Assembly: GCA_030704765.1 (NCBI GenBank)
Contig: JAUYDD010000067.1
Coordinates: 1-34,244 of the forward strand
Direction: 5' to 3'
Length of the DNA stretch: 34,244 nucleotides
Origin: Nanobdellota archaeon
GTDB taxonomy: Archaea > Nanobdellota > Nanobdellia > Pacearchaeales > GW2011-AR1
Shown here piece by piece: positions 1 through 34,244 of this stretch. How positions within the stretch are numbered: position 1 is the stretch's first letter; each line of letters starts with the position of its first letter. The position numbers and the translations under genes are program-made. The notes beneath the pieces are model-generated. The model had not been told where the DNA came from and made no database searches. It saw only the letters and a list, made by a program, of their open reading frames with translations.

Positions 1-141
1 AAATTTCTGAGCGCACCCAAAAAACTTCTGAAAGTTTTTTAGTGTGCTCCAAAATGCCTTCTCTTTCTATCCATTAAAATAGATAGGTATGAGAAGAGCA
101 TTTTGGACATCTTAAAAGATGAAGTTTATTTTCCGACATAA
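1..141. repeat. Compound palindrome element E1, probably truncated by the window start
   Basis: Stems gagcgcac(9-16)/gtgtgctc(42-49, one G-T); aaaaaactt(19-27)/aagtttttt(32-40); ccaaaatgc(49-57)/gcattttgg(98-106) enclosing cttctc(58-63)/gagaag(91-96); catctt(108-113)/aagatg(116-121). Ends in CGACATAA, as do the elements at 2423 and 34244. Confidence 0.75.
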
Positions 142-867
142 TCAATTTTCTTCTAATATTTTTTTCAATTTAAAAGTAAAATTTATTGTTCGTTTTATTA
201 GTTTGAATCTTGACTTAAATCCGAAATTCCAAGCACTATGGCCATGCAATCTCTTCCCAAAATATACTGGAAACCTAATTACAATGTAACCATTGGATTT
301 AGCAAGATAATAGGCATATAAGTCGAATGAAAAATCTTCAGGAGGGTTTTTTATTAATCTTAAAAAATCTTTATGGAAGATATTTGGTTGAGCATTTATA
401 TCATATAAAAATTTCTTTAAAACCAAGGTTTCAAAAATGGACATTCCAAAAGTGAAGAATCTGTCAGAAAAAGATCTTCCATATCTTTTTCCTTTAATAA
501 ATGTCTTCTGAGGATTATCATTGGATTTTATCATTTCAAAAGCTTTAATTGTGTCTTTTGGATCTGTTTGTAAATCTGCATGTGTATGGCAAATATATTT
601 TCCTTTTGCAGATGAAAATCCTTTATATACTGCAGCACCATAACCTGGTATCTTTTGAAAAACTGACCTAGCAAAAGGATACTTTCGTCTTTTTAACAAT
701 TTTTTCAATACTTCTTTTGTATTATCATTTGAATTATTATCAACAAGGATCAATTCTGTTGTCTTTAATAAATTCCCATTTAAAATCTCCTTGAATTTAT
801 CTAAAAGAAAAGGCATATTTTCAGCTTCATTATAACACGGGATTATTATAGATAATTCTTTTTTCAT
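142..867 (-). CDS. Family 2 glycosyltransferase (dolichol-phosphate mannosyltransferase-like)
   Basis: N-terminal ELSIIIPCYNEAENMP, LVDNNSNDNT, HADLQTDP: GT2 fold motifs. Confidence 0.9.
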   Translation of the reverse strand: MKKELSIIIPCYNEAENMPFLLDKFKEILNGNLLKTTELILVDNNSNDNTKEVLKKLLKRRKYPFARSVFQKIPGYGAAVYKGFSSAKGKYICHTHADLQTDPKDTIKAFEMIKSNDNPQKTFIKGKRYGRSFSDRFFTFGMSIFETLVLKKFLYDINAQPNIFHKDFLRLIKNPPEDFSFDLYAYYLAKSNGYIVIRFPVYFGKRLHGHSAWNFGFKSRFKLIKRTINFTFKLKKILEEN

Positions 868-1688
868 TTTTCAAAATACTTTTTCCATATTGGAAGAAGT
901 CTTTTTTCTTCATTTGAAATATCAGGAGGGGGAATACCATATTTTATTATGAACTCTATTTTTTCATAATCATGCAAATCATCGGGTTTTCCCCAACTAA
1001 CATATAAATCTACATCAAATATAATTGTTTTTTTATTTAATTTTTGTAAAAATTTAGGGACTGCGTCAACATAAAACTCATTGTTAATCTTATAATTTTC
1101 CTTAAACATGAGTTCAACAGAATCTATAAAATCTTTTGCTTTTTTAAAATAAAAAGTAGCTACATTTGAATGATCATAAAAAGGATCATCAGATACAGGG
1201 ATTTTGATAGAAATATCTTTTATTGTCTCCTGATCATCCTCAAGTTTGTACCATCCCCAAGCAGTTGGATTTCTCCTCAAGATCTCTCTTTGTGTAAAGG
1301 TCCATATAATGCAGCTTACATCGTCTCTTTTTTTTAATTGTTCAAACTTCTCTTCATTATATAAAAAACCACCATCACAAGATGCAATAAACAATTCTTC
1401 TTCTGGATTTATTAAGTGTTTTGCTATCATACAGCTTCCAGCTTGCCCTATTGGTGCAGGATCTACTAAAAATATAGCCTCAGGAATTTCTTTTCTTATT
1501 AACTTATCAATACCATAATCAAAATGCTCTTCTCTCATAACAAATACCCATTTGTCAGCTTTTGGAAGATCCCTTATTACTTTTATTATCATTGGAACTC
1601 CAGAAACAGATATAAGCGGTTTTGATAGCTTATAGCCTGCTTGGCTGAACCTTGTTCCTAGACCTGCCATGGGTATTAAATTCATCAT
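864..1688 (-). CDS. Sugar-phosphate nucleotidyltransferase-like protein
   Basis: NLIPMAGLGTRFSQAGYKLSKPLI signature of NTP_transferase; overlaps the GT2 gene start by 4 nt. Confidence 0.85.
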   Translation of the reverse strand: MMNLIPMAGLGTRFSQAGYKLSKPLISVSGVPMIIKVIRDLPKADKWVFVMREEHFDYGIDKLIRKEIPEAIFLVDPAPIGQAGSCMIAKHLINPEEELFIASCDGGFLYNEEKFEQLKKRDDVSCIIWTFTQREILRRNPTAWGWYKLEDDQETIKDISIKIPVSDDPFYDHSNVATFYFKKAKDFIDSVELMFKENYKINNEFYVDAVPKFLQKLNKKTIIFDVDLYVSWGKPDDLHDYEKIEFIIKYGIPPPDISNEEKRLLPIWKKYFEK

Positions 1689-1718
1689 GTTTTAAGAAAA
1701 ATAAAAGGATATTTATAC

Positions 1719-2165
1719 TTATTGCTGTTTTAAAGCAAATATTTCCCTAGTATAATCATAATCCTTTTTTAATAAAGGACAATCAGGATTTCTTTTTTGA
1801 AATTTACTTGCATGCTTAATTATAGTGTCTCTTAATTCTAAATCTGTTGATAGAACATAACCGGTTTTATGATGCATATTTGATAAAATACGAGCTGAAG
1901 CATTAGCTGTTGGAATATAACCGTATATATCAGTTCTTGGTGGAAGATTTAATGCATTTGCTATAACTTCTGTTGGATCTGTATCCCAGGTTTTCCAATC
2001 TGGTTGACAATTAAAACCTATTGTTAATTTTTCTAAATCACTAAATCCAGGAACATTTTCTTTTGGTTCAATAAAGTTCCTAAATACCTGCATTGCAAAT
2101 ATTCCTGCTCCTCCTACTGGAACCCTTTCTATATCTAAACCTTGTTGTTTCAGATATGCTTCCAA
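1719..2165 (-). CDS. Hypothetical protein, 148 aa
   Basis: ORF track; no recognised family motif; lies directly left of element E2. Confidence 0.6.
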   Translation of the reverse strand: MEAYLKQQGLDIERVPVGGAGIFAMQVFRNFIEPKENVPGFSDLEKLTIGFNCQPDWKTWDTDPTEVIANALNLPPRTDIYGYIPTANASARILSNMHHKTGYVLSTDLELRDTIIKHASKFQKRNPDCPLLKKDYDYTREIFALKQQ

Positions 2166-2196
2166 TAGATTATATATTATATTTCAAGAATTAAAA

Positions 2197-2423
2197 TAGG
2201 ATATCAAAAAAATTTCCTGAAATCAAAAAAATCTTTCATAAGATTTTTTGGAACATTCAAAATCTTTTAGAGATTTTGAAGTAATCGCCTACTCCATCCT
2301 GAAGGATGGAGTTTGATTGGCGATTTTTCTGATTCGGAAATTTTTAGGATGCTCGAGAATTGAAAACTGTAACATTAGCTACGACCACATGATAAATCAT
2401 GAGGTTTTCAATTCTCGACATAA
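2197..2423. repeat. Compound nested palindrome element E2
   Basis: TAGGATATC...CGACATAA boundaries. Stems: aatttcc/ggaaatt outer (2211-2217/2336-2342, extendable into the A/T runs); aaaaaatctt(2226-2235)/aagatttttt(2240-2249); ttcaaaatct(2256-2265)/agattttgaa(2271-2280); atcgcc/ggcgat; ctccatcc(2292-2299)/ggatggag(2304-2311); cgagaattgaaaac(2354-2367)/gttttcaattctcg(2404-2417). Confidence 0.85.
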
Positions 2424-3851
2424 CTAAGATTCTGTTATGCTTTCTTTATCTTTAATAAGATAATGATGCGATTCTGCTTTTATTGTTGCTGCTTTATCTG
2501 AAAATATATATTCTATCATTCTGCAATAATGGACTACATTTTCAAAATTATGATGTTTAGAAGGATTACAAGGAAACAAATGTCTTTTAGACCAATATTC
2601 ATCTTTTAAAAGCTCTGCACCATAAGTTATCGCATATAACTCAAAATTATTATATACTTCGCTTCCAGGAGTTATAAATAAAGGAGTATAGATAATAGTT
2701 CCAATATAATCCTGATTTTTTAATAGAAAATCTAAAGTTTCCCTAAGAGTATCGGGTGTTTCTCCAATATAGAATATTATATTGAACTTTACTACTAATT
2801 CAGGATATTTTGCAATTTCCCTAATTAATTTTTCTGCTCTTGCAATATAATATTTTGGGTCTGCTGATTTATTTATCCTTTTTAATATTTCAATGCTTCC
2901 AGACTCAAAACCTACTGTCAAAACTCTCAAACCTGCATTATAAGCTTCAGGTAAAAAGATTTCCCAATTAGAGTCAACTGAGGTTTGTGTTGACCAAGTG
3001 ATATTTTTTTCTTTCAGGATCTTTATTTGCTCTGTTGCTATTTTTGGACTCATGCCAAAATTAGAAGTCAATAATGCCAAGGTTATATTTTTTCCCCAAA
3101 GATTAACTATTTGATCTAATTCTTCTGAAAATAGAGACATAGGTTTAAAAGTGACTTTACATCCATATAAATTTTCATTTAAACAGAATTTACATTTTTT
3201 AGGACAACCCCTGCTTTCTTCAATATAAGGGGTAAACTGAGATATTTCAGGATATAAAGAATAATCCAGTTTAGGTAATTCTTTCAGTCTATCTGAAAAT
3301 TCTCTAGCTATATGAAGTTCCCCATCTTCTTTCATAAATGAAATTCCCTTGATAGAAGAATAATCTTTTTTATCTTTAGTTAATAACAGCTCCATTGTAA
3401 TTTCCCCTTCTCCATGAACCAATATATCTAAATTATTTGTTTCTTTAAAAACTGTATCTCCTAAATAAGTGCAATGTTCTCCTCCCATAACAATTAAACT
3501 AGATGGAGAATTTTTTCTTGTTATTTCTAAACATTTCAAGCTTTCTATATAATCAAATGCAGTATTATTGCTTATTCCAATAATTTTTGGAGTCTTATTT
3601 TGAAGCTCTTTTTCTATTTTAGAATAATTGTGGTCAACTGAAGTGTCTATTATTTTTACTGAAAATCCCTTGGATTTCAGATAACTAGCGATAGAGAGTA
3701 TGCCTGAGCTTATAATTGAAAACTTGAAACTTTCATCTCTAAAAAAAGCTAAAGGAGGTGTTTCTGTTAAATAAGGAGGGTGGATAAACAAAACATCATA
3801 ATCATATTTATCTTTAATGGAATTTTCATCAATCAGGTTAGGGGTCATCAT
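2424..3851 (-). CDS. B12-binding-domain radical SAM protein
   Basis: Cobalamin-binding-like N-terminus (DVLFIHPPY, SYLKSKGFSVKIIDT) and radical SAM motif ESRGCPKKCKFC. Confidence 0.9.
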   Translation of the reverse strand: MMTPNLIDENSIKDKYDYDVLFIHPPYLTETPPLAFFRDESFKFSIISSGILSIASYLKSKGFSVKIIDTSVDHNYSKIEKELQNKTPKIIGISNNTAFDYIESLKCLEITRKNSPSSLIVMGGEHCTYLGDTVFKETNNLDILVHGEGEITMELLLTKDKKDYSSIKGISFMKEDGELHIAREFSDRLKELPKLDYSLYPEISQFTPYIEESRGCPKKCKFCLNENLYGCKVTFKPMSLFSEELDQIVNLWGKNITLALLTSNFGMSPKIATEQIKILKEKNITWSTQTSVDSNWEIFLPEAYNAGLRVLTVGFESGSIEILKRINKSADPKYYIARAEKLIREIAKYPELVVKFNIIFYIGETPDTLRETLDFLLKNQDYIGTIIYTPLFITPGSEVYNNFELYAITYGAELLKDEYWSKRHLFPCNPSKHHNFENVVHYCRMIEYIFSDKAATIKAESHHYLIKDKESITES

Positions 3852-3982
3852 AAACTAAAGAAAAAGATATAGGTTTTTAAACATTATTATAAACCCTGAC
3901 ATAAAAAGGATGATTAACTTTTGCATAAATCTAAGGATTAAATTCATTACAATAAAATATTATAGTAACTAAAATTTATACC

Positions 3983-4039
3983 GAAATAAATTTCAGTTCC
4001 TAAATAGTAAAGGAATAAATTTATCTGAAAATTTATTTC
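3983..4039. repeat. Nested inverted repeat downstream of the 2H phosphoesterase gene
   Basis: gaaataaatttcag(3983-3996) pairs with ctgaaaatttatttc(4025-4039, one extra A); inner ttcc/ggaa. Confidence 0.55.
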
Positions 4040-4051
4040 CTTTCCTATAAT

Positions 4052-4684
4052 TTAAATCAAAGGGTATTTTTTTATAAGTTTTAAACTATCATCCTTGTCA
4101 TCTACTAAATAAACATTAAGGGAAATAATATTATAATTTCCTTTAGGACATAAGTCTTTTATTTTATTAAATAAAATTTCAAATTTATTATTATCGATTG
4201 TTGCAAGAGAAATATGCGGTTTAAATATATTTCCAATGTAAGGAAATCCATATTTGATGGTGTTTTTTCTTTCTATATCCCCTAAAGATTCATAAGAATC
4301 TTTATATCTTTTAATTATTATGGGATTTCTAAAAGATTGCAGATGATCTATTACTTGCTTTTGTATTCTTCTTATCATATCTACATTTTCTTCTATAATA
4401 TTACACGCCAAGGTAATTTTATTTATGTTCTTTTCTTTAAAAATAATCCAATCAGAAATTGCTATTTGTATTTTATTTGTATCTTTTTTAATTTTATATA
4501 TCAAATCTTCTAATTCCTTATCCCATTCAGATATATCTAAAAAATCTGCATGATATATTGAAAGATGAGGTTCATCATCTAAATATAATTGATTTCCTAT
4601 CAAAGATTTTATGATTATTTTTAATCCTTTTATTTTACTAGATATAATCTTATCAGGTTCTAATAATATGCCATAGGTTACCAT
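4052..4684 (-). CDS. 2H phosphoesterase / 2'-5' RNA ligase-like protein
   Basis: Two HxS motifs: PHLSIYH and PHISLAT. Confidence 0.7.
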   Translation of the reverse strand: MVTYGILLEPDKIISSKIKGLKIIIKSLIGNQLYLDDEPHLSIYHADFLDISEWDKELEDLIYKIKKDTNKIQIAISDWIIFKEKNINKITLACNIIEENVDMIRRIQKQVIDHLQSFRNPIIIKRYKDSYESLGDIERKNTIKYGFPYIGNIFKPHISLATIDNNKFEILFNKIKDLCPKGNYNIISLNVYLVDDKDDSLKLIKKYPLI

Positions 4685-4727
4685 TTTTATTAAATATTTA
4701 TCCTAAGGATTTGATATTCATTAATAT

Positions 4728-5366
4728 TCAATTGTTTTGAAAATTTTTTAGTATCCTCCTTTTTTGTTCTTCAGGACCTATATAATCTGCATGACATTCT
4801 TTCAAGTAAAAATAAATAGGTTCAAAATGAGGTATACTAATCTTAAACCATTCTTTCATTGAAATCCCTAAGGAATGTCCCAATGCTGTTCTTAGAACTA
4901 CGTTATGACTACATATGGCTATAGATTTATCAGGATAATTTTTTAAACCTTGGATAAAATTTAAATAACGATTGAGAACGTCCTGACTATTTTCTCCATT
5001 TGGAAATCTCGGGTCTTCGCCTCTTTTCCATGCATCAAATAATTGAGGATATTTTTCTTGCGCTTGTTTTAAATATAACCCATCAACATCACCATAATCG
5101 ATCTCTAAAAGATTAGAATCTGTTATTATTTTATTTTCTGTTAATAGTTGTAATGTCTGTATGCATCTTTTTAATGGAGAAGAAATAAATAAAGTACATC
5201 CAGCTATTCCTTTTTTAGTTTTTTCTGTGGAATCAGGAGACGAAGGCATTATGGAAGGATCCATTCTACCTAAAAATTTTACACCTAAATCTTTATTAAG
5301 AATATTTCCTCCGGTTTCAAGATGTCTTAAAAAAACTAATTTCTTCTCTAAATTTTCTGTTTTCAT
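4728..5366 (-). CDS. Histidine phosphatase superfamily protein
   Basis: LVFLRHLETGGN, SSPLKRCIQT, EIDYGDVDG, ICSHNVVLRT. Confidence 0.85.
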   Translation of the reverse strand: MKTENLEKKLVFLRHLETGGNILNKDLGVKFLGRMDPSIMPSSPDSTEKTKKGIAGCTLFISSPLKRCIQTLQLLTENKIITDSNLLEIDYGDVDGLYLKQAQEKYPQLFDAWKRGEDPRFPNGENSQDVLNRYLNFIQGLKNYPDKSIAICSHNVVLRTALGHSLGISMKEWFKISIPHFEPIYFYLKECHADYIGPEEQKRRILKNFQNN

Positions 5367-5369
5367 TTT

Positions 5370-7883
5370 TTATAAATTTTTTAATATTTCCTTAATCTGA
5401 TTGTCAGTTAGTTCTATATAAAGCCTACTATTTTTAGTTAAAATAAATCTTATTGGTTCAAAATCAGGGATATTTAGTTTATACCATTCTTTCATTGGAA
5501 TTTTTAAATAACTTCCTATTAAACATCTTAAAACAACATTATGGGTGCAGAGGGCTATCTTGTTGTTTTTTATATTTTTTATATTTTTTAAAAAACTATA
5601 GAGTCTAAGTAAAACATCTCTTTGGTTTTCTCCATTTGGAAACTTTGGATCGTTGCCAAATTCCCATTCGTCTATAATTTTTGGATAATTTTTTATTAAA
5701 TAATCCAAATCTTTTCCATCTAATTCTCCGTAATTTATTTCGTTTAAACGATTATCGAGAGTTATATTCTTTTCCGTTAATAATGAAAGGGTGTTTTTGC
5801 ATCTTAAAGATGGGGAAGAGAAAAATATTTCATAGTCAGATAGGATATTTTTTAGATTATTTATTTCTTTTTTATCAGGATAAATTAATTCAGGGTTTGA
5901 TTTTTGCCCGATAAATTGATTTTCATAAGCTTTTGTTTTTACATGCCTTAGAAATATTATCTCTTTATTAGAATTGTAAAAATAATCTTTAAATTGAGAT
6001 TCATAATCAGATAAAAAAAATTCAATATGTTTTAATATATTTTTTATAGAATCGTAGTTTCTTCTTTTTTTAATTTTTATTAAATCGTTTATAAATTTTT
6101 TATGTAATTCTTTATTTTTTGGAAAAATTTTAAAATACGCATCCATAGCTTCATTAATATCATAATCTTTATTTTGCCTATAGTATAATTTTAATAAATT
6201 AGACATCAAGAAACGCATAATATGATAAGAAAATTCTATCCTGTCCCTTGAATCCATTAATTTATAATCTTTTTTTTCAATAACCTTGTTTTTTTGGATA
6301 ATATATTTTCTATAAGATAATTTATTTTCTTTTATTTCAGAAAGATATTCTTTAGAACTTCTTCTAGAATCAAAAAAATTAGAAGGTTGCAAATGATAGA
6401 CCTTATATAATTCAGACATAGATTTCTTAAAAAAAATCCCTGAATTTTGCCAATCATAACAAGTAAAAGGGCTTTTTATACAATGGTCAATATGGCTTTT
6501 GATATCGTATAGCATTATATGAAAGACAATATTGTCTTTGTTGAATTTTAACGGGCCTAAAGAAGGATTTAATATGACATTATAACCATATTTTGATTCT
6601 ATTTCTTTTTTTATTTTTTCAAAATTTTTAATAACAGACTCGAATTTGTCTTTAGATAATTCATCTAAAATTAATACAATATCAACATCATTTATACCTT
6701 CTATTCCTGAATATTTTGAAAAAGAACCAACAATATTTCCAGATTGTATAAAATCTAAATTTTCTGTTAAATCTCTTATTTTTTTAATAATATCTTTTCT
6801 AAGTTCATTTTCAATATTCCTGTATCTTGAGCTAGTTTTTAATTCTAAGAAAGAAGTTATGGGATCGTCTGATGATAAGATACCTGAAGATGAAACTATA
6901 TATTTTGCATTTATTTTTCCAATATTTGTTGGTTTAACACCTCCATCAAATATTATCTCAAAGTTGTATTTTTTCTTGAATCTATTCAATCTATTTACTT
7001 TTTCTATTGATTCAGTATTAAATATCTGTCCGGATTTTCCAAGTTCATCAATACCCATTACTTGAACAAAATCTATATAAGGAATGTATTTTATTATATC
7101 CTCTATTTTTGAATCTGTTTTTAAACATAATCCTACTTTCTTATTTAAAGACCGGCATAATCTTATTACATCGCTTATATTTTCATCTATCTCAATATGA
7201 AAAGTTATAGAATTTACATTTTTGTATAATTTCTTTATCCAGACTGAAGGATTTTTTGACATTATATGAAGTATTTTCTTAATTACCCAAGCCTTATTTA
7301 TCTCCTTAATTAAAGAAAGATCTATTTCAGGTGCTGAACTATTAAATGATTTATCTATTAAATCTATATGGACAAAATCAGCATAATATCTTATTCTAGA
7401 ATATATCTGATTAATGTCTTTATTTTTATTTAAATAAACAGCTATGCCTACTTTTTTAACAAAATCAAAAGTAATATTTCTATGTGCTGTATAACTTAAC
7501 ATAAAAATTATTGCAGAGGTAACAAATCTTAAAGTTGCGTAACCCAGGGGGATTTTTTCCCTTAATACAGCAATCAAGCCTAAATTAAGAATAAAAGCAA
7601 TTGTTGCTATAGCTAAAAATATAATGAAAGTCCTTCTATTTTTTGATTTTGGAACATGAAAATTAAGTCTTGCATTTAATATAAATCCTAAAGTTACTCC
7701 TATTATAAAACCTATGATAACTTTTAATATAAATGGTATATTATAAACTAATAAATATTTTGCTATAATAACCTCTGTTCCTACTGCAATAAGACCTATA
7801 ATTATATAATTTATAAGATATTGGAACCTATATCTTATAAATCTTAAATTTTTTATTATATTTTTTATATAAGAGGTTACCAT
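5370..7883 (-). CDS. Multidomain fusion: GtrA-like membrane domain + ribulose-phosphate 3-epimerase-like + pol-beta-type nucleotidyltransferase + histidine phosphatase
   Basis: GtrA-like N-terminal TM helices; HIDLID...FHIEID...IIFDGGVKP...IVSSSGI (RPE-like); GSFSKYSGIEGINDVDIVLIL (GS...DxD NTase); IFLRHVKTKAYENQF...SSPSLRCKNT...CTHNVVLRC (histidine phosphatase). Confidence 0.85.
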   Translation of the reverse strand: MVTSYIKNIIKNLRFIRYRFQYLINYIIIGLIAVGTEVIIAKYLLVYNIPFILKVIIGFIIGVTLGFILNARLNFHVPKSKNRRTFIIFLAIATIAFILNLGLIAVLREKIPLGYATLRFVTSAIIFMLSYTAHRNITFDFVKKVGIAVYLNKNKDINQIYSRIRYYADFVHIDLIDKSFNSSAPEIDLSLIKEINKAWVIKKILHIMSKNPSVWIKKLYKNVNSITFHIEIDENISDVIRLCRSLNKKVGLCLKTDSKIEDIIKYIPYIDFVQVMGIDELGKSGQIFNTESIEKVNRLNRFKKKYNFEIIFDGGVKPTNIGKINAKYIVSSSGILSSDDPITSFLELKTSSRYRNIENELRKDIIKKIRDLTENLDFIQSGNIVGSFSKYSGIEGINDVDIVLILDELSKDKFESVIKNFEKIKKEIESKYGYNVILNPSLGPLKFNKDNIVFHIMLYDIKSHIDHCIKSPFTCYDWQNSGIFFKKSMSELYKVYHLQPSNFFDSRRSSKEYLSEIKENKLSYRKYIIQKNKVIEKKDYKLMDSRDRIEFSYHIMRFLMSNLLKLYYRQNKDYDINEAMDAYFKIFPKNKELHKKFINDLIKIKKRRNYDSIKNILKHIEFFLSDYESQFKDYFYNSNKEIIFLRHVKTKAYENQFIGQKSNPELIYPDKKEINNLKNILSDYEIFFSSPSLRCKNTLSLLTEKNITLDNRLNEINYGELDGKDLDYLIKNYPKIIDEWEFGNDPKFPNGENQRDVLLRLYSFLKNIKNIKNNKIALCTHNVVLRCLIGSYLKIPMKEWYKLNIPDFEPIRFILTKNSRLYIELTDNQIKEILKNL

Positions 7884-8344
7884 TTTTTGTTTTTAAAGAC
7901 GAAAATTTTTATACTAAAAAAATTAATTAGAGTTGTTATAGGAATAATGGATGCTGTTGATATAAGGGGATTTAATCCGATATAATCTACTAAGATTTTT
8001 AATAAAAGATTCATAATGCCTAAGGTGGTAAGATTCACTAAAAAATATTCTATAAGATATCTTACAGATTTGTATTTTGAGTTAAATGTCAACAATCTAT
8101 TGAAAAAAAATCCTACAAATGCCCCTATTACAAAAGCTATTGTAGTAGATAAGAGATAATAGATATTTAAAAAGTGATATAACAGTAAAAATATAATGTA
8201 ATATAATAGTGTTGTTTCTAACCCTATTAAACAAAACTTTAAAAACTGCTTAGTTACTTCTCTTTTCAATAACCTCATAGAAGATATTTCCTTAGAATTA
8301 TTTATAAAGATTGTTGCAATCAAAAAAACTATGTACCACCACAC
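7877..8344 (-). CDS. GtrA family membrane protein (start may be the internal Met at 8278)
   Basis: FLKFCLIGLETTLLYYIIFLLLYHF...FVIGAFVGFFFNRLLTF, typical GtrA pattern. Confidence 0.75.
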   Translation of the reverse strand: MWWYIVFLIATIFINNSKEISSMRLLKREVTKQFLKFCLIGLETTLLYYIIFLLLYHFLNIYYLLSTTIAFVIGAFVGFFFNRLLTFNSKYKSVRYLIEYFLVNLTTLGIMNLLLKILVDYIGLNPLISTASIIPITTLINFFSIKIFVFKNKKW

Positions 8345-8494
8345 CTTTTAAGGCGTTTTGTGGCAGGCACTTGTTTTTTGGATGACTTCAAAATTTTTCA
8401 GAAAATTTTGAGTGTTCCAAAAAACTTCTGAAAGTTTTTTTGGGCTAGAAAAAACTTTTGTGGTTTTTTCTGCACAGAAAATCCAATAAAACCT
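8345..8494. repeat. Palindrome cluster element E3
   Basis: ttttttgga(8374-8382)/tccaaaaaa(8416-8424) enclosing tcaaaatttt(8388-8397)/aaaattttga(8402-8411); aaaaaactt(8419-8427)/aagtttttt(8432-8440); agaaaaaac(8447-8455)/gttttttct(8463-8471). Confidence 0.75.
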
Positions 8495-8968
8495 CTAGTT
8501 AAGCGGTTCTTTATCTTGATTCTTATAATAAGTATATATTTGGGAGATTTTTGAATATAAAGGGATATTTAGATATATAAGATCTATATAATCCAAGACC
8601 ATATGAATTCCTATGCCTATGCTAATCCAAATAAATAAATCATTCATATAAGAAAGTATAACTAAAATGGTCCAGAATTCAAAACCATGAAGAATCAAGA
8701 TGGGGTTTTTAAATTTTTTTCTTATATTTCTTTCATAAGAAAGCCATTTTATTCTTCTTTTAACAAACCATGCATAAGAATTTTTTAGATTTATATCTTT
8801 TTTAACAAGTATATAATAAAGATAATGATCTACATCAATTAAAAATGAAGCTAAAAATACTAATACTGATTGAAATAAAGTTATATTAAATATTGAATAT
8901 AATAATAAAGATATAATTCCTCCGATTAATATATGCGTTTTAGGATACATAAAATAAAGAAATATCAA
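8495..8968 (-). CDS. Membrane protein, DUF457/YdjM-like metal-dependent hydrolase family (tentative)
   Basis: Hydrophobic ORF with [26 protein letters not shown]. Confidence 0.5.
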
Positions 8969-9897
8969 ATGCTTTTAAAATATGCTATTGTCTTTATTAA
9001 TCCTTCATCTAATAATATTTCAGGTTTCCAAGAAAGTTTTTCTAATGCAAGAGTTATATCAGGTTTTCTTACTTTTGGGTCATCTTCAGGCAAAGGATTA
9101 AAAATTAGATTTGAATTAGAACCAGTCATCTTCAATATTTTTTCAGCTAGTTCTAGGATTGTAAATTCATTAGGATTTCCAAGATTAACTGGTCCAATAA
9201 AAGCTGGATTGTTCATCATTTTATGCAAACCTCTAATTAAATCTGATACATAGCAAAATGAACGGGTCTGATTTCCAGTTCCATAAATAGTTATGGGTTT
9301 ATTATCTAGAGCTTGAATAATAAAATTACTAACAACTCTTCCATCATTAACATCCATATTCGGCCCATAAGTATTAAAAATCCTAACAATTCTTATTGGT
9401 AGATTATAAGAGCGATGATAATCCATAAATAAAGTCTCTGCTACTCTTTTTCCTTCGTCGTAACAGGCCCTAGGCCCTAGCGTATTTACATTTCCTTTGT
9501 AACTTTCTTTTTGAGGATGCTCTAAAGGGTCTCCATAGACTTCAGAAGTAGATGCTTGCAATACTCTTGCTCCATTTAATCTAGCAAATTCCAATACATT
9601 AATTGCTCCTATTGTACTTGCTTTAGCAGTTTCAATTGGATCAAATTGATAATGTATTGGAGAAGCTGGACAAGCTAAATTATAAACCTGGTCAAAATCC
9701 CCTTTTATTTTCAATGGCCTTGTAATATCATGAGGTATTACTTTAAATCTTGGATGACTCATTATCTCTTTTAGATTCTTTCTTTTTCCTGTAAAAAAAT
9801 TATCAAGACAAACAACTTCATCTCCATTTTCTTCTAATAAATATCTGCATAAATGTGATCCAATAAAACCTGCTCCTCCTGTTACTAGTATTTTCAT
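8965..9897 (-). CDS. NAD-dependent epimerase, UDP-glucuronate decarboxylase-like
   Basis: [52 protein letters not shown]-like SDR. Confidence 0.88.
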
Positions 9898-9947
9898 AAT
9901 TCTAAATATATTAAGATATTTATAAGGATTATTGTAGAAAAACTTCC

Positions 9948-11453
9948 TTAATCTTTTACTATTCCTTTTATTATATCTGCAAATGCAGGTCTTGTAATTA
10001 AAACACCTATACTAATGCCAATAAGAGTAGTTAATGCAAATCCTTTTAATAAACCTGCTCCTGCCCAGAATAATGGAAGCATTGCTGCAAATATAGTGAA
10101 GAAAGCTCCAAATACAACAAAAAACGCGCTTTTTATTCTTTCTTTAAGACTTGTTTGTTTATCAGAAACAGCTTCATCAATAATCACTATCTGGTCATTC
10201 ACTCCTGTTCCCATACCAGCTATTATTCCTGCAATAGAAGGAGCATCAAGGTTCCATTTAATCAATGCAGCTATACTAAGAGTAATAAATGCTTCTGAAA
10301 ACATAGTCATTATTACAGCAAGAGTCACTTTTATTCTTCTATATTTCACAAACAAAGCTATAGATACTACAATAAAAACTATTAAAGCAAGTAATAAAAT
10401 ATTACTAGTAAATTCTCTTCCTAATGCTGGAGAGATTGTATCAATCTTTACTATTTCTAATTTATATGGAAGACTTCCTGTTATTAAAATAGTCTGAAGT
10501 TTTTTCATATTATATATAGAATCATCATAAGCTTCTTTTCTTGTTGTGCCTTTTCCTGCTCCTTGTATGGAGATTTGAGTTGTTGCTCTTCCTTTGAGGT
10601 CTTTTGATATGGATAATGAATCAACTAATTTATCATCTAAATACAAATCTAATTTTTTGCTTAGATACTCTGGATCAGTCTCATCTAAAGAAAGATTAGA
10701 AGTTATTTTTGCTTGTTTTTCAGCTGCTTTTTCTGATAAGGTTATAGCAAACCTAAAACTGCATAATTCTTGCCCTTGATAACTGTCACACGAGTAAATT
10801 CCTGCTTGATCTCCTGTTCTTGCTACATAAGTTATATCTTCTCTTCCACCAATAAATACAGTATCATTACCTATTTTTGCTTCAAATTTACCTTGCTTTG
10901 ATACAAGATCTGATAGATCAGCAGGAGTTGCTCCTGCTAATTCAATTAACATATAATTATTTCCAGAAAGGTCAGAAACTGTCCTGACAGTCACATCTGA
11001 AATACCAAATTCATTCAACCTGTTGCTTGTTACAGATATCAAGTCTTCCATCTCAGACCGGGATAAAGCAACTTCAGGCTTAACTAAAGCTCTTGCTCCT
11101 CCTGATAAATCAAGACCTGTCTTTATTTTTGTCTTTGGAATATCAAATACGGTAATTTTTGGAGCTTCATTATCATATAGTATAATTTCACTATCTTTTA
11201 TTCCAATTTTTATACTTGTTTTATTTTCTGAAGGATATACAGCACCGACTAATCTAGTATAATCTGCTAAATTATTAACTGGTTCTCCATTAATAGAAGT
11301 GATTATCATAGAGGGCTTTAGGCCCTGGTCATAGGCAGTAGAATTCTTTTCAACGCTCTTTATCAATACTCCTTTTTCAAAACTAGGAGCAATAACTAAT
11401 GCTGCTGATAAAAGTGCTATTATTAATACTATTATTCTCCAAGTTGTTTTCAT
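9948..11453 (-). CDS. secD: Protein-export membrane protein SecD
   Basis: [31 protein letters not shown], SecD/SecF export motifs; adjacent to secF. Confidence 0.93.
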
Positions 11454-12343
11454 TCTATTTTCTTATGATCACAATACCATTTAATGATACTAGCATTAGT
11501 CAGCCATGTATTGAAAATGTCTGCAACTAGACCAAGGGAAAGAATAAAAAATATCTGCCTGAAAGAATCTGGCAAGGAAGATACTACAAAAAATGCAGGT
11601 AAAACAGCTATTAATGCAGTAGTTGTCATAAATATTCCTGTTTTAAATGCTCCATATATTCTTTGATTCAATTTTCCCCCTCTTTTTCTTAAAGCCCTTG
11701 TTGTCAATAATATGTCTGTATCAACTGAATAACCAATAAGCATTAAAAAAGCAGCTATACCTGCTGCTGAAATCCTTATACCTAAATAATCTATTAAAGC
11801 GAGAGGCATAACTATATCTGAAAATGCTGCAAAAATAACAGCGATACTTGGAGTAAAGGTCCTGAACAAGATAAATACTACACATGACATTAATATAAAA
11901 GAAATGAACAAAGCTATAATCAATTGTTTGTAAAAACTCTGGCTTAAAGATGGACCTGTAAATTCTATATTTGAATTCTCTTCTGTTAATTTATAATCCA
12001 GAATCTTTTCTATACTTGGTTTCAATTCTTCTGGTTTTGCAGAACTTTCAATGATAAAAGAAACAGGCTCACCAGTCCTTATATCTGTAAGTTTTCTTGT
12101 GACAAGGTCAGTATATTCTTTTTTTAATTCTGTCTCTATCTTTACCATGTCTATATCTCCTTTTAAAGTGATTGTTGTTCCACCTGTTAAAGAAGAATCC
12201 CTATGCATAATATCTCCATGAACAGAATAAAAATAAAATATATAAACCAAAGATATAATCATGACAGCAACAGGTATTAAAAGCATCTTTTTATGCCATC
12301 TATCATACCAATCTTTTCTATTTGTTTCAAATGTCTCTTCCAT
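11450..12343 (-). CDS. secF: Protein-export membrane protein SecF; start corrected to MEETFETNRKDWYD
   Basis: DSSLTGGTTITL, LIGYSVDTDILLTTRALRKR. The ORF-track N-terminal extension (to 12574) translates a tRNA gene, so the Met at 12343 is preferred. Confidence 0.92.
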   Translation of the reverse strand: MEETFETNRKDWYDRWHKKMLLIPVAVMIISLVYIFYFYSVHGDIMHRDSSLTGGTTITLKGDIDMVKIETELKKEYTDLVTRKLTDIRTGEPVSFIIESSAKPEELKPSIEKILDYKLTEENSNIEFTGPSLSQSFYKQLIIALFISFILMSCVVFILFRTFTPSIAVIFAAFSDIVMPLALIDYLGIRISAAGIAAFLMLIGYSVDTDILLTTRALRKRGGKLNQRIYGAFKTGIFMTTTALIAVLPAFFVVSSLPDSFRQIFFILSLGLVADIFNTWLTNASIIKWYCDHKKIE

Positions 12344-12441
12344 TTTATAGATTAGGTAAGAAAAATTGGTTTTATAAGTCTTTTTGTTTAATGGAGCCGT
12401 ATAGAGTAGAAAAAATAAGAGGATAAAAAAAATAAGAAAAA

Positions 12442-12512
12442 TGCGCGGGCCGGGAATTGAACCCGGGTCGTCTCGTTGGAAGCGAGAAATTCTACCACTA
12501 AACCACCAGCGC
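12442..12512 (-). tRNA. tRNA-Gly (anticodon TCC)
   Basis: Cloverleaf GCGCTGG...CTCGCTTCCAACGAG...CCCGGGTTCAATTCCCGG CCCGCGC A; one acceptor mismatch. Confidence 0.93.
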
Positions 12513-12617
12513 TTTAAATTTAAGTAATCTTGATACCTTTTTAAATGTTTTTTGTTAGCTGGTTTTAGGATCAAGAGTTTTATATGTTTGTTTAAACAAG
12601 TGTTTAAACAATCAAAA

Positions 12618-12811
12618 AATAAAGAAATTGCCTAAAAATTAGCAATCCCAACCGACCCAGAGGGTCGAGGTATTTGCTAATTTTTAGGCAATTTCAGTCT
12701 CCAAGAAAAACTTTCAGAAGTTTTTCTGGGCCATTCAAAATCTTCAGATTTTGAAGGTTTCAAATCTGCCGAGGCAGAGCCTCGGGGTATTAAACCCAGA
12801 TTTGAAAATAA
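12618..12811. repeat. Palindrome cluster element E4 between tRNA-Gly and tRNA-Arg
   Basis: Perfect 22-bp IR gaaattgcctaaaaattagcaa(12624-12645)/ttgctaatttttaggcaatttc(12674-12695) enclosing cgaccc/gggtcg; agaaaaactt(12704-12713)/aagtttttct(12718-12727); ttcaaaatct(12734-12743)/agattttgaa(12746-12755); tttcaaatctg(12758-12768)/cagatttgaaa(12797-12807) enclosing ccgaggc/gcctcgg. Confidence 0.85.
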
Positions 12812-12813
12812 AG

Positions 12814-12888
12814 CGCACTCGGAAGGATTTGAACCTTCGACCTTCGGCTTAGGATGCCACTGCTCTATCCAGGCTGAGCTACGAGTGC
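12814..12888 (-). tRNA. tRNA-Arg (anticodon CCT)
   Basis: GCACTCG...GTGGC ATCCTAA GCCGA...GAAGGTTCAAATCCTTC CGAGTGC. Confidence 0.92.
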
Positions 12889-12939
12889 ATAAAAATAAAA
12901 AAGAAACAGTGTTTATAGATTTTATTAAAAATGGTTCAA

Positions 12940-14361
12940 TCAGTATCTATAATGTTCAGGCTTATAAGGCCCTGTTATTTTCACACCAATATAATCAGCT
13001 TGTTTTTCAGTAAGCTTTGTTAATTTAACACCTAATCTTGCAAGATGCAATCTTGCAACTTCTTCATCTAATTCTTTAGGCAGCCTATACACTCCTATTT
13101 TATGGGATTTAGATGCTAATTCAATCTGCGCTAGACACTGGTTTGTAAATGAATTTGACATAACAAAACTTGGATGGCCTGTTGCACAACCTAGATTAAC
13201 TAATCTTCCTTCTGCTAATATAAATATCGAATGTCTGTCATTGAAAACATATTTGTCTACTTGAGGCTTTATGTTTATTCTTTTAACTTGAGAATAAGAA
13301 TTGAGCATATCCATCTGTATCTCATTATCAAAATGTCCGATATTACATACTATTGCTTGATCTTTCATTTTTTTCATGTGTTCGAGAGTGATTATATCGC
13401 AGTTTCCTGTTGCAGTTACATAGATATCTGCTTCTTCTAAACTATCTTCAATAGATTTTACTTCATAACCCTCCATTGCTGCTTGTAATGCACATATTGG
13501 ATCTATTTCAGTGACAATTACTCTTGCGCCAAAACCTCTCATAGATTGTGAGCAACCTTTTCCAACATCACCATAACCGCAAACAACTACAGTTTTTCCA
13601 GCAACCATTACTCCTGTTGCTCTTTTAAGGCCATCTGCTAAACTTTCTCTACAACCATAAAGATTATCAAATTTCGATTTTGTAACAGAATCATTTACAT
13701 TTATTGCAGGAAAAAGGAGCTTGCCCTGTTCTAACATCTGATACAATCTATGAACTCCTGTTGTTGTTTCTTCAGAAACTCCTTTTATATTTTTTACAAT
13801 TCTTGAAAACCGGGAATTGTCTTTTTTATATATATCTTTTAGATTAATCATTAATTCTCTAAAATCCTCTCCTTTATTAGAATAATCTTTGTCTAATATA
13901 GATGGGTCTTTTTCTGCTTCAACTCCTTTATGAATCATTAATGTAGCGTCTCCTCCATCATCAACAATCAATGTAGGGCCAAGTCCTTTACCAAAATCTA
14001 ATGCTCTTTCAGTACACCACCAATAATCTTTTAAAGATTCTCCTTTCCAAGCAAATACTGGAATACCCGCTTTAGCAATAGCTGCTGCAGCCTCGTCCTG
14101 AGTTGAAAAAATATTACAAGATGCCCATCTTACTTCTGCCCCTAGTATATTCAAAGTCTCAATTAAAACAGCTGTTTCAGTTGTCATATGAAGGCTGCCT
14201 GTTATTCTTTGACCTTTCAAAGGTTTTAATTCACCATATTTTTCTCTAACCGACATTAATCCGGGCATTTCTTTTTCAGAAATTTCTATTTCTTTTCTTC
14301 CTAATTCTGCTAAAGAAATATCTTTTACTTTATAGTTATTTGACTCGTCCATATTAAGCAC
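12940..14361 (-). CDS. ahcY: Adenosylhomocysteinase (start may be Met at 14352)
   Basis: [53 protein letters not shown]-terminal YKPEHYRY. Confidence 0.96.
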
Positions 14362-15349
14362 CTATTTCTGATTTGTATTTATTTAGGGATATTATTAAAT
14401 CTTTCTCTAATCTTGCACCTGGACTTGCAACAACCAAAGATGCTGCATAACTAGCTAATTTTCCTGATTTTTCTAAATCCAAGTTCTTTGATAGACCGTA
14501 TAAAAAACCAGCAGCATACATATCTCCAGCACCATTAGTGTTCATTAGATTTGTCTTAAAACTAGGTATCTTATAAGTCTTGCCCTTGAATCTTATAATA
14601 CTTCCGTTTTCTCCTAATTTTACTATTGCAATTTCACATAGTTTTGATAGTTCTTTAATAGCCTCTTCAGGTGATTTTTTTGTAAATTCCTCTGCTTCTT
14701 TTTCATTAACAAATACTATATCTATTGAATCCTCTAATAATTCTCTAAAAAACTCATGATTCCTTTTTATTATTCCTGGATCAGATAAATCAATAGAAAC
14801 CTTTACATTATTTTTCTTAGCTATATCTATTGCATAAAGAGACGCTTCTTTTAAATTTAGCGCTTCAAAACTATATCCTTCTAAATGTAATATCTTAGAA
14901 TTTTTAATTACTTCCTCTATTATATCTTTTTTATTAAAATACATAGAAGCTCCTAAGTTTACTGCAAAACTTCTTTCTTTATCAGGAGTTATAAAAGTTA
15001 TAGCATGTCCTGTCATTTCATTGTTGAGATTTGAAAAAAAAGAATCTATTCCTATTTCATTTGTCAGATCCTCATATAATTTTCCATATTCATCAAAACC
15101 TATTTTTCCAAAAAACGCAGTTTTGCCACCAAGTATAGCTATTCCTGCTATAGTATTTGAACAGCTTCCTCCTGGAGATATTTTTGATTCATAAGAGCCT
15201 AGTTTCAAAAATATATCTTTACTTTTTTCCTTATCAACCAGAGTCATCTCGCCTTTTTTAAAGCCAAGTGATTCTAAGGCTTTATCTTCTATTTCAAAAG
15301 AAAAATCTAATAATGAATTGCCGAGACCAATAACATCAAATTTTTTCAT
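14354..15349 (-). CDS. PfkB-family carbohydrate kinase, adenosine kinase-like
   Basis: [53 protein letters not shown]; overlaps ahcY. Confidence 0.88.
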
Positions 15350-15428
15350 TATAGGTATTAAAAAACTAGGTTTTTAATTCTTATGCTATCAAAGTTAAAT
15401 TTAAAAACTTGTTTTATATAAAAAAATA

Positions 15429-15713
15429 ATGATAATAAAACTCCTTGGAATTATTGATGTATTCATTGCATTGACTTTTTGGATTTATGGGATATTTGAT
15501 GTAGGATTATTATCAGGCCTTATTTATGTTCTTGCAATATATTTAATAATAAAGGGTCTGATATTTCTGACTCAATTGAGTATAGCGAGTATTCTTGATA
15601 TTGCATGTGCATTGGTAATCTTATCTTCTGTAACTGTTAATATGCCTAATATTGTTGTTATAATTGTCTCTTTATTCTTGATACAAAAAGGTATTTTTAG
15701 CATGTTAGGATAA
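15429..15713 (+). CDS. Small membrane protein, 94 aa
   Basis: Hydrophobic ORF with several predicted TM segments. Confidence 0.6.
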   Translation: MIIKLLGIIDVFIALTFWIYGIFDVGLLSGLIYVLAIYLIIKGLIFLTQLSIASILDIACALVILSSVTVNMPNIVVIIVSLFLIQKGIFSMLG

Positions 15714-15763
15714 CTGACTATAAAACCTGATGCAGTCCTTAAAGATTACAAATTCTATAAATT

Positions 15764-15937
15764 TATGCGGGAGATAGGAAAGCTCGCAAAAGTGTTTTCT
15801 TATCGTATTTATATTTACTGAAAATCCTTTTGCTCGTTGAACCCTTCAGGCACTATCAAACTTATTTGAATCTGAGCGGCTAACATAGGTTCAAAGACTA
15901 TTCCAGAATAAAATCATATTTGTTTTGCAAATATGAT
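15764..15937. other. tRNA-Leu-derived duplicated/scrambled segment
   Basis: 16-bp direct repeat tatgcgggagatagga at 15764-15779 and 15938-15953 (3' end of tRNA-Leu); inverted copy cataggttcaaa of the T-arm lies between them. Confidence 0.5.
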
Positions 15938-15939
15938 TA

Positions 15940-16023
15940 TGCGGGAGATAGGATTTGAACCTATGAAGGCACTAAGCCAGCAGATTTTGAGTCTGCCCCT
16001 TTTGACCACTCAGGCACCCCCGC
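15940..16023 (-). tRNA. tRNA-Leu (anticodon CAA)
   Basis: GCGGGGGTGCCTGAGTGGTCAAAAGG...GCAGA CTCAAAA TCTGC with long variable arm TGGCTTAGTGCCTTC and T-arm ATAGGTTCAAATCCTAT. Confidence 0.93.
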
Positions 16024-16058
16024 ACATAAAAAATCTAAGAAAGAGACATATAAAAAGC

Positions 16059-16068
16059 TTTATAAACC
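16059..16068 (+). promoter_or_regulatory. TATA box for 5S rRNA
   Basis: TTTATAAACC about 25 nt upstream of the 5S 5' end. Confidence 0.6.
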
Positions 16069-16087
16069 CTTATAATCAAGGATATAT

Positions 16088-16201
<114 letters not shown>

Positions 16202-16235
16202 TTTTACTTTCTTTTTTATAAGAAAGTTGTTTAAG

Positions 16236-16436
16236 ATGATAATACCTGTAAGATGCATAAGTTGTGGAAAACCAATAGGACACCTATGGGAAGAATTCAA
16301 AGAAAGAGTTGAAAAAAATGGAGAGGATTCTAAAAAAGTTTTAGATGAATTAGGATTAGAAAGATATTGCTGCAGGTCTATATTCTTAGGGCAGGTTGAT
16401 ACATTGGAATTAATCAATAAATTCAAGAAATTCTAG
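16236..16436 (+). CDS. rpoN: DNA-directed RNA polymerase subunit N (RPB10 homologue)
   Basis: MIIPVRCISCGKPIGHLWEEFKERV...LERYCCRSIFLGQVD; start moved inside the track ORF. Confidence 0.95.
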   Translation: MIIPVRCISCGKPIGHLWEEFKERVEKNGEDSKKVLDELGLERYCCRSIFLGQVDTLELINKFKKF

Positions 16437-16501
16437 ATTAATTTTATATAGTTGGAGTTTTTGAAGGGAGCATGGTCTAAGGTTAAGGTCATTGATGCTG
16501 A

Positions 16502-16552
16502 GGTCTGGGGAGCGGTTAACTATCTATTTTGGGAATCGTTTAACTAAGAGGT
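16502..16552. repeat. Direct repeat R1
   Basis: ggtctggggagcggttaact...ctatttt...gtttaact; shares 18 bp with R2 and a gapped ~45-bp pattern with R3. Confidence 0.6.
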
Positions 16553-16587
16553 TAAAAAATTGCGTTTGCAAAAAGAGTTATCTTTCT

Positions 16588-16809
16588 TTATTTAAAGAGC
16601 CTTTTTAACTTATTCATAATCCATTTTTTAGTCTCTTTATTACTCTGAATAACCCAAATAATAATTGTTATAATTACTACTAAAGAAATTAATGGGAAAA
16701 GGTTTACTTCGAAAAAAGTTGTGCCTGTTACTCGAACAATTGCCCCTAAAATAGATAAAGAAATTACTAATTTTAATGTGTTTAGCAAATCTTTTTGGAT
16801 AGTTTTCAT
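16588..16809 (-). CDS. Small two-TM protein, 73 aa
   Basis: Two hydrophobic segments and a basic tail; 17 nt downstream of the HNH gene, same strand. Confidence 0.6.
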   Translation of the reverse strand: MKTIQKDLLNTLKLVISLSILGAIVRVTGTTFFEVNLFPLISLVVIITIIIWVIQSNKETKKWIMNKLKRLFK

Positions 16810-16826
16810 TTTTTTGCGTTAATTGT

Positions 16827-18395
16827 TTAGCTTTGTCTGTTTTTTCCTTCATTTAATTCCTTTTGGATTTGCTCTGGAAAATCTGAATCCTTCCATCCTA
16901 ATTGTTCTTTGATTTGATGTATCCCTGATTCCCAGTTATAAGATTCTATTAGGTTATGATTAAATTTCCCTTTAACACTTTCTCTATTGTTTATATCATG
17001 AATTTTTTTATCCATAGGAACTAGGTTCCATATTTCATTATTATATTTATTCCTATCAATATGATGAATAGAAATATTATCTAGAATTTTCTGCCCTTTT
17101 TTCTTCAAATAATCTTCATATTTCCAAACATGGTATAATTTTCCGCTATTTTTAAACACTAAACGGCCTTCTTCGTTAAATCTGAGATTTTGCTTTTGTC
17201 CGGAATCTATTAATGCTTTTTCTTTCCAGTAAGCTTCAGTTCTTTTTTCCAATTCTTTCTCTTTTGTCTTTAATTCTTTCTCCTGTTCCAATAACTCTTT
17301 CCTTTGAATTTTTAATTTATCTTCTGTCTCTTTATTCTTATTTCTTAATCTTATTAATTCTTGTTCATATTTTTCTTTTATCTCCCCTTTAGAATGTCTT
17401 ATTTTTTCTTCTAAATCTTTAATTTCATTTAATCTATTAGCTTTTTGACTTTCTAATTTTTGAATTTCTTTATTCCCCCCTTTGATATCTTCATTTATTC
17501 TTTCTTTCTCCTCACCTAACTTTATTATCTCATTTCTTATATCCTTAACTTTTTCTTCTTCTTTCTGTCTTTCTTTTTTGACTTTACCCCTTTTCCACTT
17601 TTCAATATATAGATAACTTAGTAAGACAACAATAAAAATAATAACTCCAAAAATAGATAGTTGTTTTATTCTCTCTTCCCTCTCTTTTTGTAATTGCTCT
17701 GAACTCTTTAAACAGATTCCTTCCTCAAATCTATCTGACTTACATTCCCATTCGCACATATATGCTTCTCCAACTTCTTTAGTTGAAGGCATTAGGCATG
17801 TTTGATTCTTACAATTAAGTTTTCCATAATGTTCGCAAGAAATTATTTTATCTTTTCCACAAAAACCTACTATATTACATATTGATGAACCGCACTCATT
17901 ATCTGAAATGCATAATGAATTATCATCTAAACATTGTTTTCCATTTGGACAAGTTCTACAAACTTCTTTTTGTTTTTCTACATTTTTATACTCAGAGGAT
18001 ACTTCTGGTTCAATCAGGGTATAATCTAAATCCGTTATACCAATATAGCTATTAAGTTGTGTGTTCACATGCCCATCGTCATATCTATCAGAATCTCGAG
18101 GTTCAACTTTAACTTCAACGCTTTTTACTTCATCAAGTCCAAACCATGTCGAAACAACTTTGTAGTCTAATCTTACTGTAACGGGTATAGTCAAGTTATT
18201 ATATACAGTAAACGAAAGATGACTATTCTCTACCCAAACAAGTTTATCCATCTCCAAATTAGCTCCCACAAAATCGCCATCAAAATAAAACCACTCTTCC
18301 TCTTGAGAATAGGATTCATTAATTTTATATTGACAAGCAGAAACCGAACCTATCAAAAAGACAAACAAAAATAAAATTACAATTAAATTTTTCAT
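16827..18395 (-). CDS. Predicted membrane-anchored HNH nuclease with Cys-rich ectodomain and coiled coil
   Basis: Signal peptide MKNLIVILFLFVFLIGSVSAC; Cys-rich region; TM LSIFGVIIFIVVLLSYLYIE followed by KWKRGKVKK; long charged coiled coil; C-terminal HNH pattern IHHIDRNKYNNEIWNLVPMDKKIHDIN. Confidence 0.85.
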   Translation of the reverse strand: MKNLIVILFLFVFLIGSVSACQYKINESYSQEEEWFYFDGDFVGANLEMDKLVWVENSHLSFTVYNNLTIPVTVRLDYKVVSTWFGLDEVKSVEVKVEPRDSDRYDDGHVNTQLNSYIGITDLDYTLIEPEVSSEYKNVEKQKEVCRTCPNGKQCLDDNSLCISDNECGSSICNIVGFCGKDKIISCEHYGKLNCKNQTCLMPSTKEVGEAYMCEWECKSDRFEEGICLKSSEQLQKEREERIKQLSIFGVIIFIVVLLSYLYIEKWKRGKVKKERQKEEEKVKDIRNEIIKLGEEKERINEDIKGGNKEIQKLESQKANRLNEIKDLEEKIRHSKGEIKEKYEQELIRLRNKNKETEDKLKIQRKELLEQEKELKTKEKELEKRTEAYWKEKALIDSGQKQNLRFNEEGRLVFKNSGKLYHVWKYEDYLKKKGQKILDNISIHHIDRNKYNNEIWNLVPMDKKIHDINNRESVKGKFNHNLIESYNWESGIHQIKEQLGWKDSDFPEQIQKELNEGKNRQS

Positions 18396-18688
18396 TTCCC
18401 TTTCGCCTCTTGTTTGATTTTATTTAAAACTTCTTTTCTTGCCTCTTGTATGTCTTTAGGAATTTCTTTCCATTCAAACCTTTCTTTTACTTCATTTTCC
18501 GTAAGTTTTAGATTAATATAGTCTTTGATATAATAATCATTCATTTTATCATCAATGTTATCAATAAATTCTTGTATTGCTTGTTTTATTACAGCAGATT
18601 TATCAATTCCTTGTTCTTTCGCTATTTCAATTATCCTTTTGAGAGTTTCATTTTCAAGATAAATTCCAACTAGTTTGTTTTTTACCAT
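18392..18688 (-). CDS. Ribbon-helix-helix-like (CopG/antitoxin-type) protein, 98 aa
   Basis: N-terminal NKLVGIYLENETLKRIIEIAKEQGIDKSAVIKQAIQEFID; ATGA overlap with the HNH gene. Confidence 0.7.
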   Translation of the reverse strand: MVKNKLVGIYLENETLKRIIEIAKEQGIDKSAVIKQAIQEFIDNIDDKMNDYYIKDYINLKLTENEVKERFEWKEIPKDIQEARKEVLNKIKQEAKGK

Positions 18689-18763
18689 ATTAATTAATAT
18701 TAATAATTATTAGCAATTATTATATTTAAATCTTTCGGCTATTTACAAAAATAAAAATCCTGT

Positions 18764-18781
18764 TCTGGGGAGCGGTTAACT
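18764..18781. repeat. Direct repeat R2 (tctggggagcggttaact)
   Basis: Identical 18-mer at 16504-16521. Confidence 0.75.
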
Positions 18782-18819
18782 GAGAGAAGTTTTATAATAC
18801 TCAATTTCTAAGAATCATT

Positions 18820-19671
18820 ATGAAAGCAACAGAACTTTATGCAAAATTGGAAAAGAATTTCATAAAGCCCGGCTTAAGTGATGAATGGGCTGAGCATATG
18901 GAAGAAGTAAAAGATTTTCTTAGTGATAACTTTAAAAAAAGGTCTATGGGATTAGTTTGCGATAATTCTCAACAAATTATTAGAGTTTATACTGCGGTAT
19001 TTCCAACAGACAGAGTAATGAAATATATTTTAGCTCAAAGAACAGAAGACGCTATGCTTTTTGTCCATCATCCTTCTATTTGGGATATTACTAAGGCTCC
19101 TCAAGTTTTTCAACAAATGAACCAAGATTTATTAAAAAAATTTAAAGCAAGAAAAATTTCAGTTTATAACTTACATGTTCCACTAGATAATTATGGTGAA
19201 TATTCAACTAGTCTAACTTTAGCTAATGCTTTAGAAATAAAACCAAGAAAGCCATTTGCTCCTTATTTCGGAGCTTTATGTGGAGTATTTGGAAAAACAA
19301 AATTAAGAACAACTGCAGATTTATCAAGGAAATTTAAAGAAACAGTGGGTCATAGAGTTAGTTTATATCAATATGGAAGTCCAAGTATTAAAGACGGAGT
19401 TGTCGCAGTGATAGCTGGTGGTGGAAATAATGTTGAAATGTTACAAGAAATTGCAAAAGAAGGCGTAAATACATTTGTAACTGGAATAACTGCATTAAAT
19501 TCTCATTCACAAAAAGCTCATGATTTTGCCAAAGAACATAAGATAAATGTTTTAGGTGGAACTCATTATTCTACTGAAAAATTTGCATGTATTGCTATGT
19601 GCGATTATTTCAGAAAATTAGGATTAAAAAGTCAATTCATAGATGGAAAACCTGGTTTAGAAGATTTGTAA
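18820..19671 (+). CDS. NIF3-like (GTP cyclohydrolase I type 2 homologue) protein
   Basis: DAMLFVHHPSIWD, YNLHVPLDN, VAVIAGGGNN, FVTGITALNSHSQKAHDF, LGGTHYSTE: NIF3 metal-site pattern. Confidence 0.88.
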   Translation: MKATELYAKLEKNFIKPGLSDEWAEHMEEVKDFLSDNFKKRSMGLVCDNSQQIIRVYTAVFPTDRVMKYILAQRTEDAMLFVHHPSIWDITKAPQVFQQMNQDLLKKFKARKISVYNLHVPLDNYGEYSTSLTLANALEIKPRKPFAPYFGALCGVFGKTKLRTTADLSRKFKETVGHRVSLYQYGSPSIKDGVVAVIAGGGNNVEMLQEIAKEGVNTFVTGITALNSHSQKAHDFAKEHKINVLGGTHYSTEKFACIAMCDYFRKLGLKSQFIDGKPGLEDL

Positions 19672-19676
19672 ATCCA

Positions 19677-19722
19677 GGTCTGGGGAGCACATCTGCCTAT
19701 TTTTGCAGAGTTTAACTTAACC
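19677..19722. repeat. Diverged direct repeat R3
   Basis: ggtctggggagc followed by ctattttt...gtttaactta, similar to R1. Confidence 0.45.
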
Positions 19723-19858
19723 TAATTTTAACCTGTAAATTTTTTATCCCTGATAAAAGTCCAAAAAATAATCTCCTGAGGTTTATGAAAGATTATCTAA
19801 CTTCTTATTATAAATAAATCACAATCAGGTTTATATAGGATGAATTTATACTTTTTTC

Positions 19859-20791
19859 ATGAGAGAAAAATTATTTGGCTGTTATGTTGCAATTGTTACT
19901 CCTTTTCAAAAACAAGGAGATAGAGTGAACCATCCTATAAATTATGATTCTTTGGATAGATTTGTTAACCATATAATTCTCGAAGGGGTTGATGGTGTTG
20001 TTGTCTCTGGTTGTACTGGTGTTGATTCTCTTCTTTCTCCAGATAAACAGGTTGAATTAGTTAAATATGTTAAAAGTAAATTTGGACACCTAACAAAAGT
20101 GATTGCTGGAGATGGAGCTAATTCAACAAGAGAAGCAATAGAACTTGCTCAAAGAATGGAAGAAGAAGCTGAAGTTTACACTCACCTCTCAATATCTCCT
20201 TATAAGAACAAGCCTTCTGATAGGGGAATAATAGAGCATTTTACAACTATTGCTGATAATATCGAAGGTAAATTGATATTATATTCTGTGCCTAGCAGAA
20301 CTGGAGGAAAAGGAATTCATCCTGATGTTGCTGAAAAATTAGCAGAGCATAAAAAGATTTATGCTATTAAAGAAGCATCTAGAGATTTGGAAAGGATAAG
20401 AGAGACTATTCATAAGACAAAGGACAAGAAATTCTCTGTTTTATCTGGTGATGATAATCTCACATATCAAATAATTGAAGCTGGTGGAACTGGAGTTATT
20501 TCTGTTGCTGGAAATATTGTTCCAAGATGGATTTCTAGTTTAACCAAGTTAGCTTTAGATAAAAGTTATGATGATGCTAGTAGTTTGCAGCTTAAATTAA
20601 ATTCTTTGTATCAAGCGCTTTTTCCAAAAGCTGTTTTAAATAAAAATCCTTCACCGAATCCAGTTATGTGTTATTATGCATTGAATAAAATGGGTTTTGA
20701 AGTTGGTATTCCAAGATTGCCTTTAACAGAAGGAGAGCCTTATGAACAAGAAAGAATGGATAAGGTATTATTAGATTTAGGACTTAGTTGA
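19859..20791 (+). CDS. dapA: Dihydrodipicolinate synthase family protein
   Basis: VAIVTPF, GVVVSGCTG, YSVPSRTG, YAIKEASRD (Schiff-base Lys), RLPLTEGE. Confidence 0.85.
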   Translation: MREKLFGCYVAIVTPFQKQGDRVNHPINYDSLDRFVNHIILEGVDGVVVSGCTGVDSLLSPDKQVELVKYVKSKFGHLTKVIAGDGANSTREAIELAQRMEEEAEVYTHLSISPYKNKPSDRGIIEHFTTIADNIEGKLILYSVPSRTGGKGIHPDVAEKLAEHKKIYAIKEASRDLERIRETIHKTKDKKFSVLSGDDNLTYQIIEAGGTGVISVAGNIVPRWISSLTKLALDKSYDDASSLQLKLNSLYQALFPKAVLNKNPSPNPVMCYYALNKMGFEVGIPRLPLTEGEPYEQERMDKVLLDLGLS

Positions 20792-20818
20792 TTTAAAAAA
20801 TAAAATTTCATTAGATAT

Positions 20819-21085
20819 TCATTCTTTTAACTTATACCTATTTCTATATCCGCATTCCTTACACTGAATGACTCTAAATCCCTTTTTTATTCTTATTTCA
20901 GAATTAACTGCATTAAAAAATGAGCAGCATTTTTTGCAGAATTTCTTTTTATAATCACCAAGTTTAATGTTTTTTGACATTGCAAGTTTTTTAATATTTT
21001 TGATTTCTTTTTCATTCGGAAAATTAGAAAAAACATCTTTGATTTTTTCCTGTATTTCTTCCCTTGAGAGATTTTGTTTTTTCAT
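20819..21085 (-). CDS. rnp4: RNase P protein component 4 (Rpp21/Rpr2)-like
   Basis: KKFCKKCCSFFN...RIKKGFRVIQCKECGYRNRYKL: CxxC...CxxC Rpr2 pattern. Confidence 0.75.
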   Translation of the reverse strand: MKKQNLSREEIQEKIKDVFSNFPNEKEIKNIKKLAMSKNIKLGDYKKKFCKKCCSFFNAVNSEIRIKKGFRVIQCKECGYRNRYKLKE

Positions 21086-21201
21086 TTTAACATATTAAAA
21101 TATTTTACAGATTTGTAGATTGCACTCTAGAAGTTTATTTATTTTATTTTCTGAAATTAACATAATAATTATAGAAATCTGTGAAATATAAACATTTACA
21201 A

Positions 21202-21777
21202 TTATCTATTTTCTAATAATTTTTCCAGATAAAGTCCTGCACTTCTAACATAAAGTTCAGGATGTTTTCCAACATCATTTTTAACTAGATCTATCTCTGC
21301 AAAACAACTCCAATAAACTTTATCTGGATTTAAAGAAAAAGGGCCTTTGTAAACTCCTTGGAACATATGAACATATTCAAGGTCATTAGATCTTAGGTCT
21401 TTTGAAAAACTAGTAACAGGTGTTATAGTATTTCTTATTTCTTCTGGTAAAGATAAATTAAAAAAAATTTCTTCTGATAACTCACTTAAAGCAGCTTCTA
21501 AAGGGGTTTGCCCCCTATTTTCAGCTTTTAACCAAATTGCATGACCTTCAATACTAACATTTAATTTATTTATTCTACTAATTTTATAAGATTTCTCTGT
21601 TAATAAAATTCTACTTAAAGAAGTATCATCAAAAATAAATACACTTGAGGTAAGATGCCTAATTCCCGGAGTTTTTCCATCTCCAGGATGTGCTAATTCA
21701 TAAGAAACTGGACTTACTGCTACTCCAAATTCATTCACTTGAACTATTGGCGGGTAATTTAACATTAGAAAAAGCAA
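21202..21777 (-). CDS. NUDIX-like hydrolase (tentative)
   Basis: GQTPLEAALSELSEEIFFNL resembles a degenerate Nudix box. Confidence 0.55.
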   Translation of the reverse strand: MLFLMLNYPPIVQVNEFGVAVSPVSYELAHPGDGKTPGIRHLTSSVFIFDDTSLSRILLTEKSYKISRINKLNVSIEGHAIWLKAENRGQTPLEAALSELSEEIFFNLSLPEEIRNTITPVTSFSKDLRSNDLEYVHMFQGVYKGPFSLNPDKVYWSCFAEIDLVKNDVGKHPELYVRSAGLYLEKLLENR

Positions 21778-21816
21778 AAGGAAAAACCTTTTAAATTTTA
21801 TTATATCTTAGAATAT

Positions 21817-22761
21817 ATGCTAAAACAATTTCCACACCTTTCAGGTAAGCTGATACTTGCGCCAATGCATAATGTAACTAACCTCGCGTTTAGATTGATA
21901 TGCAAAAAATATGGTGCAAACCTTGTTTCAACTGAACTTTTATCAGCTAATGCTATTGCAAGAAAAAATAATGCTGTTATGAAACTAGCAATACATAGTG
22001 ATGAAGAAAAACCTATTACTGCTCAAATATTTTCTAATAATACTAAAAATATGGTTAAATCTGCACAAATTCTTGAAGATTTAGGATTTGATATAATTGA
22101 TATAAATCTAGGTTGCCCTTCTGATAAAATAATGAAACAAGGTTCAGGTGGTGCATTATTGAAAAGAAAGCAAAAAATAGCTGAAATAATCAGAGAAGTA
22201 TATGATTCAATTCAAATACCCTTGACTGTGAAGATAAGGAGTGGATTTGATAGTTTTTCTATCAATGCTCCGGAGATAGCAAAAATATCAGAAGAAAATG
22301 GTGCAAGTGCTATAATAATCCATCCAAGAAGTATAAAACAAGGATATTCTGGAAAATCAGACTGGAATATAATAAAACGAATAAAAGAAAATGTAAATAT
22401 TCCAGTCATAGGAAATGGGGATGTTATTGATGGAGAAAGTGCTAAAAAAATGTTGGATGAAACTGGATGCGATTATATAATGATAGGAAGAGCAGCTATT
22501 GGAAATCCATTCATATTCAGAGAAATTAATGAATTTTTAATGTCTGGAAAAATTATTAAGCAGACAAAAGAAGAAAAAATAAAAGATTATTTTAGATATA
22601 TTGAGCTAACCAAAAAATTTGGGATCTTTTCCATAAAAGATGCTAAACAAAAAGCACATGAGTTTACGAAAGGGCTTCCTGAAAGCTCGAAATTAAGATA
22701 TAAATTAAATAATATAAAATCTTTTGAAGAAATAGATTATTTAATAAAAAATATATTATAA
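21817..22761 (+). CDS. dus: tRNA-dihydrouridine synthase
   Basis: LILAPMHNVTNLAFR, DINLGCPSDKIMKQGSGGALL, VKIRSGFD, IGNGDVIDGESAKKML. Confidence 0.93.
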   Translation: MLKQFPHLSGKLILAPMHNVTNLAFRLICKKYGANLVSTELLSANAIARKNNAVMKLAIHSDEEKPITAQIFSNNTKNMVKSAQILEDLGFDIIDINLGCPSDKIMKQGSGGALLKRKQKIAEIIREVYDSIQIPLTVKIRSGFDSFSINAPEIAKISEENGASAIIIHPRSIKQGYSGKSDWNIIKRIKENVNIPVIGNGDVIDGESAKKMLDETGCDYIMIGRAAIGNPFIFREINEFLMSGKIIKQTKEEKIKDYFRYIELTKKFGIFSIKDAKQKAHEFTKGLPESSKLRYKLNNIKSFEEIDYLIKNIL

Positions 22762-22811
22762 AAGAATTTATAAACTTATATGATGTTTTTAATATATAAA
22801 AGTGTGATAAA

Positions 22812-23702
22812 ATGAAAAAGATCCTTATCATTATGATATTAGCATTGGTTTTAAGTATAAATTTTGTACTATCGTTAGATACAGAAAATCAAAACCGCCT
22901 TAATTTTGGCCATGTATTGATTGTAAAAAAAATCAATACAGAACCAAATGAACTTGTTCCTGGAGAAACTGGAAAACTGAAAGTATATGTCTATAATAGT
23001 GGAAAATCATTTATAAGTGATGTTAGAGCGAAACTTATTTTGCCTTCTGAACTTGCATTTATTGATGATGTTTCTGAGAAAAAAATCTCAAAACTTGAAT
23101 CAGGTTGGGAAACTAATTTAGATTTCACATTAATCTCTCTACCAAAAACTGTAGAAGGAGTGTATAAAGCGACTTTAACTATTTATTATATAAACCATAT
23201 TGGGGAACAAAAAGAAGATAATTATTCTATTGGAATCATTGTAAAAAGTGAACCAAAAATCTATGCACAAATAGAGAAATCAGAACTCTATCAAGAGAAT
23301 AGGATTGGTGAAATAACAATGACATTTATAAATAATGATGTTGCTAATGTAAGATTTTTAACGGTAGAACTTCTTGATAGTGAAGATTATGAAATTATAT
23401 CATCTAATAAAAAATATATTGGAGACCTGGATTCAGATGATTTCCAATCTACAACTTTTAAATTAAAAGTAAAGAAAAATATGAATATTTTCAATCTTCC
23501 TATAAAAATAAGTTATAAAGATGCTTTGAACAAAGAATATTCTGAAAATCTAGAATTACCTTTAGAACTGAAATCTGCTAATGATCTTGGAATAAAAAAG
23601 AATAACTATACAACTTGGGCAATAATAATAATTATTTTAGTGATTCTTGTTCTCTATATTATTAAAAAGAACCAAGGAAAGAAATTTTCAAAATATATTT
23701 AA
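22812..23702 (+). CDS. Secreted/membrane-anchored COG1361-like protein
   Basis: Signal peptide, CARDB-like repeats (ELVPGETGKLKVYVYNSGKS), C-terminal TM. Confidence 0.75.
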   Translation: MKKILIIMILALVLSINFVLSLDTENQNRLNFGHVLIVKKINTEPNELVPGETGKLKVYVYNSGKSFISDVRAKLILPSELAFIDDVSEKKISKLESGWETNLDFTLISLPKTVEGVYKATLTIYYINHIGEQKEDNYSIGIIVKSEPKIYAQIEKSELYQENRIGEITMTFINNDVANVRFLTVELLDSEDYEIISSNKKYIGDLDSDDFQSTTFKLKVKKNMNIFNLPIKISYKDALNKEYSENLELPLELKSANDLGIKKNNYTTWAIIIIILVILVLYIIKKNQGKKFSKYI

Positions 23703-23780
23703 GAATATAGTTAATCTTAAATAAATAAGGTTATCGTAATCTTAGGTTATTAGCTTCAGATTATTTCTGAAAATATAAAA

Positions 23781-24500
23781 ATGAAAAAACAAAATAAAAC
23801 AAAGAACAATGAAATCATAAGACTTGAAGAGGTATACAAAAATTATATTATGGGTGAAACTATAGTTAAAGCTATTTGTGATGTTAATTTAGGAATAAAA
23901 AGGGGAGAGTTTGTTGCAATTGTAGGTCCGAGTGGGAGTGGTAAAAGCACAATGATGAATATGGTTGGTGCATTAGATTTAGCTTCAAAAGGTGAGATTT
24001 ATTTAGATGGGCTGGACATTGAACATGTTGGAGAGTCTGAGTTAGCTCAAATAAGAGGAAGAAAAATAGGTTTTATTTTCCAGACATTTAATTTAATTCC
24101 AACATTAAGTGCATTAGAAAATGTTGCGCTTCCAATGATTTTTCAAGGAATTCCTAAATGGAACAGAATTGAGAGGGCAAAAAAGCTCCTAAAAGATGTT
24201 AAACTTGAACATAGAATGTACCATTTGTCAAATGAACTATCTGGCGGAGAAAGGCAAAGAGTAGCTATTGCGAGAGCTTTAGCAAACGACCCTGAAGTTA
24301 TTTTAGCTGACGAACCTACTGGAAACCTTGATAGTAAAACAGGAGAAGAAATACTCGATATGTTCATTGAACTGAATAAAAAAGGAAAAACTATTATAAT
24401 GATTACGCATGACCAAAATCTAGCTAAAAAAGCGCAAAGAATAATTAAGTTAAGAGATGGGTATGTCGTTGGTGAAGAAATAATAAAAAAGCATTCTTAA
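23781..24500 (+). CDS. ABC transporter ATP-binding protein (MacB/LolD type)
   Basis: GPSGSGKSTMMNMVGALD, ELSGGERQRVAIARALANDPEVILADEPTGNLD. Confidence 0.96.
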   Translation: MKKQNKTKNNEIIRLEEVYKNYIMGETIVKAICDVNLGIKRGEFVAIVGPSGSGKSTMMNMVGALDLASKGEIYLDGLDIEHVGESELAQIRGRKIGFIFQTFNLIPTLSALENVALPMIFQGIPKWNRIERAKKLLKDVKLEHRMYHLSNELSGGERQRVAIARALANDPEVILADEPTGNLDSKTGEEILDMFIELNKKGKTIIMITHDQNLAKKAQRIIKLRDGYVVGEEIIKKHS

Positions 24501-24598
24501 TGATGTATTTTGTATAAGAACATAATCTTTAAAAACTCTATAACATAGGGTAAAATATAAGGGGGTGAAGGCCTCAGACCTTTTTCTGAGAAATTAAA

Positions 24599-25477
24599 AT
24601 GGATTATAAAAACCGAGTGATAATATTTGGAGTAATTGTATTAATTTGTTTAATTTCAGTTATTAATCTAGCTTTTGCACTTACAACAACCTCTGTTTTT
24701 ATGAATCCTGAAAGCATTGCTCCTGGAGAAACTTCAAAAATTACAATTGTAATAAAAAACAATGGTGAAAATGATTTAACAGATGTCTCTGTTGGACTTG
24801 ATTTTACAAATCTTCCACTAGCTCCATATAATTCTGGTTCAAACCAGGTTTTTAGTGATTTAAATGTTGATAAAACAAAGCAATTAGAATTTGATGTAGT
24901 TGCATTAAATGATGCAAAATCAGGCATATATAAAATTCCAGTAAAAATTAAATATACTGAAGATTCAATATCTAAAACACTAGATTCTATGATTAGTATC
25001 ATGGTTTATTCAAGACCAATTGTTGAAGTTGATGCTGAAGAAAGCTTATTATTAAAAGGACAAAAAAATAAAATCACTATTAAAATAGTCAATAAAGGGC
25101 TTGCTGATGTAAAATTTTTAGAAGTTGAGATCGAAGGCTCTACTTATTACTCGTTATTATCTCCAGATACAGTATATGTTGGAGATGTTGATTCTAATGA
25201 TTTTCAAACAGCAGATTTTAACTTGTTCTTTAATAAAAATATACCTAATACTATAAATATTCCAGTGACATTAACTTATAAGGATATAACAAATAAAGAA
25301 TACAATCAAGACTATACTATTTCTTTAAAAACCTATAGCCAAGAACAAGCTCAAAAATTAGGATTAGTGCAGAAAAGCTATACAAGCTACATAATCGGGG
25401 GAGTAATCTTTTTAATATTAGTCTTCTTAGTCTATAGAACTCTTAGAAGAAGAAAGAATAAAAACCCTCAATACTAG
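24599..25477 (+). CDS. Secreted/membrane-anchored COG1361-like protein, paralogous to 22812-23702
   Basis: Signal peptide, ESIAPGETSKITIVIKNNGENDL, C-terminal TM. Confidence 0.75.
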   Translation: MDYKNRVIIFGVIVLICLISVINLAFALTTTSVFMNPESIAPGETSKITIVIKNNGENDLTDVSVGLDFTNLPLAPYNSGSNQVFSDLNVDKTKQLEFDVVALNDAKSGIYKIPVKIKYTEDSISKTLDSMISIMVYSRPIVEVDAEESLLLKGQKNKITIKIVNKGLADVKFLEVEIEGSTYYSLLSPDTVYVGDVDSNDFQTADFNLFFNKNIPNTINIPVTLTYKDITNKEYNQDYTISLKTYSQEQAQKLGLVQKSYTSYIIGGVIFLILVFLVYRTLRRRKNKNPQY

Positions 25478-25479
25478 AT

Positions 25480-26724
25480 TTGATAGAGAATATACAAAAT
25501 AATATGTTAAGAGATTTTTTCTTTTTGTCTGTGAATAGTATGAAAAAAAGAAAGCTTAGAAGCTGGCTTACTCTCTTAGGAATTTTTATTGGAATTGCCG
25601 CTGTTGTTTCTTTAATTTCTATGGGCGAGGGATTAAGAACAGCTATAACTGGGCAATTTGCTTCTCTATCTTCAGATACTCTTACATTTACAAATGCTGA
25701 AACAGGATTTGGACCACCTGGAAGCACAGCAATTAAAAAAATCACTGATCATGATATAAAATTAATAGAATCTGTAAATAATGTAAAGATTGTAATTCCA
25801 AGGCTAATTAGAGTTGCAAAAATAGAGTATAATAAAATTATAGATTTTAGATATGTTGCAAATTTACCTGAAGATAAAGAAAAAATAGATTTTATCTATA
25901 CTAATATGAATATTAAAATAGAGGAAGGAAGATTATTAGGAATTAATGACCGTGGAAAAGTTGTTTTAGGAAATGATTTTACAACTACTGATAAATTTAA
26001 TAAAAAAATAAGGGTAGGAAGCAGGATAAAAATACAAGGCAAAGAATTTGAAGTTGTCGGAATACTAAAAAAAGCAAGCACTTTTACAATTAACAGTGTT
26101 GTTATAATGTTAGACAGTGATATGAGGGAGATTTTAAATATACCTAAAGATGAACATGATATAGTTGCAATCAGGGTTAATAGCAAAGATAATGTAGAAA
26201 AAGTTTCTTTAGACATAAAAGACAAAATAAGAAAAGATAGAAAAGAAAAAATAGGTGAAGAGGATTTTAATGTCCAGACACCATTACAGGCGCTCCAATC
26301 TGTTAATACAATTCTTGATATCGTAAATATTGTAGTTATTGGGATTGCTGCAATCTCTTTAATCATAGGAGGAATTGGAATTGCAAATACTATGTATACA
26401 TCAGTTTTAGAGAGGACAAATGAGATTGGAATAATGAAAGCAGTTGGAGCTAAAAATTCTGACATTCTGACTTTGTTTGTAATTGAATCAGGAATATTTG
26501 GATTAATTGGAGGTTTTGCTGGATCTTTATTTGGAGTCCTAATGTCTTATAGTGCTTCATCAAGTGCAAATAGCTTTTTTGGAGAAAATATTTTTAGTTT
26601 TCAAATATCCTGGCCATTAATATTTGCAGCTATAATATTTTCATTTTTAATAGGAGTTTTTGCAGGCTTAATCCCTTCTTATCGTGCAAGTAAATTAAAA
26701 CCTGTTGATGCATTAAGAGCATGA
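25480..26724 (+). CDS. MacB-like ABC transporter permease
   Basis: SWLTLLGIFIGIAAVVSL...IGIANTMYTSVLERTNEIGIMKAVGAKNSDI; FtsX-like C-terminus. Confidence 0.92.
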   Translation: MIENIQNNMLRDFFFLSVNSMKKRKLRSWLTLLGIFIGIAAVVSLISMGEGLRTAITGQFASLSSDTLTFTNAETGFGPPGSTAIKKITDHDIKLIESVNNVKIVIPRLIRVAKIEYNKIIDFRYVANLPEDKEKIDFIYTNMNIKIEEGRLLGINDRGKVVLGNDFTTTDKFNKKIRVGSRIKIQGKEFEVVGILKKASTFTINSVVIMLDSDMREILNIPKDEHDIVAIRVNSKDNVEKVSLDIKDKIRKDRKEKIGEEDFNVQTPLQALQSVNTILDIVNIVVIGIAAISLIIGGIGIANTMYTSVLERTNEIGIMKAVGAKNSDILTLFVIESGIFGLIGGFAGSLFGVLMSYSASSSANSFFGENIFSFQISWPLIFAAIIFSFLIGVFAGLIPSYRASKLKPVDALRA

Positions 26725-27938
26725 TTCAAGATTATTTTAAACTAGGCTTTGAAAATATAAAAAGAAAAAAATTAAGAAGCTCTTTAACAATAGTGGGGAT
26801 TTTTATCGCTGTCACAACTATATTTATTTTAATTAGCTTGTCTATTGGTTTAGATCAGGCTATAAAGGAGCAGTTTAGGCAATTAGGTACAGATAAATTC
26901 TTTATTATGCCAAAAGGCCAAGCAGGAGCGCCAGGTTCTGGAGGAGCTGTAGAATTAACAACAAAAGATGTAGCAGTTATTGAAAAAATTAATGGTGTAA
27001 AAGATGCTGTATATTTCAATGTAGGAAATGTAAAAATAGAATTTAAACAAAAAAACAGGTATTATATGGCTATTGGAATTCCTGATGATAACAGACTAAT
27101 GAAAGTCATGCTTGAAACTATGAATATAAAAGTAAATGAGGGAAGATTTTTAAAACCAGGAGATAATAAAAAAATTGTTTTAGGATACAATTACAAATAT
27201 GGGAACCTTTATGATAAACCCGTTAGAACCAGAGATAAAATAGAGTTAAATGATGTTGAATTTGATGTTGTTGGAATTCTTAGCCAGATTGGAAATTCTG
27301 CAGATGACCAGCAGGTCTATATTACTTTTAATGATGCAAAAGAACTGTTTAATTCAGGAGACAGAGTTGATGAAATAGTAGTACAAGTAAAAAGTGAAGA
27401 AGACGTTAATGCAGTTGCAGATAGTGTTAAAAGAAAGTTGATAAATTTTAGAGATGTTACTGAAAAAACAATGGATTTTACAATATCAACTCCCGAAGAG
27501 CTGTTAAGAAGTTTCGGGACTGTGTTAAATATAATCACTGCTTTTTTACTAGGAGTTGCTGCTATTTCTCTTTTAGTCGGAGCTATTGGAATTGCAAATA
27601 CTATGTATACATCAGTTTTAGAAAGGACAAAAGAAATCGGTGTAATGAAAGCAATTGGAGCTAAAAACTCGGATATATTAACTATATTTGTAATAGAATC
27701 TGGATTTTTGGGTTTAGTTGGAGGAATAATTGGAATTTTAGTTGGAATTGGAATTGGAAAGATAATTGAATATATAGCAATCACTAGCCTTAAAACAAAT
27801 CTATTGAGAATTGCTACTCCCTGGTATCTTATTCTAGGATGCATAATGTTTTCTTTTATAATTGGCGCAGTTTCTGGTTTACTTCCAGCACATCAAGCAT
27901 CAAAGGTCAAACCTGCCGATACATTGAGATATGAATAA
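26721..27938 (+). CDS. MacB-like ABC transporter permease (paralogue)
   Basis: SSLTIVGIFIAVTTIFIL...IGIANTMYTSVLERTKEIGVMKAIGAKNSDI; 4-nt overlap with previous gene. Confidence 0.92.
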   Translation: MIQDYFKLGFENIKRKKLRSSLTIVGIFIAVTTIFILISLSIGLDQAIKEQFRQLGTDKFFIMPKGQAGAPGSGGAVELTTKDVAVIEKINGVKDAVYFNVGNVKIEFKQKNRYYMAIGIPDDNRLMKVMLETMNIKVNEGRFLKPGDNKKIVLGYNYKYGNLYDKPVRTRDKIELNDVEFDVVGILSQIGNSADDQQVYITFNDAKELFNSGDRVDEIVVQVKSEEDVNAVADSVKRKLINFRDVTEKTMDFTISTPEELLRSFGTVLNIITAFLLGVAAISLLVGAIGIANTMYTSVLERTKEIGVMKAIGAKNSDILTIFVIESGFLGLVGGIIGILVGIGIGKIIEYIAITSLKTNLLRIATPWYLILGCIMFSFIIGAVSGLLPAHQASKVKPADTLRYE

Positions 27939-28004
27939 TTTAAAAACATAAAAATTTATAAACTCTAAGAATAAATTATCTCTATTAACAAAAAGGTGTA
28001 AAAT

Positions 28005-28175
28005 ATGACTAAATGTACGTATTGTAAAAAACAAATGCCCGAGAATAGTTCTTTAGAAGTCTGCGATCCATGTGGAATAAAAGTATGGGGCCTAAAAATG
28101 TTCAATGCAATAAAAAGCAATATGGAAGAGGCTAATAAAAGAGGGAATCTTGACCAAGGTGGAAATGGGAGATAA
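28005..28175 (+). CDS. Small zinc-ribbon protein, 56 aa (absent from ORF track)
   Basis: ATG..TAA: MTKCTYCKKQMPENSSLEVCDPCGIKVWGLKMFNAIKSNMEEANKRGNLDQGGNGR; two CxxC pairs; upstream GGTG. Confidence 0.75.
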   Translation: MTKCTYCKKQMPENSSLEVCDPCGIKVWGLKMFNAIKSNMEEANKRGNLDQGGNGR

Positions 28176-28237
28176 GCTATTAGTAAGCTTTTTAAATGCT
28201 CTATTTCTATATTTTTTAGGGTTAATTAAGATTAGTG

Positions 28238-28298
28238 GATAGTTATGGACTATCTTAAACGACCATTGAGCACTAAGAAACCCATAGAAGATTCTTAG
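28238..28298 (+). promoter_or_regulatory. Two hairpins in the leader of rpl21e
   Basis: gatagt(28238-28243)/actatc(28249-28254) and ctaagaa(28273-28279)/ttcttag(28292-28298). Confidence 0.4.
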
Positions 28299-28314
28299 AA
28301 GCTTATATATAAAA

Positions 28315-28566
28315 ATGATTAAAAGAAAACAATTACGTGATCGTGGAAAAATCAAACTCAGTAATTATTTCCAAGAGTTTAAAGAAGGAGAAAGAGTAGC
28401 TGTAGTAAGAGAACTTGCTATGAATCCGAAATTTCCGAAACAAATCCAAGGAAGATCCGGAGTTATTTTAGAAAAGAGGGGGAACTCTTATATAGTAAAG
28501 ATAAATGATTTAAACAAGGAAAAACATTATATAATCCATCCCGTACATCTAAGGAGATTAAAATGA
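28315..28566 (+). CDS. rpl21e: 50S ribosomal protein L21e
   Basis: EFKEGERVAVV...PKQIQGRSGVILEKRGNSYIVKI...HYIIHPVHLRRLK. Confidence 0.93.
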   Translation: MIKRKQLRDRGKIKLSNYFQEFKEGERVAVVRELAMNPKFPKQIQGRSGVILEKRGNSYIVKINDLNKEKHYIIHPVHLRRLK

Positions 28567-28736
28567 TAAATAAAAATAAATTAGTAATTAGAAGTATGGA
28601 TGATGTGTTTAAAGATCCAGATGTTGATATAGAGGATAGTAGAGAATTAATAGAAGGAGTTATGAAAAGTCCTTTGTATAGCTTAATGACTGAACAATGT
28701 AATGGTTATGAAATGAGATTGATTCACAATAATTAA
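28563..28736 (+). CDS. Small acidic protein, 57 aa (absent from ORF track)
   Basis: ATGA overlap with rpl21e stop: MINKNKLVIRSMDDVFKDPDVDIEDSRELIEGVMKSPLYSLMTEQCNGYEMRLIHNN. Confidence 0.6.
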   Translation: MINKNKLVIRSMDDVFKDPDVDIEDSRELIEGVMKSPLYSLMTEQCNGYEMRLIHNN

Positions 28737-28765
28737 AATTAAACATTAAAAAAATATTCAAAAAA

Positions 28766-29077
28766 ATGATAATCGATAGAACACCCTTGAACCTTAATGA
28801 AGTTGAAGAAATAGTAAAAAGTATACCTGATAATCCTAAAAAAGAAGCTTTGGAAGAATATCTAAAGAAATTTCTCAAGACAAAAAAGGATCAAGCAAAA
28901 AAAATAAAAGAAGAACTCGAAAAATTAGATATGATTAAAATAAAAAAAGAACATATAGTAAAAATAGTGGATCTTCTTCCTAGTGATGCGTCTGATATAA
29001 ACAAAATATTCATTGATGTCAGTTTAAACGAGGATGAAACAAATAAAATACTCGGAATTGTCAAAAATTCAAAATAA
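28766..29077 (+). CDS. rpoF: DNA-directed RNA polymerase subunit F (Rpb4)
   Basis: Rpb4-like helical protein with KIKKEHIVKIVDLLPSDASDI; canonical position between rpl21e and DUF655. Confidence 0.85.
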   Translation: MIIDRTPLNLNEVEEIVKSIPDNPKKEALEEYLKKFLKTKKDQAKKIKEELEKLDMIKIKKEHIVKIVDLLPSDASDINKIFIDVSLNEDETNKILGIVKNSK

Positions 29078-29082
29078 GAAAA

Positions 29083-29625
29083 ATGATAGAAAAAGAAGAA
29101 TATGCAATAGTCCTAGACTATTTACCTTATGGCTATCCATTAGAAAAGAAAATGATGCCAATAGCCCAGGCTATAGGTATTAAAAAATTCACTCTTCTTC
29201 AACTCATACCTCGAAGAGGCATAAAATTAGAAATAGGAGAAAAAGTTTATATTGGAGATGGAAAAAGAGATAAGATTTATTACATATTAGGCAGGCTTCT
29301 TGAAGACAAATTGACTGAGACCGCAAAAAACCAATTGAATGAATTCGTAGGAAAAGAAATATCAGAAAATGAAAAAAAGTTTGTTGAATTCTTTAATACT
29401 GCTGGGGCTATAAACACTAGAATGCATCAATTTGAGTTATTGCCTGGTTTTGGAAAGAAACATACTGAAGCAATATTAAATGAAAGAAATAATAAACCTT
29501 TTGAATCTTTAGAAGACTTGAAGAACAGAGTTTCTAACCTGCCTGATCCAAAAAAAGCAATTGAAAGAAGATTTGTAGAGGAGATAATAAGTAAACAAAA
29601 ATACTATTTATTAATAGGAAACTAA
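29083..29625 (+). CDS. DUF655 family nucleic-acid-binding protein
   Basis: EEYAIVLDYLPYGYP, IGDGKRDKIYYILGRL, HhH-like LLPGFGKKHTEAIL. Confidence 0.88.
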   Translation: MIEKEEYAIVLDYLPYGYPLEKKMMPIAQAIGIKKFTLLQLIPRRGIKLEIGEKVYIGDGKRDKIYYILGRLLEDKLTETAKNQLNEFVGKEISENEKKFVEFFNTAGAINTRMHQFELLPGFGKKHTEAILNERNNKPFESLEDLKNRVSNLPDPKKAIERRFVEEIISKQKYYLLIGN

Positions 29626-29626
29626 G

Positions 29627-30115
29627 ATGGCAGAACAATTACAAAAAGGAAAAATTCCAGAAAAAAAAGATTATGTTTCAATTGTGAGAATCCTGCAGAC
29701 AGATATTCCTGGAAACAAAAATACATTTACAGGCCTTACTTATCTTAAAGGAATATCCTGGTCAATGTCCAATGCTATATGTAAGATATTGAAACTTGAT
29801 CCTAATAAAAAAGTAATAGAATTAGATTCTAAAGATATTGAAAAGATAACTAGTTTTTTAAATAATATTCCCAATGAAGTCCCGGTTTTTTTATTAAACA
29901 GAAGGAAAGATTTTGATACAGGGAAAGATTTCCATTTGACTGGAAATAATCTTGAAATGAGAAAAGAGTTTGATGTCAGGAGACTTAAAAAAATAAGGTC
30001 TTATAGAGGGTTAAGACATGCTACAGGCCAACCTACAAGAGGGCAAAGGACAAAAAGCCATTTTAGAAATAAAAAGAAAAATAAACCTATTGGAGTGAGT
30101 AGGAACAAAAAATAA
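29627..30115 (+). CDS. rps13: 30S ribosomal protein S13
   Basis: VRILQTDIPGNKNTFTGLTYLKGISWSMSNAIC...YRGLRHATGQPTRGQRTKSHFR. Confidence 0.96.
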   Translation: MAEQLQKGKIPEKKDYVSIVRILQTDIPGNKNTFTGLTYLKGISWSMSNAICKILKLDPNKKVIELDSKDIEKITSFLNNIPNEVPVFLLNRRKDFDTGKDFHLTGNNLEMRKEFDVRRLKKIRSYRGLRHATGQPTRGQRTKSHFRNKKKNKPIGVSRNKK

Positions 30116-30116
30116 A

Positions 30117-30659
30117 ATGCCAAAAAGAAGCAGAAAAAAATATTCAAGACCGAGAAAACCTTATGACAAAACAAGGATAGATGAAGAGAACAAACTTAGA
30201 GAAGCTTATGGGTTAAAAAATAAAAGAGAGATATGGAAAGCTGATGCTGCTATAACTAGAGTCAGAAACCTTGCAAAAGAACTTATCACTAAATCTGTAG
30301 ACGAAAAAGAACTTTTCATAAAAAGACTGCAAAAAAGAGGATTTGATGTAAAAAGCATAGCAGAATCTCTTGCATTAGATAAAGAAGATTATCTTAAAAG
30401 AAGACTGCAGACTATAACCTATAAAAAAGGATTGACAACCACCCCTAAACAAGCAAGACAAATGATAGTTCATAAGCATATATCTATAGGTGATCAAATA
30501 GTGAATATACCTTCTTACCAAGTATCTTTAGATGAAGAACATTTAGTCAAGCTAAACATTGTATTAAAGATAAAAGAACAAAAAAAATCAAAAGAAGAAA
30601 AAATAAAAGAAGAGATCCTAGAAGAAGAAAACCTGAATAACCAAATTATGGAGATTTAA
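30117..30659 (+). CDS. rps4: 30S ribosomal protein S4
   Basis: KKYSRPRKPYDKTRIDEENKLREAYGLKNKREIWKA; S4 domain QARQMIVHKHISIGDQIVNIPSY. Confidence 0.95.
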   Translation: MPKRSRKKYSRPRKPYDKTRIDEENKLREAYGLKNKREIWKADAAITRVRNLAKELITKSVDEKELFIKRLQKRGFDVKSIAESLALDKEDYLKRRLQTITYKKGLTTTPKQARQMIVHKHISIGDQIVNIPSYQVSLDEEHLVKLNIVLKIKEQKKSKEEKIKEEILEEENLNNQIMEI

Positions 30660-30660
30660 G

Positions 30661-31101
30661 ATGAGTGAAAAAACAATAAAAAACAAAGAAACTGAAGAAG
30701 AAAAAAGAGAGAGTATAAAAAAGAAAGAAGAAAGAATAGGTATACTCAATATCTATACTACTTTTAATAATACTATAATCAATTTGACTGATATGGCTGG
30801 AAACACCTTGGCTAAGTTCTCTGGAGGACAATCTACAAAACAATCAAGATTAAAAGCTAATCCAACAATTGCTATGTTTGTTGCTCAAAGGATTGCTGAA
30901 GAAGCTAAAGACAACGGAATTACAGGGTTTTATGTCAGGATAAAAGCTGAAACAGGCCAGAATAATCCGGGACCTGGTGCTCATTCTGCTATCAAATCAC
31001 TTACAAGAGCTGGTTTTAAGATAGTAAGCATAATGGATACTACTAAAATGCCGAGAGGCGGACCTAAAAAGAAAGGAGGCAGGAGAGGTAGAAGAGTTTA
31101 A
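30661..31101 (+). CDS. rps11: 30S ribosomal protein S11
   Basis: GILNIYTTFNNTIINLTDMAGN...PGPGAHSAIKSLTRAGFKI...GGPKKKGGRRGRRV. Confidence 0.97.
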   Translation: MSEKTIKNKETEEEKRESIKKKEERIGILNIYTTFNNTIINLTDMAGNTLAKFSGGQSTKQSRLKANPTIAMFVAQRIAEEAKDNGITGFYVRIKAETGQNNPGPGAHSAIKSLTRAGFKIVSIMDTTKMPRGGPKKKGGRRGRRV

Positions 31102-31125
31102 AAACCTTATAAATTATTTTTTAAT

Positions 31126-31791
31126 ATGATAAAAACAATTAGCTCTAATGATAAAGAAGGAAAATTAAGCTTTATAACAGACATGTCCACTAGTCTTGCT
31201 AATGCTATTAGAAGAAGTGTCTTGGAAATACCCACAATGGCAATAGATGAGGCTGAAATAATAAAAAACGATTCTGCATTATACGATGAAATAATTGCCC
31301 ATAGAATGGGCTTGATTCCTATAAAAGCAGACAAAGGCACTAAAGAATTGAAATTCAAATTAAAAGAAGTCGGTCCAAAGACTGTTTATTCAACTGATTT
31401 GCATCCTTCTACAGATACTGAATATAAATTGCCTATTGTACTACTGGATGAAGAACAAGAACTTGAAGTCTTATGTGAAGCAAGATTAGGCAAAGGTATT
31501 GATCATATAAAATATTCTCCTGGACTAGTATATTACAGGCATAATATAGATCCTGGAATATTAGATTTTGTTGTGATTGATGATGAAGGAAAAGCTAGCT
31601 TTAATGAAGAAGAATTAAATCAGAAAAAACTAACAGAAGCAGATTTAAATAAAATTAAAAAAACCAAGAAGGTCAATGAACTTATCTTCAATATAGAATC
31701 CTGGGGACAGATAAAGTCCAAAGATATTTTCTTAAGAGCTGTAGACGCTTTAAATGAAAATCTAGAAGAACTGGAAAAAGCAATCAAATAA
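31126..31791 (+). CDS. rpoD: DNA-directed RNA polymerase subunit D (Rpb3)
   Basis: LANAIRRSVLEIPTMAIDEAEI...DEIIAHRMGLIPI. Confidence 0.94.
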   Translation: MIKTISSNDKEGKLSFITDMSTSLANAIRRSVLEIPTMAIDEAEIIKNDSALYDEIIAHRMGLIPIKADKGTKELKFKLKEVGPKTVYSTDLHPSTDTEYKLPIVLLDEEQELEVLCEARLGKGIDHIKYSPGLVYYRHNIDPGILDFVVIDDEGKASFNEEELNQKKLTEADLNKIKKTKKVNELIFNIESWGQIKSKDIFLRAVDALNENLEELEKAIK

Positions 31792-31850
31792 TAGATTTCT
31801 ATTAAAAAATAAATATATATACTCGTTTTATTTTCACTTTGTTAGATTAA

Positions 31851-31934
31851 GCGGGAGTGCCAGAGTGGTCAAATGGAGCACGTTAAGGCCGTGCTGGCTT
31901 AGTGCCTACAGGGGTTCAAATCCTCTCTCCCGCA
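31851..31934 (+). tRNA. tRNA-Leu (anticodon read as AAG)
   Basis: GCGGGAGTGCCAGAGTGGTCAAATGGA GCACG TTAAGGC CGTGC TGGCTTAGTGCCTA CAGGGGTTCAAATCCTCT CTCCCGC A. Confidence 0.9.
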
Positions 31935-31963
31935 TTCTAGAAAGGATTTGAATTATCAAAATC

Positions 31964-31991
31964 ACAATAACCTTTATAAACCCCTTATTGT
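31964..31991 (+). promoter_or_regulatory. TATA box enclosed by a 7-bp inverted repeat
   Basis: acaataa-cctttataaacccc-ttattgt upstream of rpl18e. Confidence 0.4.
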
Positions 31992-32073
31992 TACAAAACT
32001 TATCTTGCAAGTATAAAAGCGTTTAGCAGGAGTCAAATATAGACTTCTATAAACCCTTCTTTACTTCAATAAA

Positions 32074-32430
32074 ATGATATCAAAAACAAAAATACAAGAA
32101 AGATTAAGAGGGAAAAAAAACCTTTATCTAGTTGAAACAATAATCTTAGCAAAAAAGAACAATCATTTAGAATTAGCAAATAAACTAGCTGTTCCTACTA
32201 GAAGACAAGCTAAAATCAATCTGAATGAATTAAACAATCTAAATGAGAAACACATAATCTATCCTGGAAAGGTCCTTGCTAATGGAGACATTAATAAAAA
32301 AATGATTGTTGTTGCTTTAGGTTTTTCTAGTCAAGCAAAAGAAAAACTTAATAAAGCAGGATGCGAGACTAAAACAATAAAAGAAGAACTTTTAAAAAAT
32401 CCGGATTTGAAAGGAGTAAAAATATTATGA
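32074..32430 (+). CDS. rpl18e: 50S ribosomal protein L18e
   Basis: LANKLAVPTRRQAKINLNELNN...YPGKVLANGDINKKMIVVALGFS. Confidence 0.93.
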   Translation: MISKTKIQERLRGKKNLYLVETIILAKKNNHLELANKLAVPTRRQAKINLNELNNLNEKHIIYPGKVLANGDINKKMIVVALGFSSQAKEKLNKAGCETKTIKEELLKNPDLKGVKIL

Positions 32431-32470
32431 TACAATTAAATAATGTTCGATTTAAGAGGTAAATCTTCAC

Positions 32471-32875
32471 ATGGAAAAGATAATAATTGATGCTGAAGGA
32501 ATTGTCTTAGGAAGACTTGCGAGTTTTGTTGCAAAACAAGCTCTTGAAGGAAAAGAAATATCTATAGTCAATTCTGAAAAAGCAATAATCACTGGAAACA
32601 GAAAAAACATAATTGAAAAATACCAAAAGAAAAGAAAACTTGGTGGAACTGCTCAAAAAGGACCGTATTATGATAAACCTTCTTATATGATATTGAAAAG
32701 AGCGATAAGGGGAATGCTTCCAGACCATAGAAATGGAATAGGAAGAACAGCATTCAAGAACATCAAATGCTATGAAGGAATTCCTAATGAATTCAAGAAC
32801 TCAATATTCATGAAATTAAAAAGTCCTGAAAAAATAAATTATATAGATATTAAAGAAGTTTCAAAAAACTTGTAA
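32471..32875 (+). CDS. rpl13: 50S ribosomal protein L13
   Basis: IIDAEGIVLGRLASFVAKQAL...GPYYDKPSYMILKRAIRGMLP. Confidence 0.96.
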   Translation: MEKIIIDAEGIVLGRLASFVAKQALEGKEISIVNSEKAIITGNRKNIIEKYQKKRKLGGTAQKGPYYDKPSYMILKRAIRGMLPDHRNGIGRTAFKNIKCYEGIPNEFKNSIFMKLKSPEKINYIDIKEVSKNL

Positions 32876-32876
32876 A

Positions 32877-33284
32877 ATGGAAAAAAATAAAACAACAATA
32901 AGCGGTAAAAGAAAGACATCTATTGCTAAAGCAACAATACTTGAAGGTAATGGAAAAATATGGATAAATAAAAGGCCGTATGAAAACCTGGATTTTTTTA
33001 GAAAACTAATGATTGATGAGCCTGTTGAGATAACCAAAAAAACACTCGGCCATTTTAATTTCAACATCTATGTCAATGCAAAAAGTGGTGGAAAAGAAAG
33101 CCAGATCCATGCATCAAGACTTGCTATTGCAAGAGCATTAGTAAAATTCACAGGCTCTAATGAACTGAAAAGAGCGTTTTTAAAATATGACAAAAACCTT
33201 CTTGTAGCTGACACTAGAAGAAAAGAAGCATATAAGCCCGGAGACTCTAAAGCAAGAGCGAAAAGGCAGAAGTCATTTAGATAG
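32877..33284 (+). CDS. rps9: 30S ribosomal protein S9
   Basis: SGKRKTSIAKATI...GGKESQIHASRLAIARALV...DTRRKEAYKPGDSKARAKRQKSFR. Confidence 0.96.
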   Translation: MEKNKTTISGKRKTSIAKATILEGNGKIWINKRPYENLDFFRKLMIDEPVEITKKTLGHFNFNIYVNAKSGGKESQIHASRLAIARALVKFTGSNELKRAFLKYDKNLLVADTRRKEAYKPGDSKARAKRQKSFR

Positions 33285-33330
33285 TTCTAATTAGGGTTAA
33301 TTTAAATAGAATTCAAAAAAAAATTAATAA

Positions 33331-34044
33331 TTATCCTGATGTAGAAGGTGCCATTAATCTTTGAGCTAATCCCTGAATCCTTTCTTTGTAGGAATCTATC
33401 ATTCTTTGGGCTGCTGTATAAGATTTCTCAACTGCATCTGCAGTTGCAATGGTTCTATCATATACCTCAGTTAGGTTTGGCAGATATCCTATTCTTCTCA
33501 ATCGATCATCATGAGTATTTGTTTCAGCATAAAAATGAAGCTTATCTTTATCTTCTATTAATTCAACGCCATTATTTGTAGCAAGATATTTTCGAGAAGC
33601 ACCACTTATCTCACTAAGAGCTTGTCTTAAAGCAATTAATTCTTCTGAACCTTCAAATTCTTCTAATGATTTATAAATATGTTTAGAACTGGCACTTATA
33701 TTACGAGCTATTGAAAAAGGGTTAGGATGCGCAAAATAAAGCTCAATTTCAAGAGTAGTATTTGGAAGCTTTGTTCCATTTAATAATACAAAAGGAATTT
33801 CTTTTCCATCATAAGATACTACTTTTAGAGAATCAGTTCCTAAATATTCTCCAAGACTTTTAAAAAAATCTCTTACAACATCTGCATCTCTTTGAAACAT
33901 TGATTGAGTTCTTATTGCCCAGTCTAATTCTCCAAGATTTAAAACTGATTTACCTGTTTTTGAAAGAGCAAATAACCATTCACAAAAAGCTTTATGGCCT
34001 GGAAGTGTTGGACCTTGCACACGATTCTCTATATTTTCTTGCAT
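33331..34044 (-). CDS. Hypothetical protein (about 237 aa); start corrected to MQENIENRVQ
   Basis: ORF track start at 34095 falls in the repeat element/promoter region; internal Met at 34044 leaves TATA-like AAATATATTTAAATC upstream. Confidence 0.65.
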   Translation of the reverse strand: MQENIENRVQGPTLPGHKAFCEWLFALSKTGKSVLNLGELDWAIRTQSMFQRDADVVRDFFKSLGEYLGTDSLKVVSYDGKEIPFVLLNGTKLPNTTLEIELYFAHPNPFSIARNISASSKHIYKSLEEFEGSEELIALRQALSEISGASRKYLATNNGVELIEDKDKLHFYAETNTHDDRLRRIGYLPNLTEVYDRTIATADAVEKSYTAAQRMIDSYKERIQGLAQRLMAPSTSG

Positions 34045-34084
34045 TAATAAAATATGAATACTTGATTTAAATATATTTCTAAGA

Positions 34085-34244
34085 TAGGATATCAAAAAAA
34101 TTTCCTGAAAAATCGCCTACTCCATCCTGAAGGATGGAGTTTGATCGGCGATTTTTCTGATTCGGAAATTTTTAGGATGCTCGGAAATTGAATGCAAGTA
34201 AACTACCTCATCTTAAAAGATGAGGTTTTCAATTTCCGACATAA
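34085..34244. repeat. Compound nested palindrome element E5
   Basis: TAGGATATC...CGACATAA; aaaaatttcc(34096-34105)/ggaaattttt(34164-34173) enclosing aaaaatcgcc(34108-34117)/ggcgattttt(34147-34156) enclosing ctccatcc(34120-34127)/ggatggag(34132-34139); then cggaaattga(34182-34191)/tcaatttccg(34229-34238) enclosing cctcatctt(34206-34214)/aagatgagg(34217-34225). Confidence 0.88.

Follow-up and report, generated by a model that had tools for sequence, protein, structure and literature searches.

A four-domain protein of a Nanobdellota archaeon appears to join two neighbouring genes of a putative surface-glycan cassette

A contig of a Nanobdellota archaeon (NCBI GenBank assembly GCA_030704765.1, JAUYDD010000067.1) carries an open reading frame (ORF) in which a GtrA membrane domain, a ribulose-phosphate 3-epimerase (RPE)-like barrel, a pol-beta-type nucleotidyltransferase (NT) and a histidine phosphatase (HP) follow one another within 837 amino acids. 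Is this a single genuine protein, and what might such a combination do? We addressed both questions for the 34,244 nucleotides of this contig that were analysed (referred to as the window) by comparing sequences, gene neighbourhoods and predicted structures.

The ORF is an intact, genuine four-domain protein. It begins with ATG, runs from position 7883 down to 5370 including the stop codon and contains no internal stops (Table 1). A search of related genomes identified full-length orthologues of 832 aa in G391 (49% identity, L047:6865-9363) and of 833 aa in G463 (47% identity, L078:8043-10544). Both genomes come from the family of the window genome but from other genera, and the named records for these loci (L091 and L085) read Pacearchaeota. 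Half of the residues are thus identical in three independent assemblies, which rules out a frameshift or an assembly join. AlphaFold2 modelled the whole 837 aa with a pLDDT of 93.2 and a pTM of 0.83. A preliminary description had assigned the four domains to this one ORF from the letters alone; the two orthologues exclude separate genes joined by a frameshift, and Pfam together with the AlphaFold2 and fold matches bears out all four assignments. The gene is rare, being present in 3 of 181 genomes of the family, and in all three it is located in a glycan cassette.

Table 1. Features of the fusion protein, its neighbours in the window and one further cassette member.
Feature	Coordinates	Strand	Evidence
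Fusion GtrA-RPE-NT-HP, 837 aa	5370..7883	-	ORF, Pfam, orthologues, AlphaFold2 model
GtrA domain, residues 1-143, four long helices	7455..7883	-	Pfam and model
RPE-like barrel, residues 144-350	6834..7454	-	Pfam, ligands, Foldseek
Pol-beta nucleotidyltransferase with C-terminal helical part, residues 351-638	5970..6833	-	Alignment, Pfam of relatives, fold
Histidine phosphatase (branch 1), residues 639-837	5373..5969	-	Pfam, invariant residues, fold
Stand-alone GtrA	7877..8344	-	Pfam 7.6e-21; overlaps fusion start by 7 bases
Second histidine phosphatase, duplicate	4728..5366	-	43% identical to the phosphatase domain of the fusion
2H phosphoesterase, two HxS/T motifs	4052..4684	-	Constant cassette member
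B12-binding radical SAM enzyme	2424..3851	-	Pfam B12-binding and Radical_SAM
Sugar nucleotidyltransferase (NTP_transferase type)	864..1688	-	Profile matches; constant cassette member
GT2 resembling polyprenyl-phosphate sugar synthases	142..867	-	Glycos_transf_2 3.5e-21; ArnC-type NCBIfam 2.3e-12
Unnamed ~200-aa protein	L086-L111 cassettes, e.g. L101:13444-14034		Sequence comparison

Both outer domains are clear members of their families. GtrA_DPMS_TM matched residues 26-139 (3.1e-13; 50.4 bits against a cut-off of 26.1), and the model contains the four long helices of a GtrA protein (residues 2-45, 51-74, 79-108 and 115-138). Flipping of polyprenyl-phosphate sugars is a proposal even for the GtrA members that have been studied (PMC11127046, PMC7389260). 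At the other end, His_Phos_1 matched residues 642-806 (7.4e-24; 84.9 bits against a cut-off of 21.7), and the catalytic set R646, H647, R694, E715 and H781 is invariant in all fusions and in the aligned NT-HP proteins. CobC (3hjg) was among the top fold matches of the full-length model; the NCBIfam equivalog for the alpha-ribazole phosphatase CobC scored 79.7 bits, below its cut-off of 162.9. Histidine phosphatase domains were also seen fused to an SRP54-type (FtsY-like) GTPase (L054:3226-5016) and to DNA gyrase subunit A at its C-terminus (L055:1185-4478); these two fusions are possibly real and possibly artefacts of draft assembly.

The RPE-like barrel retains the active-site framework of an epimerase, with changes around the substrate. 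It matched Ribul_P_3_epim above the curated cut-off (residues 160-335, 4.5e-23), and H172, D174, H206 and D313, the metal and acid-base ligands, are invariant in all fusions and in the aligned GtrA-RPE proteins. The cassette domain shares with RPE and AlsE all four metal ligands and the fold (Foldseek TM of 0.82 to RPE structures, full-length model), whereas it differs from them in being fused to GtrA, in having lost the PSILS loop and the HxDxMDG motif of housekeeping RPE (it reads GVAIYA/GIAVYL and HIDLIDK instead) and in its position in the RPE tree, where the cassette domains group together as a single clade, separate from every housekeeping RPE included (100/99). The fusion scored 76.9 bits with the NCBIfam rpe equivalog TIGR01163, below the cut-off of 212.6. 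Because PSILS and MDG are missing, the substrate may not be plain ribulose-5-phosphate; judging from the altered loop, it may be a derivative and not a free pentulose phosphate. The three fusions form one clade within the cassette RPE clade (95/91) and, in weaker agreement, nearly one clade in the NT tree (94/91). Other RPE fusions occur in related archaeal genomes. Housekeeping RPE is joined to an RpiB-type (LacAB_rpiB) isomerase at L022:1033-2109, L027:1504-2568 and L040:1432-2505, in genomes that all belong to a single family within the same class (confirmed by Pfam for L022, by eye for L027 and L040), and RPE is joined to phosphoglucose isomerase at L053:3456-5366 and to a zinc alcohol dehydrogenase at L026:1456-3177.

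The NT domain was harder to place, as the single-sequence profile matches of residues ~351-638, to pol-beta or CBASS-cyclase families, were weak. NTP_transf_2 was matched by 21 of the 29 aligned NT relatives (best 4.2e-7), and an AlphaFold2 model built from the 29-domain alignment reached a pLDDT of 94.8. Its closest structures were AAD(9) (6sxj, VIA Z 11.8) and AadA (5g4a, Z 11.5), matched over 214-217 residues that span the whole domain, catalytic and helical parts alike; plain Foldseek matched the same adenylyltransferase families with weak E-values. The motifs are G386-S387, D399-x-D401, G443-P-x-K446, H455 and W478. G386, D399, D401, H455 and W478 are constant across fusions and aligned relatives, and S387 is kept in all that were checked except the L047 fusion, which has Thr. 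AadA O-adenylylates a sugar hydroxyl and uses Glu87 in catalysis (PMC6065190). The cassette NT resembles AadA and AAD(9) in its predicted whole-domain fold and GS...DxD motif, and the Trp in its DWxRS stretch recalls, by eye, the region of the sugar-stacking Trp112 of AadA. It differs in that identity is 8-13%, in that it sits in glycan cassettes and not as a resistance gene, and in that an equivalent of Glu87 appears not to be conserved: in the corresponding strand, equated by strand order, there is no conserved third carboxylate or other invariant acid, and His455 is invariant. NT activity is therefore not assured. The modelled fold points to an AadA-like transfer of a nucleotidyl group onto a sugar hydroxyl as the predicted reaction. 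We rejected a phage or plasmid origin, as no NT match was found in viral contigs or plasmids and no NT-HP match in phages. Archaeal stand-alone NT homologues (L052, L080-L082) lie among unrelated genes and beyond a well-supported branch of the NT tree, and their surroundings gave no functional clue.

What is joined in the fusion became clear from bacteria, where its halves are adjacent, often overlapping genes for a GtrA-RPE protein (~355 aa) and an NT-HP protein (~480 aa). Such split genes occur in SAR11 and other Alphaproteobacteria, Actinomarina, Flavobacteriales, Verrucomicrobia, Planctomycetota, Spirochaetia and Neomarinimicrobiota. The bacterial GtrA-RPE protein usually ends in ...LQTSSRYE, and its gene often overlaps that of NT-HP by 4 bases. 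Across the same junction the archaeal fusion reads LKTSSRYRNIENELRKDI without interruption, and the LKTSSRY motif, C-terminal in the bacterial proteins, is still present there. The preliminary description knew of no protein with this combination of domains. Papers that could be searched contained nothing on the combination or on the cassette (subscription papers were outside the search, and an earlier description may exist), and to this extent the statement stands; the architecture is not unique, however, given the two orthologues and the wide occurrence of the halves as neighbours.

With the NT alignment as query, a scan of GTDB genomes gave at least 27 loci in many phyla, all counts being lower bounds as the scan relies on exact peptide matches. 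The typical gene order is AraD, GtrA-RPE, NT-HP, 2H, NTP_transferase, an optional GtrA, GT2 and an unnamed 200-aa protein. When we compared 28 loci (the window, two from Pacearchaeota and 25 others, with several contigs ending early), NTP_transferase, 2H and GtrA-RPE were each present in 25, GT2 in 22, the 200-aa protein in 21 and AraD in 20; a stand-alone GtrA is found in several bacterial cassettes. An AraD match was present in 12 of 13 cassette genomes, in 9 of them above the cut-off of NCBIfam NF006047. The gene lies on another contig in two Verrucomicrobia, a member of Spirochaetia and a planctomycete, and in the planctomycete G789 it adjoins GtrA-RPE on a separate contig. Across phyla the 200-aa protein shares 40-61% identity with the copy in G391 and has ~30 invariant residues. 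No Pfam or PDB relative was found at useful scores, and its pattern HR.N...E.D.R...H.P recalls glycerophosphodiesterases by eye only. A large multi-pass protein adjoins the cassette in the two Pacearchaeota loci, one with a weak YfhO match. In other lineages the same partners are fused differently, as 2H-NT-HP (L087) and NT-HP-NTP_transferase (L090); these fusions suggest consecutive steps. Cassettes are sporadic, occurring in 2 of 200 relatives of a SAR11 genome, and this pattern together with the spread over phyla suggests horizontal transfer. The gene set with GtrA-RPE, NT-HP, AraD, 2H, NTP_transferase and GT2 is new, in that we found no description of it in searchable papers.

The archaeal window matches this layout in part. 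Downstream of the fusion lie the duplicate phosphatase, the 2H enzyme, the radical SAM enzyme, an ORF without assignment, NTP_transferase and GT2, in that order, and the stand-alone GtrA lies upstream. GT2 and NTP_transferase are 60% and 38% identical, respectively, to the L047 (G391) copies, and 2_5_RNA_ligase2 was matched by 12 of 12 2H members (best 1.7e-14). The window genome's copy of the 200-aa protein is on another contig, C92. Beside it lies a methyltransferase which, by eye, looks similar to that of the Flavobacteriales cassette L092, and Pfam assigns both to methyltransferases. No AraD was found in the draft genome to which the window belongs (88% complete). Cassette membership of the B12-binding radical SAM enzyme, which could tailor the sugar, is uncertain; none was seen in the other cassettes. 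Contig C92 also carries a second radical SAM-like gene (L113:11273-12856). A 148-aa ORF between the radical SAM gene and NTP_transferase (1719-2165) has no Pfam match and is possibly a remnant. Only tRNAs and 5S rRNA were returned when the window was scanned for RNA families.

AraD is L-ribulose-5-phosphate 4-epimerase, and together with an RPE-like epimerase it points to D-ribulose-, D-xylulose- and L-ribulose-5-phosphate. We favour, at somewhat better than even confidence, the reading that the fusion unites GtrA-RPE and NT-phosphatase, which are adjacent genes in a mobile surface-glycan cassette, and that the cassette converts pentulose 5-phosphates into an activated five-carbon residue and delivers it to the membrane. 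The class of pathway has good support. We infer the sequence of the reactions and also their product, which is probably an unusual five-carbon sugar for building the cell surface. In the proposed scheme the RPE-like domain and AraD would interconvert the three pentulose phosphates, NT would add a nucleotidyl group to a sugar hydroxyl as AadA does, and the phosphatase would next strip the terminal phosphate. The 2H enzyme would open or trim the phosphodiester, and NTP_transferase and GT2 would make a nucleotide-sugar and a polyprenyl-phosphate sugar. The GtrA domains would anchor the complex at the membrane and help to flip the product for a transferase on the outside, and fusion of the enzymes would channel labile keto-sugar intermediates. 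Among the cassette genes we saw no isomerase or mutase that would yield a pentose 1-phosphate. There are precedents for single steps: a ketose phosphate can be nucleotidylated directly, yielding CDP-6-D-fructose (PMC10918830), and a fused phosphatase is known to act on pentoses that have been loaded on polyprenyl phosphate (PMC11127046).

The preliminary description had offered a lipid-linked pentose pathway, as in mycobacteria, as an analogy. The gene context (AraD, a GT2 like polyprenyl-phosphate sugar synthases, a second GtrA) lends it support, but the chemistry differs from that of the mycobacterial arabinose route, and neither a PRPP transferase nor DprE-type genes turned up among the neighbours examined. 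Pentofuranose systems and mycobacterial DPA synthesis place a pentose on a polyprenyl carrier, remove the 5-phosphate with a phosphatase, diversify the sugar with an epimerase and flip it with a small membrane protein, to all of which the proposed route may be likened. The three-component system of Citrobacter youngae, for example, has a polyprenyl phosphoribose synthase fused to its phosphatase, a flippase and a GT-C (PMC11127046). These systems use PRPP, a membrane phosphoribosyltransferase, a phosphatase of the HAD or an unrelated family and a flippase of the MATE or SMR type, whereas the cassette has an AadA-like NT, a histidine phosphatase, AraD/RPE, NTP_transferase, GT2 and GtrA. The GtrA/GtrB/Gtr and CsbB/GtcA/YfhO glycosylation systems share with it a GT2 like polyprenyl-phosphate sugar synthases and a GtrA-family protein but take a hexose from an ordinary NDP-sugar and have no RPE, AraD, NT-HP or 2H (PMC7389260). 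The CDP-6-D-fructose/CDP-6-D-glucitol pathway of Campylobacter jejuni likewise turns a ketose phosphate into a capsule building block with a nucleotidyltransferase (PMC10918830), yet consists of only two enzymes, one of them a reductase, and lacks epimerases, an AadA-like domain, a phosphatase, 2H and GtrA. By analogy, then, the cassette resembles the pentofuranose and CDP-6-D-fructose routes in purpose; no synthase of either type was recognised in it.

Other readings of the same genes were weighed. NTP_transferase might put CMP on the terminal phosphate of the pentulose (CDP-5-L-ribulose type), with the product entering a teichoic-acid-like glycan in phosphodiester linkage and NT, HP and 2H serving in editing or capping. 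A ketose-phosphate cytidylyltransferase that makes CDP-6-D-fructose is known from C. jejuni (PMC10918830), and AraD and the RPE-like domain would supply the pentulose 5-phosphates; we nevertheless consider this route unlikely, since neither a reductase nor a polyol-phosphate polymerase was seen as a constant cassette member and GT2 instead resembles polyprenyl-phosphate sugar synthases. A distinctly unlikely alternative replaces a phosphomutase by relocating the phosphate: NT would nucleotidylate a free hydroxyl of the ketopentose 5-phosphate, the phosphatase would remove the 5-phosphate, and 2H would cleave the phosphodiester and leave a phosphate at a new position for NTP_transferase. The constant set of NT-HP, 2H and NTP_transferase would fit consecutive steps on one substrate, as would their mutual fusions and the AadA-like fold, but the scheme is a purely chemical inference, an invariant His occupies the strand of AadA's catalytic Glu87, and 2H enzymes are known mostly to act on cyclic or 2'-5' phosphodiesters.

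That the fusion merely gives a reduced genome a ribulose-5-phosphate epimerase and a general phosphatase is very unlikely. In its favour, the RPE metal ligands are intact and plain RPE genes occur in many relatives from the phylum, but the altered substrate loop and separate clade set the cassette domain apart from housekeeping RPE, and a gene so rare yet always found in a glycan cassette is hard to reconcile with central metabolism. A signalling or anti-phage role, with NT as a CBASS-like oligonucleotide cyclase and 2H as its phosphodiesterase, was rejected as extremely improbable, because the matches to oligonucleotide cyclases are weak (NCBIfam 7.5e-4, PADLOC 2.8e-5; 19.2 bits with the CBASS cyclase family NF041117 against a curated cut-off of 200), the whole-domain fold is nearer to AadA/ANT, and the genes that recur beside it are of the sugar-epimerase, sugar-nucleotide and glycosyltransferase kinds and not of the effector kind.

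Read as two joined genes of a glycan cassette, one odd archaeal ORF leads to a gene set conserved in archaea and in seven or more bacterial phyla, including SAR11, whose members are among the most abundant marine cells. The core enzymes of the cassette are uncharacterised in the papers searched, and its domain fusions provide a testable list of enzymes acting in sequence. There is a slim chance that NT, phosphatase and 2H together constitute a new logic of sugar activation without a phosphomutase, common to bacteria and archaea by way of one mobile cassette and used for a residue so far unobserved in surface glycans. If the cassette does make an unusual five-carbon glycan donor, it would represent an additional pathway of envelope biosynthesis and a case of an antibiotic-resistance fold in biosynthetic use.

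Follow-up and report, generated by a model that had tools for sequence, protein, structure and literature searches.

A predicted surface receptor with a membrane-tethered HNH nuclease in DPANN archaea, a candidate guard against invading DNA

Kiwa couples a membrane sensor, KwaA, to a cytoplasmic partner, KwaB. In type II Zorya a membrane complex recruits the HNH nickase ZorE (PMC11890865), and SNIPE (PD-lambda-1; Saxton et al. 2026, PMC13190303) combines a transmembrane (TM) segment with DUF4041 and GIY-YIG domains. The Escherichia coli SNIPE protein has its N-terminus outside, one TM helix, a middle domain that binds DNA and a GIY-YIG nuclease in the cytoplasm; it cuts phage DNA during injection, and SNIPE lacking the TM segment attacks the genome of its host (PMC13190303). 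CRISPR-Cas and restriction-modification are under-represented in DPANN archaea, which seem to favour compact single-gene systems (PMC12988326). Here we describe a DPANN gene whose predicted product invites comparison with these systems. It lies in what we call the window, the whole 34,244-nucleotide stretch of DNA that was analysed, from a Nanobdellota archaeon; SecD from the receptor-bearing contig is 73% identical to SecD of two congeners, and the contig is therefore assigned to its DPANN genus. The 522-aa open reading frame (ORF) is real and lies on the minus strand, a preliminary description having named no strand. The features of the gene and of its immediate neighbours are these:

16827..18395, minus strand: receptor-like HNH nuclease gene, 522 aa, its layout repeated in 15 other genes
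18336..18395, minus strand: predicted signal peptide, residues 1-20
17958..18335, minus strand: predicted extracytoplasmic Ig-like beta-sandwich, residues 21-146 (AlphaFold2 pLDDT 90, all-beta)
17691..17957, minus strand: Cys-rich stalk, residues 147-235 (near-invariant Cys columns in 20 ectodomains)
17604..17660, minus strand: predicted single TM helix, residues 246-264, N-out/C-in by the positive-inside rule
17184..17603, minus strand: predicted cytoplasmic charged coiled coil, residues ~265-404 (matches of SMC/leucine-zipper type)
16830..17183, minus strand: HNH_3-type nuclease domain, residues 405-522 (invariant residues, AlphaFold2, Pfam HNH_3 in homologues)
16998-17066, minus strand: HNH catalytic motif HHIDRNKYNNEIWNLVPMDKKIH, residues 444-466, within the last 118 residues
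18392..18688, minus strand: ribbon-helix-helix (RHH; CopG/Arc-type) gene, 98 aa (Pfam RHH_1, E=4e-6), sharing an ATGA overlap with the receptor gene
16594..16809, minus strand: 72-aa ORF with two TM segments, just downstream of the receptor gene

The anatomy proposed in the preliminary description was borne out. Kyte-Doolittle analysis finds two hydrophobic segments in the window protein and no others, at residues 3-21, as expected of the proposed signal peptide, and at 246-264, the single TM helix. Lysine and arginine number four in the 15 residues that precede this helix and eight in the 15 that follow, matching the basic stretch described there, and the C-terminal half of the protein is therefore predicted to lie inside. 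Fourteen cysteines of the mature protein fall before the helix, on the outside, and none after it, in agreement with a Cys-rich extracytoplasmic region. The long charged coiled coil is likewise present, at residues ~265-404, and its length differs between homologues; its matches to models of SMC, JetC, LmuB and tape-measure proteins were discounted as an effect of composition. Codon-position composition is even along the reading frame, including across the TM junction, which, together with the repetition of the layout in independent assemblies, excludes an assembly or frameshift fusion. That homologues might lack the TM helix and ectodomain had been a concern; the close homologues carry both. 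We regard it as virtually certain that the receptor-HNH architecture and the family it defines are real.

The C-terminal HNH pattern noted earlier is the motif HHIDRNKYNNEIWNLVPMDKKIH, a form that arose in 2 of 200,000 shuffles of the window protein. The window protein itself matches Pfam HNH_3 (PF13392) at E=0.0022, under the curated cut-off, and PHROG 15471 HNH weakly (E=3e-4); homologues pass the HNH_3 cut-off over the same domain (E=1.7e-12 for the genes at loci L022 and L130, with L088 likewise matching). H33, H55, H56, D58, N68, L69 and H77 of the domain, forming the pattern H-H-x-D...N-L...H, are invariant in 15 of 15 sequences, and dN/dS over the HNH part is 0.12-0.20 in two close pairs, the mark of purifying selection. 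A check by structure prediction gave a divided answer: the AlphaFold2 model is confident (pLDDT 89.5), with two strands flanking the motif and a poorly helical third HNH element, and Foldseek places I-HmuI second, as the best HNH match, at a non-significant E-value of 1.9; entries for Cap5, Cas9 and retron Ec83 rank lower, none significantly. In a profile search of PDB sequences I-HmuI stands near the top (E=0.022), in an alignment that includes the catalytic motif. Given the non-significant Foldseek value, the assignment of an HNH fold rests mainly on the sequence profiles of the homologues. The conservation argues strongly that the window receptor is very probably an active nuclease. Homologues of the same architecture, the asymmetry of cysteines and charges, the invariant catalytic residues and purifying selection give strong support to the earlier reading, in which a sensor outside the cell is joined to a DNase-like domain in the cytoplasm.

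The ectodomain is modelled by AlphaFold2 as a beta-sandwich of ~126 residues, followed by the Cys-rich stalk. The mature window protein begins with the near-invariant Cys of a CQY motif, and an alignment of 20 ectodomains has 14 near-invariant columns, 12 of which are Cys. No Pfam family matched the ectodomain, and Foldseek against the PDB gave generic beta-sandwich matches and no informative family. The beta-sandwich is the likely recognition module. Queried whole against the genome contigs and viral contigs, the protein gave zero matches, so that an ectodomain profile was needed to find relatives; profile matches covering the Cys-rich stalk had E-values as low as 1e-78. A search with the HNH part turned up homologues within the same archaeal family, six of them with the complete layout or its visible part, the layout being signal peptide, ectodomain, TM helix, linker and HNH. 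After profile searches and a contig scan, the fusions in this forward order total 16 genes, the window gene and 15 others, in 15 genomes that belong to many families of a single archaeal class and on one additional contig. They are those of the window, G064, G080 (probably a single gene split across two contigs), G147, G066, G196, G103, G401, G234, G427, G339, G510, G520, G552, G689 and L098. Those records whose titles were shown are named as Nanoarchaeota, Pacearchaeota or Woesearchaeota. Across these fusions 12-24 cysteines lie outside, against 0-3 inside. Weak HNH matches in G013, G133, G026, G045, G186, G005 and G137 were discarded as chance matches or as HNH proteins that are soluble or unrelated.

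The distribution is sporadic, with the receptor present in a few percent of genomes: ectodomain profile matches occur in 9 of 200 genomes of the order and in 14 of 371 in a sample of the phylum, all within one class. The receptor is absent from all searched congeners of the window genome, and the NIF3 gene that flanks it in the window is absent from the congeners compared. PADLOC holds no model for the family. The L098 gene (L098:3489-5348) is a complete receptor-HNH gene whose contig bears the label of an Omnitrophica WOR_2 bacterium metagenome-assembled genome; the contig may be misbinned, or the gene may have been transferred to bacteria.

Among described systems, SNIPE offers a precedent for the receptor. 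Like SNIPE, it is predicted from sequence to be N-out with a single TM helix, a long cytoplasmic middle and a C-terminal nuclease at the inner face; both have a variable N-terminal part and are effectively single-gene. There are differences as well. The receptor carries an HNH nuclease instead, with no GIY-YIG or DUF4041 match in a Pfam scan; it has a large, conserved secreted ectodomain, whereas the N-terminus of SNIPE is variable and its TM segment lies within the first 70 residues; and it is archaeal, has an exchangeable nuclease and, in one order, an RHH partner. The best explanation, which is one of analogy, is that the window receptor would work like SNIPE yet is unrelated to it. Zorya type II (ZorAB and ZorE) likewise ties an HNH nuclease to the sensing of phage attack at the membrane and has a long cytoplasmic tail, but it consists of an ion-driven, MotAB-like motor, ZorAB, and a soluble ZorE, whereas the receptor is one single-pass chain. 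The receptor is not Zorya; no ZorA/ZorB MotAB-like genes were found among the neighbouring ORFs read and the selected neighbours scanned for families. Kiwa resembles the receptor in pairing membrane sensing with a cytoplasmic partner, and a KwaB-like gene neighbours the receptor in G689, although the protein families differ and the receptor is a single chain.

The same ectodomain is found with other effectors. In G289 the ectodomain and TM helix precede a UvrD-like helicase (1195 aa; UvrD E=1e-46), and in G095 and G193 an ectodomain-TM protein without an effector of its own adjoins a gene for a restriction-type Mrr_cat nuclease with a TM segment of its own at the end; G372 has an ectodomain-TM protein alone. 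At the G289 locus (L082:7694-11281) the gene for the membrane-anchored UvrD-like helicase is followed by a separate soluble HNH gene, and at L080:7793-10101 and L081:7593-9676 a three-gene operon encodes a small Zn-ribbon protein, an Mrr-type nuclease with a C-terminal TM segment and an ectodomain-TM protein. UvrD matches to GajB were set aside as generic to UvrD helicases, and PADLOC matches of G095 neighbours (a helicase and an AAA ATPase) were considered broad-family and not counted as evidence for a defence island. A reversed order also exists: in G130 and G197 an N-terminal HNH_3 domain (E=1e-9 and 3e-6) is followed by a TM segment and a C-terminal domain, without a Cys-rich stalk. The C-terminal domain of G130 is related to part of the window beta-sandwich (BLAST E=9e-7), and that of G197 was matched through that of G130 (9e-5); the charges around the TM segment place the HNH domain inside in G130 and are less clear in G197. 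Further matches to the reversed-type ectodomain, in G021, G079, G116, G144 and G088, look unrelated. That both domain orders combine the same two functions argues that selection maintains the coupling of outside to inside.

Ectodomain and effector modules are, judging from pairwise identities, exchanged between lineages. The HNH parts of G196 and G103 are 93% identical and their ectodomains 44%; for G080 and G147 it is the stalk that is close (81%) and the HNH part that is distant (31%); and the RHH proteins of the window and G196 share 89% identity, against 36% for the receptors of the same pair.

What the analysis shows is the anatomy and predicted topology of the receptor, its conservation and operon linkage, the swapping of effectors and one copy in a defence island; its ligand, DNA target, activation and antiviral role are ones that we infer. 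We consider a role in conflict with invading DNA to be likely. Somewhat less firmly, we favour a more specific proposal, that the receptor is a surface-sensing, membrane-tethered anti-DNA immunity nuclease of DPANN archaea that acts as a direct defence against entry. The secreted beta-sandwich and disulphide-rich stalk on the cell surface would recognise an invader, which might be a virus particle, an injection or fusion apparatus, or a conjugating or parasitising cell. The TM helix and coiled coil would hold the HNH nuclease against the inner side of the membrane, placed to nick or cut incoming DNA, and the tether, perhaps with autoinhibition, would keep it away from the chromosome. The overlapping RHH gene would hold expression of a risky nuclease low, and recombination would exchange ectodomain and effector. 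Surface-triggered defence, one of three roles first suggested for the gene, is favoured by the effector swaps, by the recombination of modules, by a sporadic distribution and by the single defence-island copy, although distribution and shuffling would also fit other roles in conflict, such as a toxin or the exclusion of conjugation. The shortage of CRISPR and restriction-modification in DPANN archaea and their compact systems (PMC12988326) fit a defence based on a single-chain receptor; if the proposal is true, a surface receptor and an intracellular nuclease in one chain would be a compact answer to the problem of virus resistance in DPANN archaea. It would also mean that archaea independently evolved the guarding of membrane entry, for which SNIPE is so far the bacterial example, using another nuclease and a true ectodomain. 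The broader suggestion is more tentative, and we put it at slightly under even chances: that these proteins form a new class of prokaryotic surface immune receptors, one ectodomain family whose interchangeable effectors (HNH, UvrD helicase, Mrr nuclease) destroy DNA inside, and which gene transfer has carried and recombined among DPANN archaea.

The RHH gene is an operon partner of the receptor gene, its product probably a repressor or antitoxin-like. The RHH family lies upstream of 7 of 7 forward HNH fusions in the order of the window, overlapping the receptor gene in the window, G064, G080, G147, G066 and G103 and lying 88 bases upstream in G196. In a set of 180 genomes from the order, the RHH family turns up eight times, seven as receptor partner and once in G150 (Fisher p=7e-12, without correction for relatedness). 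In G150 (L116:7374-8395) the RHH gene overlaps a gene for a Zn-ribbon and VRR-NUC nuclease, a pair that is possibly a soluble sister of the window operon. Short RHH genes overlapping the downstream gene for a toxic enzyme are familiar from type II toxin-antitoxin systems, and one could suppose that an RHH antitoxin restrains a membrane-anchored DNase toxin that, on a trigger from outside or inside, cuts the cell's own chromosome in abortive infection. The consistent position of the RHH gene, its place ahead of the VRR-NUC nuclease in G150 and the conserved C-terminal segment of the RHH protein agree with such a scheme. Against it, the RHH gene is not directly upstream of the receptors of other orders (G401, G234, G427, G339, G510, G520, G552 and G689), so the nuclease can be independent of RHH, for which a regulatory role is more likely than that of an obligatory antitoxin; in addition, the enzyme here resembles a membrane receptor, and type II toxins do not feature a large conserved ectodomain. 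We therefore consider a toxin-antitoxin role unlikely, though it fares best among the alternatives to anti-entry defence.

Genomic context bears on both anti-entry defence and a role in DNA uptake. The receptor gene of G689 lies in a defence island with a complete type I restriction-modification system (HsdM, HsdS, HsdR) and KwaB-like and NYN genes; it overlaps a downstream 245-aa gene that has no Pfam match, and HsdR is near. The same defence-rich region includes a HEPN/nucleotidyltransferase pair (L131:1909-2980). This is the one clear defence island among ~20 receptor loci, most of the others lying among housekeeping genes. An integrase is near the receptor gene in G064, and T4SS-pilin-like genes (a weak match) surround it in G401; at L088:6702-7288, in G520, a small gene pair upstream of the receptor looks by eye like an MqsR/MqsA toxin-antitoxin. 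The pilin-like genes, and the fact that HNH, helicase and Mrr parts are all suited to handling incoming DNA, could be read as signs of uptake or salvage, in which DNA entering from hosts or the environment would be processed at the membrane by the nuclease, the helicase or the Mrr protein. This second of the roles first suggested is less supported than surface-triggered defence: sporadic occurrence in a few percent of the genomes, recombination of modules and a copy in a defence island ill suit a basic nutritional function, and the other loci read show no linkage to competence or pilus genes. We think it rather improbable.

The remaining explanations concern what the HNH domain does and where. 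If the protein were a signalling receptor, with an HNH domain that is merely DNA-binding or a structural remnant, the sub-threshold HNH_3 score of the window protein and its poorly helical third element would be understandable; the catalytic positions invariant in all 15 sequences under purifying selection would not, and HNH is replaced in relatives by DNA-attacking enzymes and not by DNA-binding domains, making this very improbable. HNH domains are frequent toxin tips and DPANN archaea live attached to other cells, so one might imagine a contact-dependent effector that delivers its HNH domain outward against a host or rival cell. The positive-inside rule and the Cys asymmetry place the HNH domain inside, however, and neither the protein nor the loci read contain secretion repeats, a releasing peptidase domain or a conserved immunity gene, and we give this reading very little weight. 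The last suggestion, a selfish homing-type HNH endonuclease with a captured membrane anchor, is scarcely credible: the HNH_3/I-HmuI type is that of homing endonucleases and the motif H-H-x-D...N...H is shared, yet the domain is fused to a conserved ectodomain and TM helix without intron, intein or homing context, has an RHH partner, effector swaps and reversed versions, and finds no relative among the viral contigs and phage records searched.

ORFs with two TM segments and of a size similar to the 72-aa ORF also follow the receptor gene in G196 and G103. Elsewhere in the window, at 4728-7883, a 212-aa ORF matches the C-terminal portion of its 837-aa neighbour at 43% identity, a tandem partial duplication, and the plus strand at 29083-31101 carries tightly spaced ORFs of like size (180, 162, 180 and 146 aa).

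Follow-up and report, generated by a model that had tools for sequence, protein, structure and literature searches.

The stretch of DNA that we analyzed, referred to here as the window, is 34,244 nucleotides long and constitutes contig C226 of an archaeal assembly of 1.71 Mb (244 contigs, 87.6% complete). It contains two complete copies, E5 and E2, and two partial or degenerate copies of a hairpin repeat that we designate the class-I element. The features concerned are as follows.

34093–34242, + strand: E5, a complete class-I element (C...GACAT) of 150 nt, covariance-model match of 89.5 bits.
34089–34092, + strand: insertion target ATAT on the left flank of E5 (consensus A-H-A-T; in the sequence logo, A at −4 in 71%, not G at −3, A at −2 in 98% and T at −1 in 98%).
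34093–34179, + strand: left module of E5, a triple-nested hairpin with AGGATG at its 3' end, delimited by folding and by reading copies in register.
34174–34179, + strand: AGGATG linker, conserved and located 5' of the right palindrome, with an ATG able to pair with the terminal CAT, possibly in the manner of a guide.
34180–34242, + strand: right module of E5, type R1, a double-nested hairpin ending in GACAT.
34243–34244, + strand: AA after the right end of E5, also the end of the contig; a type-specific 3' dinucleotide, probably target.
2205–2421, + strand: E2, a complete class-I element, consisting of a type A left module with a nested segment and a type R2 right module.
2222–2283 (limits approximate), + strand: second left-end segment of 60 bp (ATCAAAAAAATC...), nested in the left module of E2 and absent from E5.
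8321–8415, + strand: degenerate class-I copy (46.7 bits with the covariance model), with more middle hairpin modules up to about 8480.
1–139, + strand: another class-I copy, of which the contig start leaves the right part; a class II hairpin element (ending in GGACAT at 110) is nested in its right palindrome.

The nested hairpins and the linker AGGATGCTC are present in both E5 and E2, as originally predicted from the sequence, and the true extent of the two elements is 34093–34242 and 2205–2421, respectively. The right outer stem is indeed CGGAAATTGA/TCAATTTCCG in E5 and CGAGAATTGA/TCAATTCTCG in E2, with both arms changed and pairing kept. The two edges were placed less accurately. On the left, TAGGATATC had been taken as a conserved edge, but the flanks of 123 copies agree only in HAT directly before C-AAAAAAA, and the TAGGAT common to E5 and E2 lies outside the element, in the flanks of both copies. 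On the right, the conserved end is GACAT, whereas the trailing AA varies with the module type and probably belongs to the target. The contig comes to its end with E5, and AA is all that is present of the right flank.

More than 100 copies were read in register to obtain the class-I consensus, in which the target A-H-A-T is followed by C-AAAAAAA, a nested left hairpin, the linker TTTTTAGGATG and YTC-stem-hairpin-stem-GACAT. Elements are about 115–160 nt in length, and extra hairpin modules are possible. There are several types of left modules (TTTCC, CAATGGGCC, CAATCCACC and ATTTCCCG), at least five types of right modules (R1–R5) and optional middle modules of two hairpins each between AGGATG and CTC. 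These left, right and middle modules are found in many combinations, and thus the elements are mosaics. E5 combines left type A with R1, while E2 combines type A, carrying the nested second left end, with R2; the difference in their right stems is therefore one between two right-module types, and the change in both arms is real. The complete copies that we read hold only hairpins and have no coding capacity. The internal loop of the right hairpin also contains a loosely conserved AGTAA...TTACGAC motif (alignment columns 85–105).

The element is highly repeated in its host. In the whole 1.71 Mb assembly, the left-module pattern ATCAAAAAAA...TTTTTAGGATG matched 216 times, against 0 matches for a reversed-pattern control, and a similarity search found about 40 places like E5, many of them 97–100% identical, and about 40 like E2. 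Many matches coincide with a contig boundary, beginning at base 1 or ending on the last base, and many contigs end inside an element; we infer that the repeat, being longer than the assembly k-mer, has broken up the assembly. A covariance model built from 26 canonical elements gave matches in 19 of 21 genomes of the same genus and, across the order, in 35 of 140 sampled genomes, most of which belong to the same family and a few to two others. Moreover, scanning 85,488 species genomes with a DNA pattern returned 34 loci, all in Pacearchaeota, Nanoarchaeota or unnamed archaeal MAGs except one in a bin labelled Dojkabacteria, which is possibly a mis-binned contig. The same kind of scan gave no match in viral contigs (IMG/VR). 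Recent bursts were seen in two genomes, namely the host (G000) and G070, which belongs to another genus and shows an independent burst with 25 nearly identical copies in the stretches read. The original prediction had proposed to search the genome and its relatives with a covariance model for further copies and for covariation, and both were clearly found.

The ends and the flanks of the copies behave like those of insertions. AT precedes the element in 98–100% of the copies and the base at −3 is almost never G; insertion thus lies 3' of a specific short sequence, A-H-A-T, with a near-invariant AT, as in IS200/IS605 elements. GACAT is followed by two bases that differ with the type of right module: AA for R1, R2 and the copies of G070, TA or CA for R3, and AT for R4, so that AA follows nearly all copies with right modules of the E5 or E2 type and differs in the others. 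Three empty-site paralogues, which are diverged, suggest that this dinucleotide belongs to the target rather than to the element, and therefore the choice of target may depend on the right module. In 102 copies, no correlation was found between left and right flanks and hence no target duplication beyond the shared AT, a measure from which a 2-bp AT duplication would be indistinguishable. Within the same genome, the empty repeat AGAGAATTTTGCA-TAAT^TTCC-AAAATTCTCT (L112; ^ marks the insertion point) can be compared with the filled form AGAGAATTTTGCA-AAAT-element-TACC-AAAATTCTCT (L098, L113 and L142), and a second filled/empty comparison is provided by L059/L143 and L002. These paralogues fit a precise insertion of C...GACAT with nothing lost. 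The source of the former comparison is a third hairpin repeat (AGAGAATTTTGCA...CAAAATTCTCT...GTTTGAAACGC; L098, L112, L113, L141 and L142), which is an insertion target for class-I elements.

In this genome, none of 81 copies lies inside an ORF, and the orientations of the neighboring genes (11 ><, 17 >>, 7 << and 10 <>) follow no consistent pattern. Tandem or nested copies were observed as well as modular mosaics. Younger elements are found directly at the right ends of older ones (GACAT^CAAAAAAA), as would be expected, since an insertion at HAT^AA creates a new CAT^AA at its right end. The ends CAAAAAAA and GACAT are not inverted repeats of each other, that is, terminal inverted repeats are absent. 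Two shortened elements (L314 and L348) have internal deletions by which the two palindromes, left and right, are joined via a shared inner hairpin; these match the core deletions described for PATEs (PMC3119063). Among the roles offered by the original prediction, there is strong support for that of a non-autonomous mobile element moved by recognition of its hairpins: near-identical copies occur at unrelated sites, the ends are fixed, a target is preferred and coding capacity is lacking. In two species of the genus (L046 and L080/L161), the same gene has a class-I element immediately upstream, in the same orientation; this gene, with the start MKINITFLGTASAIPTKTR, is possibly that of RNase Z.

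Other hairpin repeats occur alongside the class-I element. The class II element (GTCAAGAACC...GGACAT, also found with another right part) resides in the loop-side arm of class-I right palindromes, in the form CTCAT-element-CTTAAAAGATGAGG, at positions 1–110 of the window and at L041, L128, L130 and L135. A class IV multi-hairpin repeat (GAAATTGCCTAAAAATTAGCAA...CAGATTTGAAAAT) lies between two tRNA genes at 12624–12809 of the window, with related copies elsewhere in the genome (L139, L029 and L153), and class-I elements are found directly at the class IV right end (GAAAAT^CAAAAAAA). In genomes G012, G005 and G011, a sequence ending in ACAGGCTGTCCCATAATTA or similar is joined inside class-I hairpin loops (L063, L081, L313 and L321), and it is possibly an insertion sequence targeting hairpin loops.

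We then consider the pairing itself. Compared with shuffled sequences, the folds of E5 and E2 have z values of −8.0 and −8.2, respectively, and the predicted fold is very stable on either strand. Among the 26 sequences, two-sided changes occur in 21 of 38 pairs, and the covariation score is 0.36 versus 0.118 for shuffled data and at most 0.10 with slid partners. With 65 distinct sequences, two-sided changes occur in 33 of 38 pairs and the score is 0.400 versus 0.117, in an alignment that was fitted to the model. The original prediction of selection on folded RNA or single-stranded DNA is thus supported by covariation as far as pairing is concerned, but G-T wobbles are nearly absent, which speaks for DNA and against RNA. 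If the + strand were read as RNA, G-U should be tolerated far more than A-C, whereas the element stems contain 32 G-T and 52 A-C among 2270 cells; as G-T is not above A-C, Watson-Crick pairing in DNA is argued for. In 25 tRNAs from the same loci, used as a control that is limited by the preference of the tRNA finder itself for standard pairs, the counts were 39 G-T and 0 A-C among 554 cells. It seems that the hairpin fold is kept as DNA and not as transcribed RNA.

Two other explanations bear on these data. One is that copies of a structured RNA, transcribed as a 3' UTR, processing signal or terminator, have been spread through the genome for regulation, with which the stable fold and the strong covariation would agree. 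We regard it as highly improbable, since G-T is not enriched over A-C, neighboring genes occur in all orientation combinations, an Rfam search of the window matched only 5S rRNA and tRNAs and gave no family for the element, and the flanks behave like insertion sites. The corresponding suggestions in the original prediction, a structured 3' UTR, a processing RNA or a terminator, are disfavored on the same grounds. The other is that the two-sided stem changes came from palindrome correction (template switching in hairpins) or from exchanges of hairpin modules, rather than from selection for pairing, in an element that is still mobile. One-sided intermediates are very few and two-sided changes many, module mixing is extensive and includes left-right palindrome fusions, and correction would likewise yield arms with Watson-Crick pairs only, so the wobble counts may be read equally with selection or with correction. 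Nevertheless, copies from different genera have many different stems and still pair, and unpaired features (for example, the bulged T of the left stem and the right hairpin's internal loop) persist too, which makes correction or swapping improbable as a substitute for selection; the two processes can act together.

Among known systems, the nearest are the PATEs, palindrome-associated transposable elements of Haloquadratum walsbyi and Halanaerobium (PMC3119063, PMC7290912). The class-I element resembles them in being short and gene-less, with palindromes at both termini, no terminal inverted repeats and no target duplication, and also in a short fixed target on the left, core deletions that fuse palindromes and small elements inserted into palindromes (PMC3119063). 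It is repeated and mobile and too short for a transposase, in keeping with how PATEs are defined. Unlike in PATEs, the class-I hairpins begin at the very ends and are separated by a single conserved AGGATG linker, the target preference reaches the 3' side, modules are freely mixed and the hosts are Pacearchaeota. Furthermore, the palindromes of PATEs are related to IS605-type transposons, whereas the ends of the Y1 insertion sequences of this genus differ from the class-I ends and have only the hairpin-AGGATG-...CAT motif in common with them. The class II element nested in class-I right palindromes behaves like SMR-A (A-type small mobile repeats) in the PATE palindromes of Haloquadratum, a likeness in behavior. 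By this comparison, the class-I element appears to work like a PATE and is a candidate member of that group. The original statement that no named archaeal element has this layout was only partly right, because Haloquadratum PATEs have the same general anatomy (PMC3119063). In the literature searched, we did not find such an element reported for DPANN archaea.

The REP/BIME/REPIN sequences with TnpA-REP (RAYT) are likewise intergenic palindromes in high copy number that carry a short conserved tag on the 5' side of a hairpin, and the literature links them to HUH enzymes acting on single-stranded DNA (PMC8266576, PMC3116915, PMC3733652). However, the class-I element has no GTAG or CGTC tag, its hairpins are much longer and nested, and the cuts would be at AT rather than CT. 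We rejected identity with REP/BIME, since the tag is GGATG and a Pfam Y1 search found no RAYT gene linked to the elements. A classical MITE (DDE-type) was rejected as well, for there are neither inverted repeats nor a target duplication.

We consider it probable that E5 is a copy of a non-autonomous, PATE-like Pacearchaeota element, which is moved in trans as folded single-stranded DNA, most likely by a HUH-type transposase. With the layout C-AAAAAAA-(left hairpin)-AGGATG-YTC-(right hairpin)-GACAT, the element has no gene and no transposase, and the enzyme must therefore act in trans. This enzyme, most likely of HUH type (IS200/IS605- or REP-like), would recognize both hairpins in single-stranded DNA, cut after AT at both ends and join the element 3' of an H-A-T target, usually then followed by AA, with no target duplication; the AGGATG linker may serve as the guide to the terminal CAT. 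The resemblance to IS200/IS605 and REP systems, in which HUH enzymes act on folded single-stranded DNA (PMC8266576, PMC3119063), consists of the hairpins kept at the DNA level, the duplication-free insertion 3' of a short sequence and the conserved motif that lies 5' of the right palindrome and can pair with the terminal CAT. The wobble counts bear only indirectly on a single-stranded intermediate with hairpin recognition, with which they agree. IS200/IS605 guides are placed 5' of palindromes (PMC8266576), and the linker and the right end of class-I variants change together (GACAT with GGATGYTC, CAGAT with GGATCTG), which is reminiscent of the pairing between guide and cleavage site in that family. 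The right ends of local IS200 elements also read hairpin-AGGATG-TCAT.

Membership of the IS200/IS605 family (Y1 HUH TnpA) is not borne out, as only hairpins lie between the ends, with no internal tnpA or tnpB, and no Y1 gene with these ends was found. The host genome has three Y1 matches, two of which are intact frames (C134 and C107), while the third, an IS200-type tnpA on C59 (L062), is interrupted by a class-I element in reverse orientation. Both burst genomes carry an intact IS200-type TnpA of one subtype, that of G070 being 62% identical to the C134 TnpA. Among the Y1 genes of the host genome and its genus, whose ends were read by eye and by model scan, there was no autonomous element with class-I ends; the Y1 insertion sequences of the genus have other ends (...GAGGATGTCAC/T), with no class-I ends at their flanks. 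The Pfam Y1 search found no such gene in G005, G007, G010, G012 and G015 (MAGs, 73–87% complete), which hold 9–24 copies each, and these copies may be old. TnpB was found in 3 of the 21 same-genus genomes and not in the host. A long gene-bearing version was sought at unpaired left ends in eight relatives and not found; these ends all proved to be variants, truncations, core deletions, IS insertions or chance matches. A counterpoint to the IS200/IS605 reading is that the insertion point is almost strictly followed by AA (or TA), a preference that the local IS200 elements lack and that, to our knowledge, is not a feature of IS200/IS605. The HUH enzyme is accordingly the favorite and not proven.

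The same observations bear on a different recombinase (serine IS607-like, DEDD IS110-like or integron-like tyrosine), which would use AT as a 2-bp crossover core while the hairpins have another role. All main variants have the same AT at their two ends, which could equally be such a core or a duplication, the target preference reaches the 3' side and depends on the type of right module, and Y1 genes and the element do not co-occur. On the other hand, serine and DEDD recombinases use double-stranded DNA, which leaves the long Watson-Crick-only hairpins unexplained, and from our reading of the right module the attC GTT/AAC core is absent; we think such a recombinase unlikely. It is possible, though doubtful, that the element represents a new superfamily of archaeal hairpin elements, in which the enzyme would not be a canonical IS200/IS605 transposase, one linker would guide both ends, the right module would set the 3' target (HAT^AA versus HAT^TA) and modules would be swapped like cassettes.

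The genomes of DPANN archaea are commonly portrayed as very small and streamlined. In contrast to such streamlining, one Pacearchaeota genome holds more than 200 gene-less hairpin copies, which also fragment its assembly. PATEs have so far been known from Haloquadratum and Halanaerobium in the literature that we found; a family with PATE anatomy across many genera means that hairpin-directed mobility may be much more general. Moreover, given the covariation data and a defined target, both the rules of recognition and the search for the enzyme become open to direct tests.
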